NCBI RefSeq assembly: GCF_007004665.1 | Contig: NZ_ML660057.1 | Location: 124,001 to 188,000, forward strand | From: Denitrobaculum tricleocarpae | Lineage (GTDB): Bacteria; Pseudomonadota; Alphaproteobacteria; Kiloniellales; Kiloniellaceae | Direction: 5' to 3' | DNA: 64,000 bases | In this document: piece after piece, positions 1 to 64,000 of the stretch | Layout of the letters: every line of letters starts with the position of its first letter | How positions within the stretch are numbered: position 1 is the first letter of the stretch | Position numbers and translations under genes: made by a program | The notes under the pieces: model-generated | Seen by the model: only the letters and a program-made list of their open reading frames with translations | Database searches by the model: none | Told to the model about the DNA's origin: nothing

Positions 1-710
1 CCCGCAAAGGCCGCGCCGCGGGCGTTCAGACCGACCGCTTTGATCTCGAAACCCCAGACCGTGAAGCGCATCACCAGCCAGATCGCCAGGGCGGCCAGCA
101 GCGCGATGATCAGGCCCAGATGCAAGCGGCTTTTCTCCAGGATTTTCGGCAACAGGCCCTCATCGACAATCGGTGCCGCCTGGGGCCAGCCCAGCGACAT
201 GGGATCTTTCAAAGGGCCCTCGAGCAGGTAGTTCACGAACAGCAGAATGATGAAATTAAGCAGCAGCGTGGTGACGACCTCGTCGACCTTCAGCTTGTTC
301 TTGATCAGCGCCGGCACGATCAGAACCGACCCGCCGGCGAGCGCCCCTGCGATCAGCAGGATCGGGATCAGCAGAAACGGCGGCAGATCCAGCGCGCCGG
401 TCCCCAGCCAGGTCGCGGCGAGCGCCCCCATGTAAAGCTGCCCCTCACCGCCGATGTTCCAGAGCTTGGCGCGGAAGGCAACCGCCGCCGCCAGGCCGGT
501 CAGGATCAGCGGCGTGGCGCGGGTCAGGGTTTCGGCCAGTGCGAAGCGAGACCCGACCGCCCCCTTGACCAAGAGCGCATAGGCCTCCAGAACCGACTCA
601 CCGGTCCAGACAATCAATCCGGCGCAGAGCAACAGGGCAGCCGCGACGGCCAGGACGGGCGCCAGGCCCGCCAGCCAGATCGGCGGCGCTTCTCGTAATT
701 CCAGGCGCAT
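1..710 (-). CDS. BMP-family ABC transporter permease (3' end outside window)
   Basis: Inner-membrane permease of a nucleoside/simple-sugar type importer that uses a BMP lipoprotein-like receptor. About 236 residues are visible; the C-terminus lies beyond the window edge. The translation begins MRLELREAPPIW and shows an N-terminal membrane segment, then a motif region (residues about 65-90, FRAKLWNIGGEGQLYMGA) typical of YufP/NupB-type permeases, and several more hydrophobic helices. The start ATG overlaps the stop of the upstream ATPase gene by one base (TGATG), showing translational coupling. Family assignment is firm; the substrate (purine or pyrimidine nucleosides, or another small solute) cannot be read from this protein. 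Confidence 0.9.
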   Translation of the reverse strand, partial: MRLELREAPPIWLAGLAPVLAVAAALLLCAGLIVWTGESVLEAYALLVKGAVGSRFALAETLTRATPLILTGLAAAVAFRAKLWNIGGEGQLYMGALAATWLGTGALDLPPFLLIPILLIAGALAGGSVLIVPALIKNKLKVDEVVTTLLLNFIILLFVNYLLEGPLKDPMSLGWPQAAPIVDEGLLPKILEKSRLHLGLIIALLAALAIWLVMRFTVWGFEIKAVGLNARGAAFA

Positions 711-2266
711 CAGGCGGCGGCTCCCCCGTTTTCCGATCCTCGGGCTCCACTCGTGTCTTCATTCGGATCATGGCCCGCCATCATCAGCCCCAGTTCCCGG
801 GGACTGACCGTCTTGGCATCCAGGCTCGCCGAGAGTCGTCCGTGATAGATCACCGCCACCCGGTCCGAGAGCGCAAGCAATTCCTCGAGGTCCTCGGTGA
901 TCAACAGCACCCCTGCTCCGCGTTCCCGCGCCGCCAGCAACTGGCCATGCACATATGCGATCGCGCCCTCATCCAGCCCGCGGGCCGGCTGGTTGGCGAG
1001 CACCAGACCGGGTTCGCGCGACAGGGCGCGGGCCAGGATCAGCTTTTGCATATTGCCGCCCGAAAGCAGACGGGTTTCGGCGTTGGGACCGGGACAGCGC
1101 ACGTCAAAACGTTCGATCTGATCTTCGGTGCGTGCCCGTGCCGCCCCGTGATCGATCAGGCCCCTGTTTGAAATCGGCTTGGCCCGCAGGTCCTCGCTGA
1201 TCATGTTTTCCCAGATCGACATCTCGCCGATCACGCCCTCGGCGTGCCGGTCCTCGGGAATGCGTCCAACGCCGAGGCCTACGACCTTCGCCGGTGAGGG
1301 CTGTTGGATTATCTCCCCAAAGAGAGTCAGGGTTCCGCTGTCCGGGCGGCTGAGGCCGGAAATCAGTTCGGCCAGCTGGACCTGTCCGTTACCGGAAACA
1401 CCGGCAATCCCCACCACCTCGTGGGCACGGATCTTAAGGTTCACATCCTTGAGGGCAACACCGCCCGCCGATGGACGCAGGGATACCGCCGTCATCGACA
1501 ACACGGGCTGACCGGGCTCCATCGGATCGGCCTTGGGACGCGTCACCGCCCGGCCCACCATGGCCTCGGCCAGAATATGACGGTCCGCGCTTTCGGTCGG
1601 CATTTCATGAACGATTTTGCCCCGGCGCAGCACCATGACCCGGTCGCTGATCGCGAGAATTTCATTGAGTTTATGTGAGATGAAGATGATCGAGAGCCCG
1701 CGCTCGACCAGCCGCCTGAGGGTATCGAACAGGCTCTCTGCCTCCTGCGGCGTCAGGACGGCGGTCGGTTCGTCCATGATCAGGATACGCGCATCCCGGT
1801 AGAGAGCCTTCAGGATCTCGACCCGCTGCCGTTCGCCGACGGAAAGGTCGCCCACCAGGTCGTCCGGATCGACGCTCAGGCCGAAATCCGACGCCATAGC
1901 GGCGAGCCGGCTTCGTGCCGCTGCCCGGCCCTGCCAGGGCCGCCAGAGGGATTCCGTGCCCAAAACCACGTTGTCGAGCACGGTCAGGTTGTCCGCCAGG
2001 GTGAAGTGCTGGTGGACCATGCCGATACCCGCGGCAATCGCGGCATGAGGCGCACCGGGCGGAAGCGCTTTACCCTCGACCTCGACCTGGCCTTCGTCGG
2101 CCACGTAGTGACCGAAGAGGATATTCATCAGTGTGGTCTTACCCGCGCCGTTCTCGCCAAGCAGGGCCAGCACTTCCCCCCGGGCCAACGACAGCGATAC
2201 GCCGTCGTTGGCCACAAGGGAGCCGAACCGCTTGGTGATCTTTTCCAAGCGCAATACAGCAGACAT
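710..2266 (-). CDS. BMP-type ABC transporter, double-domain ATP-binding protein
   Basis: Cytoplasmic ATPase of the importer, 518 aa, with two fused ABC modules as in RbsA/YufO-type proteins. Module 1 has a canonical Walker A (GENGAGKTT, residues 37-45), signature LSVGERQR and Walker B ILIMDEPTA. Module 2 has the degenerate Walker A usual in this family (GVSGNGQ) but a clear LSGGNMQK signature; its Walker B region reads LVLANQPARG without the usual Asp-Glu. This asymmetry is a normal family trait. It sits 14 bases after the receptor gene and overlaps the permease start, so the three genes form one operon. Gene order SBP-ATPase-permease supports a BMP-type nucleoside importer. Confidence 0.95.
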   Translation of the reverse strand: MSAVLRLEKITKRFGSLVANDGVSLSLARGEVLALLGENGAGKTTLMNILFGHYVADEGQVEVEGKALPPGAPHAAIAAGIGMVHQHFTLADNLTVLDNVVLGTESLWRPWQGRAAARSRLAAMASDFGLSVDPDDLVGDLSVGERQRVEILKALYRDARILIMDEPTAVLTPQEAESLFDTLRRLVERGLSIIFISHKLNEILAISDRVMVLRRGKIVHEMPTESADRHILAEAMVGRAVTRPKADPMEPGQPVLSMTAVSLRPSAGGVALKDVNLKIRAHEVVGIAGVSGNGQVQLAELISGLSRPDSGTLTLFGEIIQQPSPAKVVGLGVGRIPEDRHAEGVIGEMSIWENMISEDLRAKPISNRGLIDHGAARARTEDQIERFDVRCPGPNAETRLLSGGNMQKLILARALSREPGLVLANQPARGLDEGAIAYVHGQLLAARERGAGVLLITEDLEELLALSDRVAVIYHGRLSASLDAKTVSPRELGLMMAGHDPNEDTSGARGSENGGAAA

Positions 2267-2280
2267 CTTGAGGTTTATCC

Positions 2281-3282
2281 TCAGTAGGTCGACTTGGGTT
2301 CTTCGTCGTTGATCTCGACCACGAACTTGCCGGCCAGGATATCGCCCTTCAAAGCTTCGACCTTGGCCTTGATGTCGGCCGGGATCCGGTCTTCGAACTC
2401 ATAGTAAGGAGCCAGCGACGCGCCGCCCTTGGCCATCATGGTCCATTCCTTGTAGTCCACGGCCTTGAACTCGCCGGCCTTGACCTCGGCAATGGCGTTG
2501 TTGATGGCGGCTTCCATGTGCCAGAGCGCGGAGGTCACGACCACATCGGTGCCGTTCTCTTCCTTGTTCATGTCGTTCACGTTGCCGAAAGCGATGATGT
2601 TCTTCTCGCGTGCGGCATCGACCACACCGGCCCGCTCGGCGTAAAGCACGTCGACACCGGCTTCGATCTGAGCGAAGGCAGCTTCCTTGGCCTTGGGCGG
2701 GTCGTACCAGGAGCCGATGAAGTTGACCTTGAACTGAACGTCAGGGTTCACGGAACGCGCACCGGCCATGAAGGCGTGGAACAGACGGTTCACCTCGCCG
2801 ATGGGATAGCCACCGACCATGCCGATGTTGTTGGTCTTGGTCATGGTCCCCGCGATCATGCCCATCAGATAGCAAGGTTCGTGAATGTAGTTATCGAAGA
2901 CCGCGAAGTTTTCGCCATGCGGCTTGAAGGGGTCGCCCATCAGGAAGGACACTTCGGGATAGTCGTCCGCGACCGCGCGGGCTTCCCGGCTGATCCCGAA
3001 GGCTTCGCCCACGATCAGCGCGACACCGCTGTCGGCGTATTCGCGCAGAACCCGCACGTAGTCGGTGTTTGCGACCTTTTCCGAAAAGACGTATTCGATC
3101 TCACCGGCTTCCTCGGCCGCGACCAAGGCCAGATGCAGACGCGCATCCCACTTCTGCTGGATCGGCTGGGTATAGATCCCGGCCACCTTGATCTTTTCCG
3201 CGAGCGCCTGTCCACCCATCGCACCCACGATGATGGCTGCCGTCAGCAGACTGCAGACGGCAGCAAAAATTTTCCTGAACAT
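2281..3282 (-). CDS. BMP family ABC transporter substrate-binding protein
   Basis: Periplasmic receptor, 333 aa, of the BMP/PnrA (Med) family, which binds purine nucleosides or related solutes. Residues 1-28 form a signal peptide ending AQALA-like (GGQALA) before mature EKIKVAGIYT. There is no lipobox cysteine, so it should be free in the periplasm. The body carries family features such as the GMVGGYPIGEVNRL segment and the YAERAGVVDAA segment. First gene of the three-gene importer operon. A RutR-like palindrome lies about 155 bp upstream (3436-3451), suggesting nucleobase-responsive control. Substrate is inferred, not shown. Confidence 0.92.
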   Translation of the reverse strand: MFRKIFAAVCSLLTAAIIVGAMGGQALAEKIKVAGIYTQPIQQKWDARLHLALVAAEEAGEIEYVFSEKVANTDYVRVLREYADSGVALIVGEAFGISREARAVADDYPEVSFLMGDPFKPHGENFAVFDNYIHEPCYLMGMIAGTMTKTNNIGMVGGYPIGEVNRLFHAFMAGARSVNPDVQFKVNFIGSWYDPPKAKEAAFAQIEAGVDVLYAERAGVVDAAREKNIIAFGNVNDMNKEENGTDVVVTSALWHMEAAINNAIAEVKAGEFKAVDYKEWTMMAKGGASLAPYYEFEDRIPADIKAKVEALKGDILAGKFVVEINDEEPKSTY

Positions 3283-3435
3283 ACTTGTCCCCTGTTTCTT
3301 TATTTGTTGAACACCACCCCGAGCGATCCAACGAATCCCCCTTGGAGAGGTTTGGTTTTATTGCCTACTTAGTCCTTGTAAACGCAAGATTAATTCGGCA
3401 GCACCCCCTCGCTTATCGCGTAGTTTAGCCAAATT

Positions 3436-3451
3436 CTGACCAAACGGTCAA
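3436..3451. promoter_or_regulatory. RutR-like palindrome upstream of nucleoside importer
   Basis: On the minus strand the site reads TTGACC, four bases (GTTT), GGTCAG. It matches 11 of the 12 arm bases of the RutR-type operator TTGACC-N4-GGTCAA. It lies between the divergent importer operon and the receiver gene, about 155 bp from the importer start. RutR is a TetR-family pyrimidine sensor, which would suit a nucleoside or nucleobase importer. The regulator gene is not in this window, and other TetR proteins also use GACC/GGTC dyads. The remaining 3283-3664 intergenic DNA holds no gene that I can support. Confidence 0.45.
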
Positions 3452-3664
3452 TTTTCCGATCCAACTTCCGCACCGCCCGCGAATACCATCCCCATTGGGC
3501 TGGCGACTTGGCAGAGACGGAAAAAGCAGGATAATCTGTCAACTGGTGGCCACCAACGAATAATGCGCAAGATGACTAATGAGCGCCGGCGGCCGCCTCG
3601 CGCCGGTTGAAAGTCCGGGAATTCGGATAATACCGGCCTGCTCCTCGGGGAGGGAGGGCGGAAC

Positions 3665-4054
3665 ATGACCTATTCGGTGCTAGTGGTCGATGATGAACCG
3701 AATATCCTGCTGTCACTTGAGTTTCTCATGACGCAGATGGGGCTTGATGTCAGAGTGGCCAGCGACGGGGAAACCGCACTCGACGCAATTGGACAGAGGG
3801 TTCCCGATCTCGTCTTGCTCGACGTCATGTTGCCGAAATGCGATGGCTATCAGGTCTGCCGGAAAATCCGGGCCAACCCGAAGCTTGATCAGGTTAAAGT
3901 CGTGATGTTGACTGCCAAAGGAAAAGACGCGGAGCGTGAAAAGGGTCTCGATGCGGGCGCCGACGACTACATCATCAAGCCCTTCTCCAACCGGGAGGTC
4001 AATGACCGGGTCAAGCTTTACCTCGAAGAAAAATCGCCTGCATGCTCGACCTGA
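3665..4054 (+). CDS. Stand-alone response-regulator receiver protein
   Basis: Cytoplasmic signalling protein of 129 aa made of a single CheY-like receiver and no output domain. The acidic pocket D9-D10, phospho-acceptor D53 (LLDVMLP), T83 (MLTAK) and K105 (IIKPF) are all present, so it should be phosphorylatable. It lies 5' of a small membrane protein and a symporter-histidine kinase on the same strand, and is the obvious candidate target of that kinase. Because it lacks an effector domain it must act through protein contacts or as a phosphate shuttle or sink. The start follows a GGGCGGAAC stretch. Function in the cell is unknown. Confidence 0.93.
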   Translation: MTYSVLVVDDEPNILLSLEFLMTQMGLDVRVASDGETALDAIGQRVPDLVLLDVMLPKCDGYQVCRKIRANPKLDQVKVVMLTAKGKDAEREKGLDAGADDYIIKPFSNREVNDRVKLYLEEKSPACST

Positions 4055-4168
4055 AAACCGCTGAAACGGCTAAGACGGATCAGGAACGCATTGGGTTTGG
4101 GACGAAGGCCGGGCATGTCAGAGCGGACCCCAGATGGCTTTTTTTGAGCCCGGAGTTGGATAAGTCCA

Positions 4169-4528
4169 ATGAATAATTCTGATTCCAAAGGCGAGCGCTC
4201 CATCGCGCTCTTCCTGTTGGGCATCCTGCTTTTTAACCCGCCCCTGCTGTCGGTCTTCGGCGTGGATGTGGCCTTTGGCGGGATTCCCCTGCTGTACATC
4301 TATCTCTTTCTGGCCTGGGCGGCCTTTATCCTTCTCATCGGCCTGATATCGGAGAAGGGTCAGGAACGGCGACGCGGCCGCCGGGCGCACGGCCTGCCTT
4401 TGGAGAAAGGCACGCCGGAACGCTCCGCCATACCGGAGGACTCCCTGCCCCACAGCATCAAGCCGAGGCCAAATCAAAGTGGAAACATCCGGCCAGGACG
4501 CGGCTCAAATGAGAGTGAGACCTGGTAG
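4169..4528 (+). CDS. Small membrane protein preceding symporter-kinase
   Basis: Product of 119 aa with a charged N-terminus, two hydrophobic segments (about residues 12-30 and 40-62, the second ending LLIGLISEKG) and a basic, disordered C-terminal half rich in Arg and Gly. The next gene starts two bases after its stop, so both are probably translated together. Small two-helix proteins are often encoded beside sodium/solute symporter family members, and the arrangement suggests an accessory subunit of the symporter-kinase; this is inference. It is not the classic DUF4212 small subunit by sequence. Start ATG at 4169 is the first in frame. Confidence 0.75.
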   Translation: MNNSDSKGERSIALFLLGILLFNPPLLSVFGVDVAFGGIPLLYIYLFLAWAAFILLIGLISEKGQERRRGRRAHGLPLEKGTPERSAIPEDSLPHSIKPRPNQSGNIRPGRGSNESETW

Positions 4529-4530
4529 AA

Positions 4531-7458
4531 ATGTTGTCGAGTTGGTTCATACTGCTCGTTTCCCTGAGCTATCTATGCCTGCTGTTCGCTATCGCCTACT
4601 ACGGCGACAAACGTGCGGACGAGGGGCGCAGCTTTGCCGCCAACCCTTATGTCTACACTCTTTCCATCGCCGTCTTCTGCACCTCCTGGACCTTTTACGG
4701 CAGTGTCGGGCGCGCGGCCACCGACGGCATCGGCTTCTTGCCCGTCTATCTGGGGCCGACCCTGACCTTCGCGCTCTGGTGGTTCGTTCTGCACAAGATC
4801 ATCCGCATCACCAAGGCCCACAACATTACCTCGATCGCCGACTTTATCTCGGCGCGCTACGGAAAGAGCAATCTCCTCAGCGGTCTGGTGACCGTGATCG
4901 CCGTGGTCGGCATCATGCCCTACATCTCGCTGCAGCTTAAGGCCATCTCAACCAGCTTCGCGGTCCTGCTGCAATATCAGGACGTGGCCGAAACCAGCGG
5001 CGTCACGGATTTGTCCAGTCTCCTGGAGCTCCTGAATTTCAGCACGGTTCCGGTTCTGCGGGATACCGCCTTTCTGGTGACCCTGGTTCTGGCAATCTTT
5101 TCAATTCTTTTCGGCACCCGCCATATCGACGCCAGCGAGAGACATGAAGGCATGGTCCTGGCCATCGCATTTGAATCGGTCATCAAGCTGCTTGCCTTTC
5201 TCGCCGTCGGTATTTTTGTGACCTATGGCCTTTATGACGGATTCGGCGACCTCTTCGGCCAGGCCCGGGCGATGCCGGACCTCAACCCCCTCTTCACCCA
5301 GGGCACCGCCGGCGGCTACGGCGCCTGGGTCTCCACCACGCTGCTGTCGATGGCGGCGGTGATCTGCCTGCCCCGCCAGTTCCAGGTCACGGTGGTGGAG
5401 AACGTCGACGAGGGACACCTGCGCAAGGCCGTCTGGCTCTTTCCCCTCTATCTCCTGGCGATCAACATCTTCGTCCTGCCCATCGCCCTGAGCGGCGTGA
5501 TGATGTTTACGCCCGGCGGCAGCAACCTGGCGGACATGTTCGTCTTGACCATTCCGCTCGCCGAAAACCAGGGCTCTCTGGCCCTCTTCGTCTTCATCGG
5601 CGGCCTCTCGGCGGCGTCGGGCATGGTGATCGTCGCGACCATCGCGCTCAGCACCATGGTCTGTAACGACCTGATCATGCCGGTGCTGCTGCGGATCAAG
5701 CGCTTGAAGCTGAATGAACGCGGCGACCTGACGCGCCTGCTTCTGGGGATCCGGCGCGGAAGCATCCTCGTCATCCTCCTGCTCAGCTACAGCTACTTCC
5801 GTTTCATCGGCGAGTCTTACACGCTGACGTCCATCGGACTGGTCTCTTTCGCCGCTGCGGCGCAGTTCGCGCCGGCCATCATCGGCGGCATCTTCTGGAA
5901 GGGCGGCACCCGCAAGGGTGCGCTGACCGGCCTGGTGCTGGGTTTCCTCGTGTGGACCTATACCCTTGTGCTGCCGTCCTTCGCCCGCTCCGGATGGTTG
6001 CCCATCGACTTCGTGGACTTTGGACCGGCGGGGATCGAGCTTTTAAAACCCTATGCGCTCTTTGGTTTGCAGGACTTCGACACTCTCTCCCATTCTCTCT
6101 TCTGGAGCATGCTGGCCAACATCGGCGGCTACGTCGCGGTTTCGCTGCTCAGCCGCCAGAACGCGTTGGAACGGATCCAGGCCGCGCTTTTTGTCGATGT
6201 GTTCCAGCATTCCGGACTGCGGGACGGACATCAACTCTGGCGCGGAACGGCCACCTATAGTGAACTCTACAATCTGGTTTCGCGCTTTGTCGGCGAACGC
6301 CGCAGCCTGCGCGCCTTTCAAAGTTACGCCCGCTCGCGCGGGCTCAACCTTATGCGGATTGGCGAGGCCGACTCCGATCTTGTCAATTTCGCCGAACGCC
6401 TGCTCGCCGGCACGATCGGCGCGGCGACGGCCCGCGCCCTGATCGGCACCGTGGTGAAGGGCGAAATCGTCTCGATCGAAGAAGTCATGGAGGTGCTCGG
6501 CGAAGCATCCGAGGCCATCAAGTACAGTCACCAACTGGAAGAAAAGTCCCGGGAACTGGAAGCCGCTACGGCCGAGTTGCGGGCTGCCAACGAACGCCTG
6601 CAGGAACTGGACCGGCTGAAAGATGACTTCCTGACCACGGTCAGCCACGAGTTGCGCACCCCCCTCACCTCGATCCGGTCGTTTAGCGAAATTCTCTACG
6701 ACCACCCAAAGCTGGCCCATGAAGAGCGCACCCGCTTCTTAGGCATCGTGATCAAGGAGAGCGAGCGCCTCACACGGCTGATCAACCAGATCCTCGATAT
6801 GGCCAAACTGGAGTCGGGCCGGACCCATTGGAACATTACTGATGTCGACGCCGCGGAGGCGATTCGCGAAGCCGTGGCCGCGAACAGCAGCCTGCTGACG
6901 GAAGACAAAATCGAACTCTCGCTGAAGCTCCCGGACGACCTTCAGCCGATCCGGGCAGATCAGGACCGTTTTATTCAGGTCATGGTGAACCTGCTGGCAA
7001 ACGCCGTGAAGTCCTGCAGTTCGAATGACCCCTGGGTGGAAGTGCGGGTGATCGCACAGAACGAGGGTCTGAAGATCTCGGTTGCGGACAACGGCCCTGG
7101 CGTACCGCTTGGTTCCGAGGAGCATATTTTCGACAAATTCCAGCAGGTCAACGACAGCCGCGCTGGGGCAACCGGCGGCACCGGTTTGGGCCTGCCGATC
7201 TGCCGTCAGATCGTCGAATACCTTGGCGGCAGGATCTGGCTGGAACGGCCGGACGAAAACGAAGCCGGCTCCGGACAGGAGGAAACGCGCGCAGAGGTCG
7301 GTGGAGCAGTGTTCAGCTTCACGCTGCCTTACGGCAAGGGCCATGAGCTTGATGTAAGCGATGGCGCACATAGCGCAGGCGAAGAAAAAGCCGGCTCCGA
7401 TCGCCAGGCGGCACCGGCCGACCTTCCCAAACCCGGCGTCAGCGTAGGGTCAGATTGA
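4531..7458 (+). CDS. Sodium/solute symporter-histidine kinase hybrid (CbrA/CrbS-like)
   Basis: Inner-membrane sensor of 975 aa. Residues 1 to about 520 form a PutP/SLC5-like sodium:solute symporter with roughly 13 membrane helices. A linker and coiled coil (about 630-690, rich in EL, AA and NERL) lead to a HisKA domain with phospho-acceptor H706 ([10 protein letters not shown]). The HATPase has an N-box (MVNLLANAVK), G1 (DNGPGV) and G2 (GGTGLGLPI). In CbrA and CrbS such hybrids couple solute uptake or sensing to phosphorylation of a partner regulator for carbon use. Here the only adjacent partner is the output-less receiver at 3665-4054. The last 20 bases overlap the convergent gene at 7439. 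Substrate unknown. Confidence 0.93.
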   Translation: MLSSWFILLVSLSYLCLLFAIAYYGDKRADEGRSFAANPYVYTLSIAVFCTSWTFYGSVGRAATDGIGFLPVYLGPTLTFALWWFVLHKIIRITKAHNITSIADFISARYGKSNLLSGLVTVIAVVGIMPYISLQLKAISTSFAVLLQYQDVAETSGVTDLSSLLELLNFSTVPVLRDTAFLVTLVLAIFSILFGTRHIDASERHEGMVLAIAFESVIKLLAFLAVGIFVTYGLYDGFGDLFGQARAMPDLNPLFTQGTAGGYGAWVSTTLLSMAAVICLPRQFQVTVVENVDEGHLRKAVWLFPLYLLAINIFVLPIALSGVMMFTPGGSNLADMFVLTIPLAENQGSLALFVFIGGLSAASGMVIVATIALSTMVCNDLIMPVLLRIKRLKLNERGDLTRLLLGIRRGSILVILLLSYSYFRFIGESYTLTSIGLVSFAAAAQFAPAIIGGIFWKGGTRKGALTGLVLGFLVWTYTLVLPSFARSGWLPIDFVDFGPAGIELLKPYALFGLQDFDTLSHSLFWSMLANIGGYVAVSLLSRQNALERIQAALFVDVFQHSGLRDGHQLWRGTATYSELYNLVSRFVGERRSLRAFQSYARSRGLNLMRIGEADSDLVNFAERLLAGTIGAATARALIGTVVKGEIVSIEEVMEVLGEASEAIKYSHQLEEKSRELEAATAELRAANERLQELDRLKDDFLTTVSHELRTPLTSIRSFSEILYDHPKLAHEERTRFLGIVIKESERLTRLINQILDMAKLESGRTHWNITDVDAAEAIREAVAANSSLLTEDKIELSLKLPDDLQPIRADQDRFIQVMVNLLANAVKSCSSNDPWVEVRVIAQNEGLKISVADNGPGVPLGSEEHIFDKFQQVNDSRAGATGGTGLGLPICRQIVEYLGGRIWLERPDENEAGSGQEETRAEVGGAVFSFTLPYGKGHELDVSDGAHSAGEEKAGSDRQAAPADLPKPGVSVGSD

Positions 7459-8335
7459 CTTTTCTGCTATTGCCGGAGCGCACCGCAACATCGGTGGAGC
7501 TCGTCATCTCGCCTGAAGTCGCGACAATCCGGTAGCTGCCCTCGCGCAGGGTGAAAGTCCCGGTCGCGCCGGTGATGGACGAGAGGACTCTTTTTCCGCC
7601 CTTGCGGTAGACTTCCCAGGTCACCTCGTCAGACGCGAAAAGGCCACCGTCATGGGTGAGCGCAGATGTGTGCAAGGAGCCTGCGTTCATGTTCAGGGTG
7701 TACTTGTACGTGTGACCGGCGGTGACTTCGATCGTGTGCTTTACCCTTGCGTCCCGCGTTTTGGCCCGCACCAGATAAAAGCCTTCGGGCAGCACAAGGC
7801 TCGGCCTCGGTCCGTTGGCAGTCGCGACCCGATGACGTTTGCCGTTGGCATCGCGGCCATAGGTCATGACTTCCCAGGACACATCGCCTTTCATGGGCTT
7901 GGCCCCACGATGCGGGATAACCTTCAGCCGGACCCAGCCGGCGTTCAGGTTGACCCGATGTTTGACTGCCGATGACGCCACTTCAAGATTGGAGTCGACA
8001 GTCACGTCGCCGTAAACGGTCGAAACACGGTATTGCCCGGCCGGGAGAGAGAGTTCCGCCGGTGACTTTTCGGCCGTCGCGACGATCGGTCCGACACCGC
8101 CGTTCTCGAAACGGGAGACCGTAAAGGAGATTTTGTCTTTCAGTGTCTTGGCGCCATTCGCGATCACGGCTTCCAAGTTGATTCGCTGTTGATCGCCAAC
8201 TGCAGCCATCTGATCATCAGCTTGCGCGAAACCCGCGGAAACAGTGGAGAGTCCGATTGAGACAGCGCCGACAAACGCGGCGCGGCAGAGCCAATTACAC
8301 ACTGGGTTGATCAAGATCCATACTCCCTTAGCCAT
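7439..8335 (-). CDS. Secreted protein with three beta-rich repeats
   Basis: Predicted periplasmic or exported protein of about 298 aa, unknown function. After an N-terminal signal segment ending SAGFAQADD there are three tandem units of about 70-90 residues. Each runs through a pattern of LPxGxYxV or LREGSYRIV, a short strand, a V-K-H strand, then LNAGxxxxxxL; the pattern suggests Ig- or carboxypeptidase-regulatory-like beta sandwiches. Start choice is uncertain: the frame is open to 8401, an ATG lies at 8335, and a TTG at 8314 has a better-spaced GGGAG. Its 3' end overlaps the kinase gene by 20 bases tail to tail. No catalytic motif is visible. Confidence 0.7.
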   Translation of the reverse strand: MAKGVWILINPVCNWLCRAAFVGAVSIGLSTVSAGFAQADDQMAAVGDQQRINLEAVIANGAKTLKDKISFTVSRFENGGVGPIVATAEKSPAELSLPAGQYRVSTVYGDVTVDSNLEVASSAVKHRVNLNAGWVRLKVIPHRGAKPMKGDVSWEVMTYGRDANGKRHRVATANGPRPSLVLPEGFYLVRAKTRDARVKHTIEVTAGHTYKYTLNMNAGSLHTSALTHDGGLFASDEVTWEVYRKGGKRVLSSITGATGTFTLREGSYRIVATSGEMTSSTDVAVRSGNSRKVNLTLR

Positions 8336-8614
8336 ACTCCTTACTATGGGGAAACGAATCTTTACAAGGGGTGAACATGATCGCACACACACATTTCTCA
8401 AATTCGCGGCGTTAATGTGACGAATGCAAGATTGTAAAATCGCGAATGAAAAAACTTCAGGTAGGTCTGAAAGCTACGAGACGCAATGCAGACGGCGTCA
8501 TAACCCGGCAAGAGGCATATCAGGTGTAAAAAAAAGTTTCGCCTCAGCTCGATTGGTTGCTGCTCACGAGGCAGGGCCTTTCCCACAAAGCAGAAAACGG
8601 GGCGCATAAAACAG

Positions 8615-8658
8615 AAAAACGGGCACCAAGTGATACGGATATCACTCAAATGCCCGTT
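8615..8658 (-). terminator. Rho-independent terminator of gcrA
   Basis: Two stacked inverted repeats form one long stem: AACGGGCA (8618-8625) pairs with TGCCCGTT (8651-8658), and inside it AGTGATA (8629-8635) pairs with TATCACT (8640-8646) across a CGGA loop. Read on the minus strand the stem is followed by a run of five T (8615-8619), and it lies 65 bases past the gcrA stop codon. This has the geometry of an intrinsic terminator for gcrA. The rest of 8402-8722 holds no supportable gene. Confidence 0.85.
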
Positions 8659-8722
8659 ATCTGCGGCTTCGCCAACTGGTATCCGTCAGGTCATCCCAAC
8701 GGACGCAACGGATAGGCTCTGA

Positions 8723-9391
8723 TTACGCAGCGGCGGAATCTGACCGCGAGCGTGTGATATAGGCCTTCGCACAGTGCTCGGCACAATAGGGTTTGCCGGA
8801 CAATGCCGGTTCACCACAGAAATGGAAATCCGCATCCCCCGGATCGCCAATCGGCCAGAGGCACTTGGGCCCTCGCCGGCTTGCGTTCACCGCACGCGTG
8901 GCCGAAGCAACGCTGTCCCGAGATGTTCCGCGGGCCGCTTTCGCAACACTCGGTGCCTGGGCCGCTGACTGTGCGCCGCTTGCAGACTGTCCGTTGCGCA
9001 CCGCCGCAGCGGCCTTCGCAGCAACGGCGGAGCTTGCCTCGCTGTTGCCCGAACCCGCAGACTTCGCCGCAAGTGCTGCGGAGATGACCGTCTGAAGGGG
9101 TTCGTTTTTCGCAGCGCCCTTATCTGTGCCAGCCGTTGTGCTCGCAGGACGCGCCGCTCTGGCGCTTGCAGAGCTTTGCCTAGCCGCAGGCTTGGCGGAG
9201 GATGCGGAGTTCGAGGCTCCTCCGTCGTCACCGCGCTTGATCGGCGAGGGCCTCGCCTGCAGTTTCATCCGATGCGCTTTGCCGACAACTGCGTTCTTCG
9301 AAACACCTAGAAGCTTGCCAATCGCCGAAGCGCTTTGGCCCGATTCCCAGAGTCTCGTCAGTTCGTCGATTCGTTCTGGAGTCCAGCTCAT
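8723..9391 (-). CDS. gcrA: GcrA cell-cycle transcriptional regulator
   Basis: DNA-binding protein that, in Caulobacter, joins sigma-70 polymerase at promoters carrying CcrM-methylated GANTC sites and drives S-phase genes. Here 222 aa, longer than the roughly 170 aa of Caulobacter GcrA because of an Ala/Ser-rich linker (about residues 50-165). The N-terminal HTH (MSWTPERIDELTRLWESG, then SASAIGKLLGVSKNAVVGKAHR split over residues 1-45) and the C-terminal Cys/His cluster (CLWPIGDPG, FCGEP, YCAEHC) are both intact. A good Shine-Dalgarno (GAAGGTGG) precedes the ATG. Upstream DNA holds a DnaA box, GANTC sites and a CtrA half-site. A strong terminator follows. Confidence 0.96.
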   Translation of the reverse strand: MSWTPERIDELTRLWESGQSASAIGKLLGVSKNAVVGKAHRMKLQARPSPIKRGDDGGASNSASSAKPAARQSSASARAARPASTTAGTDKGAAKNEPLQTVISAALAAKSAGSGNSEASSAVAAKAAAAVRNGQSASGAQSAAQAPSVAKAARGTSRDSVASATRAVNASRRGPKCLWPIGDPGDADFHFCGEPALSGKPYCAEHCAKAYITRSRSDSAAA

Positions 9392-9512
9392 ATGCCCACC
9401 TTCACGTCAACAACAATATATAGCTACCCTGTCTAAATGTAGGGTTTTTATGGTTAAGCGCCACCATATAAGGTATGGTTTAGGGAGTCGAGTCTATGAA
9501 CCGCCTGGATTC
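9368..9512. promoter_or_regulatory. GANTC (CcrM) site cluster at gcrA promoter and start
   Basis: Five GANTC sites lie at 9368-9372, 9378-9382 (inside the first gcrA codons), 9485-9489, 9490-9494 and 9508-9512; the last three fall within 28 bp. GANTC is the substrate of the alphaproteobacterial cell-cycle methylase CcrM and the recognition core for GcrA itself, so the cluster fits methylation-dependent control or autoregulation of gcrA. Confidence 0.6.
9450..9457 (-). promoter_or_regulatory. CtrA half-site TTAACCAT in gcrA promoter
   Basis: The minus strand reads TTAACCAT, the CtrA half-site seen at several Caulobacter promoters, about 60 bp upstream of the gcrA start codon. CtrA represses gcrA in Caulobacter. 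An eight-base match alone is weak, but it sits with a DnaA box and GANTC sites in the same short region. Confidence 0.45.
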
Positions 9513-9515
9513 GAG

Positions 9516-9524
9516 TTATCCACA
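9516..9524 (+). promoter_or_regulatory. DnaA box upstream of gcrA
   Basis: The sequence TTATCCACA is a perfect match to the DnaA-box consensus TTATNCACA. It is 125 bp upstream of the gcrA start codon in the gap between gcrA and the divergent SAM-hydrolase gene. In Caulobacter, DnaA activates gcrA transcription, so a functional site here is likely. Confidence 0.7.
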
Positions 9525-9561
9525 ACTTTGTTTGTTTTGCGCCTGCGCAGGGTCGAAAGCG

Positions 9562-9586
9562 TTAACAGCGGTTAACAATTATTAAC
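9562..9586 (+). repeat. Three helically phased TTAAC repeats
   Basis: TTAAC occurs at 9562-9566, 9572-9576 and 9582-9586, exactly 10 bp apart, so all three face the same side of the helix. The spacing is N5 between TTAAC units (N6 between TTAA cores), not the N7 of the classical CtrA palindrome. They may be regulator half-sites for gcrA or the gene at 9672. Confidence 0.5.
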
Positions 9587-9671
9587 GATCACAAGGTTCC
9601 GTCATGGCGCCCCGGCAAGCAAAATCTTCCGACCAAATTGAACCGGCTATTCTCCGTTGAGGGTCACCGCG

Positions 9672-10394
9672 ATGTTCGTCCTCTTTACCGACTTCGGCCT
9701 TGAGGGGCCTTACAGCGGACAGGTAAAAGCGGTTCTGCACCAGGGAGCCCCTGCCCGCCCGGTCATCGATCTCTTTGCCGACGCACCTGCCTTCGACCCG
9801 CGCGCATCCGCATATCTCCTCGCCGCCTACAGCACCGGCTTTCCGGCCGGCAGCATTTTCCTCGCCGTCGTCGACCCGGGCGTTGGTTCGGATCGGGCGC
9901 CGGTCATCCTGGAAGCGGACGGGCACAGCTTTATCGGACCCGACAACGGTATTTTGGACCTTGTGGCGCGACGCGCCGAGATGAGCCGCTACCGAGAGAT
10001 TCTCTGGCGGCCGGAACGCCTCTCGGCCTCGTTCCACGGCCGGGACCTCTTCGCCCCGGTCGCCGTGATGCTCGCGCGGGGAGATCCTGTAAATACGCAG
10101 GATCTGGACGGAACCGCGCGTCCGGGAGCGACGTGGCCGAACGATCTCGCGGAAATCGTCTATATCGATTGTTACGGAAACGCCATGACAGGTCTGCGCG
10201 CGAGTGAAGTCCCCGCTCAGGCCCGCCTCACGCTTGCCGGAATGCAGATCGCGGCGGCACGCACCTTCTCCGATGTTCCGGCGGGGAAAGCTTTTTGGTA
10301 CGAGAATGCCAACGGACTGGTTGAAATCGCCGTCAACGGCGGCCACGCCGCGGAGCGACTCGGGCTTGCGGTCGGGACGGCGCTAAGCTATTAG
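9672..10394 (+). CDS. SAM hydrolase / SAM hydroxide adenosyltransferase (DUF62 family)
   Basis: Cytoplasmic enzyme of 240 aa from the SAM_HAT family, which cleaves S-adenosylmethionine with water to adenosine and methionine. Family motifs are all visible: TDFG near the N-terminus, VDPGVG, GPDNG and FHGRD, followed by the C-terminal beta domain. ATG at 9672 is preferred over the upstream TTG at 9657 because an AGGG motif lies about eight bases before it. The next gene, a preQ0/preQ1 transporter, starts about 96 bp downstream on the same strand, so co-transcription is possible. The physiological role of this enzyme family in bacteria is poorly understood. Confidence 0.92.
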   Translation: MFVLFTDFGLEGPYSGQVKAVLHQGAPARPVIDLFADAPAFDPRASAYLLAAYSTGFPAGSIFLAVVDPGVGSDRAPVILEADGHSFIGPDNGILDLVARRAEMSRYREILWRPERLSASFHGRDLFAPVAVMLARGDPVNTQDLDGTARPGATWPNDLAEIVYIDCYGNAMTGLRASEVPAQARLTLAGMQIAAARTFSDVPAGKAFWYENANGLVEIAVNGGHAAERLGLAVGTALSY

Positions 10395-10490
10395 ACCCGC
10401 ATTCCTGCTCCGGTCCGCAAAGCCGAGACACGCCAAAGGCCCGCGATCTTGCGCTTTCTGGAGCTTTTCACACAGCTAAAGACAGACAGA

Positions 10491-11105
10491 ATGACCAAGC
10501 CGCAAGACCATAAGACTGGCGAAGCCGCCTCGATGAAAGTCCTGGCGTTCGCCGTGCTGGCGATGGCCGCCGTCGTAACGGCCTCGAACATCCTTGTGCA
10601 GTATCAGATCAACGATCTGCTGACCTGGGGTGCGTTCAGCTATCCGGTGGCGTTCCTGATCACGGATCTGACAAATCGCGCTCTGGGCTCCCGGCAGGCG
10701 CGCAAGGTCGTCTATGTGGGCTTTGCGCTTGCAGTCTTGTTGTCGCTCTATTTTGCCGACCCGCGCATTGCCGTTGCTTCCGGCTCAGCCTTCCTGCTCG
10801 CCCAGCTGTTGGATATCTCGATTTTCGACCGCCTGCGCAAGCAGGCCTGGTGGCTGGCGCCCATGGCTTCCTCGACGATTGCCTCAGCCCTGGACACCTT
10901 TGTGTTCTTCTGGCTGGCTTTTGCGGCTACCGGCATTCCCTTCACCATCTTTGGGATCGGCTTCGGCGAGACCGGCGTGCCCTGGCAGACGCTGGCCCTC
11001 GGCGACTATCTGGTCAAGATCGGCGTCGCTCTGGTCATGCTGATCCCCTTCCGTTTGATGCTCAGCATTACAAAGCCGCAGTTTGCCGCTATCAAGGACG
11101 CCTAA
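10491..11105 (+). CDS. yhhQ: Queuosine precursor transporter (YhhQ/VUT family)
   Basis: Inner-membrane protein of 204 aa that in E. coli imports the queuosine precursors preQ0 and preQ1. It has about six hydrophobic helices and the family-typical stretch FSYPVAFLITDLTNRALG, then ARKVVYVGFA, and the SSTIASALDTFVFFWLAF region. ATG at 10491 is chosen over an upstream in-frame codon because the extra residues are hydrophilic and unlike the family. It faces queF (11152-11616) tail to tail with only about 46 bp between them, giving a neighbouring pair of queuosine functions: import of precursor and preQ0 reduction. Confidence 0.9.
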   Translation: MTKPQDHKTGEAASMKVLAFAVLAMAAVVTASNILVQYQINDLLTWGAFSYPVAFLITDLTNRALGSRQARKVVYVGFALAVLLSLYFADPRIAVASGSAFLLAQLLDISIFDRLRKQAWWLAPMASSTIASALDTFVFFWLAFAATGIPFTIFGIGFGETGVPWQTLALGDYLVKIGVALVMLIPFRLMLSITKPQFAAIKDA

Positions 11106-11151
11106 ACTCGGGATGACAGCGGGTTTAGACCCGCTACCGAGTGCGGTGGAA

Positions 11152-11616
11152 CTAACCGCGCCCACGGTAGCTCGGGACACCCTGATCGGGCAGCCAAAGT
11201 CCCTTCGGCGGCGGTCCGCTCTGCCAGAAGACATCGATCGGGATCCCGCCGCGCGGATACCAGTAACCGCCGATACGCAGCCAGCGGGGCTTCATGGCGT
11301 CAATCAGACGCTTCGCGATTGCAACGGTGCAGTCCTCATGAAAGGCGCCATGATTGCGGAAACTCCCGAGGTAAAGCTTGAGCGACTTGCTCTCCACAAG
11401 AAGCTCCTCCGCTACGTAGTCGATCACCAGATGGGCGAAGTCGGGCTGGCCGGTCACCGGGCAGATCGACGTGAATTCGGGCGCGGTAAAGCGGACCAGA
11501 TAGTCGACGTCCCGATGGGGGTTGGGAACGGTCTCGAGAACGGCCTCGTCCGGATCTTGCGGCAATTCCGATGCCTGACCGAGCTGTCCGAGAGTTTCGT
11601 ATGTAGAGTTTGTCAT
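11152..11616 (-). CDS. queF: NADPH-dependent preQ0 reductase QueF (short form)
   Basis: Converts 7-cyano-7-deazaguanine (preQ0) to the 7-aminomethyl form (preQ1) with NADPH, a step in queuosine synthesis. At 154 aa it is the compact unimodular T-fold form. Key residues are present: the thioimide-forming Cys C52 and proton-donor D59 in [11 protein letters not shown], the QueF motif E75-SKSLK, and H93-E94 in NHGAFHED for substrate binding. A set of three 14-bp repeats lies upstream (11733-11774). No other que genes are in the window, so preQ0 may be imported by the neighbouring YhhQ or made elsewhere in the genome. Confidence 0.97.
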
Positions 11617-11732
11617 GGGGTTTGGGTTCCGCGGCAGCTGTTGCTCATGTGAGGGAGACGCCGCAGTACCTAAGCCTCCCGTTCCCGGGGATCAAGAGCT
11701 CATCCGGCAAGGTCCATCTGAAGGGCTGATCC

Positions 11733-11774
11733 GGCCAGAAATCCTCGGCCGGAAATCCAAGGCCAAAAATCCAC
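11733..11774. repeat. Three 14-bp direct repeats upstream of queF
   Basis: Three adjacent imperfect copies of GGCC-N2-AAATCC-N2 occupy 11733-11746, 11747-11760 and 11761-11774. They lie between queF (minus) and a membrane-protein gene (plus), 117 bp above the queF start and 65 bp above the other. Tandem head-to-tail units in a divergent promoter suggest cooperative regulator binding. I do not recognise the motif. Confidence 0.55.
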
Positions 11775-11838
11775 GCAAGCTTTCCTTAACCATATTCTGA
11801 CAGCCTGCAAAGCTTGGCGTAGCATTGGATGAGCTGAG

Positions 11839-12327
11839 ATGGCTGTTGATGTCGTAAATGATGAGTTTGAGGAAGAAGAGTTTGAGCTGCAGGCATCGGA
11901 TCTCGACGATCTGACCCATGCGGAACTTCTCATGCTCTACACCGAGTCGGCAAACTCCATCAGGTTCGCAAAAGCCCAGCAATGGAAATCCGTCGGCGCG
12001 ACTCTTCTGGTCTTCGCCGGCCTGATGCTGGTTGCTCACTTCGCAAAAACCAACATCCAGCTGGTGAAAACGGCGGCATTCACAAGCTTTCTTTTTTCCG
12101 CTGCCGCGCTCTACACCCTCGTGCTCTATCAGGTCTGGCAAAATACGGAGCGGGAAAAACTGCGCGAAATCGCGAAGGCTCTTTCCAACCTCTTCGTGAA
12201 GATCCGCACGATCAAATCGAGCCGTGAAGCGAATTACCACCGCTACACCCTTCTGTGCTTCATGGCGGTCGCAATCCTGCTCGGCAACGCAATCCTCATT
12301 ATGGACCTGCAAGCCTTCTATCAGTAA
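11839..12327 (+). CDS. Three-helix membrane protein of unknown function
   Basis: Product of 162 aa that I do not recognise. The N-terminus is very acidic (DEFEEEEFELQ) and followed by a short amphipathic stretch. Three hydrophobic segments follow: about residues 51-70 (VGATLLVFAGLMLVAHFA), 76-98 (AAFTSFLFSAAALYTLVLY) and 137-158 (CFMAVAILLGNAILIMDL), with a basic charged loop between the second and third. A plausible ribosome site (GAGCTGAG) precedes the ATG. A frame of similar size on the opposite strand lacks any protein-like features, so the plus-strand reading is preferred. The stop codon overlaps the first unit of a 16-bp repeat array. Confidence 0.75.
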   Translation: MAVDVVNDEFEEEEFELQASDLDDLTHAELLMLYTESANSIRFAKAQQWKSVGATLLVFAGLMLVAHFAKTNIQLVKTAAFTSFLFSAAALYTLVLYQVWQNTEREKLREIAKALSNLFVKIRTIKSSREANYHRYTLLCFMAVAILLGNAILIMDLQAFYQ

Positions 12328-12371
12328 CGGCCTGAACCCGTGACGGCCTGAATGCGTGACAGCCTGGGCGC
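12324..12371. repeat. Three tandem 16-bp repeats after membrane-protein gene
   Basis: Consecutive 16-base units at 12324-12339, 12340-12355 and 12356-12371 share the core GTGACGGCCTGAA with a few changes; the first unit contains the TAA stop of the preceding gene. They may be slippage products or a protein-binding array in the yajQ upstream region. Confidence 0.6.
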
Positions 12372-12406
12372 GCAATGCCCGTCTGCCCGAGCCGATCCCC
12401 TCTCAT

Positions 12407-12436
12407 GAACAGTTCCGGTCTCGCGAACAGTTCCGG
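12407..12436. repeat. Pair of GAACAGTTCCGG repeats upstream of yajQ
   Basis: The 12-base word GAACAGTTCCGG occurs perfectly at 12407-12418 and 12425-12436, with an 18-bp period. It resembles but does not match the alphaproteobacterial LexA box (GTTC-N7-GTTC), because the GTTC cores here are 14 bases apart. Role unknown. Confidence 0.5.
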
Positions 12437-12599
12437 GCAGATTTTCTAACGGCGCGCTTGGCAATCGCCGGACGATTATAGTAGACCGGAGACCGTAGAA
12501 ATCAGAACGCGTCTGCGAGTGCCGAAAGACCTTTGGACGAAGCGTTCCAAGAGGTCACGGCATTTCTCGCGGGGCCGAAACAAGCTTCGGGAACAGACA

Positions 12600-13085
12600 A
12601 TGCCGTCATTCGACATCACATCTAAAACCGACGTCAACGAAGTCGACAATGCGCTCAATGGAATCTCGAGAGAGATATCTCAGCGCTTCGATTTCAAAGG
12701 TTCGAGCTGCACGATCGAACGCAGCGACAACGAGATTACGATTCTCGCAGACGACGATCTTAAGCTGAAGCAGATGCACGAACTGCTGAAGGTTCATTTT
12801 ACCCGGCGTAAACTCGATGCGGGCGCATGCGATTTCAAAACCGTGGAAAAAGCCTCGGGCAACAAAGTCCGCCAGGTCATTGAAATCAAACAGGGCATCG
12901 ACAAAGAGCTGGCGAAGAAAATCGTGAAAGACCTGAAGGGCAGCAAGCTCAAGGTCCAGGTGGCCATCCAGGGCGACGAACTGCGCGTTACAGGGAAGAA
13001 GATCGACGATCTGCAGTCTGCCATCGCGCACGTCAAGGATATGGGCATCGAACAGCCCTTGCAGTACGACAACTTCCGCAGCTAA
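12600..13085 (+). CDS. yajQ: YajQ family nucleotide (cyclic-di-GMP) binding protein
   Basis: Cytoplasmic protein of 161 aa, the usual length for YajQ/UPF0234. Some members bind cyclic-di-GMP and influence virulence or motility regulators. The N-terminus MPSFDITSKTDVNEVDNA and the segments ISQRFDFKGS, IKQGIDKELAKKIVK and KVQVAIQGDELRVTGKK are hallmarks of the two ferredoxin-like domains. An upstream in-frame extension to 12519 is rejected because the conserved N-terminus begins at the ATG at 12600. It stands alone, with repeats upstream and about 700 bp of apparently non-coding DNA downstream. Confidence 0.95.
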   Translation: MPSFDITSKTDVNEVDNALNGISREISQRFDFKGSSCTIERSDNEITILADDDLKLKQMHELLKVHFTRRKLDAGACDFKTVEKASGNKVRQVIEIKQGIDKELAKKIVKDLKGSKLKVQVAIQGDELRVTGKKIDDLQSAIAHVKDMGIEQPLQYDNFRS

Positions 13086-13803
13086 GTGCGGGTTCGCGCA
13101 GGCCTGAACCAAAGACGGAGCCGGAGCCGAAGCCGGGCCTGGCTTCAGGTGCAGACCGGCCAAGCCTGCATTGCCCTGGTCGAGCCACCGGGCTGAGGCC
13201 CTGAGCACGCAGGATCGCTCCCTATACGCTTATCGGAGAGTCGGGCGCTGCGCCGAAAGAGCGAGTCAGCGCGCCTCTTTTCGGGACCACCCCCTTGCCT
13301 GCTGGCACTCAACGCGAGGCTTTGTGTCGCGATGAAGGGGGCAAGCGATTCGCTGGCGGACCGCCTCTTGATACCACTTCAACAGGCACGGGATAGAAGC
13401 TGAAGAAATACGCCTGGGTTGCGAGCCTCATTACACTCTTTTGACCTGCATACCATTGGCGAAAAACGCGCCGCCTGCACCCGTGCCAACAAAGCATCCG
13501 CAAAGCAAGTGTCCTCTTGAAAGAACACCGATCCGTCTTTTTGTTCCAGGCAGTTAGCCCTGACACAGCCTTGTGACTTTTCTGTGTCATGACGACAGTC
13601 AAGAAAGCAAACTGTCTTTGGCCCTTTACAGTTATGACTTGTTTTAGAAGCAGTGTTAAAAGAGTTCCTCACCAAACCCCAAGTAACGCTGAAATCCACC
13701 TGTAGATTTATCCTAAAAAATAAAGTAGGGTGCCGCCTCGCTGCAACGAAAAGTGGTGCGCAGGTAAAGCAAATAGCCACTGACAACGGGTGAAGTACTG
13801 GTG
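13086..13803. other. Long intergenic region without supportable gene
   Basis: About 718 bases between yajQ and the GntR regulator. Open frames exist on the minus strand (13309-13602, 13379-13786), but their products are Cys-rich, low in structure and resemble nothing I know. Base composition drops from GC-rich near yajQ to AT-rich after about 13560, which suggests a promoter region for the regulator or decayed foreign DNA. I see no tRNA, riboswitch or IS ends. Confidence 0.5.
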
Positions 13804-14616
13804 ATGCACGGGTCTAAGCATCCTCGAAAATCAGAATACGGCTTTCTGGGGATAAGCCGGCCTCCCTCGCTTACAAATCAGGTGGCCAAACGCATTGCGG
13901 CCGCGATCGATGAAGGAACCTTTCAGCCCGGAGCAAGGTTGGTCGAGACACGCCTGGCAGAAATGTTCCGCGTCAGCCGCGGACCGATCCGTGAAGCCCT
14001 GAAGACGCTGGAAACCGAGAATATCGTCGTTATCAAACCGGGGCGCGGAACCTTTGTCGCAGCGCCTTCCTGTGACGATATCGAACAGATTGTCGCCGTG
14101 CGCGCCGTGCTTGAGGGCCTGGCTGCGAGAGCGGTCGCGGCCAACCGGAACAAACAGGAACTGGGTCAGCTCAACCTTCTGTGCAAAAGCATGTGCGACG
14201 CGGTGAAACGAGGGGACATCGCCGGTTATCAGCAACTGGATTGGCGAATCCACGAGTTGCTGTTTGAGTTCTCAAAGAACCGCCTGGTGATTCAGTCCTG
14301 GCAGTCCATGCGCTGTCAACTAAACCTCTACTGGCGTGGCCGGATCAACAATCTCGCGCTGATCGAAAAACTGGCCCTCCAGACCTGCGTCCTCGTGAGG
14401 TGCCTTTTCGAGGACGAGCCCAACGAGGTCGGCGATATCTTCAGAAGCCACATTATTCTGGCCAACTATGAAGTCATGATCAGACCGATCCCGGAATGGC
14501 TGAAGAGTTACATCACGCACATGATTGATGAAAATCAGCAGATCCACAGACTCCAGGATGAATTCACCCGGGCGGAAGCCATGAGCCGGAAGAGCGAAAC
14601 GCGTAAAACCGGATAA
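13804..14616 (+). CDS. GntR family (FadR/FCD subfamily) transcriptional regulator
   Basis: DNA-binding regulator of 270 aa. Residues about 20-90 form the GntR winged helix: LTNQVAKRIAAAIDEG, then LAEMFRVSRGPIREALKTLE and a wing reading IVVIKPGRGTFVA. The rest is a helical FCD-type effector domain that appears divergent, with the first conserved Asp and His visible in QQLDWRIHELL but the later His ligands unclear. GTG at 13801 directly precedes the ATG chosen here. No catabolic gene sits beside it, so its target and ligand cannot be inferred from context. Base composition is less GC-rich than the neighbours. Confidence 0.9.
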   Translation: MHGSKHPRKSEYGFLGISRPPSLTNQVAKRIAAAIDEGTFQPGARLVETRLAEMFRVSRGPIREALKTLETENIVVIKPGRGTFVAAPSCDDIEQIVAVRAVLEGLAARAVAANRNKQELGQLNLLCKSMCDAVKRGDIAGYQQLDWRIHELLFEFSKNRLVIQSWQSMRCQLNLYWRGRINNLALIEKLALQTCVLVRCLFEDEPNEVGDIFRSHIILANYEVMIRPIPEWLKSYITHMIDENQQIHRLQDEFTRAEAMSRKSETRKTG

Positions 14617-14833
14617 TTTGTTGCCGGTACCGATCGGCGATCAAGATTTGTTGGGCAGAGATCCGCCATCCCACTGTATCCCGAGCCCTCCAACGCAAGC
14701 TCTCACTGCCGAATTTTCCCAACGTAATCATATTGTAACCATAATCGGGCACTAAGTGCGGCGTGTCTGATGTCTCAGACAGCCATGACTAGCGATACAA
14801 AGCACAACATTTCTTTTGAAGGCACCGCCAGGT

Positions 14834-15628
14834 ATGGGCGAATTACAAATTTTGGTCCTGGCTCTGGTTCAGGGAATCACTGAATTTCTGCCGATCAGTT
14901 CGTCGGGCCATCTGGTATTGGTTCCCGCGGTGACCGGCTGGGAGGATCAGGGCCTGATAATGGATGTGGCCGTCCATGTCGGCACTTTGGGCGCGGTCAT
15001 TGCCTATTTCTGGCGGGATCTGCTGGACCTCATTCGCGGCTTGCCAAAAATCATCACAGACCGCGGTGACCCCAAAGCGCGTCTCGTCGCATATCTTGCG
15101 CTTGCAACGCTGCCGGTCGTTCTTGCGGGTCTCTTCATCATTCAGCACGCAGATAACCTGCGGTCCGTGGAAGTCATCGGTTGGACGACACTCGGTTTCG
15201 GTGTCGCCCTTTTTGCGGCCGACAAGCTCGGCAAGGTCACGCGCAAGATCGACAACATGCTGTATCGCGACGCCCTGGTGATCGGTATCGCTCAGGCGCT
15301 TGCGATCATTCCCGGCACCAGCCGCTCCGGGATTACCATGACCGCTGCCAGGGTATTGGGCTTCAACCGCAGCGAAGCAGCCAGGTTCTCCATGCTGCTC
15401 TCCATTCCCGTTATTGTCGCGGCCGGAACACTGCTTGGCATGAAACTGCGAAGTGCCGGTGGTGTGGAGATCGGCGCCGAGATCATTCTGGCGACAGCCT
15501 TCTCTTTCGTTTCGGCCCTGCTCGCCATCTGGTGGCTGATGAACTGGCTCAGCCGGGCCAATTTCACCCTGCTCGCGGCTTACCGGGTTCTTCTCGGCTG
15601 CGGCTTGCTTTTCTGGGCCTACAGCTGA
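14834..15628 (+). CDS. uppP: Undecaprenyl-diphosphatase UppP (BacA)
   Basis: Integral membrane phosphatase of 264 aa that recycles the undecaprenyl pyrophosphate lipid carrier for peptidoglycan and other envelope polymers; its overproduction gives bacitracin resistance. The first catalytic motif (residues 13-26, QGITEFLPISSSGH) and the second (IPGTSRSGITMTAAR) are both intact. About eight membrane helices are visible, which is normal. ATG at 14834 is used rather than the TTG at 14816 because family members start at MGELQ-like sequences. Single gene; the Lrp regulator downstream runs the other way. Confidence 0.97.
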   Translation: MGELQILVLALVQGITEFLPISSSGHLVLVPAVTGWEDQGLIMDVAVHVGTLGAVIAYFWRDLLDLIRGLPKIITDRGDPKARLVAYLALATLPVVLAGLFIIQHADNLRSVEVIGWTTLGFGVALFAADKLGKVTRKIDNMLYRDALVIGIAQALAIIPGTSRSGITMTAARVLGFNRSEAARFSMLLSIPVIVAAGTLLGMKLRSAGGVEIGAEIILATAFSFVSALLAIWWLMNWLSRANFTLLAAYRVLLGCGLLFWAYS

Positions 15629-15664
15629 ACATCCGTCTGTAGCTTTTGGCCCTGCCGATCCGGT

Positions 15665-16138
15665 TTAAGACAGGAGATGGCCAAGCGGCAGTGACGTTTT
15701 GTATTGGACCTGCTTGAGGGCAAAGCTTGACTTGATCCCGGCAATCCCGGGAATTCGGGTCAGATGTTCAAGAACGAACTTTTCGTAGGCCTGCAGATCA
15801 GGCACCACCACCCGCAGCAGGTAGTCGAACTCACCGGTCATGAGATAGCACTCCATCACCTCCGGCCGATCCCGCAATGCGGCCTCGAAGCGCTCCAACC
15901 AGTCTTCAACCTGCTTTTCAAGCGTGACACTCACGAAGACGTTCACCGGCAGGCCGATAACTTTAGGCTCGACGATAGCGGCGTACTTGCGCACAACCCC
16001 CGCATCTTCGAGCGCGCGCACGCGGCGCCAGCAGGGTGAAGCCGACAATCCGACCTCTTCCGCCAACTCCGCATTTGAGATCCGGGCGTTCTCCTGAAGA
16101 CAGTTCAGGATTTTCTGATCGAGCTCATCCAGTTTCAT
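15665..16138 (-). CDS. Lrp/AsnC family transcriptional regulator
   Basis: Amino-acid-responsive regulator of 157 aa. The N-terminal HTH (about residues 1-60: [37 protein letters not shown]) and C-terminal RAM ligand-binding domain ([18 protein letters not shown]) are complete. It is transcribed divergently from the AceE-like dehydrogenase gene across about 180 bp, and a CAAATC/GATTTG dyad lies just upstream of its start. This layout resembles mdeR-mdeB of Pseudomonas putida, where an Lrp-type activator controls a 2-oxo-acid dehydrogenase E1 gene. Control of the neighbour is therefore likely; the ligand is unknown. Confidence 0.93.
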
Positions 16139-16155
16139 ATTGGAAATTTCTTCTA

Positions 16156-16171
16156 CAAATCTAAAGATTTG
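16156..16171. promoter_or_regulatory. Dyad upstream of Lrp-type regulator
   Basis: CAAATC (16156-16161), TAAA, GATTTG (16166-16171) form a perfect 6-bp inverted repeat 17 bases before the regulator's start codon, in the divergent promoter. AT-rich dyads of this size are typical of Lrp/AsnC operators, so autoregulation is plausible. Confidence 0.45.
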
Positions 16172-16316
16172 AGAAAGATATTACCTTTTTGATCAATTCT
16201 GGAAGGACAATTAGCAAGATTCCCATCTCGGTTTTCGGCTAAGCTAAGCTAGGTGCGTTCCAGCCGCGGGACTCCTCGCGCGACGGACGCACCGTCATGC
16301 GCGATCTGATGCGAGG

Positions 16317-18806
16317 ATGGACAAAGAAATGTTACGGCGGCAGCCTGTGGCTCAGGAAGCTTCAGAGACAAGCTTGGAAGGGCTGGACGACGCCGGGCGG
16401 CTCTCCCTTTTGCGCGCGCTTGAAAAGAAGATCCTCTGGCTCGCGACCTGGACCGTTCATAACGCAAATCACCTGCGGGAAAACAAGGATGGTTTGAAAG
16501 TCGGCGGCCACCAGGCCTCCTGCGCGTCGCTGGTCACAATCATGACAGCGCTTTACATGGACGTGCTGCGCCCCGAAGACCGGGTCGCGGTGAAGCCCCA
16601 CGCCAGTCCGGTTTTTCACGCCATCCAGTACCTGCTGGGCAAGCAGACACGCGAGAAGCTGGAAGCGTTTCGCGCCTTCGGAGGCGCGCAGTCCTACCCC
16701 TCGCGCACCAAGGACAGCGACGATGTCGACATCTCCACCGGCTCGGTCGGCCTGGGCGTCGCCATGACCAGCTTTGCCAGCCTGGTTCAGGATTATGTGC
16801 AGCTTCGGAAAATGACCAGCCGCGGGGCGGAGACCGGACGCATGATCGCGCTGGCCGGCGACGCAGAGCTCGACGAAGGCAATATCTACGAAGCGCTGCT
16901 GGAAGGCTGGAAGCACGACATTCGAAATGTCTGGTGGATCATCGACTATAACCGGCAGAGTCTTGATGCCGTGGTCCAGGATCGCCTCTTCGGTCGCATA
17001 GACAGCCTCTTCGAGACCATGGGCTGGCGCGTCGTTACCTTGAAATACGGCAAGCTTCTCGAGGCGGCTTTTCGTGAGCCGGGAGGCAAGCATCTGCGCG
17101 CCTGGATCGACTCCTGTCCCAATTCACTCTATTCGACTCTGGTCTTTAAGGGCGGAACCGCGTGGCGGGCACAGCTCGAGGCGGACATCGGAGAGAAACC
17201 CGGGATCGGCAATCTGCTTGCACGGCGCGATGACGCGGCGCTGGCACGGCTGATGACCAATCTGGCGGGCCATGATCTTGAGGCCGTTCTCGAAGCTTTC
17301 CATGCGATCGAGGATGACCGGCCAACCTGCTTCATCGCCTACACGATTAAGGGTTTCGGCCTGCCCCTGGCCGGACACAAAGACAATCACGCCGGCCTGA
17401 TGACCCTGGAACAGATGGAGACTTTCCGCTCGGCCAACGATATTCCGCCGGGTGCAGAATGGGACCCATCGGCCGGACTGCCACTTCCGCCGGAGACACT
17501 TGAGAGTTTTTTGAACGCAGTGCCTTTTGCAGAACCCTCGCACCGGCGCACGACCGCGGCCCCCATCGCGATACCGGATAACCTCCCGCACCCGACAGGC
17601 GGCGAGATGTCGACACAGGAGGGCTTCGGCAAGATCATGGCTGAGCTTGCCCGTGCGGGCGGGGCTCTCGCGGATCACATTGTGACGACGTCACCGGACG
17701 TGACCGTCTCCACAAATCTGGGCGGCTGGGTCAATCGGCGCGGCATTTTTGACCGGCATGACAAGGCGGATACCTTCAAGGACCACAAGGTCGCTTCGAT
17801 GCAGCGTTGGGGTATGTCACCTCAGGGACAACACATTGAACTTGGCATCGCGGAGAACAATCTCTTCCTGTTGCTGGGTGCGCTCGGCCTGTCCCACTCG
17901 CTCTTCGGAACGCGCCTGCTGCCGATCGGTACGCTCTATGACCCCTTCATCCAGCGTGGTCTCGATGCGCTGAACTATGCATGCTATCAGGACGCCCGTT
18001 TTATCGTCGTCGCCACACCCTCGGGCCTCACCCTGGCGCCTGAAGGCGGTGCGCATCAGTCCATATCAACCCCGCTGATTGGAATGGCTCAGGACGGGCT
18101 GGCCGCCTTCGAGCCCGCTTTTGTCGATGAACTGGCCGCCATTCTGGCCTGGTCGTTTGACTATCTGCAGCGCGACGGCGGTCATGCGCCGCGTGGCGAG
18201 GCCCCGGGTGACCGCAATGCCGATGTCGATTGGCTGCGCGATGCCGAAGGCGGCGCTGTTTATCTGCGCCTCTCGACGCGCAGCCTCTCGCAGCCCGAGC
18301 GCGATCTCGATCCCGCACTTCGGCGAGACATCATCCGCGGCGGCTACTGGCTTCACCCACCCGCAGTGGGCGCGTCGCTCGCCATACTCTGCAGCGGCGC
18401 GATAACGCCCGAAGCGATCGAAGCCCACCAAAGCCTTCTGGAAGAGATGCCCGGCGTCGGACTGATGGTCATCACGTCGGCCGACCGCATGAATGCGGAA
18501 TGGAGCGCTGCGGAGCGTGCACGGCAGCAAGGGCATTCGACGGCAAGCTCTCACGTCGAGCGCTTACTGGCCCCGCTTGCCCCCAACGCCAGCCTGGTTT
18601 CGGTCACTGACGGACATCCGGCCAGTCTCGCCTGGCTTGGCTCTGTGCGCGGTCAGCGGCAGCATGCACTTGGCGTGGAGCACTTCGGACAGTCCGGTTC
18701 ACTTCAGGATCTCTACCGGCATTACAGGATCGGCAGTGACGCAATTCTCGACGCCTGCGCCGCAGCTTGTCTGCAGCGTGTCATGACAAGCGGGGTTGAG
18801 ACCTAG
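16317..18806 (+). CDS. AceE-like 2-oxo-acid dehydrogenase E1 (MdeB/transketolase family)
   Basis: Thiamine-diphosphate enzyme of 829 aa related to the homodimeric pyruvate dehydrogenase E1. The TPP motif region reads GDAELDEGN (residues 181-189), with the GD and N that bind the cofactor; H95 in KPHASPVFHA and the later EGGAHQS segment match E1 active-site positions. It lacks any linked E2 or E3 gene. Together with the divergent Lrp regulator this suggests MdeB, the oxobutyrate/2-oxo-acid dehydrogenase E1 of methionine breakdown in P. putida, but methionine gamma-lyase (mdeA) is absent here. It would have to borrow the E2/E3 of another complex. Substrate is inferred. Confidence 0.8.
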   Translation: MDKEMLRRQPVAQEASETSLEGLDDAGRLSLLRALEKKILWLATWTVHNANHLRENKDGLKVGGHQASCASLVTIMTALYMDVLRPEDRVAVKPHASPVFHAIQYLLGKQTREKLEAFRAFGGAQSYPSRTKDSDDVDISTGSVGLGVAMTSFASLVQDYVQLRKMTSRGAETGRMIALAGDAELDEGNIYEALLEGWKHDIRNVWWIIDYNRQSLDAVVQDRLFGRIDSLFETMGWRVVTLKYGKLLEAAFREPGGKHLRAWIDSCPNSLYSTLVFKGGTAWRAQLEADIGEKPGIGNLLARRDDAALARLMTNLAGHDLEAVLEAFHAIEDDRPTCFIAYTIKGFGLPLAGHKDNHAGLMTLEQMETFRSANDIPPGAEWDPSAGLPLPPETLESFLNAVPFAEPSHRRTTAAPIAIPDNLPHPTGGEMSTQEGFGKIMAELARAGGALADHIVTTSPDVTVSTNLGGWVNRRGIFDRHDKADTFKDHKVASMQRWGMSPQGQHIELGIAENNLFLLLGALGLSHSLFGTRLLPIGTLYDPFIQRGLDALNYACYQDARFIVVATPSGLTLAPEGGAHQSISTPLIGMAQDGLAAFEPAFVDELAAILAWSFDYLQRDGGHAPRGEAPGDRNADVDWLRDAEGGAVYLRLSTRSLSQPERDLDPALRRDIIRGGYWLHPPAVGASLAILCSGAITPEAIEAHQSLLEEMPGVGLMVITSADRMNAEWSAAERARQQGHSTASSHVERLLAPLAPNASLVSVTDGHPASLAWLGSVRGQRQHALGVEHFGQSGSLQDLYRHYRIGSDAILDACAAACLQRVMTSGVET

Positions 18807-18818
18807 CGCCCGACAGGG

Positions 18819-20366
18819 TCAGGGCATATTTAGATTAAAGGCGTTGCAGGCGGGTTCGTCTTCGACGATCACCCGGTTGCTGGGCAAGGTCACACAGGCG
18901 GTGGTCCCTGCACCCAGTTCACTCGTGAGTTCCAGGGAACCTCCATGCAGTTCACAGAGGGAATTGGCGATCGGAAGACCAAGCCCCGTGCCTTCCTGCG
19001 TATGGTTCTGATCGTCCGTGGCCTGAACGAACGGGCTTAACACGCGTGCAAGGTCTTCCTTGGTCATGCCTTTGCCGCTGTCTCGCACCTTGATAATGAA
19101 TTCCTGTCCGGGCCCGACTTCGGCACACAAGGAAATATCCCCGCCCCGCGGTGTGAACTTCACGGCGTTTGAAAGCAGATTGATGATGATCTGTTTGATT
19201 TTAAGTTCGTCTACGAAGATGCGCGGCAAAACGCCGCTGTGCTCAAGGGTCAGCTTCACACCGGCTTTCTCGGCACGCGGATGTATCAGACGCTCACAGG
19301 ATTGGATAATTTCCTTGGCCTCGATCCGGGCTTCAACCAGTTGGTAGTTACCGGATTCGATTTTCGCAAGATCGAGAATATCGTTGATGATCCCCAGCAA
19401 GAGCTGCCCGCTTTCGTGAATATCGTGCGCGTAACCCTTATACACCTGCTTTCCAACCGGGCCGGCAATCTCGCGCTCGATGGCTTCAGAAAACCCGATG
19501 ATTGCGTTCAGGGGCGTGCGGAGCTCATGGCTCATGTTCGCCAGAAACTCTGATTTGGTCCGGTTCGCGACTTCCGCCTCTTCCTTGGCGCGCAGGAGTT
19601 GCCGCCGGGCCTCGAAATCCGCCGTTACATCGCTGGCCGAGCCCCGATAGCCCAAAAACCGTCCATCCGGTGCAAAAATCGGCATGCCGCTTGTGCGCAC
19701 GTAGCGCAGAACCCCCCGCTCGGTTTCAATCCGGTAGATGAAATCCCGAAACTCCCTATGCGCTCTTAAGTCTTCAATATGCGCATCCCAATCGCCTGCG
19801 TTCTGGCTTGGGATCTCATAGACCTCTCGCAGCTCGACATCGGTCTTGCCAAGCGACGTCTCCAGCGCCAGTTCGAAGGCCTCGCTGGAAGGTTTGGAAA
19901 AATAGGTAAAGCGGAGATCCGCGTCCATTTCCCAGTACCAGTCGGACGAGACGCTGGCAAAGTCCTTAAAACGCTGTTCACTGCCACTGAGCAGATGCCC
20001 CTGCCCTACGTAAGGACCATTGCGCGTGAGAACGATCAGCATGCATTCAAAGCCGGCAAACTCCGTCGGCGTTCCGTTCACGGTCGCCCAGACCCAGTCG
20101 CCGTCTCCGGTTTTGATGCCGATACGCATATCCTCCAGCCGGCCTTCACGCTCAATAATACCCAGAACGGTCTCGTCTTCCGGCTGCTGATAGAACTCGA
20201 CAGTGCTGCGCCCGACAATTTCTACTGCAGGCATAGCGAGGAATTTCTCGACGTTCTTGTTTACGAACAGGATTTTGCCGTCGGAAATGCGGCTGATGGC
20301 AATCGGAACCGGCGCTGCGTCAATAATCGCGCGGAAATCGTGACCGCTTAAATCGATGTCATCCAT
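18819..20366 (-). CDS. PAS-domain sensor histidine kinase
   Basis: Soluble sensor kinase of 515 aa without membrane helices. Two PAS domains occupy about residues 7-115 and 130-250; the second is followed by a PAC-like segment ([21 protein letters not shown]). The HisKA domain has phospho-acceptor H280 in [19 protein letters not shown], the pattern common to PleC/DivJ-like kinases. The HATPase domain follows, with an N-box ([15 protein letters not shown]) and G boxes ([14 protein letters not shown]). No response regulator is adjacent, so it is an orphan. A perfect 14-bp tandem duplication lies 10 bases upstream of its start. Signal and partner unknown. Confidence 0.93.
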
Positions 20367-20375
20367 AATTTCACC

Positions 20376-20403
20376 GCGCCACGATCATTGCGCCACGATC
20401 ATT
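20376..20403. repeat. Perfect 14-bp tandem duplication before PAS kinase
   Basis: GCGCCACGATCATT is repeated exactly at 20376-20389 and 20390-20403, immediately upstream of the kinase start at 20366. It may be two regulator sites or a recent slippage event that alters the leader. Confidence 0.6.
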
Positions 20404-20786
20404 CAACAATTTCGAACGATCCAATGGACCCTGCACCCATTTGCGGGTATTTCGATTATCCCGCCCCTGAAAACCCGGCAACTTTTCGCTCTTTTTTTCT
20501 TATGCCTATCGTAAAGACTTGCACATAAACAGGCTAACAAACAATGTTCAAGAAGGAAGCAGTTTCCCAATTCTCCGGCTGAACCGGCAGGTTTTCTATT
20601 AGGTCATTTCAGATAAAGCCGGTTTTTCGCCTCATGAAACAATCCGCGCACGGCAGAGCGGTCCATTTTTGAAACCGCGTATAAACTGCAGACGCGATAT
20701 CTTGAAGCCCTCTCATTCACAAGCAACGGTAGTACCCAAGATGACGGGAGCTAGCAACCGAAATTGAAGGTTTTTGCGCAGGGTTA
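20404..20786. other. Intergenic region between cobB and PAS kinase
   Basis: About 380 bases with lower GC content. It contains a weak ACCC/GGGT hairpin near 20437 and a CCGGC/GCCGG pair followed by five T near 20630, with a long loop. I see no cobalamin riboswitch signature (no B12 box) and no open frame worth calling. Confidence 0.45.
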
Positions 20787-22181
20787 CTACACCGTATCTA
20801 TGATATGCAGGAACGACCCCATCACATTCCCTCGAACGAGACCGGCATCGGCCAAATCCTGTCCCTGAGCGTCTTTCAATCCGAAAAGCCTGTCACCGGG
20901 ACGAACTGCGCGCACCGGGGTTGTCGGTTCATCGACGGAGAGCTCCCGGGCATAGTGGAACTCGTGCCCACGAAAGCCTTCTCCCGCCATACCGATCGCC
21001 GTATCCTGCAAGAGCGCGGCCTGACGATATCCAAGCACCATTCGCCGTCCCGGTTTCCCGGTTTTCTCCGGCGCGAAAGATGTCTCCAAGGGAAGCAGGC
21101 CAGCCATGGCATGGCGAACGCCCTGGGCATCGGTTAACCCCTCCCCCAGCACCATATAGCCGCCGCACTCACCGTAGACGCAGGCGCCGCGACGCGCGGA
21201 CTCTTCGAGTCCTGTCATAAAGCTCCGATTGCCGGCCAGTCTGCCCGCGTGCAGCTCGGGGTATCCACCGGGCAGATAGACGGCATCCGCTGTCAGGTCA
21301 GGCGCTTCATCCGCGAGGGGAGAAAAGAGGGAGATTTCGGCACCTGCAGTGCGCCAAGCGTCGAGCAGAAAGGGATAGCTGAAGGCAAAAGCGGTATCAC
21401 GTGCCACGGCGATACGCTGTCCAAATGGCTTGAGTCCCGGTTGGCGAGATCGGGATGCGCCTGACACGCCTCCCCCCCGCTCTTTACAGAGGCGCGCGGA
21501 GGCCGAAACCGCCAAACGATCGCAGTCGATCTCTCCCGCGATGTCGCAGGCCGCGGCCTCCAGAAAACTCTCCAACGCCTCATGCTCGTTGGCCTGTATC
21601 AATCCGAGATGCCGGGAGGGTAGCTGCAAGTGGGACGCGTTGCGCACCATGCCAAGCAGCGGAACGTCGAGGGGTCCGCAAGCCTTAGCCAGCATCGCGG
21701 CATGCCGGTCGCTGCCGACCCGGTTAAAAATCACGCCAGCAATTGATACGCGCGGATCGAATGTCTTGAAACCATGCAGAATTGCGGCCGCCGAGGCCGC
21801 CATGCCCCGCGCATCGATCACAAGGACAACGGGCCAGCCGGTCATCAAAGCCAGATCGGCGGTCGACCCCCGCCCGTCAGGCGCGCCGTCAAACAAGCCC
21901 ATGACGCCTTCGCCGAGTACGAATTCGGCTCTCTCACCCGCGGTCTCCAAAAGCTGCATCACGCTGGACTCGCGCATTGCCCAGCTGTCCAGCGACGTGC
22001 AGGCCTGGCCGCTGGCTGCCGCATGAAACGCGGGATCGATATAGTCCGGCCCGACCTTGATCGAGGCCACCGAACGCTTGAGCTGACGAAAGCGGCGCAG
22101 CAACGCGAGGGTAATGGAGGTCTTACCGCTGCCGGAGCTTGGCGCAGCGATCAGAAGTCCGGGAGGGATACGATTGTCCAA
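20787..22181 (-). CDS. cobB: Cobyrinate (hydrogenobyrinate) a,c-diamide synthase
   Basis: ATP- and glutamine-dependent amidotransferase of 464 aa that amidates the a and c side chains of the corrin ring. The N-terminal P-loop reads APSSGSGKTS, and the synthetase domain has VGPDYIDPAFH. The C-terminal class I glutaminase-like domain carries the nucleophile Cys in YGECGGYMVLGEGL and a GGYPELHAG loop. CobB and CbiA are homologous; the cobalt-early context (CbiX, CbiD, CbiG) would make it functionally CbiA. It is 27 bases behind cobA on the same strand and is probably co-transcribed with it. Confidence 0.95.
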   Translation of the reverse strand: MDNRIPPGLLIAAPSSGSGKTSITLALLRRFRQLKRSVASIKVGPDYIDPAFHAAASGQACTSLDSWAMRESSVMQLLETAGERAEFVLGEGVMGLFDGAPDGRGSTADLALMTGWPVVLVIDARGMAASAAAILHGFKTFDPRVSIAGVIFNRVGSDRHAAMLAKACGPLDVPLLGMVRNASHLQLPSRHLGLIQANEHEALESFLEAAACDIAGEIDCDRLAVSASARLCKERGGGVSGASRSRQPGLKPFGQRIAVARDTAFAFSYPFLLDAWRTAGAEISLFSPLADEAPDLTADAVYLPGGYPELHAGRLAGNRSFMTGLEESARRGACVYGECGGYMVLGEGLTDAQGVRHAMAGLLPLETSFAPEKTGKPGRRMVLGYRQAALLQDTAIGMAGEGFRGHEFHYARELSVDEPTTPVRAVRPGDRLFGLKDAQGQDLADAGLVRGNVMGSFLHIIDTV

Positions 22182-22208
22182 CAGCGGCCTGCCCTCAGAG
22201 CTTTGGCG

Positions 22209-23048
22209 TTATCCGGTAGCCCGGCCCTGATTGCGCTGCAGCGGATCAGACGTCAGGACACGGCCTGAGAGCGCACCGAGCCAATCGAGACCATCACGCA
22301 AGCGCACGACTTCGCCCACGACCACCAGCGAGGGCGGTTCGATCCCCTGGCTGGCGACATCGGCAGCACAAGTTCCCAGCGTGGTCACCAGAACCTCCTG
22401 CTCGGACGTGCTGGCCTTGCTGACCACCGCGACCGGCTCGTCCGGGCTTCGGCCTTTTTCAATCAGCGCGCCGGAAATCTGCGCAAGGTGCTTGATCGCC
22501 ATATAGATCACGATCACCGGCGAGCCGCGTGCGATCGCCGCCCAATCGAGGTCGTTGGGCATAATGCCGCCCTGATTGTGGCCGGTGACGAAGGTCACTG
22601 CCGAATTGGTATCGCGGTGCGTAACCGGAATTCCAGCATAGGCGAGACCGCCGATCCCCGCTGAAATGCCCGGCACCAGCCGGAAAGACACGCCTGCGGC
22701 CACGAGTGCCAGAGCCTCCTCGCCGCCGCGTCCGAAAACGAAAGGGTCGCCACCTTTCAGACGCAGGACTCTGAGCCCCTCTTTCGCATACCTGATCAGG
22801 CGCTGGGAAATATCGGCCTGCTTTGGTGAGGGCTTCCCGCCGCGTTTTCCGGCATATTCCAGCAGGCATCCGGGTTTCGCCAGCTCCAGGATCGACTGAT
22901 CGACGAGGGCATCATAAATCACAACATCGGCAGACCGCAGGCCATGCAAAGCGTAAAGTGTCAGCAGACCGGGATCACCCGGTCCTGCGCCTGTCAGCCA
23001 GACCCAGCCGGGTTCGAATTCCGGTAGCGAAAAAGATAACTTGTCCAT
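22209..23048 (-). CDS. cobA: Uroporphyrinogen-III C-methyltransferase
   Basis: SAM-dependent SUMT of 279 aa, which methylates uroporphyrinogen III at C2 and C7 to precorrin-2, the entry to cobalamin and siroheme. Motifs include the N-terminal GAGPGDPGLLTLYALHGL, the VVIYDALVD loop, GDPFVFGRGGEEALAL and the VPGISAGIGGLAYAGIP segment. It lacks the CysG oxidase/ferrochelatase part, so it is the stand-alone CobA form. First gene of a cobA-cobB unit, divergent from cbiD across only 69 bp, which leaves little room for a riboswitch. Confidence 0.96.
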   Translation of the reverse strand: MDKLSFSLPEFEPGWVWLTGAGPGDPGLLTLYALHGLRSADVVIYDALVDQSILELAKPGCLLEYAGKRGGKPSPKQADISQRLIRYAKEGLRVLRLKGGDPFVFGRGGEEALALVAAGVSFRLVPGISAGIGGLAYAGIPVTHRDTNSAVTFVTGHNQGGIMPNDLDWAAIARGSPVIVIYMAIKHLAQISGALIEKGRSPDEPVAVVSKASTSEQEVLVTTLGTCAADVASQGIEPPSLVVVGEVVRLRDGLDWLGALSGRVLTSDPLQRNQGRATG

Positions 23049-23117
23049 GGGCGCACTTTACCCCCACCGTCACTTCTCGCCTAGCCAGAGACGACCGAAG
23101 AACTGTAAAAAAGCGAC

Positions 23118-24206
23118 ATGGTACGAAAACCCCAGGGAGAGCTGCGCCGAGGCTGGACAACAGGCGCCTGTGCAACGGCCGCGACTTGCGCCGCCTACAC
23201 GGCATTGCTCACAGGGGAATTTCCCGATCCGGTGACCATTACATTACCGCGGGGCGAGCAGCCCGCCTTTGCCTTGAACCGGCAGGAAATCACGGCGAAC
23301 TATGCCCGCGCGGGTATCATCAAGGATGCTGGCGATGATCCGGACGTCACCCATCTGGCCGAGATCATCGTTACGCTGCGCCGTGGCGAGGCGGGCACAG
23401 GCGTTCGTTTTCAAGCCGGCGAGGGAGTGGGCACCGTGACCAAGCCCGGCCTCCCGATTCCGGTTGGCGAGGCCTCAATCAATCCGGTGCCACGCAGGAT
23501 GATGACTGAGACCGTGCAAGAGCTCTCGGAGCGCTATGGTGACAGCGGCGATGTTGAGATCGAAATCTCCGTGCCCGGTGGCGCCGCGCTCGCAAAAAAG
23601 ACCTGGAATCCGCGCCTGGGCATTCTGGGTGGCCTGTCAATCCTGGGAACCACCGGGATCGTTGTCCCTTTCTCCTGCTCCGCCTGGATTCACTCAATCC
23701 ACCGCGGCATCGACGTGGCGCGTGCCAATGGCCTCACCCATGTAGCCGGCTGCACCGGCTCAACCTCCGAAAAAGCCGTGCAGACACTCCACAGCCTGCC
23801 CGACTTCGCCATGCTGGACATGGGTGACTTCGCCGGTGGTTTGCTGAAATATCTTCGCAAACACCCTATACCGCTTCTCACAATCGGCGGCGGCTTCGCC
23901 AAGCTGACCAAACTGGCCGCGGGCCACCTGGATCTGCATTCAGGCCGCAGCCAGGTTGATTTCGATTGGCTGACCGGGAAACTCGCCGACCTTGGGGCGC
24001 CGGAGTCACTGATCGCCTCGGCACGCACGGCCAATACCGCAAATCAGGTCCTGGAAGCCGCACGGCAGGAAGGCGTACCATTGGCCGACGCCATTGCCAG
24101 AGGCGCCCAAAAAGCCGCACTCGGCCTCCTCGCCGGGGAGACCGAAATAGAGGTTCTGGTGTTCGACCGTGCAGGGCAGCTCGTGGGATCCGCCAATGCC
24201 CGCTAA
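23118..24206 (+). CDS. cbiD: Cobalt-precorrin-5B C1-methyltransferase CbiD
   Basis: Methylates C1 of cobalt-precorrin-5B using SAM, the oxygen-independent counterpart of CobF. Length 362 aa is normal for CbiD. The N-terminal RRGWTTGACATAATCAAY and later GEASINPVPRRM, the GGLSILGTTGIV stretch and the CTGSTSEKAVQ region are family hallmarks. Its presence instead of cobF supports the cobalt-early route. The cobK start codon lies inside its last codons (11-base overlap), so the two are translationally coupled. Start ATG at 23118. Confidence 0.96.
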   Translation: MVRKPQGELRRGWTTGACATAATCAAYTALLTGEFPDPVTITLPRGEQPAFALNRQEITANYARAGIIKDAGDDPDVTHLAEIIVTLRRGEAGTGVRFQAGEGVGTVTKPGLPIPVGEASINPVPRRMMTETVQELSERYGDSGDVEIEISVPGGAALAKKTWNPRLGILGGLSILGTTGIVVPFSCSAWIHSIHRGIDVARANGLTHVAGCTGSTSEKAVQTLHSLPDFAMLDMGDFAGGLLKYLRKHPIPLLTIGGGFAKLTKLAAGHLDLHSGRSQVDFDWLTGKLADLGAPESLIASARTANTANQVLEAARQEGVPLADAIARGAQKAALGLLAGETEIEVLVFDRAGQLVGSANAR

Positions 24207-24954
24207 AACGCGCGTTCTCATCCTGGGCGGAACCGGCGAAGCCACTCATTTGGCCGAGCTGATGGACAAGCATGACCGCTTCGAGATCGTTTCCTCGCTT
24301 GCGGGACGGACCCGGGATCCAGCACTGCCGCCAGGTCAGGTGCGTTCGGGCGGTTTTGGGGGTATTGCAGGACTTGCGAACTACCTGCGCGACGACACCA
24401 TCGGGGCTGTGGTCGACGCGACCCACCCTTATGCCGCTCAAATATCGGATAATGCCGTGCACGCCTGCAAAGCGGTCAACCTGCCGCTCCTTCAGTTGCT
24501 GCGGCCGGAATGGCGGGAAACCGACGACGATCGTTGGATTCCGGTCGAGAATACAGAGAGTGCTGCCGCAGCAATTTCTGACCACGGCTTCCAGAGGATC
24601 TTTCTCTCCACAGGCCGCCAGGATCTGGCGCCCTTTGCAGCCTTGAGAGATCCCTGGTTCCTTCTGCGCACGATTGACCCGCCGGACAACCGCTTGGGCC
24701 TGCAAAACTGTGAAATCGTCCTGGGACGCGGGCCCTTTGAGGCAGATGCAGAGGCCGACCTGATGCGACAGTACCGCATCGACGCAATCGTGACTAAGAA
24801 CAGCGGCGGGACGGCCACCTACGGCAAGATCGAAGCCGCGCGACGCCTGAAATTACCCGTCATCATGATCCAGCGTCCACCCGGCGCCGCACTCCGGTCG
24901 GCCTCTAGCGTGAAAGAAGCCGCCGAATGGCTTGAGCATCACGCCCGAAGCTGA
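24196..24954 (+). CDS. cobK: Precorrin-6A / cobalt-precorrin-6A reductase
   Basis: NAD(P)H-dependent reductase of 252 aa (CobK/CbiJ family) acting on the precorrin-6A macrocycle. The N-terminal dinucleotide motif LILGGTGEATHLA and the conserved VVDATHPYAAQIS, LLRPEW and STGRQDL segments are clear; C-terminal TKNSGG is also typical. ATG at 24196 is chosen because the Rossmann motif begins just after it; an upstream frame to 24169 would add nine unrelated residues. It overlaps cbiD by 11 bases and ends two bases before the convergent cobM stop. Whether it acts as CobK or CbiJ depends on when cobalt is inserted. Confidence 0.94.
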   Translation: MPAKTRVLILGGTGEATHLAELMDKHDRFEIVSSLAGRTRDPALPPGQVRSGGFGGIAGLANYLRDDTIGAVVDATHPYAAQISDNAVHACKAVNLPLLQLLRPEWRETDDDRWIPVENTESAAAAISDHGFQRIFLSTGRQDLAPFAALRDPWFLLRTIDPPDNRLGLQNCEIVLGRGPFEADAEADLMRQYRIDAIVTKNSGGTATYGKIEAARRLKLPVIMIQRPPGAALRSASSVKEAAEWLEHHARS

Positions 24955-24956
24955 GG

Positions 24957-25754
24957 TCAGGAGACACTTGAGCGCTTCTGTTGTTTAGGGGTCTTGCGCT
25001 CGGGGCGGAGCACATGAACGTGTGTCGGGTCATAGAGCTTACTGTCGGTGAAGTCGGTGTCTTCCGACAGCACTCTGCCGACCAGAATCAAGGCGGTCCG
25101 GGTGAGCTTCGCAGCCCGCACCTTCGCGCGGATGTCCGCGAGCGTTCCCCGGATCACGGTTTCATCCGGCCAGGAAGCCCGGAAGATCACGGCCACAGGA
25201 CAATCGGCGCCGTAAAAAGGCGTCAGCTCCGCCTCGACATGCTTGAGATTCCGGACCGAAAGATGGATGGCCAGGGTCGCCCCGGATGCGCCAAGCGTCG
25301 CCAGGTCCTCGTGATTGGGCATGGCCGAGCTCTTCATGGCCGTGCGGGTCAGGATCACCGTCTGGCTGACATCCGGCAGGGTCAGTTCCTGTCCCAGTGT
25401 CGCCGCCGCTGCCGCATAGGCCGGCACGCCCGGTGTGATGTCGTAGGGGATATCAAGGGCTTTCAAGCGGCGGATCTGTTCTCCGATGGCGCCGTAAAGC
25501 GAGGGATCGCCAGAATGAACCCGTGCAACGTCCCTGCCCTGCGCATGCGCTGCCTCGATTTCCGCCATGATCTCATCCAGGTTCATGGGCGCCGTGTCGA
25601 TCACCCGAGCATCTGCCGGCGCATGGGCGACGACCTCTTCAGGCACCAGAGAACCGGCGTAGAGCACGACGGGACAGGCCGCGATCAGATCCCGCCCGCG
25701 CAGGGTCAACAGATCCGCGGCACCCGGGCCCGCACCGATAAAGTGAACCGTCAT
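24957..25754 (-). CDS. cobM: Precorrin-4 C11-methyltransferase
   Basis: SAM-dependent tetrapyrrole methylase of 265 aa (CobM/CbiF), which methylates C11. Typical sites include [18 protein letters not shown] at the N-terminus, [26 protein letters not shown] and the [13 protein letters not shown] loop. It is the last gene of the six-gene cbiX-to-cobM unit, and its start overlaps the stop of the CbiG-CobJ fusion by four bases. The C-terminal tail is basic and rich in Lys and Gln ([12 protein letters not shown]). Confidence 0.96.
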
Positions 25755-27589
25755 GCCGCATCTCCCGAAGCCTTCAGTTGAACCATTTTTTTCGCATATC
25801 CGCGCGGCGTGTAGACCCAGCAGGATCCGTCAGAGCGCTCAACCCGCCGCGTGGTCGAGGCCCCGACCAGAACCACGGTCAGCATATCGACTTTATCCGC
25901 TGTGAGATCCGCCAGATCCAGCACCGTGACACGTTCACCAGGCCGCCCGAGATTCCGGCCCAGCACCACAGGCGTATCCGCCGGACGGTGCGCCGAGAGG
26001 ATCTCGACCGCCCGGGCAAGCTGGGTCGTCCGGCGTTTGGAAACCGGGTTATAAAAGGCTACCACGAAATCTCCCTCGGCAGCCGCCTTCAAACGCTGCT
26101 CGATCGCTTCCCAGGGAGTTAGCAGATCCGACAGGGAAATGGCACAGAAGTCATGCCCCAGAGGCGCACCGATTCTTGCAGCCGCCGCCTGGAGGGCCGA
26201 AATTCCCGGCACCACCTTTTGCTCGACGCGCAGCCAGGCCGGGTTGTCGGCACGGTCCAGCAGCTCGTAGACCAGAGCCGCCATGGCGTAGATCCCCGGA
26301 TCACCCGAGCAGATCAGCGCCACGTCCCGCCCCTCTGCGGCCAGATCCAGGGCGGCACGCACGCGCGCCTCTTCTTCACCAAGCGCATAGTCGTGGCAGA
26401 TCTTGTCTTTGGCGAGCGGCCCCAGCAGATCCAGATAAAGACCGTAGCCCACCAGATCGCTCGCCTGCCGCACGACCGCCTCGACCTCCGGCGCACGCCA
26501 CTCCACATTGCCTGGACCCAGGCCGATGACCGCAAGACTGCCGCGCGCGCGACCGACCTGCTGCGCGTCGATCAGTCCCGCCGAGCGCGCAATGGCGCAG
26601 GTTGCCCGCGCCGACTTGACCTTGGGCTGGATCAAGTGGCCCGTCGGCCCGGCGGCCGCCAGCGCAGCGCCCTCGGACACACCGTGGCAGCCGACCTCCC
26701 GGAAGACCAGGTCCGAGGGTGTGGCCAAACGTGGCGTTTCCGCTTCCAAAACCTCTGCCGCGAAGAATCGTGCCGGGACGACCAAAGCATCCGCGACAGC
26801 ATGGACAGCGGGCTCGTCCGCTTTCACATCGATTGACACCACTGCGGCAACAGCGCCTGCTGCCAGGCTCTCCGCCGCCAGCGTCTGCCGCACGAGCCCC
26901 AGAAGTTCCTCCGGTTCGGCGTTGCGCTCGCATCCAACACCCAGCGCCAACACCTGGGGATGGAAGATCAGCTCCTGTTCGGATCCGCTGACTTCCTGTT
27001 CGGTGATGCGGATGGTCAGGGTTCCGTCATCGTCCAGGGGCAAATCGCTTTGGCTGATCCAGTCGGCAGATCCCTCCAATTGGATCTTCTCCCCGGACAG
27101 AGCCGAAGCGACAAAAGCCTTGTAGTGTTCCGGATTGCCGAGCCGCCAGCCCTTGGGCGGCGCGTCGAGAGCAACCGAAAAGCGCCTGTCCCCTGCTGTT
27201 GTAACGGCAGCTTCGATGCCGAGACTCTCCGCCAGCCGCCGCGCGATTTCATTCGCGCCGCGATGGCCGCCCAGCAGAGGCACCACGGCGCTGCCGTCTT
27301 CCGCCAGGGCAAGAACGGCAGGTTCGCTGTGTTTATCGCTCAGCAAAGGCGCGAGCGTGCGGATCAGAACGCCCGCCGCGCAGATCCCAACGATGGGCCG
27401 CCCCGCCGCGAAAAGCTCCCGCAGATGTTCCGCCACTGAGGTAAAACCGATCTCCACGGGTTCAGCCCGTCCCGCCAGGCCATGCAGCTCGCTGCCCGGC
27501 CAGTCGGCGCTCAGGCGCGCGGCGAGATCCCTGCCCTTTGCCGTCAGCGCAATAAAGACGGGGGCTTCAGGATGCTGTGCGGCGGTCAT
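25751..27589 (-). CDS. cobJ: CbiG-CobJ fusion: ring-contraction hydrolase plus C17-methyltransferase
   Basis: A 612-aa fusion. Residues about 1-340 are CbiG/CobE-like: an N-terminal domain ([16 protein letters not shown]), a central domain with [10 protein letters not shown] and [16 protein letters not shown], and a C-terminal CobE domain with [16 protein letters not shown] and the [14 protein letters not shown] end. Residues 352 to about 595 are CobJ/CbiH with [21 protein letters not shown] and [12 protein letters not shown]. CobJ contracts the ring and methylates C17; CbiG opens the lactone and releases acetaldehyde in the cobalt-early path. The two consecutive steps are thus on one chain. 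Both neighbours overlap by four bases. Confidence 0.95.
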
Positions 27590-28308
27590 GTCCAGGCCTC
27601 CCCGCGGCGATGGATCAGGATCATGGAAAAGTAAGGTGCGCCCTCCTCGGCAACGTCGTCCAGCGCTAGAATGCGCTGATTCTCCATGGTCGCCCGTTCG
27701 ATGTAGTGCGCGCGGCCGGTAAGGTCTAATTCGTCGAGCACCTGTTTGACCTTCGCAAAGTGCCGCCCGACCTTGATGATGGCCGCCGCCTCGACACCCT
27801 GCAGGCGCGCCTTCAGAGTCTCAGCTTCGAGCGGCGCGGGCAGCACGGTCAGGATGTCGTTGCGGGCCGCCAGCGCCGTCCCCAGCGTCGCCGCGCAGGC
27901 CGTCAGCGAAGAAACTCCCGGCACGACCTCGACGGGAAAGCGCTCCGCCATGCGTCCGAAGAGATACATGAAGGAGCCATAGAAGAAGGGGTCGCCCTCG
28001 CAGAGCACCGCAACATCCCGGCCCGCCTCCAGCTGTTCGCCCAGCTCTTCCGCTGCCCGGTCGTAGACCTCCTGCGCGGGAAACCTCGCCGTGACCATGG
28101 GCACCCGGATGGCGATCTCCGTCTGCCAGCCCTTCAGGTGCGGCGCCACGATGGCGCGCGCGAGGCTCTCGCCGGTGTCGGGCGCCGGATAGGCCACCAC
28201 GGGCGCGGCCTGCAACAGGCGCAGCGCTTTGAGCGTAATCAACTCGGGATCGCCTGGCCCGATCCCCAGGCCATAGAGCCGGCCGGTCCGGCTGTTGTTC
28301 GTCGTCAT
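27586..28308 (-). CDS. cobI: Precorrin-2 C20-methyltransferase
   Basis: SAM-dependent methylase of 240 aa (CobI/CbiL) acting on precorrin-2 or cobalt-factor II at C20. The N-terminal GLGIGPGDPELITLKALR, VLCEGDPFFYGSFMYL and VPGVSSLTACAATLG segments are diagnostic. Start and stop both overlap neighbouring cob genes by four bases (ATGA type), showing a tightly coupled operon. Confidence 0.97.
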   Translation of the reverse strand: MTTNNSRTGRLYGLGIGPGDPELITLKALRLLQAAPVVAYPAPDTGESLARAIVAPHLKGWQTEIAIRVPMVTARFPAQEVYDRAAEELGEQLEAGRDVAVLCEGDPFFYGSFMYLFGRMAERFPVEVVPGVSSLTACAATLGTALAARNDILTVLPAPLEAETLKARLQGVEAAAIIKVGRHFAKVKQVLDELDLTGRAHYIERATMENQRILALDDVAEEGAPYFSMILIHRRGEAWT

Positions 28309-29513
28309 GTCTTTACTACCGAAAACTGAGTGACCGGCATCAGGGGACGCCAGCCATGATAGGGACCGACAGGCGCCGCGCGGGAGACCGCGATCCGGGT
28401 CAGTTCGCCGCCAAGCTCCGCATGGCGGGTAAAAAGGATCTGCTCGCTCTCCAGGGTGACCGCGTTGGCCACCAGACGCCCGCCGGGCTTGAGCGCGTTC
28501 CAGCAGAGATCGAAGAGGCCTTCGCGGGTCGCGCCACCGCCCACAAAAATGGCGTCGGGCGGCTCCAGCCCGTCCAGCGCGGCGGGCGCCTCACCGGTGA
28601 CGATCTCCAGTCCGGGCGTGCCCAGCGCCTCGGCATTTCCGGCGATCATGGCAAGGCGTTCCCGCTTCCGCTCGATGGCGACCGCGCGGCAGCGCCGTTC
28701 GGCCCGCATCCATTCGATGGAGATCGAGCCGCAGCCGGCGCCGACATCCCAAAGCAACTGCCCGGGCATGGGCATCAGGGCGGAGAGCGTCGCCGCCCGC
28801 ACCTCGCGCTTGGTCACCTGGCCATCATGGTGAAATGCCTCGTCCGGCAGTCCCGGTGCGCGGGAACGGAGGACAGCTTCCGGCCCGGCCTTGCACTCAA
28901 CCGCAAGGCTGTTGAAGTCGGCCATGCCCTGAACCGGCCAGTCTTCGTCGGCCCGCCCCGTCACGATCCGCTCTTTCGGCCCACCCATGTGTTCGAGAAC
29001 GGTGACCTCGCTGCCGCCAAATCCGCGTGCGGAGAGCAGCCGGGCCACGCCCTGCAGGGTCGCGGCATTTTCGCTCAGGATCAGGAGCCGCGCTTCGGGC
29101 TGAATGAAGCTCTCCAGAAGCGACAGGGGCCGACCGTGCAATGACAGCGTCTCCACCCGGTCCAGACTCCAGCCCAGGCGTGCCGCGGCCAGGCTGAAGG
29201 CGGAAGCGCCCGGCACGACGCGCAGGACATCATGGCCGAAGTGTTTGGCCAGCGCCGTGCCGACGCCGAAACAGAAGGGATCGCCGGTCGCCAGCACGCA
29301 GACCTCCTTGTCCCTATAGGTCCCAATTTCCGGCAGAAGATCCATCATCGGGCTTGGCCAGGCCAGACGTTTGCGTCCGTCCTCCGGCAGCAACGCCAGA
29401 TGACGCGCGCCACCGACCAGGATTTCAGCGGATTCGACGAGCAGGCGGGCTGCGGGCGATAGACCGTCGAGACCATCTTCCCCCAGCCCCACAACTGACA
29501 ACCAGCGGCTCAT
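28305..29513 (-). CDS. cobL: Precorrin-6Y C5,15-methyltransferase (decarboxylating), CbiE-CbiT fusion
   Basis: Bifunctional enzyme of 402 aa that methylates C5 and C15 and removes the C12 acetate carboxyl. The N-terminal CbiE part (about 1-200) shows VVGLGEDGLDGLSPAAR, ATGDPFCFGVG and VPGASAFSLAAARLGW. The C-terminal CbiT part (about 215-402) has the SAM site WDVGAGCGSISIEWMR and FVGGGATREGLF. Full-length fusion as in aerobic-type organisms. It overlaps cobH and cobI by four bases on either side. Confidence 0.97.
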   Translation of the reverse strand: MSRWLSVVGLGEDGLDGLSPAARLLVESAEILVGGARHLALLPEDGRKRLAWPSPMMDLLPEIGTYRDKEVCVLATGDPFCFGVGTALAKHFGHDVLRVVPGASAFSLAAARLGWSLDRVETLSLHGRPLSLLESFIQPEARLLILSENAATLQGVARLLSARGFGGSEVTVLEHMGGPKERIVTGRADEDWPVQGMADFNSLAVECKAGPEAVLRSRAPGLPDEAFHHDGQVTKREVRAATLSALMPMPGQLLWDVGAGCGSISIEWMRAERRCRAVAIERKRERLAMIAGNAEALGTPGLEIVTGEAPAALDGLEPPDAIFVGGGATREGLFDLCWNALKPGGRLVANAVTLESEQILFTRHAELGGELTRIAVSRAAPVGPYHGWRPLMPVTQFSVVKT

Positions 29514-30157
29514 GACATGTCCGCGGACTTTGCGAGGCCGGCCAGAGCATTGACGCCCGCTGCGGCGATCGCACTGCCACCGCGCCGTCGCCGTAGCGTA
29601 ATGTAGGGCACTGCCAGATCCGCTTCGATAAGCGCTTCCTTGGACTCCGCCGCGCCGACAAAACCGACCGGAAAGCCCAGAATAACGGCTGGCTTCGGCG
29701 CGCCTTTGCCCAGGATCTCCAGAAGATGAAACAGGGCTGTCGGCGCGTTTCCGACGGCAACCACGGCGCCCTCCAGATGATCCTGCCAGAGCTCCACCGC
29801 AGCCGCGGAGCGCGTGGTTTCGAGCTCTGCCGCAAGTGGCCGGGTCCGTTCGTCGTTCAGGCTGCAGAAGACGGCATTGTCCCGCGGCAGGCCCGCTCGG
29901 ATGACGCCTTCAACCACCATGCGGCAGTCAGCCAGGATTGGCGCGCCGGCCCGCAGAGCTTCCCGTCCGGCCTTCGCCGCGTCGGCGGTCCAGGCCAGGT
30001 CCTCCAGGATATCCGGCATACCGCAGGCATGGATCAGGCGCTCGGCGACCGTTGCCAATTCGGCGTCCATGTCCGAAAAGTCAGCTTCCGCCCGAACCGT
30101 CGCGAAGGACTGCCGGTAGATCTCCTGCGGATCGCGGATGTAGTCGTAGCTTGGCAT
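29510..30157 (-). CDS. cobH: Precorrin-8X methylmutase
   Basis: Moves the methyl group from C11 to C12 to give the stable (cob)yrinate ring. With the start at 30157 the protein has 215 aa, begins MPSYDYIRDPQEIY and places the catalytic His at H43 (RLIHACGMPD), the position known in CobH. An upstream in-frame ATG at 30184 would add nine atypical residues. The glycine-rich ending with GNAPTALF, GFPVGFVGAAESKEAL and GGSAIAAAG is typical. Follows cbiX by 78 bases and overlaps cobL by four. Confidence 0.96.
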   Translation of the reverse strand: MPSYDYIRDPQEIYRQSFATVRAEADFSDMDAELATVAERLIHACGMPDILEDLAWTADAAKAGREALRAGAPILADCRMVVEGVIRAGLPRDNAVFCSLNDERTRPLAAELETTRSAAAVELWQDHLEGAVVAVGNAPTALFHLLEILGKGAPKPAVILGFPVGFVGAAESKEALIEADLAVPYITLRRRRGGSAIAAAGVNALAGLAKSADMS

Positions 30158-30235
30158 TGCCCTGCCCTTAAACACTGCGCCCACGGCACAGAGGCTTCAT
30201 CAACCTGCCACCTTGTTTCAAGCGGCGCCGGGTCC

Positions 30236-31306
30236 TCAGCCCACGGCCTTTTTCATGCTTTTCGGCCCAAGCGGGTGATCGGCATGAGGATAAGGATGGT
30301 GATGATGGTCGTGACCATGCCCATGGTCGTGGCTATGGCTATGTCCGTGATCATGCCCATGGGAGTGGTCGTGGGCATGGCCGTGTTGATGGCCGTGGCC
30401 GTGGTCATGATCATGCGCCGGCTCTGCCGGTCCGGTGCCGATGCCCTCCACATGATGATGGTGGCTTTCCTGCGGCAAGCCGACCTCGGCATCGAAACCC
30501 AGGATCTGCTCGCGGTATTTGCACAGCTTACAGTTCATCAGGTTTTCACCATCCAGGATCTCCTGCACCCGGTCGGCAAAGGCATCGAGAACCTGCGGGT
30601 GATCCGACAGGTAGGAAGCCTTGATGAACTCGATCCCGGGATGGCGCGCGGCCACCTGATCCGTGTAGTCGTAGATCCGCTTTACCAGGATGCCGGTGAA
30701 GAGGAAGTAAGGAAAAACGATGATGCGTTTGTAGCCCAACTTCGCCGCATGCTCGAGGCCCGGTTCGACCAGGGGAAAGGTGACACCGGAGTAACAGGTC
30801 TCGCCCCAGCCGAAGCCGAAGCCCTCCCAAAGCATGCGCATCACCTTGGAAACATTGGAGTTGGCGTCCGGATCAGACGCGCCCCGCCCGACCACCATCA
30901 ACAGGGTTTCTTCCAGGGGCACATCACCGCCGGCTTGATCAAGCGCTTCCTGGATCCGGGCCGAGGCCGCCTTGATCAACTTCGAATCGATCCCGAGCTC
31001 CCGGCCATAGCGGATCTCCATCTCCGGATTCTGAGCCTCGTAGGTGTTGAGCACCGACGGAATATCGTTTTTGGCGTGCCCGGCGGCAAAAAGCATCCCC
31101 GGCACGGCAAGAACGACATCGTTCTTTTTCTCACGCAGGCGATCCAGTCCGTCACGGATGATTGGGGTCGCAAATTCCAGGAAACCACTATCCACGTCAT
31201 ATTGCGGCATGCGTTCCTTGATCCCGCGTGCCACCGACTGGAACTCGCGCACCGCGCCTTCGTCCCGGCTGCCGTGACCGCAAACCATCACCCCGATCTT
31301 CGTCAT
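30236..31306 (-). CDS. cbiX: Sirohydrochlorin cobaltochelatase CbiX-long with His-rich tail and MXCXXC motif
   Basis: Inserts cobalt into sirohydrochlorin at the start of the cobalt-early pathway. 356 aa. Two chelatase domains (about 1-120 and 130-250); catalytic-type histidines H11 (CGHGSRD) and H77 (LFAAGH) in the first domain. Then M257-N-C259-K-L-C262, the MXCXXC motif that binds a 4Fe-4S cluster in Bacillus megaterium CbiX. The final 75 residues (282-343 especially) hold about 28 histidines in H-D/H-G pairs, likely a metal store. ATG at 31306 is chosen because GGAAGGAA lies eight bases before it. First gene of the large cob unit. Confidence 0.93.
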   Translation of the reverse strand: MTKIGVMVCGHGSRDEGAVREFQSVARGIKERMPQYDVDSGFLEFATPIIRDGLDRLREKKNDVVLAVPGMLFAAGHAKNDIPSVLNTYEAQNPEMEIRYGRELGIDSKLIKAASARIQEALDQAGGDVPLEETLLMVVGRGASDPDANSNVSKVMRMLWEGFGFGWGETCYSGVTFPLVEPGLEHAAKLGYKRIIVFPYFLFTGILVKRIYDYTDQVAARHPGIEFIKASYLSDHPQVLDAFADRVQEILDGENLMNCKLCKYREQILGFDAEVGLPQESHHHHVEGIGTGPAEPAHDHDHGHGHQHGHAHDHSHGHDHGHSHSHDHGHGHDHHHHPYPHADHPLGPKSMKKAVG

Positions 31307-31443
31307 CTTTTTATTTCCTTCCATCGCCGGTGCATCCTGCTGCCGCCGCGCCGTATTGGAACGGCAAATTTCGGCGGGCAGAGTACGGCGCCAGCGCCTC
31401 TCAGTCCAAGGGATTGTTTCTCAACGACCTCTCTTTTCGAAAG

Positions 31444-31460
31444 CAACCTGAAACAGGTTG
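31444..31460. promoter_or_regulatory. Palindrome between divergent cbiX and cobD
   Basis: CAACCTG (31444-31450), AAA, CAGGTTG (31454-31460) is a perfect 7-bp inverted repeat in the 197-bp gap between cbiX (minus) and cobD (plus). A related word, TCTCAAC, recurs upstream. It may be an operator or a small leader hairpin controlling cobalamin genes. No cobalamin riboswitch is visible in this gap. Confidence 0.45.
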
Positions 31461-31503
31461 AGAAGAGATTGACCCCGCGCGGTGGTCACCTCATTCTCCC
31501 GCC

Positions 31504-32499
31504 ATGCTGACCGACCTTTACCCAGACCCCACGGCCGGGCTCGTCCTTGCTCAGATATTGCTCTTCGCCCTGGCGCTCGACTCTGCGCTGGGCGACCCAA
31601 GATGGCTCTATAGCGTCGTTTCGCACCCCGTTGTGGTGATCGGCCGCCTGATCGAGCGCCTGGAAAAGCGCCTGAACCGCCCCCACTTCACGCGCGGCCT
31701 GAAGATCTGGCAGGGCATGCTGCTGAGCCTCTGGGTCATCGGACTCACGACACTGGCCGGAGTCGTCATCACTCTGGTGGCCGACTGGCTGCCCGCGGGA
31801 TGGGTGCTGGAGGTTCTGGCGGTCAGCAGTCTGCTCGCCTTTCGCGGCCTCTATGACGAGGTCAAGCGGGTCGCGATCTTTCTGAAGCGCAGCCTGGCCG
31901 ACGGCCGCTGGGCGGTCAGCAAGATCGTGGGCCGGGACCCCGAAAGCCTGGATGAAGCGGGTGTCGCCCGCGCCGCCGTGGAGAGCCTGGCCGAGAACTT
32001 CTCGGACGGTGTCGTCGCGCCGCTTTTCTGGTATGTCCTCTTCGGCCTGCCCGGCCTCTGCGCCTACAAAGCGATCAACACCCTGGACAGCATGATCGGA
32101 CACAAGAACGAGCGCTACGAAGCCTTCGGGAAGTTCGCCGCCCGGCTGGACGACGTTGCGAACCTCATCCCCGCCCGCCTTGCCGGACTGTTCCTGGTGT
32201 TGGGAGCAACCCTTCACCCCGCCGCGAATCATCGCAAGGCCTGGCGGGTCATGCGGCGCGATGCCCGCAAGCACAACTCCCCCAATGCCGGCTGGCAGGA
32301 GGCCGCCATGGCCGGCGCTCTCGACTTCGCCCTCGCCGGACCGCGCCGTTACGGCAACCACGTGGTGGACGACCCCTGGATGGGGAATGGCCGCAGCGAA
32401 CTAAACAGCGCCGACATCGAATCCGCGCTGAGCCTATACATCCTGGCCGGTATTTTCGCTGCAATAACCGCCGTGGGGGTTCTGGCATTATTCGGATAG
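31504..32499 (+). CDS. cobD: Adenosylcobinamide-phosphate synthase
   Basis: Membrane enzyme of 331 aa (CobD/CbiB) that attaches the aminopropanol (phosphate) arm to adenosylcobyric acid. It starts with a membrane segment ending ALDSALGDPRWLYSVVSHPVV, split here at the DP motif, and contains ARAAVESLAENFSDGVVAPL and the AYKAINTLDSMIGHKN stretch, all conserved in CbiB. Divergent from cbiX, and outside the main operon. It completes the late end of the pathway in this cluster; nucleotide-loop genes (cobU, cobS, cobT) are not in the window. Confidence 0.96.
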   Translation: MLTDLYPDPTAGLVLAQILLFALALDSALGDPRWLYSVVSHPVVVIGRLIERLEKRLNRPHFTRGLKIWQGMLLSLWVIGLTTLAGVVITLVADWLPAGWVLEVLAVSSLLAFRGLYDEVKRVAIFLKRSLADGRWAVSKIVGRDPESLDEAGVARAAVESLAENFSDGVVAPLFWYVLFGLPGLCAYKAINTLDSMIGHKNERYEAFGKFAARLDDVANLIPARLAGLFLVLGATLHPAANHRKAWRVMRRDARKHNSPNAGWQEAAMAGALDFALAGPRRYGNHVVDDPWMGNGRSELNSADIESALSLYILAGIFAAITAVGVLALFG

Positions 32500-32502
32500 G
32501 GG

Positions 32503-33720
32503 TTAAGACGCCGCCGCCGTCCTGTTATCCTCACGCGCATCGATATCCGCCGCCGCGAGGATCGCCGCCCGGTCATTTGCCGGCGGATAAATCAGTTCAC
32601 TATTGATGAAGCGCTTGAGCTTCTTGGCTTCTTCACCTCTTTTCTGCACTTCACGCTCCCAGCCGGTGGTGTAGACGGCCCCGGAACGACCAAGATCCAG
32701 ACAGGTCTGATAGAAGGGTTGACGGTAGGGGCGCAAAGGGAGATCCAGGATATCGTGCGCCGCATTGAAACCGGCCATCTGCCCCATGAATATCGCATGC
32801 TGACAGGACATGAGGGCGAGGTTCTCATCATCCACATAGGCCCGCGCCACATCTCCCGCAGCATAGACGGAGTCGATACCTTGAACCCGAAGCATAGGAT
32901 CTGTTGTCAGACGCCCTGTTTCGTCCCGTTCGAGCGGCAACTGGCCAGTCAGTGGACTTGCAGTTAAACCAACCGTGGAGATGACACTGAATGTATCAAT
33001 CGACTCTCCGGTCCCGAAGGACACGCGTCCCTTCCCGACTGAGGTCACAGACGCTCCGAGGCGCAGCTCGACATCGGCCTCGGCAAGCGCGGCTTCAATG
33101 ACCGGTCTGGGGTTGTCGCCCAGGCTCGCGCCAACCACCTTTTCGCGATCAACCAGGAAGATCGAGGCCTTCCGAGCCCGCGCAGCGTCGCTGTGGATTT
33201 CAATGCGGCGCCGCAACTCGAGGGCCAACTCGATCCCGGTAAAGCCTGCGCCCAAGACCACGAAGCTGTCACGATCTGCTGCCGCCGGCATTGCGGCAAG
33301 CGCACGCAAGTGGCGGTCAAAGGCAACGGACGCCTCGTAGTCGTCGATGGACCAGCCATGCTCGGCGAGGCCCGGCACCGACGGCGCCGCGAGATGGCTG
33401 CCTGAGGCCAGGATCAGCCGATCGTAGGTTAAGCTGCGCGCCCCTTCTTCGGTCACCACATCAACTGTCTTTGCTATAGGATCGATGCGCTCTGCGGACG
33501 CGACCAGCAGATCGACGCCGACCGGCTCCAACGTGGGCTTTAAGGGCGCGCGCAGGCCCTCCGGATCCGGCTCATAGAGTCTCGGCCTCATGGTCAGATA
33601 TGGGTCCTTTGAGACCAGTTGGATCTGCAGTTCCCGGCCCTGGTGGATGGTTTCCCGCGCGGCAACCAGCGCGGCCCAGACACCGGCAAACCCGCCGCCC
33701 ACGATCAAAAGCTTTTGCAT
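32503..33720 (-). CDS. NDH-2-like FAD/NAD(P)-dependent oxidoreductase
   Basis: Flavoprotein of 405 aa of the type II NADH dehydrogenase / sulfide-quinone reductase-like group. The N-terminal FAD motif KLLIVGGGFAGVWAAL, the central NAD motif FVVLGAGFTGIELALEL and the C-terminal FAD contact SVYAAGDVARAY are clear. It has no obvious C-terminal membrane anchor, so the quinone or electron acceptor is uncertain. It starts two bases after the stop of the Rrf2 regulator gene, so both belong to one operon and its expression is probably controlled by that redox or Fe-S regulator. Confidence 0.88.
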   Translation of the reverse strand: MQKLLIVGGGFAGVWAALVAARETIHQGRELQIQLVSKDPYLTMRPRLYEPDPEGLRAPLKPTLEPVGVDLLVASAERIDPIAKTVDVVTEEGARSLTYDRLILASGSHLAAPSVPGLAEHGWSIDDYEASVAFDRHLRALAAMPAAADRDSFVVLGAGFTGIELALELRRRIEIHSDAARARKASIFLVDREKVVGASLGDNPRPVIEAALAEADVELRLGASVTSVGKGRVSFGTGESIDTFSVISTVGLTASPLTGQLPLERDETGRLTTDPMLRVQGIDSVYAAGDVARAYVDDENLALMSCQHAIFMGQMAGFNAAHDILDLPLRPYRQPFYQTCLDLGRSGAVYTTGWEREVQKRGEEAKKLKRFINSELIYPPANDRAAILAAADIDAREDNRTAAAS

Positions 33721-33722
33721 CT

Positions 33723-34274
33723 TCAGCGATCCTCTTTTTGTGCCGTTTTCTTGCGGCCGCGCGCGGCTTGCCGTTGCAGATTACGGTCTCGAAACCAATC
33801 CTCGTGCGCCGTCATAAAGGCCGTCGGCACCTTGTCGCCCACGCTTGACATCAGGCCGGTCAGCGTCGTGCCCGCCAGCACCAGCCGCATCTGTTGCTCT
33901 GCGGAACGCATCACCGCATGGATGGAGCAGAGGCCGCTGGTCGCCCACTTCGGTGGTTCCTCCGCGAAGAGCACACAGTTCCGTCGGATTTCGCGGCACC
34001 GAAAGAGGGGCTTATCCCCCTCCAGGGCATCGACCACATCCAGGACCGTGATCTTGTCCGCCGGGCGCGCCAGCAGATATCCGCCGCGCAGTCCTTCCTC
34101 AGACGTCACCAGCCCCGCCTTTTGAAGCTGGGTAAAAATCTTCGCCACATAGGCGGGCGGCAGACCCTGATAATCCGCCAAGTCACGACTCGAAGGCGGT
34201 CTGCCGTCGACGGGGTCAACCAGATGCAGCAGGCAATGCAGTCCGTATTCGACGATGCTGCCGTAGAGCGCCAT
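33723..34274 (-). CDS. Rrf2 family transcriptional regulator
   Basis: Winged-helix regulator of 183 aa. The HTH covers residues about 10-70 (SRDLADYQGLPPAYVAKIFTQL, split at the turn; wing EEGLRGGYLLARP). Cysteines C93, C100 and C116 (FRCREIRRNC and GLCSIH) lie where IscR/NsrR-type proteins hold an Fe-S cluster, though the spacing is wider. The basic C-terminal tail (RGRKKTAQKEDR) is unusual. It is followed two bases later by the NDH-2-like flavoprotein gene. A large perfect inverted repeat touches its start codon (34274-34308), which suggests autorepression. Confidence 0.93.
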   Translation of the reverse strand: MALYGSIVEYGLHCLLHLVDPVDGRPPSSRDLADYQGLPPAYVAKIFTQLQKAGLVTSEEGLRGGYLLARPADKITVLDVVDALEGDKPLFRCREIRRNCVLFAEEPPKWATSGLCSIHAVMRSAEQQMRLVLAGTTLTGLMSSVGDKVPTAFMTAHEDWFRDRNLQRQAARGRKKTAQKEDR

Positions 34275-34308
34275 TTTAAACTCCGATCATTTATATCCGA
34301 GTTTAAAA
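34274..34308. promoter_or_regulatory. 35-bp operator-like dyad at Rrf2 gene start
   Basis: TTTTAAACTC (34274-34283) and GAGTTTAAAA (34299-34308) are perfect 10-bp inverted arms around a 15-bp centre that itself contains GAT/ATC pairing. The left arm begins at the A of the regulator's ATG. A dyad overlapping the start codon and core promoter of its own regulator gene is the usual place for autorepression. Confidence 0.65.
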
Positions 34309-34421
34309 ATCTTTAGATGGGTGTCAAGCCTGAACGACGTGTCGCAGGCAAATTGAACAGACGCCCGTGACCCTATAAGCTACCCTTCCGTTCTTGATGT
34401 GACTTCTTAAGAAAGCAGGCT

Positions 34422-35753
34422 ATGGCTCCCCAACCAGATCCTTTCACAGGAGATGAAAAGCTTCCCGCGCGCGCCGCCGTCGTCGTGATCGGCGGCGGAA
34501 TCATCGGCACCTCCACCGCGCTGGAATTGGCCGAACGCGGAGTCGATGTCGTGCTCTGCGAGAAGGGAATCATTGCCGGCGAGCAGTCCAGCCGGAACTG
34601 GGGCTGGTGCCGTCAGATGGGCCGCGATCCGCGTGAAATCCCTCTGATCCAGGAATCCATGCGGGCCTGGCGCGGCATGAATGAAAGGGTCGGGGCCGAG
34701 ACCGGATACCGGGAGTGCGGCATCCTCTATTTCTGTGAAACCGAGGACGACATCGCCACGCGCGAGCGCTGGCTGGACGAGCATGCCCGGCCGCATCAAC
34801 TGGCCTCGCGCATGATCGGGGCGGAGCGGACAGAGGAACTGGCGCCCGGATCGACGATCAAATTCAAGGGCGCGCTCTACACCGAGAACGACGGTCGGGC
34901 CGAACCGCAAAAAGCCGCACCCGCGATCGCCCAGGCGGCCCGGCGGAATGGGGCGAAGATCTTTACCGGCTGCGCGGTCCGCGGCATCGAAAAACAGGCG
35001 GGACGGGTCAGCAGTGTCATCACTGAAAAGGGCCGGATCGACTGCGACGCCGTCGTATTGGCCGGGGGCGCCTGGTCACGGCGCTTCTGCACGAACGCAA
35101 AGGTTGAGCTGCAGGCGCTGAACGTGATCAGCTCGGTCTCGCGCAGCCAAAAACTCGACACCGGCCTGGAGACCTCCGCCGCCGGAAAGGGCTTCGCCTA
35201 CAGAAAGCGTCTGGACGGCAGTTACACCGTTGCTCACGGCGGGGTCAGCGTCGCCGACATCGTGCCCGACAGCTTTCGCCTCTTCTTCCCCTTCCTTCCC
35301 AATCTGCGGGAGGAATGGCCTTACCTGAAACTGCGGCTGGGCACGCGCTTCCTCGAGGAAGCCCGGATGGCGCGGCAGTGGTCGCTGGACAGCGTGACGC
35401 CTTTCGAGCAGGTGCGCATCCTGAATCCAGAGCCTGTGCAGTGGATCGTCGCCGAATCGGTTCGGAACCTCAAGGCCGCCTTCCCCGCCTTCCAGAACAT
35501 CAAGATCGCCGAAAGCTGGGCCGGCTGCATCGACGTGACACCTGACGCCGTGCCGGTCATATCCGAAGTGGACGAGATCCCCGGGTTCTTTATTGCCTCG
35601 GGCTTCTCGGGACATGGCTTCGGAATCGGCCCGGGCGCGGGCAAACTTATGGCGGATCTGGTGACTGGTGGGCCAACCTGCGTCGATCCCACGCCCTTCC
35701 GCCACAGCCGTATGACCGACGGTTCGAAAGCCGCGATGATGGCGGAGGTTTAG
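34422..35753 (+). CDS. FAD-dependent amine/D-amino-acid oxidase family protein
   Basis: Cytoplasmic flavoenzyme of 443 aa in the DAO superfamily, which oxidises primary or secondary amines such as sarcosine, glycine or D-amino acids. The N-terminal Rossmann site is VVVIGGGIIGTSTALELAE, and the C-terminal FAD site reads IASGFSGHGFGIGPGAGK. The stretch EQSSRNWGWCRQMGRD matches a subgroup common in alphaproteobacteria whose substrate is unknown. Convergent with the P450 gene, with the ends overlapping by four bases. Possible link to the amine island at 41-52 kb is only by theme. Confidence 0.88.
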   Translation: MAPQPDPFTGDEKLPARAAVVVIGGGIIGTSTALELAERGVDVVLCEKGIIAGEQSSRNWGWCRQMGRDPREIPLIQESMRAWRGMNERVGAETGYRECGILYFCETEDDIATRERWLDEHARPHQLASRMIGAERTEELAPGSTIKFKGALYTENDGRAEPQKAAPAIAQAARRNGAKIFTGCAVRGIEKQAGRVSSVITEKGRIDCDAVVLAGGAWSRRFCTNAKVELQALNVISSVSRSQKLDTGLETSAAGKGFAYRKRLDGSYTVAHGGVSVADIVPDSFRLFFPFLPNLREEWPYLKLRLGTRFLEEARMARQWSLDSVTPFEQVRILNPEPVQWIVAESVRNLKAAFPAFQNIKIAESWAGCIDVTPDAVPVISEVDEIPGFFIASGFSGHGFGIGPGAGKLMADLVTGGPTCVDPTPFRHSRMTDGSKAAMMAEV

Positions 35754-37069
35754 CTGCGGGTCGTTTCCCAGTTCAACATTGGAATCCGTCCGTTCTGCGA
35801 GGCCCGGTAACCAAAACCAGCGACCAGCCGTTCCAGATCGATCTCCGACGCCAGGACATGCTGAACGCCACCCTGCGCCAGCGCCAGCGCCATCTTGGCG
35901 CCGGGACAGAGGTGTGCCCCGGCACTGAAGGTAAAAAGCGATGGATTGCAACGGTCAGGATCAAAATGCTCAGGGTCAGAGTTGGCAGCGGGATCGCGGT
36001 TGCCAGCAGCGAGTACAAGCAGGACTGCGTCGCCGACCCGCATCTTCTGACCAGCAATAACTTTGTCTTCCACGAGAAAGCGCCGGGTGTTTTGAACGGG
36101 AGAATCGTGACGGGCAACTTCGCGTATGACCGAACCTAACATCGCAGGCTCATCCTCAATTTTACGCTGAAGTTTAGGTCTCTTTTGCAACGCGATCAGC
36201 GTGTTACCGATCAATCCTGCTGTTGCCTCATAACTCTGCGACAAAAAGCCGATCGCGTTTGCGATGATCGTGACCTCTTCATGACCGGCATGGCGGCAGG
36301 CGGAACGCGCGAAGCTGGAGAGCAGACCGAGGTTAACCGGCATTCCCCGAGGGTTCCTGTGATCGGGGAACTGTGCCTGTTGCAGCAGTCCCTGAAACAT
36401 TGCAACGAGGTTTTCGGCCGCCGCACTGCCGCGCGCAATCTGCTCGGACGTACTTCCTGGTGCAATCGCGCGTACGAAATCCTCCATCCAGAAGACAGAG
36501 CTTGGCAGGAGGTCGCTCGGCGTCCCCAAAAGTGAACCGACCGCATAAACCGGAAGGGCACAGGCAATGTCGGGTGGAGTACCGCCTGATCCCACCGTCC
36601 GGTCTGCGGGAGGATGAGCCTGCAGAAGATGCTGCATCCAGGCATCACTCCGCCGCACAAGGGCCTTTGTATCGACCGGTGCGAAGGCACTGCACACGGC
36701 TTGCTTCAAGGCCACCTGACTACCACCGTCACGCATCCGCACGAGTTGGCCAAAAATATCCCCTGCCCGCGTTCCCAGGAGCGGTTTCGGAACAGCTTCA
36801 TTCAAGGGCCGCACGCGAAAGGCGCGGCAGCTCAGGATGCGCTCGATGACCTCGGCGCCGCAAGCCACCCACATTCCAAGTCTGTCATCGAAATAGAGCG
36901 GCCGCTCGGCCACCAGAGCGGCGTAGAGAGGATAGGGGTCCGGTGCGGTAACAGCGGAAATAGGATCAAGCGGCTGAGAGAGCGACACTCCTCCGCAAGA
37001 CCGCGATTGAGAATCCCGCTCACACAGAGGAGAGAGGGTCATCGTCTGGGAATTCGTTTCTGTATTCAT
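35750..37069 (-). CDS. Cytochrome P450
   Basis: Soluble bacterial-type P450 of 439 aa if started at the ATG at 37069 (MNTETNSQ). The frame is open to 37357, but the extra 96 residues are Cys-rich and unlike P450 N-termini. The heme loop reads FTFSAGAHLCPGAK, with the axial Cys. ExxR is present as EVAR in VIREVARHDSP. The I-helix has SQSYEATAGL instead of the usual AGxxT proton relay. No ferredoxin or reductase gene is adjacent. Codon use and GC content look lower than in the neighbours, hinting at transfer. Substrate unknown. Confidence 0.87.
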   Translation of the reverse strand: MNTETNSQTMTLSPLCERDSQSRSCGGVSLSQPLDPISAVTAPDPYPLYAALVAERPLYFDDRLGMWVACGAEVIERILSCRAFRVRPLNEAVPKPLLGTRAGDIFGQLVRMRDGGSQVALKQAVCSAFAPVDTKALVRRSDAWMQHLLQAHPPADRTVGSGGTPPDIACALPVYAVGSLLGTPSDLLPSSVFWMEDFVRAIAPGSTSEQIARGSAAAENLVAMFQGLLQQAQFPDHRNPRGMPVNLGLLSSFARSACRHAGHEEVTIIANAIGFLSQSYEATAGLIGNTLIALQKRPKLQRKIEDEPAMLGSVIREVARHDSPVQNTRRFLVEDKVIAGQKMRVGDAVLLVLAAGNRDPAANSDPEHFDPDRCNPSLFTFSAGAHLCPGAKMALALAQGGVQHVLASEIDLERLVAGFGYRASQNGRIPMLNWETTRS

Positions 37070-37322
37070 GCCAACGACATTACAGCAGTTGTCGACATTT
37101 ATGTTTCGGTACAGACCGTAGTATTTTTTCAGTTCCCTGCACATGGAACAGCCCGATGTTCGATTAAGGCAGGCTCTAAATTCCGTGTTTGTCCGGGGAA
37201 AACAATCGTGGCAACCTGCGGTGTGGAACAGATCTGGCCGGCTGTCACTTGTTCTGGAAGAGTGAGGTACCGGAAGACCGAATATCGGCACCCCGTCGTA
37301 TCGAGCAAGAGCGAGGAACCCT

Positions 37323-38078
37323 ATGTCCGTCACAGCCGTAAAATCGCTTCGCGACAATGGAGCCTACTACGAAGAGCGTGTCGATCTGGCCTGCGCTTTC
37401 CGCTGGACCGCGAAACTCAATATGCACGAATCCGTCGCCAATCACTTCAGTCTGGCGGTCAATGACGATGGTTCGCAATTCCTGCTGAACCCCAACGGCA
37501 TGCACTTTTCCCGCATCCGCGCCAGCGATCTGATTCTGATCGACGCCAACGACCCCACGACCATGGACCAGCCGAATGCACCGGAACGCACGGCCTGGGG
37601 CCTGCACGGCGCGATCCACCGCAACAGCCCGCAGGCGCGCTGCGTTCTGCATGCCCATTCGAAGTATGCCACCGTCCTGGCCAGTCTGGCGGACAGCACC
37701 ATCCCGCCCATCGATCAGAATACCGCGCGCTTCTTCAATCGCATCGTCGTTGACAGTGGATACGGCGGTCTTGCTTTGGATGACGAGGCCGAGCGCTGCT
37801 CGAAAATCCTCGGCGACAAGAAGGTCATGGTGATGGGCAATCATGGCGTACTGGTCACGGGAGAAAACGTCGCCGAGGCCTTCGATTGCCTCTACTACCT
37901 GGAACGCTCGGCCGAGACCCTGATCACTGCCTACATGACCGGCCAGCCTCTGCGCGTTCTCTCCGACGAGATCGCGGAAAAGACCGCGCAGCAATGGGAA
38001 GCCGATGGATTGGGTCAGAATCACTTTCGCGAGCTGCGCAAAATACTGGACGACGAAGCCCCGGACTACCGCAGCTAG
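37323..38078 (+). CDS. Class II aldolase/adducin family protein
   Basis: Zinc-dependent aldolase or epimerase-like enzyme of 251 aa. Metal ligands are visible as HAHSKY (two His) and MGNHGVLV (third His), with SVANHFSLAV and LLNPNGMHFS matching the family's phosphate and substrate loops. Physiological substrate cannot be told from the sequence; relatives handle fuculose-, ribulose- or threonate-phosphates, or act as decarboxylases. Its TAG stop codon is completed by the first base of the MITE-like element that follows, so the insertion may have fixed its current C-terminus. Confidence 0.87.
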   Translation: MSVTAVKSLRDNGAYYEERVDLACAFRWTAKLNMHESVANHFSLAVNDDGSQFLLNPNGMHFSRIRASDLILIDANDPTTMDQPNAPERTAWGLHGAIHRNSPQARCVLHAHSKYATVLASLADSTIPPIDQNTARFFNRIVVDSGYGGLALDDEAERCSKILGDKKVMVMGNHGVLVTGENVAEAFDCLYYLERSAETLITAYMTGQPLRVLSDEIAEKTAQQWEADGLGQNHFRELRKILDDEAPDYRS

Positions 38079-38341
38079 GGTCTGTTAAGGTTCAGGATAT
38101 CGTCGTGGCGGGTCATATTTTATCAGCGGTGAGGAGCGAGTGGCGCGGTGTGGTGGATCCCACACAAGGCGCTCGCGACGCTTCCGCTGGTAAAATACGA
38201 CCCGTCCTGGAAGGATTGCTCAGAGATAAAGCGACTTTGCGTCGCTCGTCGTTGAATATGCCCAGCATGTTCTGCCTCCTCGCTCCTAACCTCGCTTTAT
38301 CTCTGAGCAACCCCGGCGGTATCCTGAACCTCAACAGACCC
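38078..38341. mobile_element. 264-bp MITE-like nested palindromic element
   Basis: Terminal inverted repeats of 22 bp (38078-38099 and 38320-38341, 21 of 22 matched, starting GGGTCTGTT) bound a non-coding unit. Inside are two more hairpins: 38112-38129 with 38184-38201 (16 of 18 paired) and 38216-38234 with 38292-38310 (19 of 19). No transposase frame is present. The element begins on the last base of the aldolase stop codon and ends eight bases before the next start codon. No clear target duplication is seen. Size, TIRs and location fit a miniature inverted-repeat transposable element; the parental IS is unknown. Confidence 0.8.
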
Positions 38342-38349
38342 TTGGCAGC

Positions 38350-38940
38350 ATGCTGACCGCGACCGAGTTCTACTTTCTCCGGCATGGTGAAACCGACTGG
38401 AACCTGCAAGGGCGCGCGCAGGGACAGACCGATGTACCCCTTAACGATCGGGGCCGTGCCCAGGCCCGCGCGGCTCAATCCCTTACGAAGCACTTGCCGA
38501 TCACAAGAATCTGCTCCAGTCCCCTCTCTCGCGCCCTAGAGACGGCAGAAATTCTGCAGGAAGCGCTCGGATGCTCTCTCGAAGTCATTGAGGAACTCCG
38601 CGAGTGCAGCTGGGGCGTGTGCGAGGGCGGCAGCAAGGGCGATTGGTTCCAGGATTGGAAAAGCAGCCTGTCGAACCCAGTGGGCGCCGAACCCTACGAA
38701 GCCTTCCTGAAACGTGCGCTGCAAGGCCTCAATAAAGCGCTGACCTACCCTGGGCCCGTGTTGATCGTCGCACACGGCGGCGTATACTGGTCTGTGCAGA
38801 AGCATGCCGCATTGGGCGCGGAGTTCGATCTGCCCAATACCGTGCCGGTCCGGCACGAACCACCGAGAGAGGGTTTCCCCTGGTGGCAGGCAAGCGAGCT
38901 TGACGGATATCCGCGAGAGTGCAACGGCATAGAGCAATAG
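38350..38940 (+). CDS. Histidine phosphatase family protein
   Basis: Phosphatase of 196 aa in the phosphoglycerate-mutase-like superfamily. The catalytic RHG motif is R11-H12-G13 (FLRHGETDWN), the phosphate pocket has SSPLSRALETAE, and the second active-site His lies in LIVAHGGVYW. Relatives include alpha-ribazole phosphatase (CobC), but this gene is 6 kb from the cobalamin cluster and lacks specific CobC hallmarks, so I do not assign it there. It starts eight bases after the MITE-like element, so its promoter must lie in or before that element. The DinB-like gene follows after four bases. Confidence 0.85.
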   Translation: MLTATEFYFLRHGETDWNLQGRAQGQTDVPLNDRGRAQARAAQSLTKHLPITRICSSPLSRALETAEILQEALGCSLEVIEELRECSWGVCEGGSKGDWFQDWKSSLSNPVGAEPYEAFLKRALQGLNKALTYPGPVLIVAHGGVYWSVQKHAALGAEFDLPNTVPVRHEPPREGFPWWQASELDGYPRECNGIEQ

Positions 38941-38944
38941 CGTT

Positions 38945-39511
38945 ATGACCTATTTCACAGAAGCGCTGATCGAAATGGCCCGGAACTCGGCCTGGGCCAA
39001 TTATCGCTTGCTCAGCGCCTGCTGTGATCTGAGTCAGGCGGAATTCATAGCGGAACGAACCGGATTCTTCCCCTCTATTTCAGAAACCCTGAATCACAAC
39101 CTTCAAGTCGATTGTTTCTATATCGATGCGCTGGAAGGCAATCCGATGGGTCCGGCCAGCCGAACGCTGCCACCCGAGCCGACGGCACCCGCCCTCATGG
39201 AGGCACAACGTAAATGGGATCAGCGCCTGATCACCTTTTGCGAAGCGTTGATGCCCCAGGACCTGCAGGCGGAGGTCCGCCTGGTCCGGGAAGAAGACCT
39301 TCAGCTCGAGCGAACCGACAGAGTCCTGCTCCATCTCTTTCAACACCAGACCCACCACCGTGGCCAGGCGCACGCCATGATGTCGGCCACATCCGTCTCT
39401 CCTCCCCAGCTCGACGAGTTTTTTCTCTCGGGGGATCTGACTCTGAGAGAAAAGGATTTCGAAGCGATGGGTTGGGATCCGGAGCGGCACGCGCTTTCGG
39501 AGCCGGCCTAA
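38945..39511 (+). CDS. DinB/YfiT-like four-helix metalloprotein
   Basis: Protein of 188 aa with the DinB four-helix-bundle pattern: N-terminal ARNSAWANYRLL, a first His in SETLNHNLQV, and a paired site LFQHQTHHRGQAHAMM that would complete a three-His metal centre. DinB-like proteins often act as thiol-dependent S-transferases (bacillithiol, mycothiol or glutathione) but most are uncharacterised. Begins four bases after the phosphatase stop, so the two form one unit. Confidence 0.87.
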   Translation: MTYFTEALIEMARNSAWANYRLLSACCDLSQAEFIAERTGFFPSISETLNHNLQVDCFYIDALEGNPMGPASRTLPPEPTAPALMEAQRKWDQRLITFCEALMPQDLQAEVRLVREEDLQLERTDRVLLHLFQHQTHHRGQAHAMMSATSVSPPQLDEFFLSGDLTLREKDFEAMGWDPERHALSEPA

Positions 39512-39545
39512 GCTCCCACTCGTCTAAGTTCCACCGAAAAGACTC

Positions 39546-39755
39546 TCATGAATGCGTCCCGGCCTCACCTTCGTTGGGCGGACGATTGGCCCGCGCATTG
39601 ACGAAGGCCTCCAGGTCCTTCTTGGCCACGCGCCAATCACGGCCGAACTTAACCGCCCGCAGGCTTTCATCGTGGATCCAGGACCGGACAGTGCTCTCCT
39701 TGACCTTCAAGAGATCCGCAACCTCGTGAAGGGTGTACATCGGATGACTCAGCAT
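39546..39755 (-). CDS. Small HTH protein, excisionase/MerR-like
   Basis: DNA-binding protein of 69 aa. The motif YTLHEVADLLKVKESTVRSW followed by IHDESLRAVKFGRDWRVAKKDLEAFV is the helix-turn-helix with wing shared by Xis-type excisionases and the HTH_17 family. Such proteins occur in prophage and integrative elements, but also as chromosomal regulators. No integrase is nearby. The upstream DNA (to about 39860) is very AT-rich and could be its promoter. Start could be 39755 or 39740. Confidence 0.82.
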   Translation of the reverse strand: MLSHPMYTLHEVADLLKVKESTVRSWIHDESLRAVKFGRDWRVAKKDLEAFVNARANRPPNEGEAGTHS

Positions 39756-40192
39756 CGATCGCCCTTAAATCTTTAATCCTCTCCAGGACATATATCGGTT
39801 CTACCTTGTTTGTAGGGTCTTTTGATATTTTTTATACGTTTTAAAAGTTTTTTTATCTAATTGTACAGTCCTGCTAAGTGGAAAGACCTTATCTGCCTGT
39901 TTTGGGCCAATACACCGCCTGCGAAATTTGCTAAATTGCGGTCGATCAGGTTGCGGTGCTGTAACAGAATGGCGCGCCTGCTTGACGGTCAGCCGCTATT
40001 TTCTCAAGACCGGTCCGTGTGCAGAAGAACTTGCCGGTTTGTCGGGCATAGCAGCTCGGGCAGGAGCTGCAGTCACGATCGAAATCCGGCTCTATGGAAA
40101 TCCGGCCTTGGGCGGTCTTCACCGCCTTGCGTGTAACACGACATAACGAGACAAACGGCTGAAACAGACGACAAACAAGGCAAAGTAGATAT
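39756..40192. other. AT-rich intergenic region before carbonic anhydrase
   Basis: 437 bases between two divergent genes. Positions about 39770-39870 are unusually AT-rich for this genome, with a run of seven T near 39850, and probably hold the promoter of the HTH gene. The rest is of normal composition. No gene, tRNA or clear terminator is seen. Confidence 0.45.
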
Positions 40193-40834
40193 ATGCGCAG
40201 AGTATCCGACCTGGTTGAGGGATATCACCGTTTCCTCAGAGGCCAATATCCGGAGGAAGCGGAACTCTATCGGTCCTTGGCCGAAGCCGGACAAGCACCG
40301 AAAACAATGGTCATCGCCTGCTGTGACAGCCGTGTAGATCCCGCCGCTATCTTTAACGCGGGCCCGGGCCGGTTGTTCGTCGTGCGTAACGTGGCGAACC
40401 TGGTTCCCCCCTTTGAGCCCAGCGGCGACCACCACGGCACCAGCGCGGCTGTTGAATATGCGGTCTTGTCATTGGAAGTGGAGAACATTCTCGTCATGGG
40501 GCACGGGCGCTGCGGCGGCATCAGGGCGTTCCTGGACGGTCTTCACGAAAAACCCAGCAAGCATAGCTTCATCGACAGCTGGATGTCCCTTCTCTCGCCC
40601 GCGCGCGAAGAGGCCCTCCGCGACTGCGCCGGAGAGCCGATCGAAGCCCAGCAGCGCGCTCTGGAACATGCCTCGATCCGTAATTCGATCGAGAACCTGA
40701 AGACCTTTCCTTTCGTCAAGGAGCGCGTGGACGATGGACGTCTCCGCCTGATGGGAGCCTTTTTCGATATCGCGGAGGGCCTGCTCATGACGCTGAACCA
40801 GGAAAGCGGGCAGTTCGAAGCCGTCGACCAATAG
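40193..40834 (+). CDS. Beta-class carbonic anhydrase
   Basis: Interconverts CO2 and bicarbonate; zinc enzyme of 213 aa. Zinc ligands C43 (in ACCDSRVDP), H104 and C107 (MGHGRCGG) and the catalytic dyad D45-R47 are present. GTSAAVEYAVLSLEVENILV is the usual beta-carbonic anhydrase core. Single gene, with its own upstream region. Starts at 40193 after a purine-rich leader. Confidence 0.95.
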   Translation: MRRVSDLVEGYHRFLRGQYPEEAELYRSLAEAGQAPKTMVIACCDSRVDPAAIFNAGPGRLFVVRNVANLVPPFEPSGDHHGTSAAVEYAVLSLEVENILVMGHGRCGGIRAFLDGLHEKPSKHSFIDSWMSLLSPAREEALRDCAGEPIEAQQRALEHASIRNSIENLKTFPFVKERVDDGRLRLMGAFFDIAEGLLMTLNQESGQFEAVDQ

Positions 40835-40916
40835 GCCGCAGAGCCCCGCCGCGAAGACCCTTCCACGCTTTACGACTCGGCGTCGGCCTGCTCCCGCATG
40901 AGCCGACCGGCGGCAC

Positions 40917-41843
40917 TTAGAATCCGACCTGGTCCCCACCTTTGAGCTGCAGCATGGCGCGTGCCTCTGCGGGTGTGGCCACATCCAGCCCAAGCCCCTC
41001 GATAATCCCGCGTACTTTAATAACCTGCTCGGCGTTGGTTTTGGCGAGCTGCCCCGGGCCGATCCAAAGGCTGTCTTCCAGACCGACCCTGACATTCCCG
41101 CCCATCGCGGCGGCAATGGCAGCAACACGCATCTGATTGCGCCCGGCCCCCAGAACCGACCAGTGATAGTCCTTGCCGAAGAGACGATCCGCCGTGCGTT
41201 TCATGTGGGCGATATCTTCCGGATGCGCCCCGATGCCGCCCAGAATGCCGAAGACCGACTGGACAAAAAACGGCGGTTTGACGATCCCGCGCTCGGCGAA
41301 GTGCGCAAGCGTGTAGAGATGGCTGATGTCATAACACTCGATTTCAAAGCGCGTTCCGTTCTCGGCACAGGTGGTCAGGATGTATTCGATATCAGCGAAA
41401 GTATTCTTGAAGATCCGATCTCGTGAGCCTTCCAGATATTCATATTCCCACTGATGTTTCAGCTCGGGAAAGCGGGCGAGCATGGGATAAAGACCGAAGT
41501 TCATCGAGCCCATGTTCAGCGAAGCGACCTCGGGGCGGCAGGTTTTCGCCGGCGCAACCCGCTCCTCAATGGTCATAGTGGCGGCTCCGCCGGTGGTGAT
41601 ATTGACCACACAGTCAGAGCGTTGCTTGATGACCTGAAGGAAGGGTGTAAAGGCCTCGACTGCCTGGTCCGGTTCGCCTGTCTCGGGATCGCGGGCATGC
41701 AGATGAACGACGGCGGCGCCGGCCTCCGCCGCTCCGATGGCCGCGTCCGCGATCTCTTCCGCCGTGATGGGAAGATGCGGCGACATGGTCGGCGTATGGA
41801 TTGATCCCGTGACCGCACAGGTGATGATGACTTTGCCGCTCAT
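40917..41843 (-). CDS. Beta-keto acid cleavage enzyme (BKACE, DUF849 family)
   Basis: Metal-dependent enzyme of 308 aa that condenses a beta-keto acid with acetyl-CoA and cleaves it to acetoacetate and a new acyl-CoA; the founding member Kce acts on 3-keto-5-aminohexanoate in lysine fermentation. Motifs: VIITCAVTGSIHTPTMSPHLP at the N-terminus (split after TGS), VVHLHARDP for the zinc His pair, LNMGSMNFG, and GNVRVGLEDSLWIGPG near the C-terminus. ATG at 41843 begins the conserved sequence; the open frame to 42041 lacks family similarity. Divergent from the SDR gene at 42087. Confidence 0.93.
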   Translation of the reverse strand: MSGKVIITCAVTGSIHTPTMSPHLPITAEEIADAAIGAAEAGAAVVHLHARDPETGEPDQAVEAFTPFLQVIKQRSDCVVNITTGGAATMTIEERVAPAKTCRPEVASLNMGSMNFGLYPMLARFPELKHQWEYEYLEGSRDRIFKNTFADIEYILTTCAENGTRFEIECYDISHLYTLAHFAERGIVKPPFFVQSVFGILGGIGAHPEDIAHMKRTADRLFGKDYHWSVLGAGRNQMRVAAIAAAMGGNVRVGLEDSLWIGPGQLAKTNAEQVIKVRGIIEGLGLDVATPAEARAMLQLKGGDQVGF

Positions 41844-42086
41844 CTCTTCATTACTCCCAGTCTCCCGATGAACACGTCGCGCGCAGCAGCCATCTTGTTC
41901 CACAGATCGGCTTGACGCAAATCCAGTCCATGAGCACGGTTCGAAACGGAGTGGAGGCTTGATCAGAGGCTTTGTCAGGGCAACCATGGCGGCGCGGGCA
42001 AGAGAGATTCGCTCTCGGCGAAGACGAGCGAGTAGCATCACCGAAGACAGAAAATCGGAATACTTGAGGAGGGAGGCTGCGACGCC

Positions 42087-42863
42087 ATGGATTTAGAAAT
42101 CAAGGGATTACGTGTCATCATCACCGCCGGTGCCGCCGGGATCGGCCTGGAGACCGCACGGGCGTTCCGGGCGGAAGGGGCCGAAGTTGTCGTCTGCGAC
42201 GCCGACCCGCAAGCTGTCGCCAGCGTTGCCGACGAACTTACCGGCGTGAAGGCAAGCCTCTGCGACGTTACGGACCGCGCCGCGGTCGCTGTTTTCATCG
42301 AGGATGCGGCAATGCAGATGGGCGGGATCGATGTCCTGGTCAATAACGCCGGAAACGCTGGCCCGACCGCACCTGTTGAAGAGGTTCATCCTGAAGACTG
42401 GGACCGTTGTCTCGAAGTCTGCCTGACCGGCCAGTTCAACTGCACACGCATCGCCGTGCCCCATCTGCGTAAAAGCAGGAACCCCTCTATCGTCAACCTC
42501 TCCTCCGCCGCCGGGCGCCATGGCTTTGCCATGCGCACGCCCTATGCCGCGGCCAAGTGGGGTGTCATCGGCTTTACCAAGTCTCTCTCCATCGAACTCG
42601 GCGGCGACGGCATCCGGGTCAACGCCATCCTGCCAGGCATTGTCGCCGGTGACCGTCAACGCCGGGTCATGGAGGCCAAGGCGCAGCAAAAGGGAGTCTC
42701 GGTCAAGGAGATCGAAGCGGAAGCCTTCTCCTATACCTCCATCAAGGATTACGTAACCCAGCAGCAGATTGCAGATCAGATTCTCTTTATTGCCAGCCCG
42801 CGCGGACGCACCATTTCAGGACAGGCGATCTCCGTCTGCGGCGACATCAAGATGCTCGCGTAA
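42087..42863 (+). CDS. Short-chain dehydrogenase/reductase
   Basis: NAD(P)-dependent oxidoreductase of 258 aa. The cofactor loop is TAGAAGIG (residues 13-20, a slight variant of TGxxxGxG), with NNAG at 87-90 and the catalytic triad S140, Y153 and K157. C-terminal region SVCGDIKMLA is typical for classical SDRs. Acidic D38 after the second beta strand suggests NAD preference. Paired head to head with the BKACE gene; a keto-acid intermediate made by this dehydrogenase could feed BKACE, which is inference from position only. Confidence 0.92.
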   Translation: MDLEIKGLRVIITAGAAGIGLETARAFRAEGAEVVVCDADPQAVASVADELTGVKASLCDVTDRAAVAVFIEDAAMQMGGIDVLVNNAGNAGPTAPVEEVHPEDWDRCLEVCLTGQFNCTRIAVPHLRKSRNPSIVNLSSAAGRHGFAMRTPYAAAKWGVIGFTKSLSIELGGDGIRVNAILPGIVAGDRQRRVMEAKAQQKGVSVKEIEAEAFSYTSIKDYVTQQQIADQILFIASPRGRTISGQAISVCGDIKMLA

Positions 42864-42948
42864 CCTTCACCACAGCCCTTGAGCCAAGCAAAAAACGTCA
42901 AAAGTAGAGCCTCTCTAAAAGAAAGAACGGGCCTGAAAACGGGGGCAC

Positions 42949-44229
42949 TCACGAACCGCCGATGTGTTTCGCCGCATAAGAGATGGCATCGACAGTCTGC
43001 GCAATATCGTCGTCGGTGAGCGCGAGCGAGGGATAGATCTTCCCGTCCGGTTTAAAGATTCCCTTCTCCCGGAGCTTCTGGTTAAAGCGCTTTCCGAGAC
43101 TGGCATCCCCGCGTAGGACGCCGCGGTAGCCGGTGACCCGGTCCGAGGCGAAAACCACATCGAAGAGCACCGGATCACCAACGATCTGGTGATCGACGCC
43201 TGCTGCCGAAAGGTGCTCCTCGAGGGCCTTCATGATGCTCACTCCGCGTGCCCGCAAACGCTCGTAGCTGCCGGAGCGGCGCAAAATCTCCATGGTTTTT
43301 AAGCCCGCCGCCGCCGCGACGGGATTGCCGCTCAGAGTGCCGATCTGCAGGGTAAACCCCGCTTCCCCGACTTTGGCTTTGTCGAAATGCGCCATCACCT
43401 CGGCCTTGCCGGCGATCGCCGCCAGCGGAAACCCGCCGCCGATGATCTTGCCCAGACTGCAAAGATCCGGCGTCACGCCGTAGAGCTCCTGCGCGCCGCC
43501 GTAGGCCAAGCGAAACCCCGTGACGACCTCGTCGAAGATCAGCAGAATACCGTGCTTTTCGGTTTCTACCCGCAACGCCTCCAGGAAGCCCGGTTCGGGC
43601 GGAATCAAGCGTTGCAGAGGTTCCGCAATAACGGCGGCAATTTCCCCGGCATGTTCCGCCAGCAGCTGCCGTATGAAATCGATATCGTTGAAGGGTGCGA
43701 TCAACATGTGGTCCCGCACAGAGTCCGGAATCCCCGCGGAATCGGGCACGGCCATGGGAAAGTTCGCCAGCCGGGTCGGCGCCAGACTCATCAGGGCCTC
43801 CGCCGACATGCCGTGATAACCGCCCTCGAACTTCACGATCTTATCGCGGCCTGTGTGCGCCCGCGCCAGACGCATGGCGTACATATCCGCCTCGCCGCCG
43901 GTGCTGACAAAGCGCACCTGATCGGCACAGGCCACCGCGTTGCAGATTTCCTCGGCCAGTTCGATCCCACGTGCATTGTTGGCAAAAAAGGTCATGCCCT
44001 TGGCGAGCTGCTCCTGCACCGCCTCCAGTACCTCCGGGTGACCGTGCCCCAACAGCATGGGGCCGGAACCGATCAGATAATCGATATACTCTTTGCCGTC
44101 CTCGTCCCAGACCCGCGAACCGCGCCCCTCGCGAATGACAATGCCCGGATCGAAATTGCCGAAGCCGCCGCCGGGCAGCACCTTTTCCGCACGGGCGATC
44201 CAGTCTTGCTGAGAAATATGGGCATCCAT
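42949..44229 (-). CDS. Class III aminotransferase (GSA-aminomutase-like)
   Basis: PLP enzyme of 426 aa. The fold-type I class III pattern is complete: GSGPMLLGHGHPEVLEA near the N-terminus, STGGEADMYAMRLARAHTG for cofactor phosphate, IFDEVVTGFR with D233, and the Schiff-base Lys K261 in SLGKIIGGGFPLA. ATG at 44229 has GGAG eight bases before it. It is the last gene of the five-gene minus unit starting with the demethylating flavoprotein, and could transaminate a keto or aldehyde product of that pathway. Glutamate-1-semialdehyde aminomutase itself is less likely in this context. Confidence 0.9.
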   Translation of the reverse strand: MDAHISQQDWIARAEKVLPGGGFGNFDPGIVIREGRGSRVWDEDGKEYIDYLIGSGPMLLGHGHPEVLEAVQEQLAKGMTFFANNARGIELAEEICNAVACADQVRFVSTGGEADMYAMRLARAHTGRDKIVKFEGGYHGMSAEALMSLAPTRLANFPMAVPDSAGIPDSVRDHMLIAPFNDIDFIRQLLAEHAGEIAAVIAEPLQRLIPPEPGFLEALRVETEKHGILLIFDEVVTGFRLAYGGAQELYGVTPDLCSLGKIIGGGFPLAAIAGKAEVMAHFDKAKVGEAGFTLQIGTLSGNPVAAAAGLKTMEILRRSGSYERLRARGVSIMKALEEHLSAAGVDHQIVGDPVLFDVVFASDRVTGYRGVLRGDASLGKRFNQKLREKGIFKPDGKIYPSLALTDDDIAQTVDAISYAAKHIGGS

Positions 44230-44242
44230 CCGAAGGCTCCTG

Positions 44243-45346
44243 TTATTCGAAAACCCGGCAGGGCTTGCCGAGCACTGACAGATCGGGCGCGACACCGAGA
44301 CCTGGAATCTCCGGTGGCGCGATGCGGCCATTCTTTCGCACCGGCGCGTCCGGGTCCAGACGCGGCGCGACGTAGCCGGAGAGGTCGCAGATATTCAGGA
44401 CCGCATCCGGCGGGCTTGAGATCCCGAGATGCAAAGCGGCAGCAGTACAGATATCCGAACCCCAGGTGTCCTCGATGCACATCTTTGTACCCAGATGCAG
44501 GCAGAGGTCCCGCGCGCGCCGCAACGCGCTCAAGCCGCCGAACTTGGAGAGTTTAAGCGCGACCGCATCCATACAGCCGAGGGCATACGCCTGAAGAAGC
44601 GAGGCGGTATCGTTGGCACTCTCGTCAAGCTTCATCGGCAGCCCGGTCGCCGCGCGGACCGCCGCGCAGTCTTCCAGAGTTGCACAGGGTTGCTCCAGCA
44701 TCACATCGATATCTGCCACGGCGCGGCCTACGCGCGTTGCCTCCAGGCGCTTTACACCGCAGTTCCAGTCGCCATAAACCAGCGGCCCGGGCCCAACGGC
44801 CTCGCGCACCAGCCGCAGACGCGCAACATCGGTCTGCCAGTCGTTGTCCGCGCCGAGCTTCACCTGGAACTGGCCGATGCCCGTGGCCTGCGCCTCCTTC
44901 GCGATCCGCGCCATTTCGTCTGGAGCCACGCTGGTGATGGAGTGATAGAGGGGCAGGTCCTCTGCCATACGTCCGCCGAGGAGCCGGTAGAGTGGAAGGC
45001 CGGCCGCCTTTGCGGTCAGATCCCAGAGCGCAATATCGACCGCCGACTTGGCGTAAGGATGTCCCTGCAGATGGGCATTGAGCTTCGCCATCAGGGCTTC
45101 CGGACCAACCGGGTCGGCGCCCAGCAGTACCGGCGCCATCTCCTCGACCGCTGGCTCGACACCGCGGGCATAGGCCGGAAGGTAATGAGGAATCGGACAA
45201 ACTTCTCCCCAACCGCTCAAACTCGAATCGCAATCCAGCCGCAATACCACCGTCTCGACTGTCGCGCAGGCCTTCCCCGCCGCCATGTAGTAAGTCTCAT
45301 GACTGGTCAGGGGGACGCGCCAGAGTGAGATGCGGGTAATCGTCAT
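44243..45346 (-). CDS. Enolase-superfamily MR/MLE enzyme (paralogue 1)
   Basis: Metal-dependent enzyme of 367 aa that abstracts a proton alpha to a carboxylate. Barrel residues: K163 (FQVKLGAD), metal ligands D193 (YGDWNCG), E218 (MLEQPC), D241 (MKLDES), and K265 (ALKLSKFGG) as the opposite-face base. This double-Lys layout is that of racemases/epimerases and cis-3-hydroxyproline dehydratases. One base separates it from its upstream paralogue. It probably acts on an amino-acid betaine or a hydroxyproline-like compound in this island, but exact substrate and reaction are not established. Confidence 0.88.
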   Translation of the reverse strand: MTITRISLWRVPLTSHETYYMAAGKACATVETVVLRLDCDSSLSGWGEVCPIPHYLPAYARGVEPAVEEMAPVLLGADPVGPEALMAKLNAHLQGHPYAKSAVDIALWDLTAKAAGLPLYRLLGGRMAEDLPLYHSITSVAPDEMARIAKEAQATGIGQFQVKLGADNDWQTDVARLRLVREAVGPGPLVYGDWNCGVKRLEATRVGRAVADIDVMLEQPCATLEDCAAVRAATGLPMKLDESANDTASLLQAYALGCMDAVALKLSKFGGLSALRRARDLCLHLGTKMCIEDTWGSDICTAAALHLGISSPPDAVLNICDLSGYVAPRLDPDAPVRKNGRIAPPEIPGLGVAPDLSVLGKPCRVFE

Positions 45347-45347
45347 G

Positions 45348-46457
45348 TCACGCTCCGTAGACCGCGACCGGTGCGCCGAGCAGGTCGGGATCAGGCACAA
45401 CGCCAAGGCCCGGTGCGTCGGGCAAAGTGACGAAGCCGTCCAGATTTCGAACGCCCTGCCCCGGCACCGGGTCGACCGCGAGATGATCGTGGCAGAGCCA
45501 GCTCGCCAGCCGGTTTTCGTCGGGCGTGGAAGCTGCGAGGTGAAGCGCGGCCGTGTCGGCCAGAGCCGAGCCGCCGACGTCTTCAATGTGCATCTGCCAG
45601 CCAACGGAGACTCCGAAGTCCCTGATCTGGCGTGCTTTCGTAAGACCGCCCACCCGGTTGGGTTTGACCTTCACACCTTCACAAGCAACGCGCTTCCAAG
45701 CCTCCAAATGATCTCCGAAAGACTGCAGGCATTCATCGAGCATGACGGGTTGCGGGACTCGGGCGGCGACCTGGACGCAGAGATCGAGGCTTTCGCAGGG
45801 TTGCTCTATCCAGTCGCGGGCGGCGACGGAGTTGAGCACCTGAATGGCGACACCCGGGGTCCAGGCGCGGTTGACATCGAAGGTCACCTTTTCCCCGGCC
45901 GGAAGTGCCGCCGAGATGGCGTCGATCCGGGCGATGTCGGCAGCGGGGTTGCTGCCGCCAATCTTAGCCGAATGAACGCGATAGCCCCTGGCGCTCGCCT
46001 TTTGGATCAGGCCGATCATCTCCTCGGGCGTGCCGCTGGAGATGGAGGAATTGACCGCGACCCGGGCCGCTTCCTGCGCCCCCATCAGCTGCCACAGCGG
46101 CATGCCGGCGGATTGCCCGAGGAGATCCCAACAGGCCACATCCAATGCCGACTTGACATAGAAATGCCCCGGCAAGGTGACATCCATCAGCCGGTTGATA
46201 TGATCGAGCGCGCGAGGGTCCTCGCCCAGCAGCATCGGCGCCAGAATTTCCAGCCCGGCCCGGATCCCCCGGCCATGCGCAGGCAGGTAAGACTCGCCCC
46301 AGGGGCAGTCCTCGCCCCACCCCGAATGGCCGACATCGGTTTCGATCCGCACGAAGGTGGAATCCAGCTGCTCGAATTTCAGCCGCCCACCGGAAAGCCA
46401 ATAGGGTGCCGATAGCGGCAGATCCATTTGCCAGACGGTGATGCGGGTGATCTTCAT
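45348..46457 (-). CDS. Enolase-superfamily MR/MLE enzyme (paralogue 2)
   Basis: A 369-aa homologue of the next gene. Likely catalytic residues are K165 (HSAKIGG), D194 (TFDVNRAW), E219 (WIEQPCE), D241 (MLDECL) and K265 (VKVKPNRVGG). The position before the K165 pair is Ser rather than Lys. The N-terminal lid has a YWLSGGR stretch and a Trp-rich GWGEDCPWGESYLP loop, as in 4-hydroxyproline betaine epimerase and related dehydratases. It begins four bases after the quinone-oxidoreductase stop. I would favour epimerase or dehydratase on a cyclic amino-acid betaine; this is inference. Confidence 0.88.
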   Translation of the reverse strand: MKITRITVWQMDLPLSAPYWLSGGRLKFEQLDSTFVRIETDVGHSGWGEDCPWGESYLPAHGRGIRAGLEILAPMLLGEDPRALDHINRLMDVTLPGHFYVKSALDVACWDLLGQSAGMPLWQLMGAQEAARVAVNSSISSGTPEEMIGLIQKASARGYRVHSAKIGGSNPAADIARIDAISAALPAGEKVTFDVNRAWTPGVAIQVLNSVAARDWIEQPCESLDLCVQVAARVPQPVMLDECLQSFGDHLEAWKRVACEGVKVKPNRVGGLTKARQIRDFGVSVGWQMHIEDVGGSALADTAALHLAASTPDENRLASWLCHDHLAVDPVPGQGVRNLDGFVTLPDAPGLGVVPDPDLLGAPVAVYGA

Positions 46458-46461
46458 GTCC

Positions 46462-47571
46462 TCAGTCCAGGGTCACAACGATGTTGCCTGTGTGTTTTTT
46501 GTCGATGAAGGCCTGTTGCGCCTCGACCAGTTTCTCCAGGGGATAGCTTGCCGCAAGCAGCGGCTTGATTTCGCCGCACGCGATGTAGCCGACCAGATCC
46601 GCGAAGACCCCCGGAGGAACCACGGTGGCACCGGTAAAGGTCAGGTCCCGGAGATAAAAGGTCCGCAGGTCAAACGTCACCATCGGTCCCGCGATGGCGC
46701 CTGCGCAGGTGTAGCGCCCGCCCCGCGCCAGAACGTCGATCAGGGAAGGCCAGACATCACCGCCGACGACATCGGCGACCACCGTTACGTTTTCACTGCC
46801 GGTCGCCTCTTTGAGGGCCGTCTTCAGATCTTCGGGCGCACGCGGCAGAAGCGTATCGGCCCCGATCGCTCTCACGGACTCCCACTTGGCTTCGCTGGCC
46901 ATGGCGATAGCCTTTGCGCCCCGGCGTTTGGCCAGTTGGATCAGTGCGGAACCGACACCGCCCGACGCGCCGGGGATGAGAACGCTGTCGCCCTGCCCGA
47001 CCTGGGCGCGGTTCAGCATGTTCTCGGCGGTTACGTAAGAGGTCGCGAAGGTCGCAAGCTCGGCATGACTGAGATCGCACTCAACCGGGTGGACGTTGCG
47101 CTGGTCGGCCTTGGTGAATTCAGCAAAGCCGCCATCGCATTCGGAACCGAAGTAGCCGCATTTATCCATGTTCAGAGGATCGTTCCAGTCCCGCAGCCAG
47201 ACATCGACCATAACGCGCTTGCCGATCAACCCAGCATTCGCCCCCTCACCTGCGGCAACCACCGTTCCCGCCACATCGGCGCCTTGAATGCGCGGAAAGG
47301 TGATCGCCGCGCCGCCCCAGGTCGCGTCTTCTTCCTCAGCCGTGTCGAAGGCGCCGCCGGTCGTCTCGTCGGTAACGCCTTTCGAATACCAGGCCGTGCG
47401 CGTGTTGACGTCCGTATTGTTGAGCCCGCAGGCGTGAACCTTGATCAGCAGCTCGCCCGGACCGGGCCGCGGCGTTGGGCAATCCTCGCGATATACAAGC
47501 TTGTCGAACCCGCCGTGGCCGGTCAGAACGACCGCGCGCATCGTGTCCGGGATCTGGAAAGTGGCAGTCAT
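46462..47571 (-). CDS. Zinc-type alcohol dehydrogenase / quinone oxidoreductase family
   Basis: Medium-chain dehydrogenase of 369 aa. The GroES-like N-terminal half has GELLIKVHACGLNNTDVNTR and GADVAGTVVAAGEGA; the Rossmann half has SVLIPGASGGVGSALIQLA, which binds NADPH. It lacks clear catalytic zinc ligands, which fits the quinone oxidoreductase / enoyl reductase group. The start ATG overlaps the stop of the upstream flavoprotein gene by one base (TGATG), so it is translated with it. In the pathway it may reduce an unsaturated intermediate formed by dehydration. Confidence 0.9.
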   Translation of the reverse strand: MTATFQIPDTMRAVVLTGHGGFDKLVYREDCPTPRPGPGELLIKVHACGLNNTDVNTRTAWYSKGVTDETTGGAFDTAEEEDATWGGAAITFPRIQGADVAGTVVAAGEGANAGLIGKRVMVDVWLRDWNDPLNMDKCGYFGSECDGGFAEFTKADQRNVHPVECDLSHAELATFATSYVTAENMLNRAQVGQGDSVLIPGASGGVGSALIQLAKRRGAKAIAMASEAKWESVRAIGADTLLPRAPEDLKTALKEATGSENVTVVADVVGGDVWPSLIDVLARGGRYTCAGAIAGPMVTFDLRTFYLRDLTFTGATVVPPGVFADLVGYIACGEIKPLLAASYPLEKLVEAQQAFIDKKHTGNIVVTLD

Positions 47572-50024
47572 CAGGCATCGCTCCTGGGCAAGAGATTCTC
47601 CGGATCGTATGCCGCTTCCGACAAAACCCGCGCTTTTCTGGGTTCGCCCATGATCACGACCTCAAGCTCAGTGTCGGCAACGGCTGCTTCCGGCTTCACA
47701 TAAGCAAAGGCCAGAATGCGGCCGACCGTGTGCCCATAGGCGACGGAACTGGTCGTGCCCACGACAGCACCTCCCAGCAGCACCGCTTCGCCGCCGTGTC
47801 CGTCACTTTCGCTGTCCGCCTCGACGGCCAGATAGGCGCAGATCCAGGGCAAGGGCTTTTCGAGACTCTTCTCTGTCTCAGCTTTGCCCAGGAAGTCCTT
47901 GTCCAAATTGACAAAACGCATCACGTCGGCTTCCGGCAAGGTCACTTCGTTGGTCAGTTCACCCGCTCCGTTGAAGCCCTTTTCCATGCGCATGGCATTC
48001 ATCGCAAAGGAACCGTAGTCCGCAATACCGTGGGCCTCACCCGCCGCCCAGAGCGCATCGTGGACCGCCAGCATATCTTCACGCAGTCCGTGAATCTCCC
48101 ATCCCAACTCCCCGGTGTAAGACATTCTGAAAGCCCAGATTTCGCGGCCCGCGATCTCGATCTGCTGCGCGCTGAGCCAGCGGAAGTTTGCGTTGTCGAG
48201 CGGGGCCTGCGTGGTTGCCGCCAGGACCTTGCGGGACTGAGGGCCCTGGATGGTGATGGCGGCCCAGTCGTCGGAGAGCTTGGTGATGCGCAGAACTTCA
48301 CCGTCACGCTGCTGCGCCAGATGATCCAGAAGGCGCTGTTCGAAAAAGGCGGCACAGACCAGATAGAAGCGATCTTCGGCCAAGCGCACGACTGTGAGCT
48401 CGACCTCGATCCGTCCACGCCGGTTCAGAAGGTGGGTCAGCGCAATTCCCCCGATCTTCCTGGGCAGGCGGTTGGGCACCAGCCGGTCCAGGAAAACTTC
48501 GGCTTCAGGCCCCGAAACCTCCACTTTGGTGAAGGCGGAAATATCCATGATGCCAACAGCTTCACGCACGGCCTTCACCTCGGCGGCGACCATGTCATGC
48601 ACGGCATTCCGGCGGAAGGAGTAGTGATCCTGCTGCGCCACGCCGTCGCGCGCGAACCATCTCGGACGCTCGTGACCATAGACCTCTTCGTAGACCGCGC
48701 CCTTGGCCTTCAGGCGCTCGTAAAGCGGGCTGGGTTTGACCGGCCGTCCGGCGAGACGATTGAAATGCGGGAAGGGAATTTCATGGCGCAGGCAATAGTC
48801 CTCCTTCGCCTTGATCACCTGCCAGTCCTTGTCGGCGTAGTCGCCAAAACGGCGCGGATCGAACTCGCGCATGGAGATATCCGCCGCGCCATGCACCATC
48901 CAGCGGGCCAGCTCCCGGGTCAGCCCCGGTCCCCAGCCGATACCGATCTGGGTGCCGCAACAACACCAGTAGTTCTTCACACCGGGCGCCGGGCCAATCA
49001 GCGGATTGCCGTCCGGCGGATGAGAGATCGCCCCGTGGACTTCGCGCTTGATGCCCAGCTCGGTGAAGATCGGCATGCGGTCCAGGGCGTTTTCCAGCCA
49101 GGGCATGACCCGATCGTAGTCCGCTTCGAAGAGTTCGTTCTCGGCCTCCCAGGGGCATTCGTCGAGCCAGATCGCGTTGGGGTTTTCCTTTTCGTAGATT
49201 CCGATCAGCCCGGATTTCTGTTCCATGCGGATGTAACCGGAGACCAACTTGTCGTCGCGGATGACCGGCAGTTCGGTCTCCAGTTCCAAAAACTGCGGCA
49301 CCGTGTCGGTCACAAAGTAGTGGTGGGTCATGGAGGTCATGGGCAGCTGAAGCCCGCTCCAATCGCCCATCTGGCGGGCGTAGGTCCCGCCGGCGTTCAC
49401 CACATGCTCGCAGGTGACCTCGCCCTTCTCCGTCGAGACCAGCCATTCGCCGCTCGGCAGCTGCCTGATATCGGTGGCGCGGCAGCGGCGGATGATCTTC
49501 GCGCCCTGCTGCCGTGCGCCGCTGGCCAGGGCCTGCGTAATGCCGGAAGGATCGGCATGGCCGTCGTCCGGCGTGTGCAACGCGCCCTGAACACCGTCGA
49601 GATTATAGAAGGGATGCAGTTCCCGAATGCGCGCCGGGCCGACCAGTTCAATATTGAAGCCCAGCGCCTGCCCCACGCTCAGGGTATGGCGCAACCAATC
49701 CATTTCATCGTCGTCATACGCCAGCCGGAAAGATCCGCAGCCGTGCCAGGTTACCGACTGCCCGGTCTCCTGCTCCAGCTTTCCGGCATAGAGGCCGATG
49801 TTGTAATCGACGCAACGCCCGAGCCCGAAGCTGGAGGTGGAGTGGGTGATCTGCCCGGCCGCATGCCAGGTCGAACCCGAAGTCAGTTCCGCCTTTTCCA
49901 GCAAGAGGATATCGCGCCAACCCTCATGCGCCAGGTGATAGGCGAGGCCACAGCCCATGATGCCGCCGCCCACGATCACGACCCGGGCCGTAGAGGGCAA
50001 ATTCGACGAAGGATCATTCGGCAC
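47571..50024 (-). CDS. DMGDH/sarcosine-dehydrogenase-like demethylating flavoprotein (FAD + GcvT)
   Basis: Bimodular enzyme of 817 aa. The N-terminal DAO domain (about 1-400) has the FAD motif VVIVGGGIMGCGLAYHLA and H54 in TWHAAGQI, matching the His that covalently holds FAD in dimethylglycine dehydrogenase. A FAO-type linker leads to a C-terminal aminomethyltransferase (GcvT-like) domain (about 440-815) that passes the oxidised methyl group to tetrahydrofolate. Such enzymes remove N-methyl groups from dimethylglycine, sarcosine or N-methylproline. First gene of a five-gene minus unit, divergent from the RpiR regulator, and facing the Rieske oxygenase unit. Confidence 0.93.
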   Translation of the reverse strand: MPNDPSSNLPSTARVVIVGGGIMGCGLAYHLAHEGWRDILLLEKAELTSGSTWHAAGQITHSTSSFGLGRCVDYNIGLYAGKLEQETGQSVTWHGCGSFRLAYDDDEMDWLRHTLSVGQALGFNIELVGPARIRELHPFYNLDGVQGALHTPDDGHADPSGITQALASGARQQGAKIIRRCRATDIRQLPSGEWLVSTEKGEVTCEHVVNAGGTYARQMGDWSGLQLPMTSMTHHYFVTDTVPQFLELETELPVIRDDKLVSGYIRMEQKSGLIGIYEKENPNAIWLDECPWEAENELFEADYDRVMPWLENALDRMPIFTELGIKREVHGAISHPPDGNPLIGPAPGVKNYWCCCGTQIGIGWGPGLTRELARWMVHGAADISMREFDPRRFGDYADKDWQVIKAKEDYCLRHEIPFPHFNRLAGRPVKPSPLYERLKAKGAVYEEVYGHERPRWFARDGVAQQDHYSFRRNAVHDMVAAEVKAVREAVGIMDISAFTKVEVSGPEAEVFLDRLVPNRLPRKIGGIALTHLLNRRGRIEVELTVVRLAEDRFYLVCAAFFEQRLLDHLAQQRDGEVLRITKLSDDWAAITIQGPQSRKVLAATTQAPLDNANFRWLSAQQIEIAGREIWAFRMSYTGELGWEIHGLREDMLAVHDALWAAGEAHGIADYGSFAMNAMRMEKGFNGAGELTNEVTLPEADVMRFVNLDKDFLGKAETEKSLEKPLPWICAYLAVEADSESDGHGGEAVLLGGAVVGTTSSVAYGHTVGRILAFAYVKPEAAVADTELEVVIMGEPRKARVLSEAAYDPENLLPRSDA

Positions 50025-50085
50025 GTTCTGGTTTCCCTGACAGACGCAAAGGCGCGATTTTCGATGGACAGGCTAAATGTATGTT

Positions 50086-50122
50086 TGTACCATCGTCAAT
50101 CATGAATAATATAAATGTACCA
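50086..50122. promoter_or_regulatory. TGTACCA repeats at RpiR gene promoter
   Basis: TGTACCA occurs at 50086-50092 and 50116-50122, exactly 30 bp apart, and TAAATGTA precedes both nearby. The pair covers the divergent promoter between the demethylase unit and the RpiR gene, with the second copy inside the regulator's first codons. Candidate operator half-sites for RpiR. Confidence 0.4.
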
Positions 50123-51016
50123 AATCAAGACTCACCCACACCGCGGGACCTTTTACGGGATCTCGCGGTGGAGCTGGAAAGCCTCACACCGGAGACACGA
50201 AAGGCCGCCGCCTATGTGCTGGAAAATCCCAACGATGTCGGCGTCTCCTCGATCCGGGAAATTGCCGAGGCGGCGCAGGTCAAGCCCAACACATTCGTGC
50301 GCATGGCGCGCTCCGTCGGATTCGAGGGTTACGACGATTTCCGCGAGCCCTTCCGCGAGGAGATCCGAAACGGCAACGTGAACTTTCCCGACCGGGCGCG
50401 CTGGCTGCAGTCGCTCTCCAAGGGTGGTAAGCTCTCGGGCCTCTACGCCGACATGGCATCGAGCGCGATCACCAACATCGAGCAAAGCTTTGCCGCGACC
50501 GATGCAGCGCATGTCCAGTCTGCTGCCGATGCCATCGTGCGGGCGCGGCGCACCTATGTGCTGGGCGTCGGCGTGAACAACGCGCTCGCGCGCAACTTCG
50601 CTTACCTCGCGGGAATGGCGGTCGACACCATCGAAGCCATCCCGCGCAGTGGCAGTGTCGCCATCGACGATATCGCCCGCGCGGGCTCCGACGATGTGCT
50701 GCTGGCCATGACCTTCAAACCCTATCGCAGCGAAGTGGTCGAAGCGGTTGAAATCGCCCGGCAACAGGGCGTGACGATCATCGGCATCTCCGACAGCGCC
50801 GCCTCCCCCATCGTCGCGGGCAGCGATCATGGTTTCGTGGTGCAGTCGGATACGCCGCAGTTCTTTCCCTCCACGGTCGCGACGGTCGCGTTGTTGGAAA
50901 CCCTGATGGCCTTCGTCATCGCGGATGCCAGCCCGGAGGTGATCGCGAACATCGAGGCCTTTCACGAACGCCGCCACAGACTCGGGATCTATCGGGAGGA
51001 CCCCTCCGGCAAGTAA
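50102..51016 (+). CDS. RpiR/HexR family transcriptional regulator (MurR-like)
   Basis: Regulator of 304 aa with an N-terminal HTH (about residues 20-85: AAYVLENPNDVGVSSIREIA, split at VSS, and AQVKPNTFVRMARSVGF) and a C-terminal SIS domain (about 130-270) that usually binds a phosphosugar. The SIS loop reads YVLGVGVNNALARNFAYLAG, and a later AMTFKPYRSEVVEAVE. Such proteins often control sugar genes but also appear beside amine-catabolic genes. ATG at 50102 is preferred to 50081 because its N-terminus fits better. It is divergent from the demethylase unit and 13 bases ahead of the Rieske gene, so it most likely controls both. Confidence 0.9.
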   Translation: MNNINVPNQDSPTPRDLLRDLAVELESLTPETRKAAAYVLENPNDVGVSSIREIAEAAQVKPNTFVRMARSVGFEGYDDFREPFREEIRNGNVNFPDRARWLQSLSKGGKLSGLYADMASSAITNIEQSFAATDAAHVQSAADAIVRARRTYVLGVGVNNALARNFAYLAGMAVDTIEAIPRSGSVAIDDIARAGSDDVLLAMTFKPYRSEVVEAVEIARQQGVTIIGISDSAASPIVAGSDHGFVVQSDTPQFFPSTVATVALLETLMAFVIADASPEVIANIEAFHERRHRLGIYREDPSGK

Positions 51017-51029
51017 GGAGAAAGCAGGA

Positions 51030-52130
51030 ATGAGCGAGACCGCCGAAATCATCCGCTCACTGGACGCGCGCTACTACACGGATCCGGAGATCTTCCGCAT
51101 CGAGCAGCAGGGACTGCTGTTCAGGACCTGGCAGTTCGCGGGACATGTCTCGCAGCTGGAGAAGCGCGGCGACTACTTTGCTTTCGAAATCGGCGGCCAG
51201 AGTCTCTTTTGCGTGCGTGGACGGGATGACGAAGTCCGCGCCTTTTACAATGTCTGCCAGCACCGGGCACACGAGCTGGTCACCGGGTCGGGTAACGCGC
51301 GCAACATCGTCTGCCCCTATCACGCCTGGACCTATGAATTGTCGGGACAGCTGAAAGCCGGTCCGAACATCCGCGCGGTGCCGGGCTTCGATAAGAACAA
51401 GGTCTGTCTGACGTCCATCCGCGTCGAAGATTTTTGCGGTTTTCTCTTCGTCAATCTGGATCCTGATGCCGCGCCCATGGAGGAGTGGTTTCCTGAGGCC
51501 CGCGCGCAGCTCTCCGCCTATGTGCCCGATATCGCTAAGCTCAAGCCGCTGGAGTGGGTCGAAATCCCGGAGAACTGCAATTGGAAGGTTTCGATCGAAA
51601 ACTATTCGGAGTGCTACCACTGCCAGCTCAACCACCCGACCTTCGCGACCGGGGTGGTCAGACCGGAGACTTACGATATTCAGCCGCAGGGCTACTGCCT
51701 GCGCCACACCACCGAATGCCAGAATCTGGATCAGATGAGCTACCCCATCGACCTGGAAGCCAACGAACACGCCGGGCACTATTCCTCCTGGTTTCTCTGG
51801 CCGATGTTTTCCTTCCAGGTCTATCCGGGGAATCTGCTGAATACCTACCACTGGCGCGCCCTTGATGCGGAGCGGGTCGTGGTCTGGCGCGGCTGGTACA
51901 GCATCGACGGCGTGGATTCAGAAGTGGTCCGGCGGCTGGCGGTTCAGGATCGCGCAACGACCGTGGAAGAAGACATCCACCTGGTCGAATCCGTTCAACG
52001 GGGTTTGAAGAACCGGGGCTACCGGCCCGGGCCGCTGGTGCTGGACCCGAATCACGGCGTACGCTCCGAACATTCCATAAAGCATCTTCAGAGTTGGATG
52101 CGTGAATCCGTTGATAATGCTCATTTTTAA
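51030..52130 (+). CDS. Rieske non-haem iron oxygenase, quaternary-amine type
   Basis: Oxygenase alpha subunit of 366 aa, likely a betaine N-demethylase. Rieske cluster ligands are C76-H78 (NVCQHRAH) and C95-H98 (IVCPYHAW). The mononuclear iron is bound by H197 and H202 in ENYSECYHCQLNHP, with a third acid near residue 323. The bridging residue is Glu (E194) where aromatic-ring oxygenases have Asp; this is the mark of the carnitine/glycine-betaine/stachydrine oxygenase group. No reductase subunit is in the window. Paired with a CMD-family gene 18 bases downstream and preceded by the RpiR regulator. Confidence 0.92.
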   Translation: MSETAEIIRSLDARYYTDPEIFRIEQQGLLFRTWQFAGHVSQLEKRGDYFAFEIGGQSLFCVRGRDDEVRAFYNVCQHRAHELVTGSGNARNIVCPYHAWTYELSGQLKAGPNIRAVPGFDKNKVCLTSIRVEDFCGFLFVNLDPDAAPMEEWFPEARAQLSAYVPDIAKLKPLEWVEIPENCNWKVSIENYSECYHCQLNHPTFATGVVRPETYDIQPQGYCLRHTTECQNLDQMSYPIDLEANEHAGHYSSWFLWPMFSFQVYPGNLLNTYHWRALDAERVVVWRGWYSIDGVDSEVVRRLAVQDRATTVEEDIHLVESVQRGLKNRGYRPGPLVLDPNHGVRSEHSIKHLQSWMRESVDNAHF

Positions 52131-52148
52131 ACCAGGAGCATAGACCTC

Positions 52149-52526
52149 ATGGATAGCTTTTTCGATAAGGGCCTGAAACAGCGCAAGGCCACCCTCGGCG
52201 CCGAATACGTCGAGCAAAACCTGGCGGCCGCGGACGACTTCACCCGCCCCTTCCAGGAGGCCATGACCGCCTGGTGCTGGGGTTTCGGCTGGGGCGACGA
52301 GGCCATCGATCCCAAAACCCGCTCCATCATGAACCTCGCCATGATCGGCGCGCTGGGCAAGATGCAGGAGTGGGAAATCCATTGCCGGGGCGCGATCAAC
52401 AACGGCGTCACCAAGGAAGAGATCCGGGCCATCATCCATGTGGTTGGTATCTACTGCGGCGTTCCGCAATCGCTCGAATGCTTCCGCGTGGCGCGCAAGG
52501 TGCTGGAAGAAAAAGAACTTCTATAA
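52149..52526 (+). CDS. Carboxymuconolactone decarboxylase (CMD) family protein
   Basis: Small all-helical protein of 125 aa. FTRPFQEAMTAWCWGFGW and the MNLAMIGALGKMQEWEIHCRGA stretch (split at GKM) followed by ITKEE-like VTKEEIRAIIHVVGIYCGVP match the CMD/AhpD fold. The AhpD CxxC pair is absent, so a peroxidase-reductase role is unlikely; a decarboxylase, lactonase or accessory role is possible. Co-transcribed with the Rieske oxygenase. Confidence 0.88.
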   Translation: MDSFFDKGLKQRKATLGAEYVEQNLAAADDFTRPFQEAMTAWCWGFGWGDEAIDPKTRSIMNLAMIGALGKMQEWEIHCRGAINNGVTKEEIRAIIHVVGIYCGVPQSLECFRVARKVLEEKELL

Positions 52527-52553
52527 CCTGCAAAGGCGATCCGGAATTCCGGC

Positions 52554-53120
52554 CTACTTCAGCGCGCCCGAAGGTGGCAGGCTGTAATTCCCCTGCTTCG
52601 TGCCGATGCCTTGAACGAAACCTTCCCTGATCGGTTTCAGCGGGCTGGTGCGAATTTCGAAAACGCCGCTCAGGTTCTTGTACTTGCCGGTCCCGCCCAG
52701 CCATTTCCCGGTTCCCACGCGAACCGAGTCCAAGGGCTGAACGTCGAAATCCGCTTTTTCGAAGACGGTATCACCATCCGCGTCAATGTAATTGCAGTGG
52801 CCGTGGAATTCGTAGGACGCGGTCGACTTATACACAACGAACCAGCCGATGCAGCGCCCCGTCAGGTTATGCAGCAGGCCTTTGCCGCTGGCATTGGTCG
52901 CGGTCATGAAGTTCTCGGCAATACCCATATGACGATCGTCGGACAGCGAAACCGGCGGCGTCGGACTGATCGCGATCGACGTGAAATTGACCGTGAAAGG
53001 CCCCTCGCCCGAGACGTCGTCCGCCCTGCTTTGATCGGCGGAGAAACCACCGGCCGTCAGGATCATCGCGAGAACAGCGAGCCGGAATAAACAGCAATTT
53101 GGCTTGAGAACTTTTGTCAT
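52554..53120 (-). CDS. Secreted protein, possible allene-oxide-cyclase-like barrel
   Basis: Predicted exported protein of 188 aa. Residues 1-34 form a signal peptide ending SADQSRADD. The mature part is beta-rich, with GHCNYIDADGDTVFEK and GTGKYKNLSGVFEIR; the last resembles the conserved strand of the allene oxide cyclase/dirigent-like barrel. ATG at 53120 (MTKVLKPN) starts two bases past the BTAD regulator's stop; an upstream in-frame ATG at 53129 would overlap it. Either way it is translationally coupled to that regulator. Function unknown. Confidence 0.75.
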   Translation of the reverse strand: MTKVLKPNCCLFRLAVLAMILTAGGFSADQSRADDVSGEGPFTVNFTSIAISPTPPVSLSDDRHMGIAENFMTATNASGKGLLHNLTGRCIGWFVVYKSTASYEFHGHCNYIDADGDTVFEKADFDVQPLDSVRVGTGKWLGGTGKYKNLSGVFEIRTSPLKPIREGFVQGIGTKQGNYSLPPSGALK

Positions 53121-53122
53121 GA

Positions 53123-54259
53123 TCAGCACCCCGCGGGATAGAGGTAAGCGTAATCGGAGTCCAATTGAAGCGCCCGCGAGATTGCTTCCCTGGTCGTGAT
53201 TTGCCGCGCATCCCCGACTGCGGAAATCTCCGCTGGACGACTTGAAAGAACTGCACTCTGCGCTCGCGGATAGGTCTCGGCGATACCCCTGCCCACCCAG
53301 GCAATGGAAGCCCCGGTTTGATCCGAGGTCGAGGTAGCCGGGCCCCTGACTTCATCTCTCACAAAGGCACCAATGGAAATCATCACGCTGAGTACGGTAA
53401 AAGCAGAAAGGGCCATTACACTCGCGTTCAAGACACTTGCAGGTTTCCTTAACCTTGCGCCGGGCAAGGACAAAGCAGGAGCCGCGACCTTGGGACATTC
53501 AAATGTCGGACGACGGTCAGCTTGGTGATCACGCCGTTCCAGAGCGCGAGCCATTGCCGCCTGGACAGCTTCATCAGGTCCTTCGCCAAGCTCACGCCGA
53601 AAGAGATCTACGCAGCGCCGATAAGCATTGCGGGCTGACCCGATCCATCCGCGTTGCCCGTAAAGATCAATGAGATACGCATGTGCAGAATCATCAAATG
53701 GATTGAGCGCTACGCAGCGTTGTGCCGCGTCGACGGCAGCCGCGAAACAACCAGCGGAGAGCTGCTGTTTGGCGGCACGCCTGAATCCTGCTACTGCCAA
53801 TTCATCTAACCGCGCGCGCTCCCTGAGCAGCCAGTCTTCGAAAAGATCGGCACCTACATCCAGCCCTTCGCAAAACGGTCCGCGCCAAAGACGGCAAACC
53901 TGGACTAAGGCCTCATCATCTGCTGACAGCACAGCGACTTCGAAGCGGCGCATATCGACGTCAACGAGATCCAGGCGCAATTGCAAACTCTCGCGATCTG
54001 ACGTCAGCACCCTGTCCGAATAGTCGCCCAACCGAGTCCGCAGCGTTAGCAAGGCCTGCCGCAGAGAATGGCGCGCCTCGGTTTGCGGGCAAGCATCCCA
54101 GAGCAAATTGGCAAGCACTTCGCGGTCTGCACGGCCGTGGGGTTGTGCTGCGAGGTATGCGAGGAGCCCCTTTGCTTTCGCACCAAGACGACCGACACAC
54201 TCACCGTCGTTCGTTTCCAGGCGCACCCGCCCGAGAATCAAAAGCTTGAGATCAGCCAT
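53123..54259 (-). CDS. Membrane-anchored BTAD/SARP-like transcriptional regulator
   Basis: Protein of 378 aa. An OmpR-like winged helix (about 1-100, RLGAKAKGLLAYLAAQPHGR with the LWDACPQTEARHSLRQAL helix) and the bacterial transcriptional activator (BTAD) helical domain (about 100-245) resemble SARP activators. A basic linker is followed by a clear membrane helix at about 277-300 (VLNASVMALSAFTVLSVM) and a roughly 75-residue C-terminal part that would face the periplasm. That makes it a ToxR-like one-component sensor. Its neighbour, translated with it, is a secreted protein that could be a sensing partner or target. Confidence 0.85.
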   Translation of the reverse strand: MADLKLLILGRVRLETNDGECVGRLGAKAKGLLAYLAAQPHGRADREVLANLLWDACPQTEARHSLRQALLTLRTRLGDYSDRVLTSDRESLQLRLDLVDVDMRRFEVAVLSADDEALVQVCRLWRGPFCEGLDVGADLFEDWLLRERARLDELAVAGFRRAAKQQLSAGCFAAAVDAAQRCVALNPFDDSAHAYLIDLYGQRGWIGSARNAYRRCVDLFRRELGEGPDEAVQAAMARALERRDHQADRRPTFECPKVAAPALSLPGARLRKPASVLNASVMALSAFTVLSVMISIGAFVRDEVRGPATSTSDQTGASIAWVGRGIAETYPRAQSAVLSSRPAEISAVGDARQITTREAISRALQLDSDYAYLYPAGC

Positions 54260-54618
54260 GATGTCTCATCCGCCGTCCTCTCTCAGGAACAACTTGTTTG
54301 CAAGCATACATGATCGCGATGATTGTGTCGATTCCTTGGATTTCCCGCCAAGCGCCGTCATGAAAAAGAATCAGCACTCCATTCAGAAGTTTTGTTATCG
54401 AATGACGTATTGACTGACGAATCACTGACGGTCAGTGGGTAACGTTTTTGACGCTACCTCAGGGAAGCCCCGCGACGTTCACGACAATAACTCGTCATGA
54501 AAAACCCTGCGCGTAGCTCCTTGCCACCCGCGAAGGATTTACATCCATTACGGAGAGGGAACTGGCCAAGGATCATGTGTTTTCAACGAAACTACATTGA
54601 AAGCTAGGAGTAAAAAAA
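54260..54618. other. Intergenic region with small dyad
   Basis: About 359 bases between divergent genes, with lower GC. Contains the perfect dyad CACTGA-CGG-TCAGTG (54424-54438), followed by a short T run, and an AGGAG ribosome site at 54606 for the next gene. No gene is seen. Confidence 0.45.
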
Positions 54619-55008
54619 ATGGCTACTCGAAGTGATTTTAAGATCATTCATTTTTGGGATCACCTGGGCGATGACAAGGGGGACATAAGCACCAGCGCGA
54701 CATTCCGTGGCGATGAAACTCCTGCCTACTGCTTTTATGTCGACGCAACGCCTCTCGATGGCTATGTCGTTCTTCAAGCCTATGATGTTGACAGTGACTA
54801 TCATGAAGTCTTGATCAATGGCATGGCCTTGCCGTACGAGGATATTATGCAGCACGGCTCCCACAACAGTTGGTCTGTCTGGCTCGATGAAATTCCAGCC
54901 AAGTATCTGAAACGCGGCAACAACACGATCAAAGTCAAACGGAGTAGAGGTGAAGACAACTTCATCATTGGAGATGTTGTCGTCCATTGGCGCGAATTGG
55001 GAGCCTGA
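54619..55008 (+). CDS. Small beta-sandwich protein, unknown function
   Basis: Protein of 129 aa without a signal peptide or membrane helix. It is rich in aromatic and acidic residues with alternating strand patterns; EVLINGMALP, NSWSVWLDEIPAKYL and KRGNNTIKVKR match the pattern of carbohydrate-binding-like beta sandwiches found as C-terminal domains in other proteins. It ends in NFIIGDVVVHWREL. GC content is clearly lower than in the neighbours, suggesting transfer. An excellent ribosome site (TAGGAG) lies before the ATG. I do not recognise a function. Confidence 0.8.
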   Translation: MATRSDFKIIHFWDHLGDDKGDISTSATFRGDETPAYCFYVDATPLDGYVVLQAYDVDSDYHEVLINGMALPYEDIMQHGSHNSWSVWLDEIPAKYLKRGNNTIKVKRSRGEDNFIIGDVVVHWRELGA

Positions 55009-55111
55009 TTCCTTGGTTCGCCATCAAGCCACTTATCGCTGGTCTCGTCGCTTGCTTCCTCTGCGCGCAACCAGGCCAGCGATACCTAATCACAGAAACG
55101 CTTAAAGTGTT

Positions 55112-55383
55112 TCAACTGGTTTGATTACTGATCTCCAGCAGATTGCCGTTGGGGTCGCGCAGATAAATTTAGCGGAGAGGTCCGGTGGCGCCGGTGCGGG
55201 CGACCGGGCCCTCTTCGATCTTGATCTCAAGTGACTTCTGATGATCGATAGCCTTCTCGATGGGCGCCAAGGTGATCAGACAAAAGTCACGACCTCCATG
55301 CTCAGCGCCCTCACGTCGAAATCTCTGATCGCATCAATAGACGCAACGAAAAGAACGAGGTGATCGATCCCGTCTATTCTCAT
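55112..55383 (-). pseudogene. Decayed VOC/glyoxalase-family gene
   Basis: Starts at ATG 55383 with MRIDGIDHLVLFVASIDA, the typical VOC N-terminus, and then runs VRALSMEVVTFV to a TGA at 55278-55276. The next part of the family continues in another frame from about 55279: LITLAPIEKAIDHQ, then EEGPVARTGATGPLR, a second in-frame stop (TAA at 55171-55169), and IYLRDPNGNLLEISN to 55112. The middle of the protein (about 35 residues that hold a metal ligand) is missing. A deletion with frameshift and a nonsense change have inactivated it. The flanking 55009-55467 DNA holds no other gene. Confidence 0.85.
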
Positions 55384-55467
55384 AGATGCTCCGGGAGGCT
55401 TCGAGAGATGCCGGGGCAGCCTTCGGGCCTGTGTCGCTCGGCGCAACGCAGGCCCCTGCTCACCGGA

Positions 55468-56625
55468 TCAGAGCTTGATCCAGGCGGCGTTCTTCTTCGA
55501 GGACCGAACGCAGGCGTCGATGAACCGCATGCCATCCAGGCCGTCGGTAACGGTCGGGAAGAGCACGCCCTTTGGAATTTTGCCGTTCTTTTTGCGGTGC
55601 GCGTGTATGGCGGCGGCGGCTTCGCTGTAGATATTCGCAAAGCCCTCGAGATAGCCCTCCGGGTGGCCCGGCGGAACGCGGGTGACCCGACCGGCGGCAT
55701 CGATGCTGCCGGCCCCGCCTCTGGTGATCAGGCGCTTGGGCTCGCCGAAAGGTGTGAACCAGAGCTGGTTGGGGTGCTCCTGCTCCCACTCCAGGCCGCC
55801 TTTGGTGCCGTAGACCCGCAGTTTCAACGCATTCTCATTACCAGGCGCGACCTGGCTGGCCCAGATCATGCCCTTCGCCCCGCCCTTGAAGCGCAGCATG
55901 ACGTTGGCATTGTCGTCAAGCTTACGGCCCTTCACGAAGGAGTCCAGATCGGCGCAGAGGCTCTCGGTTTCCAGACCGCTGACAAAGGTCGCCAGGTTCC
56001 AGGCATGGGTGCCGATATCGCCGATGCACCCCCCCGCCCCGCTGCGTTTCGGATCGGTGCGCCAGTCGGCTTGTTTATGCCCGCTGGCTTCCAGCTTCTC
56101 GCTCAGCCAGTCCTGGGGATACTCCGACTGCACCAGCCGCAGTGTCCCAAGCTGGCCCTTGCGCACCATCTCCCGCGCCTGCCGGATCATGGGATAACCG
56201 GTGTAGTTATGAGTCAGTACGAAGAGCTTGCCGGTCTTTTCCACGACTGCCGCCAGCTTCTTCGCCTCCGCGAGGGTCAGGGTCAGAGGCTTATCGCAAA
56301 TGACGTGAATACCGGCCTCCAGAAAGGCCTTGGCCGGTGGAAAGTGCATATGGTTCGGCGTGACGATGGCAACCGCCTCGATGCCGTCGGGCCGGGCGGT
56401 CTCGCCTCCCACCATTTCGGAATAGGTGCCGTAGCAGCGGTCGGGATCCAGGCCCAGATCCACGCCTGAAGCGCGGGCCTTTTTCGGATTGCCCGAGAGC
56501 GCGCCGGCCACCAGTTCGTAGTGCCCGTCCAAACGCGCCGCAATCCGGTGAACGCCACCGATAAAAGCGTCGCGTCCTCCGCCGACCATACCCAGGCGGA
56601 TCGGCCCCTTGTTTGCTGCTGCCAT
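55468..56625 (-). CDS. Gfo/Idh/MocA family oxidoreductase
   Basis: NAD(P)-dependent sugar or polyol dehydrogenase of 385 aa. The Rossmann motif is RLGMVGGGRDAFIGGVHRIA, the catalytic Lys is in HVICDKPLTLT (a DKP variant of the usual EKP), and the substrate loop reads GAGGCIGDIGTHAWNL with the conserved D and H. Relatives oxidise inositol, glucose-type or uronate derivatives. Last gene of the sugar transport operon on the minus strand, 32 bases behind the TIM-barrel isomerase gene, with which it most likely shares a pathway. ATG at 56625 is preferred to 56631. Confidence 0.92.
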   Translation of the reverse strand: MAAANKGPIRLGMVGGGRDAFIGGVHRIAARLDGHYELVAGALSGNPKKARASGVDLGLDPDRCYGTYSEMVGGETARPDGIEAVAIVTPNHMHFPPAKAFLEAGIHVICDKPLTLTLAEAKKLAAVVEKTGKLFVLTHNYTGYPMIRQAREMVRKGQLGTLRLVQSEYPQDWLSEKLEASGHKQADWRTDPKRSGAGGCIGDIGTHAWNLATFVSGLETESLCADLDSFVKGRKLDDNANVMLRFKGGAKGMIWASQVAPGNENALKLRVYGTKGGLEWEQEHPNQLWFTPFGEPKRLITRGGAGSIDAAGRVTRVPPGHPEGYLEGFANIYSEAAAAIHAHRKKNGKIPKGVLFPTVTDGLDGMRFIDACVRSSKKNAAWIKL

Positions 56626-56657
56626 CGTCAAACCTTCCTCATTTCCAGTACTCGACT

Positions 56658-57719
56658 CTAGTCTTTAATTCCAAGCATCCGGCGGTTAGCCGCCTCGTCG
56701 GTGCCGGCCCCGGCAAAATCGTCAAAGGCCTTTTCCGTAACCCGGATGATGTGATCCCTTACGAAGGCCGCGCCTTCGCGCGCCCCGTCTTCCGGATGCT
56801 TCAGGCAGCACTCCCACTCGACCACGGCCCAGCCGTCGAAGTTGTTGGCGGCCATCTTCGCGAAGATCCCGGTGAAATCAATCTGCCCGTCGCCCAACGA
56901 ACGGAAGCGGCCCGCGCGGTCTGTCCAGCTTTGATAACCGGAGTAAACACCCTGCCGCCCGGTCGGATTGAACTCCGCATCCTTGACGTGAAACATCCGA
57001 ATCCGATCCTTGTAGATATCGATGAAGTCCAGGTAATCGAGACACTGCAACGCGAAGTGCGAGGGATCGTAGAGGATGTTGCAGCGCGGATGATTGCCGG
57101 TCTTTTCCAGGAACATCTCGAAGGTAATCCCGTCGTGCAGGTCCTCGCCGGGATGAATCTCGTAGCAGACATCGACGCCGCAATCCTCGGCCACGTCCAG
57201 GATCGGCTTCCAGCGTTTCGCCAGCTCTGCGAACGCGGTCTCGATCAGACCGGCGGGACGCTGCGGCCAGGGGTAGACATAGGGCCAGGCCAGAGCGCCG
57301 GAGAAACTCGCATGCGCCGTAAGTCCCATGTTTTGAGAGGCTTGCAGGGCTTTCTTCACCTGATCCACCGCCCAGGCCTGTCGGGCCTGGGGGTTACCCC
57401 GGACCTCTGGCGCGGCGAAACCGTCGAAGGCTTCATCATAGGCAGGATGCACCGCGACCAGCTGCCCCTGCAGATGGGTCGAGAGTTCCGTCACCTCGAT
57501 GCCGTTGGTCCTGGCAACTCCCTTTACCTCGTCGCAGTAATCCTTTGACGTCGCGGCCTTCTCCAGATCAAAGACCCGGTCGTCCCAGGAGGGAATCTGC
57601 ACACCGATATAGCCGGCCCCGGCGGCCCATTTGGTGATGGCGTCCCAGGAATTGAACGGTGCTTCGTCCCCGGCGAACTGGGCCAGAAACAGCGCCGGCC
57701 CCTTAATCGTCGTTGCCAT
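56658..57719 (-). CDS. Sugar isomerase/epimerase-like TIM-barrel protein
   Basis: Xylose-isomerase-like TIM-barrel protein of 353 aa. Metal-site motifs include CYEIHPGEDLHDG (Glu/His), CNILYDPSHFALQCLDY, and RMFHVKDAEFNPTG (His and Asp). GGAGACGACTC precedes the ATG. This family isomerises, epimerises or dehydrates keto-sugars and inositol derivatives, and it pairs often with Gfo/Idh/MocA dehydrogenases, as here. Gene order with the importer implies breakdown of the imported sugar or polyol. A 134-bp gap separates it from the small membrane protein gene. Confidence 0.92.
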   Translation of the reverse strand: MATTIKGPALFLAQFAGDEAPFNSWDAITKWAAGAGYIGVQIPSWDDRVFDLEKAATSKDYCDEVKGVARTNGIEVTELSTHLQGQLVAVHPAYDEAFDGFAAPEVRGNPQARQAWAVDQVKKALQASQNMGLTAHASFSGALAWPYVYPWPQRPAGLIETAFAELAKRWKPILDVAEDCGVDVCYEIHPGEDLHDGITFEMFLEKTGNHPRCNILYDPSHFALQCLDYLDFIDIYKDRIRMFHVKDAEFNPTGRQGVYSGYQSWTDRAGRFRSLGDGQIDFTGIFAKMAANNFDGWAVVEWECCLKHPEDGAREGAAFVRDHIIRVTEKAFDDFAGAGTDEAANRRMLGIKD

Positions 57720-57853
57720 GAGTCGTCTCCCTTATTCAAGTATTGATATTTGTATTGAAGACCCGGCGCATCGCCGCGTCCGGAATCCATGTCCCACGGC
57801 GCGGTCATCATGACGTCACTCTGTGACACTTTTACTGCACCCTGTTTTTGCGG

Positions 57854-58162
57854 CTATTGCGCCCGCAGATAGACACCGTAGAGAACGGCGGAGCCTATCG
57901 CGATAGCAACCACCACAACGAAGACGGTCAGAATAATCAGGGCGACCCTGAAGAAGCCGCGCCAGGTTCCTTCCGGCTTACAGACCGGCAGCAGATTATT
58001 GGAGAGTCCCGCGATAACCACCAGCACACAACCAATGCTAAAGAGCGTCAGACTGAAGGGTTGAAAGATCATGATCAGCGCGGCGATGCCAAGTCCGATG
58101 ATACTGTTCTCGACCCGCCGCGCATTGCTACGCCCCATAAGTTTCGGCTGGTTATTCATCAT
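57854..58162 (-). CDS. Small membrane protein of the sugar ABC operon
   Basis: Protein of 102 aa with hydrophobic helices at about residues 20-38, 40-58 and 72-97 (VALIILTVFVVVVAIAIGSA) and a basic N-terminus. The start overlaps the ATPase stop as ATGATGA, so its synthesis is coupled to the transporter. Small membrane proteins are sometimes encoded within alphaproteobacterial polyol/glycerol-type ABC operons, possibly as accessory transporter subunits; the sequence here is not one I can assign to a named family. Confidence 0.8.
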   Translation of the reverse strand: MMNNQPKLMGRSNARRVENSIIGLGIAALIMIFQPFSLTLFSIGCVLVVIAGLSNNLLPVCKPEGTWRGFFRVALIILTVFVVVVAIAIGSAVLYGVYLRAQ

Positions 58163-59244
58163 CGCACCGCCAGTCCGCTGTCGTCGAAGATATGTGTCTG
58201 GGTCAAATCGCAGGCAAGGTGCAGAACCTCCCCCGGCGCCACCTTGCGCTCACGCGGCAGCACGACCCGCAGGTCCCGTTCATCCTCGTCGCGGACGTGC
58301 ACCAGTGTTTCCGCGCCCATGGGTTCGATTAGTTCCACCTGGCCGGTCAGACTGCGTTCACTGGGACTATCGACCGGCTCCAATGCGCGTGGTCGGATGC
58401 CGATGGTCAGATGGCTCCCGACGAGAGCCTCGGCGGCGGCGGGAACCGGGAAGACCACGTTGTCAGCACCTAGCTCAATGGTCGCCTTGCCATCCTTGAT
58501 AGTTGAGAGACGTCCATCAAGCAGGTTCATTTTCGGGCTGCCGATGAAGCCTGCAACAAAGACATTGCGGGGCTGGGAGAAGACCTCGTGGGGCGTACCG
58601 ATCTGCTCGATCATGCCGTCACGCATGATCGCGATGCGGTTCGCCATGGTCAGGGCCTCCATCTGATCGTGGGTCACGATCACCGTGGCTTTGGATAGGC
58701 CAGAGAGAACCTCCTTGATCTGGCCGCGCATGGAATGGCGCTGTTCCACATCCAGGCGCGAGAGCGGCTCATCGAAGAGGAAGCAGTTCGGGTCGCGCAC
58801 GATGGCGCGGGCAACCGCCGCGCGCTGCTTTTCGCCCTCGGAAAGCTGACCCGGCAAACGCTCTAACACCTCACCGAGCTGCAGGATCTCAGCAACGCGT
58901 GCCACCTCTCGGCCACGTTCTTCCGCCGAGAGGCCCAGATGATAGAGCGGCATCTCGATGTTGCCGCCGATGGAGACCGAGGGGTAGAGCGCGTAAAACT
59001 GAAAGACCATCGCGATATCGCGTTTTTCGGGCGGCAGCCTGTTCATCACCCTGCCGCCGATCTTGACCTCACCCTCGGTGACGGATTCCAGACCGGCGAT
59101 CATACGCAGTGTCGTGGTCTTGCCGCAGCCGGACGGCCCGAGCAGGCAGACCACCTCCCCTTCCCCCACAGACATGTCCACGTCGCGGACCGCGGTGAAA
59201 CTTCCGAAGGTCTTGGTGAGGCTGGTCGCTTCGATCGTCGACAT
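58159..59244 (-). CDS. Sugar ABC ATPase B (UgpC/MalK-like, signature LSEGE)
   Basis: ATPase of 361 aa with an N-terminal nucleotide-binding domain and a C-terminal TOBE-type regulatory domain (about 240-361). Walker A is GPSGCGKTT (36-44), Q-loop FQFYALYP (Q81), Walker B CFLFDEP (D157-E158) and the H-loop His is intact in VTHDQMEA. The signature is LSEGEKQR (133-140): Glu replaces the second-glycine position of LSGGQ. The partner ATPase at 62864 has the opposite defect. Start ATG at 59244 is four bases after the permease stop. Confidence 0.94.
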   Translation of the reverse strand: MSTIEATSLTKTFGSFTAVRDVDMSVGEGEVVCLLGPSGCGKTTTLRMIAGLESVTEGEVKIGGRVMNRLPPEKRDIAMVFQFYALYPSVSIGGNIEMPLYHLGLSAEERGREVARVAEILQLGEVLERLPGQLSEGEKQRAAVARAIVRDPNCFLFDEPLSRLDVEQRHSMRGQIKEVLSGLSKATVIVTHDQMEALTMANRIAIMRDGMIEQIGTPHEVFSQPRNVFVAGFIGSPKMNLLDGRLSTIKDGKATIELGADNVVFPVPAAAEALVGSHLTIGIRPRALEPVDSPSERSLTGQVELIEPMGAETLVHVRDEDERDLRVVLPRERKVAPGEVLHLACDLTQTHIFDDSGLAVR

Positions 59245-59248
59245 GGCG

Positions 59249-60157
59249 CTACCTCTTGATCGTGCCGAAGGTGACACCGCGCAAAAGATGATTTTGCAGC
59301 ATGAAGGTCACGACGATCACAGGAATGAGGAACAGGGTCTCGATGGCCGCCAGCAATCCCCAGCGCACACCGATGTCCCCGCCGATGGTCTGCGCCATGG
59401 CCACGGGCACGGTGCGGGTATCGACCCCGGTCAGCAGCAGCGCGAAGAGGAATTCGTTCCAGGTCAGGATGAGGCCGAAGACGGCGGTGGCGGCGAGGCC
59501 CGCCTTAACCTGCGGCAGGCAGATCTTGAAGAACACGCGCCGGTCCGAGGAGCCGTCGATGCGCGCGGCGTCTTCCACGTCGGGCGAGAGTTCGTCGAAG
59601 AAACTCTTCATCATCCAGATGGTGAAAGGCAGGTTGAAGGCGGTGTAGAGCAGGATGACCCCGATGTAGGTGCCCGAAAGCCCGGCGACGCGGAACATCA
59701 GGAAGATCGGAATGATCACCACAATGGCCGGCAGCATGCGGGTGGTCAGGATAATAAAAAGATAGGTGTCGTTGCCGCGCAGCGGATAGCGCGAGAAGCC
59801 GAAGGCCGCCAGGGTGCCGATGGCCAGAGCCAGCAGGACAGAAGTTCCCGCGATGAAGACCGAGTTGAAGAAGTAGAGCGCGAAGCCGGTGTCCTGCGCG
59901 GCGGCACCGGCGGAATAGGCGCGGCTGAAGACCGCGACAAAATTCTCGAAAGTCGGCGAGAAGACAAACTTGGGCGGTATCGCCAGGGCGTCGTTGTGGG
60001 TCTTGAAGGCGGTCAGGATGATCCAGAAGACCGGGAAGAAGTAGATGAAGCTGATCACCGCGGCGAAGAGCGTCCGCCCCCAGCCCGCGTTGCCGACACC
60101 GGAGTAGACTTTCAGTCCGAGCCGCTCGGTCAGCGATTTCTTGTCTGTTGCAGACAT
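59249..60157 (-). CDS. Sugar ABC transporter permease (MalG-like)
   Basis: Inner-membrane permease of 302 aa with about six helices. The cytoplasmic EAA loop, where the ATPase docks, reads VEDAARIDGSSDRRVFFKIC. N-terminal residues before the first helix are short (MSATDKKSLTERLGL). Immediately behind the first permease gene (14-base gap) and four bases ahead of ATPase B. Belongs to the MalFGK2/UgpAEC class of importers; MalG position in the operon. Confidence 0.94.
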   Translation of the reverse strand: MSATDKKSLTERLGLKVYSGVGNAGWGRTLFAAVISFIYFFPVFWIILTAFKTHNDALAIPPKFVFSPTFENFVAVFSRAYSAGAAAQDTGFALYFFNSVFIAGTSVLLALAIGTLAAFGFSRYPLRGNDTYLFIILTTRMLPAIVVIIPIFLMFRVAGLSGTYIGVILLYTAFNLPFTIWMMKSFFDELSPDVEDAARIDGSSDRRVFFKICLPQVKAGLAATAVFGLILTWNEFLFALLLTGVDTRTVPVAMAQTIGGDIGVRWGLLAAIETLFLIPVIVVTFMLQNHLLRGVTFGTIKR

Positions 60158-60171
60158 CGACGCGCCTCTCC

Positions 60172-61200
60172 TTAAGTCCGGTTTCGCTGGTTGGCGAAGT
60201 AGAGATAGAGATTGGTGAGCACGATCACCGTGAAGAGCAGAATGTAGGCCAGTGCCGCCGACTCACTGGTTTTGAAGTACTGGAACGACACGCGGTAGAC
60301 ATAGACCGCAATGGTCTCGGTCGAGGTGCCCGGCCCGCCCTCGGTCAGCAGGAAGACCACGTCGAAGAGCTTGAAAGCCTCGATGGTGCGGAACAGCAGC
60401 GCCAGCATGAGAAGACTGCGAACGTAGGGAAAGGTGATGTACCAGAAACGCCGCCAATGAGAGATCCGGTCGATGGAGGCCGCCTCGTAGAGGTACTTGG
60501 GCACGCTCACCAGCCCCGCCAGAACCAGCAGCATCACGAAGGGCGACCACATCCAGGCATCGGCGAAGACAATGCCCGCGATGGCCCCGGCGGTGGACTG
60601 CAGCAGGACAAAGGGTTCACCGGTAAAGACCCGCACGGCCTGGGAGAGCAACCCGAAGGTCGGCTCATAGTAATAGCGGAAGAAAGCGCCGACGGCGACG
60701 AAGGACAGCATCATCGGGGTCAGCACCAGGATCAGCAGCACCCGCCGCAGAGGGAACTGCTTCGCGAAGAGCATAGCCAGGAGAAAGCCGACGATCATCT
60801 GCAGGCTGACCGTCAGCACCACCAGCTGCGCCGTCACCTGCAGACGGTCCCAGACCACCGGGTCGGTCAGCACCTTTTCGTAATAATGCAGGCCGGCGAA
60901 ACGCGGCGGCGCCAGCCGGTTGGCGCGGTAGTGAAAAAAGCTCAGGCCGAAAGACCAGAGCAGCGGAAAGATGTTCATGATGAAGAGCAGCGCAATGGCC
61001 GGCGCCACCAGCAGACCGCCCGCGTGCCGCCCCCAGGCGTAGGCGACGAAGAGAAACGCCGAGAAGACGCAGACCGCGCCCGACACCCAAAAGGACACCG
61101 AGGGCGGCAAGAGCGTGATCGCGAGAGCAGAGATCAGGAGCGCGGCGGGGATCGAGAGGAACGCCACGCGGAGGGGATAAACTTCCCAGACTTTCATCAT
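60172..61200 (-). CDS. Sugar ABC transporter permease (MalF-like)
   Basis: Inner-membrane permease of 342 aa with several helices, including an extra N-terminal pair (VAFLSIPAALLISALAITLL). Its EAA docking loop is YEAASIDRISHWRRFWYI. The MalF-type large periplasmic loop is short here. It follows the receptor gene after a GC-rich hairpin (61301-61333). Partner of the MalG-like permease. Confidence 0.94.
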   Translation of the reverse strand: MMKVWEVYPLRVAFLSIPAALLISALAITLLPPSVSFWVSGAVCVFSAFLFVAYAWGRHAGGLLVAPAIALLFIMNIFPLLWSFGLSFFHYRANRLAPPRFAGLHYYEKVLTDPVVWDRLQVTAQLVVLTVSLQMIVGFLLAMLFAKQFPLRRVLLILVLTPMMLSFVAVGAFFRYYYEPTFGLLSQAVRVFTGEPFVLLQSTAGAIAGIVFADAWMWSPFVMLLVLAGLVSVPKYLYEAASIDRISHWRRFWYITFPYVRSLLMLALLFRTIEAFKLFDVVFLLTEGGPGTSTETIAVYVYRVSFQYFKTSESAALAYILLFTVIVLTNLYLYFANQRNRT

Positions 61201-61300
61201 ATTACGGCAACTGTCTCATGCTTTGCTGAAGCTTTAAGTCAGAATTTCGGTTGGCTGCGGCACGCAGAGAACCGCCGCCAACCGTGCGTAAAGAAGGGTG

Positions 61301-61333
61301 ATGCGCGCCGCCGGGAACAGCGGCGGCGCGCAT
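61301..61333. other. GC-rich intercistronic hairpin after receptor gene
   Basis: ATGCGCGCCGCC (61301-61312) and GGCGGCGCGCAT (61322-61333) form a perfect 12-bp stem with a 9-base loop, 13 bases past the receptor stop. No T run follows on the minus strand, so it is more likely an mRNA-stabilising or processing hairpin, like those after malE, than a full terminator. Confidence 0.7.
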
Positions 61334-61346
61334 GCCAGGCACATCG

Positions 61347-62786
61347 TTACTCGATGTGCCCGGTTTCCTGCAGAAGCTCTTCCTGGAACTTCGCAATGGC
61401 ATCCAGCGTCGTCTTGGCGTCCTGCTGGCCGGTGATGGCCTTGTCGAACTCCGCCTGCTGCTGCACCAGAAGCTCGAAGAATTCCGGAATGTGCCAGATG
61501 TCTTTTTGATTGTTCAGAGACGTGCCGAAGGCATGATTCCAGGGCCGGAAGGAGTTATAGGAGGCATCCTCGTAAACCGACTTCAGGCCGCTCTGACCGC
61601 CGGCTTTGGCGAAGGCCACCTGGGTCTCCGGCGACAGCCACCACTTCACGAATTCCAGCGCTTCCATGTTGGTGGTTTCATCGTTCCAGGTCATCAGCAC
61701 GAAAGGCTGACCGCCGATGTTGTAGGTTCTGTCGATGCTGCCGTCGGCCTTTTTCAGACCTGCCGCCATGGCGAAGTCGACCTTGTCGGAGACCTTGGAG
61801 GTGTTGGCGTCGATGGAGCTTTCTGCGAAACCAATCCAGTTGATCATGTAGGCGACCTTGCCTTCACGGAACAACTCATCCTGCTTGAAGATATCCATGG
61901 TGCCGGTCTTAACCACCGGCGGCATGTACTGCAGCAGCGAGAGATAATGCTCGAAGCCTTTCACGGCCTCCGGCGAATTGACCACGCCCTCGGCTTTGCC
62001 CGTGGGCGCCTTGGTCTCGTCCCAGATATCACCGCCATGCTGCCAGATCATGCTGGCGATCTGCATGGTGGAGAAGTCATAGCCCTTACCGGCCTGATAG
62101 GCGATCCCGTAGAAATCGTCATCCAGCGCCTTGCCGCTCAGGGTTTCGCCCTTCTTGCGGCCGAAGAACTCGCCGAACTTCTGGACCATGTCCCAGTCTG
62201 CGTTGTTCATCTCCTCCGGTGTACAGGGCAGATCCGCATTGTACTTCGCCTTGAATGCGGCAGCCTCACTCTCGTCGCAGAAGACGTCGGTACGGTAGTA
62301 GGCCACCAGCACGTCGGGCATCTGCGGGAAGCCATAGTAGTTCTCGGACTTATGCGGATAGGTCGAGTAGGCATCCACCAGGGCCGGGTTCAGATCCTGC
62401 ATGATCTGTTGAAGCTCGGGATCGGCATCGATGGCGTCGTTGAGTTTCTGGTAGTAGCCGCCTTCGATGAAGGCACCGAGCCACTGACTGTCGGAAACCG
62501 CCATGCTGTAGCGTTTCTCACCCGATGTGAGGGAACCGGACAGCCGGGTGTAGTAATCGGGCCAGGGAATGAAGTCGGGTTCCAAAGTGACATTGTTACC
62601 GCTCTTGGCTTTGTAACTCTTGTCGAAAAGATCCTTCATGATCCGGGTCGGGGGCCAGTCCGGCACAGCCATGCGCAGGACCACATCCTCGCCGAAGGCC
62701 GGCGCCGCCGACATCAGTCCGGCTGACAGAACTGCAACCGCAGCGGAACCGCCAGCGGCAGCTCTCAGGGTTTTCACGTATTTCAT
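61347..62786 (-). CDS. ABC transporter sugar-binding protein
   Basis: Periplasmic receptor of 479 aa of the family 1 (extracellular solute-binding, MalE/UgpB-like) class. A signal peptide of about 30 residues (KTLRAAAGGSAAVAVLSAGL) ends in AAPAFGEDVV; no lipobox Cys is present, so it is soluble. ATG at 62786 has GGAGGAAG before it; a frame from 62801 adds five residues. The protein is large for this family (usually about 410-440). Ligand unknown; sugar, polyol or glycerol derivatives are likely. Hairpins lie both before and after its gene. Confidence 0.93.
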   Translation of the reverse strand: MKYVKTLRAAAGGSAAVAVLSAGLMSAAPAFGEDVVLRMAVPDWPPTRIMKDLFDKSYKAKSGNNVTLEPDFIPWPDYYTRLSGSLTSGEKRYSMAVSDSQWLGAFIEGGYYQKLNDAIDADPELQQIMQDLNPALVDAYSTYPHKSENYYGFPQMPDVLVAYYRTDVFCDESEAAAFKAKYNADLPCTPEEMNNADWDMVQKFGEFFGRKKGETLSGKALDDDFYGIAYQAGKGYDFSTMQIASMIWQHGGDIWDETKAPTGKAEGVVNSPEAVKGFEHYLSLLQYMPPVVKTGTMDIFKQDELFREGKVAYMINWIGFAESSIDANTSKVSDKVDFAMAAGLKKADGSIDRTYNIGGQPFVLMTWNDETTNMEALEFVKWWLSPETQVAFAKAGGQSGLKSVYEDASYNSFRPWNHAFGTSLNNQKDIWHIPEFFELLVQQQAEFDKAITGQQDAKTTLDAIAKFQEELLQETGHIE

Positions 62787-62825
62787 CACTCTTCCTCCCA
62801 CATTTATTGTTTTGTTTTCATTCTT

Positions 62826-62845
62826 CCCCGCGCTTTTCGGCGGGG
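62826..62845. other. Hairpin between ATPase A and receptor gene
   Basis: CCCCGC (62826-62831), an 8-base loop and GCGGGG (62840-62845) form a short GC stem 40 bases ahead of the receptor start. With the 61301-61333 hairpin it brackets the receptor cistron on the polycistronic mRNA. Confidence 0.5.
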
Positions 62846-62863
62846 TCTCTCGGATCGCAACTC

Positions 62864-63955
62864 CTAGGTAATATGCTGTTCGGATTGAGCGTCGAAGACA
62901 TGAACCCGCGCCGGATCGAAATCGAACGAAAGCTCGGCACCCGGCTGCAACGCCAGGGCATCTGCCTCCCGCACGACGACCTTCAGGCGCTGGTCCGCGG
63001 CATCGATGTCCACAATGGTAATGTCGCCGAGCGGCTCCAGCATGTGCACACGGCCGGATATGCCGCCCGGCGCTCCCCCATTAATGCGGATGTCAGCGGG
63101 ACGAATCCCCACCTTTAAGTCCCGCGCCCCCGGGGGGAGATTGATGTCCGGCAGCGCGAAACTGCCGAAAGGAACTTCGATCGACCTGCCGTCACTGCCC
63201 AGGCTGGCGCCCATGACGTTCATGGTCGGCGAGCCGATTTTCTGGGCGACGTAAAGGTCTTTCGGAGTCAGATAGAGTTCGTCCGGTGTGCCGGTCTGCA
63301 CCACGTGACCCTCGCGGATCACCGCGATCTCTTCGCCCATGGAAAGGGCTTCCAGTTCGTCCGGCGTCGCATAGATGATCGTGATCCCGAACTGCCGGTG
63401 CAGGCGCTTGATCTCGGTGCGCATGTCATCGCGCAGCTTGGCATCGAGGTTGGTCAGCGGCTCGTCCAGCAACAGAATATCAGGTCGCCGGATCAGGGAG
63501 CGGCCCAGCGCGACGCGCTGCTGCTCGCCGCCTGAGAGAGTCTCGGGCTTGTTCTCCAGGCGGTGGCCGAGCTTTAAAATCTCCGCGATCTCGCCAATCC
63601 GCTGGGCGATCTCAGCCGTGCTGACACCCGCCTCCTTCAAGGGATAGGCAAAGTTCTCGCGGACCGTCAGATGGGGATAGAGCGCGAAGGACTGGAACAC
63701 CATGGAGACGTTCCGCCCCGCAATCGGCGCCCGGGTGAAATCCCGGCCGTTGATCTCGAGCCGACCTTCCTGAGGCCGCTCCAGACCCGCGATCGTCCGC
63801 AGAGCCGTGGTCTTGCCGACGGAACTGGGGCCGAAGACGACAAAAAGCCGGCCCCGCTCGACCTCGAAGGACATCCTGTCCAGCGCGACAACGTTTCCGA
63901 AGCGTTTGGTGACGGACTCAAGGCGGACTGCTACGTCCGCTGATCCCGCCGTCAT
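62864..63955 (-). CDS. Sugar ABC ATPase A (UgpC/MalK-like, H-loop His missing)
   Basis: ATPase of 363 aa. Walker A reads GPSSVGKTT (42-50, an unusual SV in place of GC), Q-loop FQSFALYP (Q88), signature LSGGEQQR (140-147, canonical) and Walker B ILLLDEP (160-166). The H-loop is YATPDELEA: P198 stands where the catalytic-switch His of VTHDQ should be. The C-terminal regulatory domain (about 240-363) is present. It is the first transporter gene in view; the upstream frame ends three bases before its ATG, so more of the operon lies outside the window. Its partner is ATPase B at 58159-59244. Confidence 0.95.
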   Translation of the reverse strand: MTAGSADVAVRLESVTKRFGNVVALDRMSFEVERGRLFVVFGPSSVGKTTALRTIAGLERPQEGRLEINGRDFTRAPIAGRNVSMVFQSFALYPHLTVRENFAYPLKEAGVSTAEIAQRIGEIAEILKLGHRLENKPETLSGGEQQRVALGRSLIRRPDILLLDEPLTNLDAKLRDDMRTEIKRLHRQFGITIIYATPDELEALSMGEEIAVIREGHVVQTGTPDELYLTPKDLYVAQKIGSPTMNVMGASLGSDGRSIEVPFGSFALPDINLPPGARDLKVGIRPADIRINGGAPGGISGRVHMLEPLGDITIVDIDAADQRLKVVVREADALALQPGAELSFDFDPARVHVFDAQSEQHIT

Positions 63956-64000
63956 GCCTCAATCCCTCTGAAGCGAAGCTGGCAGCTCATTCCGCAGCGA

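Follow-up and report, generated by a model that had tools for sequence, protein, structure and literature searches.

Which signals are gathered in front of gcrA in this marine alphaproteobacterium, and do they include inputs beyond the regulators usually named for the gene? GcrA is described as controlled by DnaA and CtrA, and an earlier note on this DNA proposed that the master cell-cycle circuit is wired into one short region ahead of gcrA through a DnaA box, a cluster of GANTC sites, a CtrA half-site and a phased array of TTAAC copies. All of these sites are present at the positions given there, upstream of a real gcrA (PF07750). The earlier note overlooked, in our reading of the sequence, the most conserved element of the region, namely NrdR-like boxes between the -10 element and the start codon. 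We consider it probable that gcrA is served by a compact sigma70 promoter that combines a DnaA box, a -35 element set in a tandem CcrM site and an NrdR-type operator, a model in which the proteins and their effects are predicted from the sites, their conservation and their geometry.

The window, that is, the whole stretch of 64,000 nucleotides that was analysed (G000:C6:124001-188000), belongs to a 6.4-Mb genome whose closest named relatives are uncultured Kiloniellaceae and Pelagibius sp. Alg239-R121. This genome contains one copy of gcrA, and it encodes both CcrM (365 aa, a methyltransferase with a RAMA domain) and CtrA (425 bits, with a cut-off of 350). The GcrA of the window (8723-9391) has a long Ala/Ser-rich linker and scores 89.5 bits against the NCBI GcrA equivalog cut-off of 280, with both of its ends still matching Pfam GcrA. 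A gene of the SAM-hydroxide adenosyltransferase family (plus strand, from 9657 or 9672 onward) is divergent from gcrA; in one congener (G003, locus L003) this gene is not found beside gcrA, and a Vut_1-type transporter is next to it instead. The features of the region are the following:

8723-9391, minus strand: gcrA coding sequence, 222 aa, matching PF07750 (2.3e-28) over residues 1-217
9411-9426, minus strand: NrdR-like box 3 (TAGCTATATATTGTTG), 10.8 bits here and 11.1-12.4 bits in congeners
9430-9445, minus strand: NrdR-like box 2 (ACCCTACATTTAGACA), with degenerate arms and the core C4/AT/G13 kept, 5.1 bits only
9450-9457, minus strand: TTAACCAT, a possible CtrA half-site over the predicted transcription start at about 9455-9457, in three of four congeners
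9461-9476, minus strand: NrdR-like box 1 (ATACCTTATATGGTGG), over the -10 element, 11.6 bits with the gcrA-derived matrix, identical in four congeners
9463-9468, minus strand: predicted -10 element TATGGT, 17 bp from the -35 element, identical in four congeners
9485-9494, minus strand: tandem CcrM site GACTCGACTC, identical in four congeners
9486-9491, minus strand: predicted -35 element TCGACT, inside the tandem CcrM site
9508-9512, no strand assigned: GANTC site (GAATC) adjoining the DnaA box, kept in four congeners and not a regular feature outside the genus
9516-9524, plus strand: DnaA box TTATCCACA, inverted relative to gcrA, with its centre at about -65 from the predicted start, 9/9 bases identical in four congeners
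9562-9586, plus strand: three TTAAC copies with 10-bp spacing (starts at 9562, 9572 and 9582), in the window genome and its sister G002 only

The comparison covered the gcrA upstream region of the window and 134 others, of which 55 in total belong to the order and 80 to the remainder of the class, and expected motif counts in these regions were obtained from dinucleotide shuffles; genomes of the same genus are not independent, and counts of one genome per genus correct for relatedness only in part. When the genus is aligned, 122 of the 141 bp before the gcrA start codon are identical in all four congeneric species. This conserved block starts just ahead of the DnaA box and, beyond -141, identity drops to 30-53% in the two more distant congeners. 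Conservation among the four species bears out only some of the sites in the earlier note: the DnaA box, the GAATC next to it (5/5 bases) and the tandem GANTC (10/10) are identical throughout, but TTAACCAT is intact in three species and the TTAAC array is found in only two. As for the circuit as a whole, the predicted DnaA and CcrM/GcrA inputs to gcrA are well supported by the conservation of their sites across many genera, whereas the CtrA half-site is weakly supported.

The DnaA box was correctly placed and is kept in the genus, the order and the class, and the copy at 9516-9524 is the sole exact TTATCCACA in the 64-kb window. In gcrA upstream regions, TTNTCCACA is found in 24 of the 55 from the order (0.3 expected) and in 24 of the 80 from the rest of the class (0.8 expected), as compared to only 2 of 586 control windows flanking gcrA loci; its 98 occurrences in the 6.4 Mb of the genome correspond to about 0.4% per 250 bp. 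Most genera having a forward box show it starting 25-27 bp upstream of GANTC; the box of the window's genus has the opposite orientation and begins 30 bp upstream of it. Its predicted position near -60 to -65 would be that of a class-I activator. In Caulobacter, DnaA activates the gcrA promoter, which carries a single DnaA box (PMC3193534), and the mark of such a promoter, a conserved DnaA box near it, is found at this gcrA. DnaA bound to the single box here, some 60-65 bp ahead of the start, would activate the gene, as in Caulobacter (PMC3193534).

GANTC sites are located at 9368, 9379, 9485, 9490 and 9508, with two more at 9342 and 9350. The five that had been counted as part of the promoter region do exist at these coordinates, but those at 9368 and 9379 lie within the gcrA coding sequence and not upstream of it. 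The motif is depleted about two-fold in the window (158 found, 324 expected), as expected for a genome with CcrM, and the seven sites in 171 bp have a P of about 0.0007. Random placement would give 0.26 clusters of three GANTC within 28 bp in the window, which has two, and 22% of the simulations contain one or more such triples; with an equally tight cluster elsewhere in the window and this frequency among random placements, the significance of the triple alone was ruled out. The other three-GANTC cluster spans 23 bp, at 43721-43743.

Comparison across genomes gives the two central sites a more precise geometry than the earlier note described. The tandem GANTC GANTCGANTC is present in 17 of the 55 gcrA upstream regions of the order (0.2 expected) and in only 3 of the 80 outside it, and the composite GANTCGAC-N(18-20)-TATNGT occurs in 19 of the 55 as compared to 0.00 expected. 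A predicted sigma70 promoter of the form GACTCGAC-N18-TATNGT is shared by about a dozen genera. Among 13 genus representatives from six families, GACTCGAC is invariant and the spacer is only 36% identical on average, with a distance to TATNGT, or to a near variant of it, of 18 bp in 11 representatives and 19 bp in the other two; the N of GANTC, which was left free in the search, is always C. In terms of a sigma70 promoter, these representatives have TATNGT as the -10 element and, within the GANTC pair, either TCGACT or TCGACA as the -35 element. The composite matches the window genome only once, at gcrA. When 31 genomes were searched, 11 of 21 matches were gcrA and the other 10 equalled the reversed-pattern control (9) and, consequently, no further promoters of this type are claimed.

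A conserved GANTC in the core promoter, predicted from the sequence, is found here together with ccrM in the genome, as would be expected of a promoter subject to CcrM methylation. With the -35 element inside GACTCGACTC, its adenines would be methylated, and the strength of the promoter would depend on fork passage. In Agrobacterium, GANTC methylation weakens the gcrA promoter, an effect also seen in E. coli (PMC11514494); here, too, full methylation is more likely to repress, with activity lowered until the fork passes. A -35 element built from GANTC would make it easy to see, in physical terms, how methylation could affect gcrA with no additional protein, as the behaviour of the Agrobacterium promoter in E. 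coli illustrates. In the Pelagibius litoralis group the promoter is kept with TGGACA instead, without GANTC, so methylation control of gcrA would be a variable trait. Upstream of ccrM itself (locus L094, G000:C1 at about 572 kb), four GANTC are found in 36 bp directly before the start, which suggests methylation feedback on ccrM.

If methylated, the -35 region may also be read by GcrA. Autoregulation, in which GcrA would bind its own methylated tandem GANTC and activate or repress its own promoter, with methylation acting through GcrA instead of directly on sigma70, is a possible reading that we consider rather doubtful, and it could coexist with inputs from NrdR and DnaA. On the opposite strand, the invariant GACTCGAC agrees with YGAKTCK, the motif preferred by GcrA (motif from PMC7987155), and the last position of this motif also fits, as read by eye, in 12 of the 13 genus representatives; in Caulobacter, two GANTC sites stand side by side in the mipZ promoter, which GcrA activates (PMC3667746). 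By contrast, methylation affects the gcrA promoter of Agrobacterium even in E. coli, where GcrA is absent (PMC11514494), and we found no report of such autoregulation in the openly licensed literature. As the DnaA box and the NrdR-like boxes are left unexplained by it, GcrA autoregulation can only be an additional layer.

The CtrA input is less clear. The half-site does lie on the minus strand at 9457-9450, but it is lost in one of the four congeners, being altered in Pelagibius sp. Alg239-R121, and it is not an order-wide feature. In addition, no TTAA-N7-TTAA site was found at the gcrA core promoter. In Caulobacter, half-sites over the core promoter repress and CtrA accepts a TTAA-N6-TTAA spacing (PMC4287350); repression of gcrA by CtrA through TTAACCAT is possible, on a site that is not firmly conserved. 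The TTAAC array, with its three copies exactly 10 bp apart, was described correctly, but it is confined to the window genome and one sister and lies outside the block conserved in the genus. It is unique in each of these two genomes, and TTAA-N6-TTAA-N6-TTAA occurs once in the 6.4 Mb of the window genome; among the first 50 or so TTAA pairs listed for this genome, N7 is the commonest spacing (about 13) and N6 the next (about 9). Upstream of ctrA (locus L258, G000:C13:38869), two inverted TTAACCAT flank a run of TTAA with 9-10-bp spacing (TTAACGGTCTTAATCTTGATTAATCTTAACC), which is probably a CtrA autoregulatory site and lends some weight to the array being CtrA-related. As a variant CtrA site, the phased array would be a weak lead, and as a general one it was ruled out, since it is not a feature of the lineage. 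Elsewhere in the genome, two DnaA boxes and a CtrA N7 site at G000:C1:249 kb were considered as a possible origin, and the open reading frames there, presumably a small heat-shock-like protein and a metallophosphatase-like protein as named by eye, gave no support.

The NrdR-like boxes emerged from an expectation-maximisation motif search in 109 gcrA upstream regions (one per genus in the order, together with those of the rest of the class). The palindromic search returned nCACaAtATaTtGTGn (CACAATATATTGTG), with a site in about 82% of the regions and a log-likelihood of 334, as compared to 73-83 for shuffled controls, which produced unrelated AT motifs; the same palindrome was recovered when the palindrome constraint was removed. 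This consensus equals the NrdR box, which we take to be ACACWATATATWGTGT. Published NrdR sites are 16-bp palindromes with conserved G-C pairs, 15-16 bp apart (PMC12051234, PMC9110341, PMC12176259), a separation that amounts to three helical turns centre to centre (PMC12051234, PMC9110341). Although the gcrA-derived matrix contained no spacing information in its training, pairs of sites with at least 8 bits are most frequent at 31 bp (45 pairs), with secondary peaks at 50 bp (30) and 19 bp (21). Of 51 pairs in the order, counted with one genome per genus, 17 have the 31-bp spacing, as do 15 of 57 pairs in the class. When a matrix was trained on other orders exclusively, it detected sites in 29 of 29 genera of the window's order, at the same spacings, and sites with at least 10 bits are present in 16 of 34 gcrA upstream regions from named records versus 4 of 718 flanking windows. 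Weak boxes or none at all are seen in most Kiloniella genomes, in Caenispirillum and Rhodothalassium, in most Kordiimonas and in the Sphingomonadales examined; thus, this wiring of gcrA is not universal. The nrdR start motif had no match in the collected loci that were scanned.

In the window, the centres of boxes 1 and 2 are exactly 31 bp apart; that of box 3 follows after another 19 bp, at a distance of 50 bp from box 1. All three positions are kept in the four congeners, and 19 of the 21 columns of the block surrounding box 2 are identical in the genus. Box 1 reaches 9.7 bits with the matrix trained only on other orders (third in the 64-kb window), a score that could come in part from the promoter itself, as the box overlaps the -10 element; box 3 reaches 10.9 bits with the class-trained matrix and is the best site in the window. 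The strong pair, boxes 1 and 3, lies 50 bp apart, off the optimum, and the 31-bp partner, box 2, is degenerate. Still, the properties of an NrdR operator are recognisable here: the boxes keep C4, the central AT and G13 of the 16-bp palindrome, a centre-to-centre distance of about 31 bp is the commonest spacing in this and in other orders, and box 1 covers the predicted -10 element, as expected of boxes over the RNA polymerase site or the start. Finally, the same boxes are present at a ribonucleotide reductase (RNR) gene of this genome. The region upstream of nrdA (locus L280), used as a positive control, contains just two sites with at least 8 bits by the gcrA-derived matrix, ACGCAACATGTTGTGT and CTACCAACTATGGTAT, with 15.8 and 8.0 bits and 31 bp apart; scanning the ctrA and ccrM upstream regions with this matrix revealed no NrdR-like sites. 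Near the nrdA start (L280:1190-1278, G000:C1 at about 1042.7 kb) there are also two exact DnaA boxes about 80 bp apart, so nrdA and gcrA would share both inputs.

From these observations, we find it fairly likely that gcrA is a direct NrdR target across much of the Alphaproteobacteria, forming one regulon with ribonucleotide reductase. The operator would consist of three boxes, a 31-bp pair with a third 19 bp further, covering the -10 element, the start and the leader. By analogy with RNR promoters, NrdR carrying dATP plus ATP would occupy this operator and silence gcrA whenever DNA precursors accumulate and, thus, gcrA would be expressed together with the DNA-synthesis genes.

Two other accounts of the boxes have to be weighed. 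One of them, which we deem improbable, retains a circuit of the Caulobacter type only, where DnaA activates, CtrA represses and GcrA/CcrM act at GANTC, and regards the ATAT palindromes as -10 elements of tandem promoters. It agrees with the conservation of the DnaA box and GANTC, with the position of TTAACCAT over the predicted start and its presence flanking the genome's own ctrA, and with the fact that box 1 contains the -10 element. However, -10 elements leave unexplained the 16-bp palindrome and its C and G arms, the 31-bp pair spacing across orders and the pair at nrdA, and one congener no longer has the CtrA half-site. The other, a regulator different from NrdR that by coincidence has the same site and pair spacing, is conceivable in that the identity of the protein is deduced from DNA, but it is very unlikely, because the consensus, the positions of the G-C pairs, the 15-bp spacer and the pair shared with nrdA all match NrdR.

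Given that the literature calls NrdR RNR-specific (PMC9110341), gcrA would be, on the best reading of its upstream sequences, a new target class for this regulator; we found no link between NrdR and GcrA in the openly licensed literature. The conserved boxes suggest that, in many related bacteria, the cell-cycle clock is coupled to the supply of DNA precursors. An NrdR-type operator on gcrA would join the level of DNA precursors to the master cell-cycle circuit of a large class of bacteria and, if this is true, the nucleotide state would gate the GcrA/CcrM epigenetic circuit. This would be one way for alphaproteobacteria to adjust the expression of S-phase genes to the nucleotides available.

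The proposed promoter resembles several known systems and differs from each of them. With the gcrA promoter of Caulobacter crescentus, by its published description, it shares a single DnaA box (DnaA-activated in Caulobacter, PMC3193534), whereas NrdR-like boxes and a GANTC -35 element are not described there in the openly licensed literature. As in the gcrA promoter of Agrobacterium tumefaciens (PG), a GANTC cluster is located upstream of gcrA, and in Agrobacterium methylation lowers activity (PMC11514494); set against the published description of PG, the GANTC sites here form a tandem pair exactly at -35. Caulobacter ctrA P1 also has a core-promoter GANTC that couples it to fork passage, together with a CtrA half-site near the start (PMC4287350), but it has one GANTC at -29, while here a tandem GANTC replaces the -35 element. 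Finally, the NrdR-regulated RNR promoters of E. coli, Streptomyces and Listeria have 16-bp palindromes of the same consensus, a 15-bp spacer within the pair, and boxes that overlap the RNA polymerase site and the start. In contrast to those promoters, the putative target here is a cell-cycle sigma70 cofactor rather than RNR, a third box is often found 19 bp further, and box 2 is degenerate in the window's genus.
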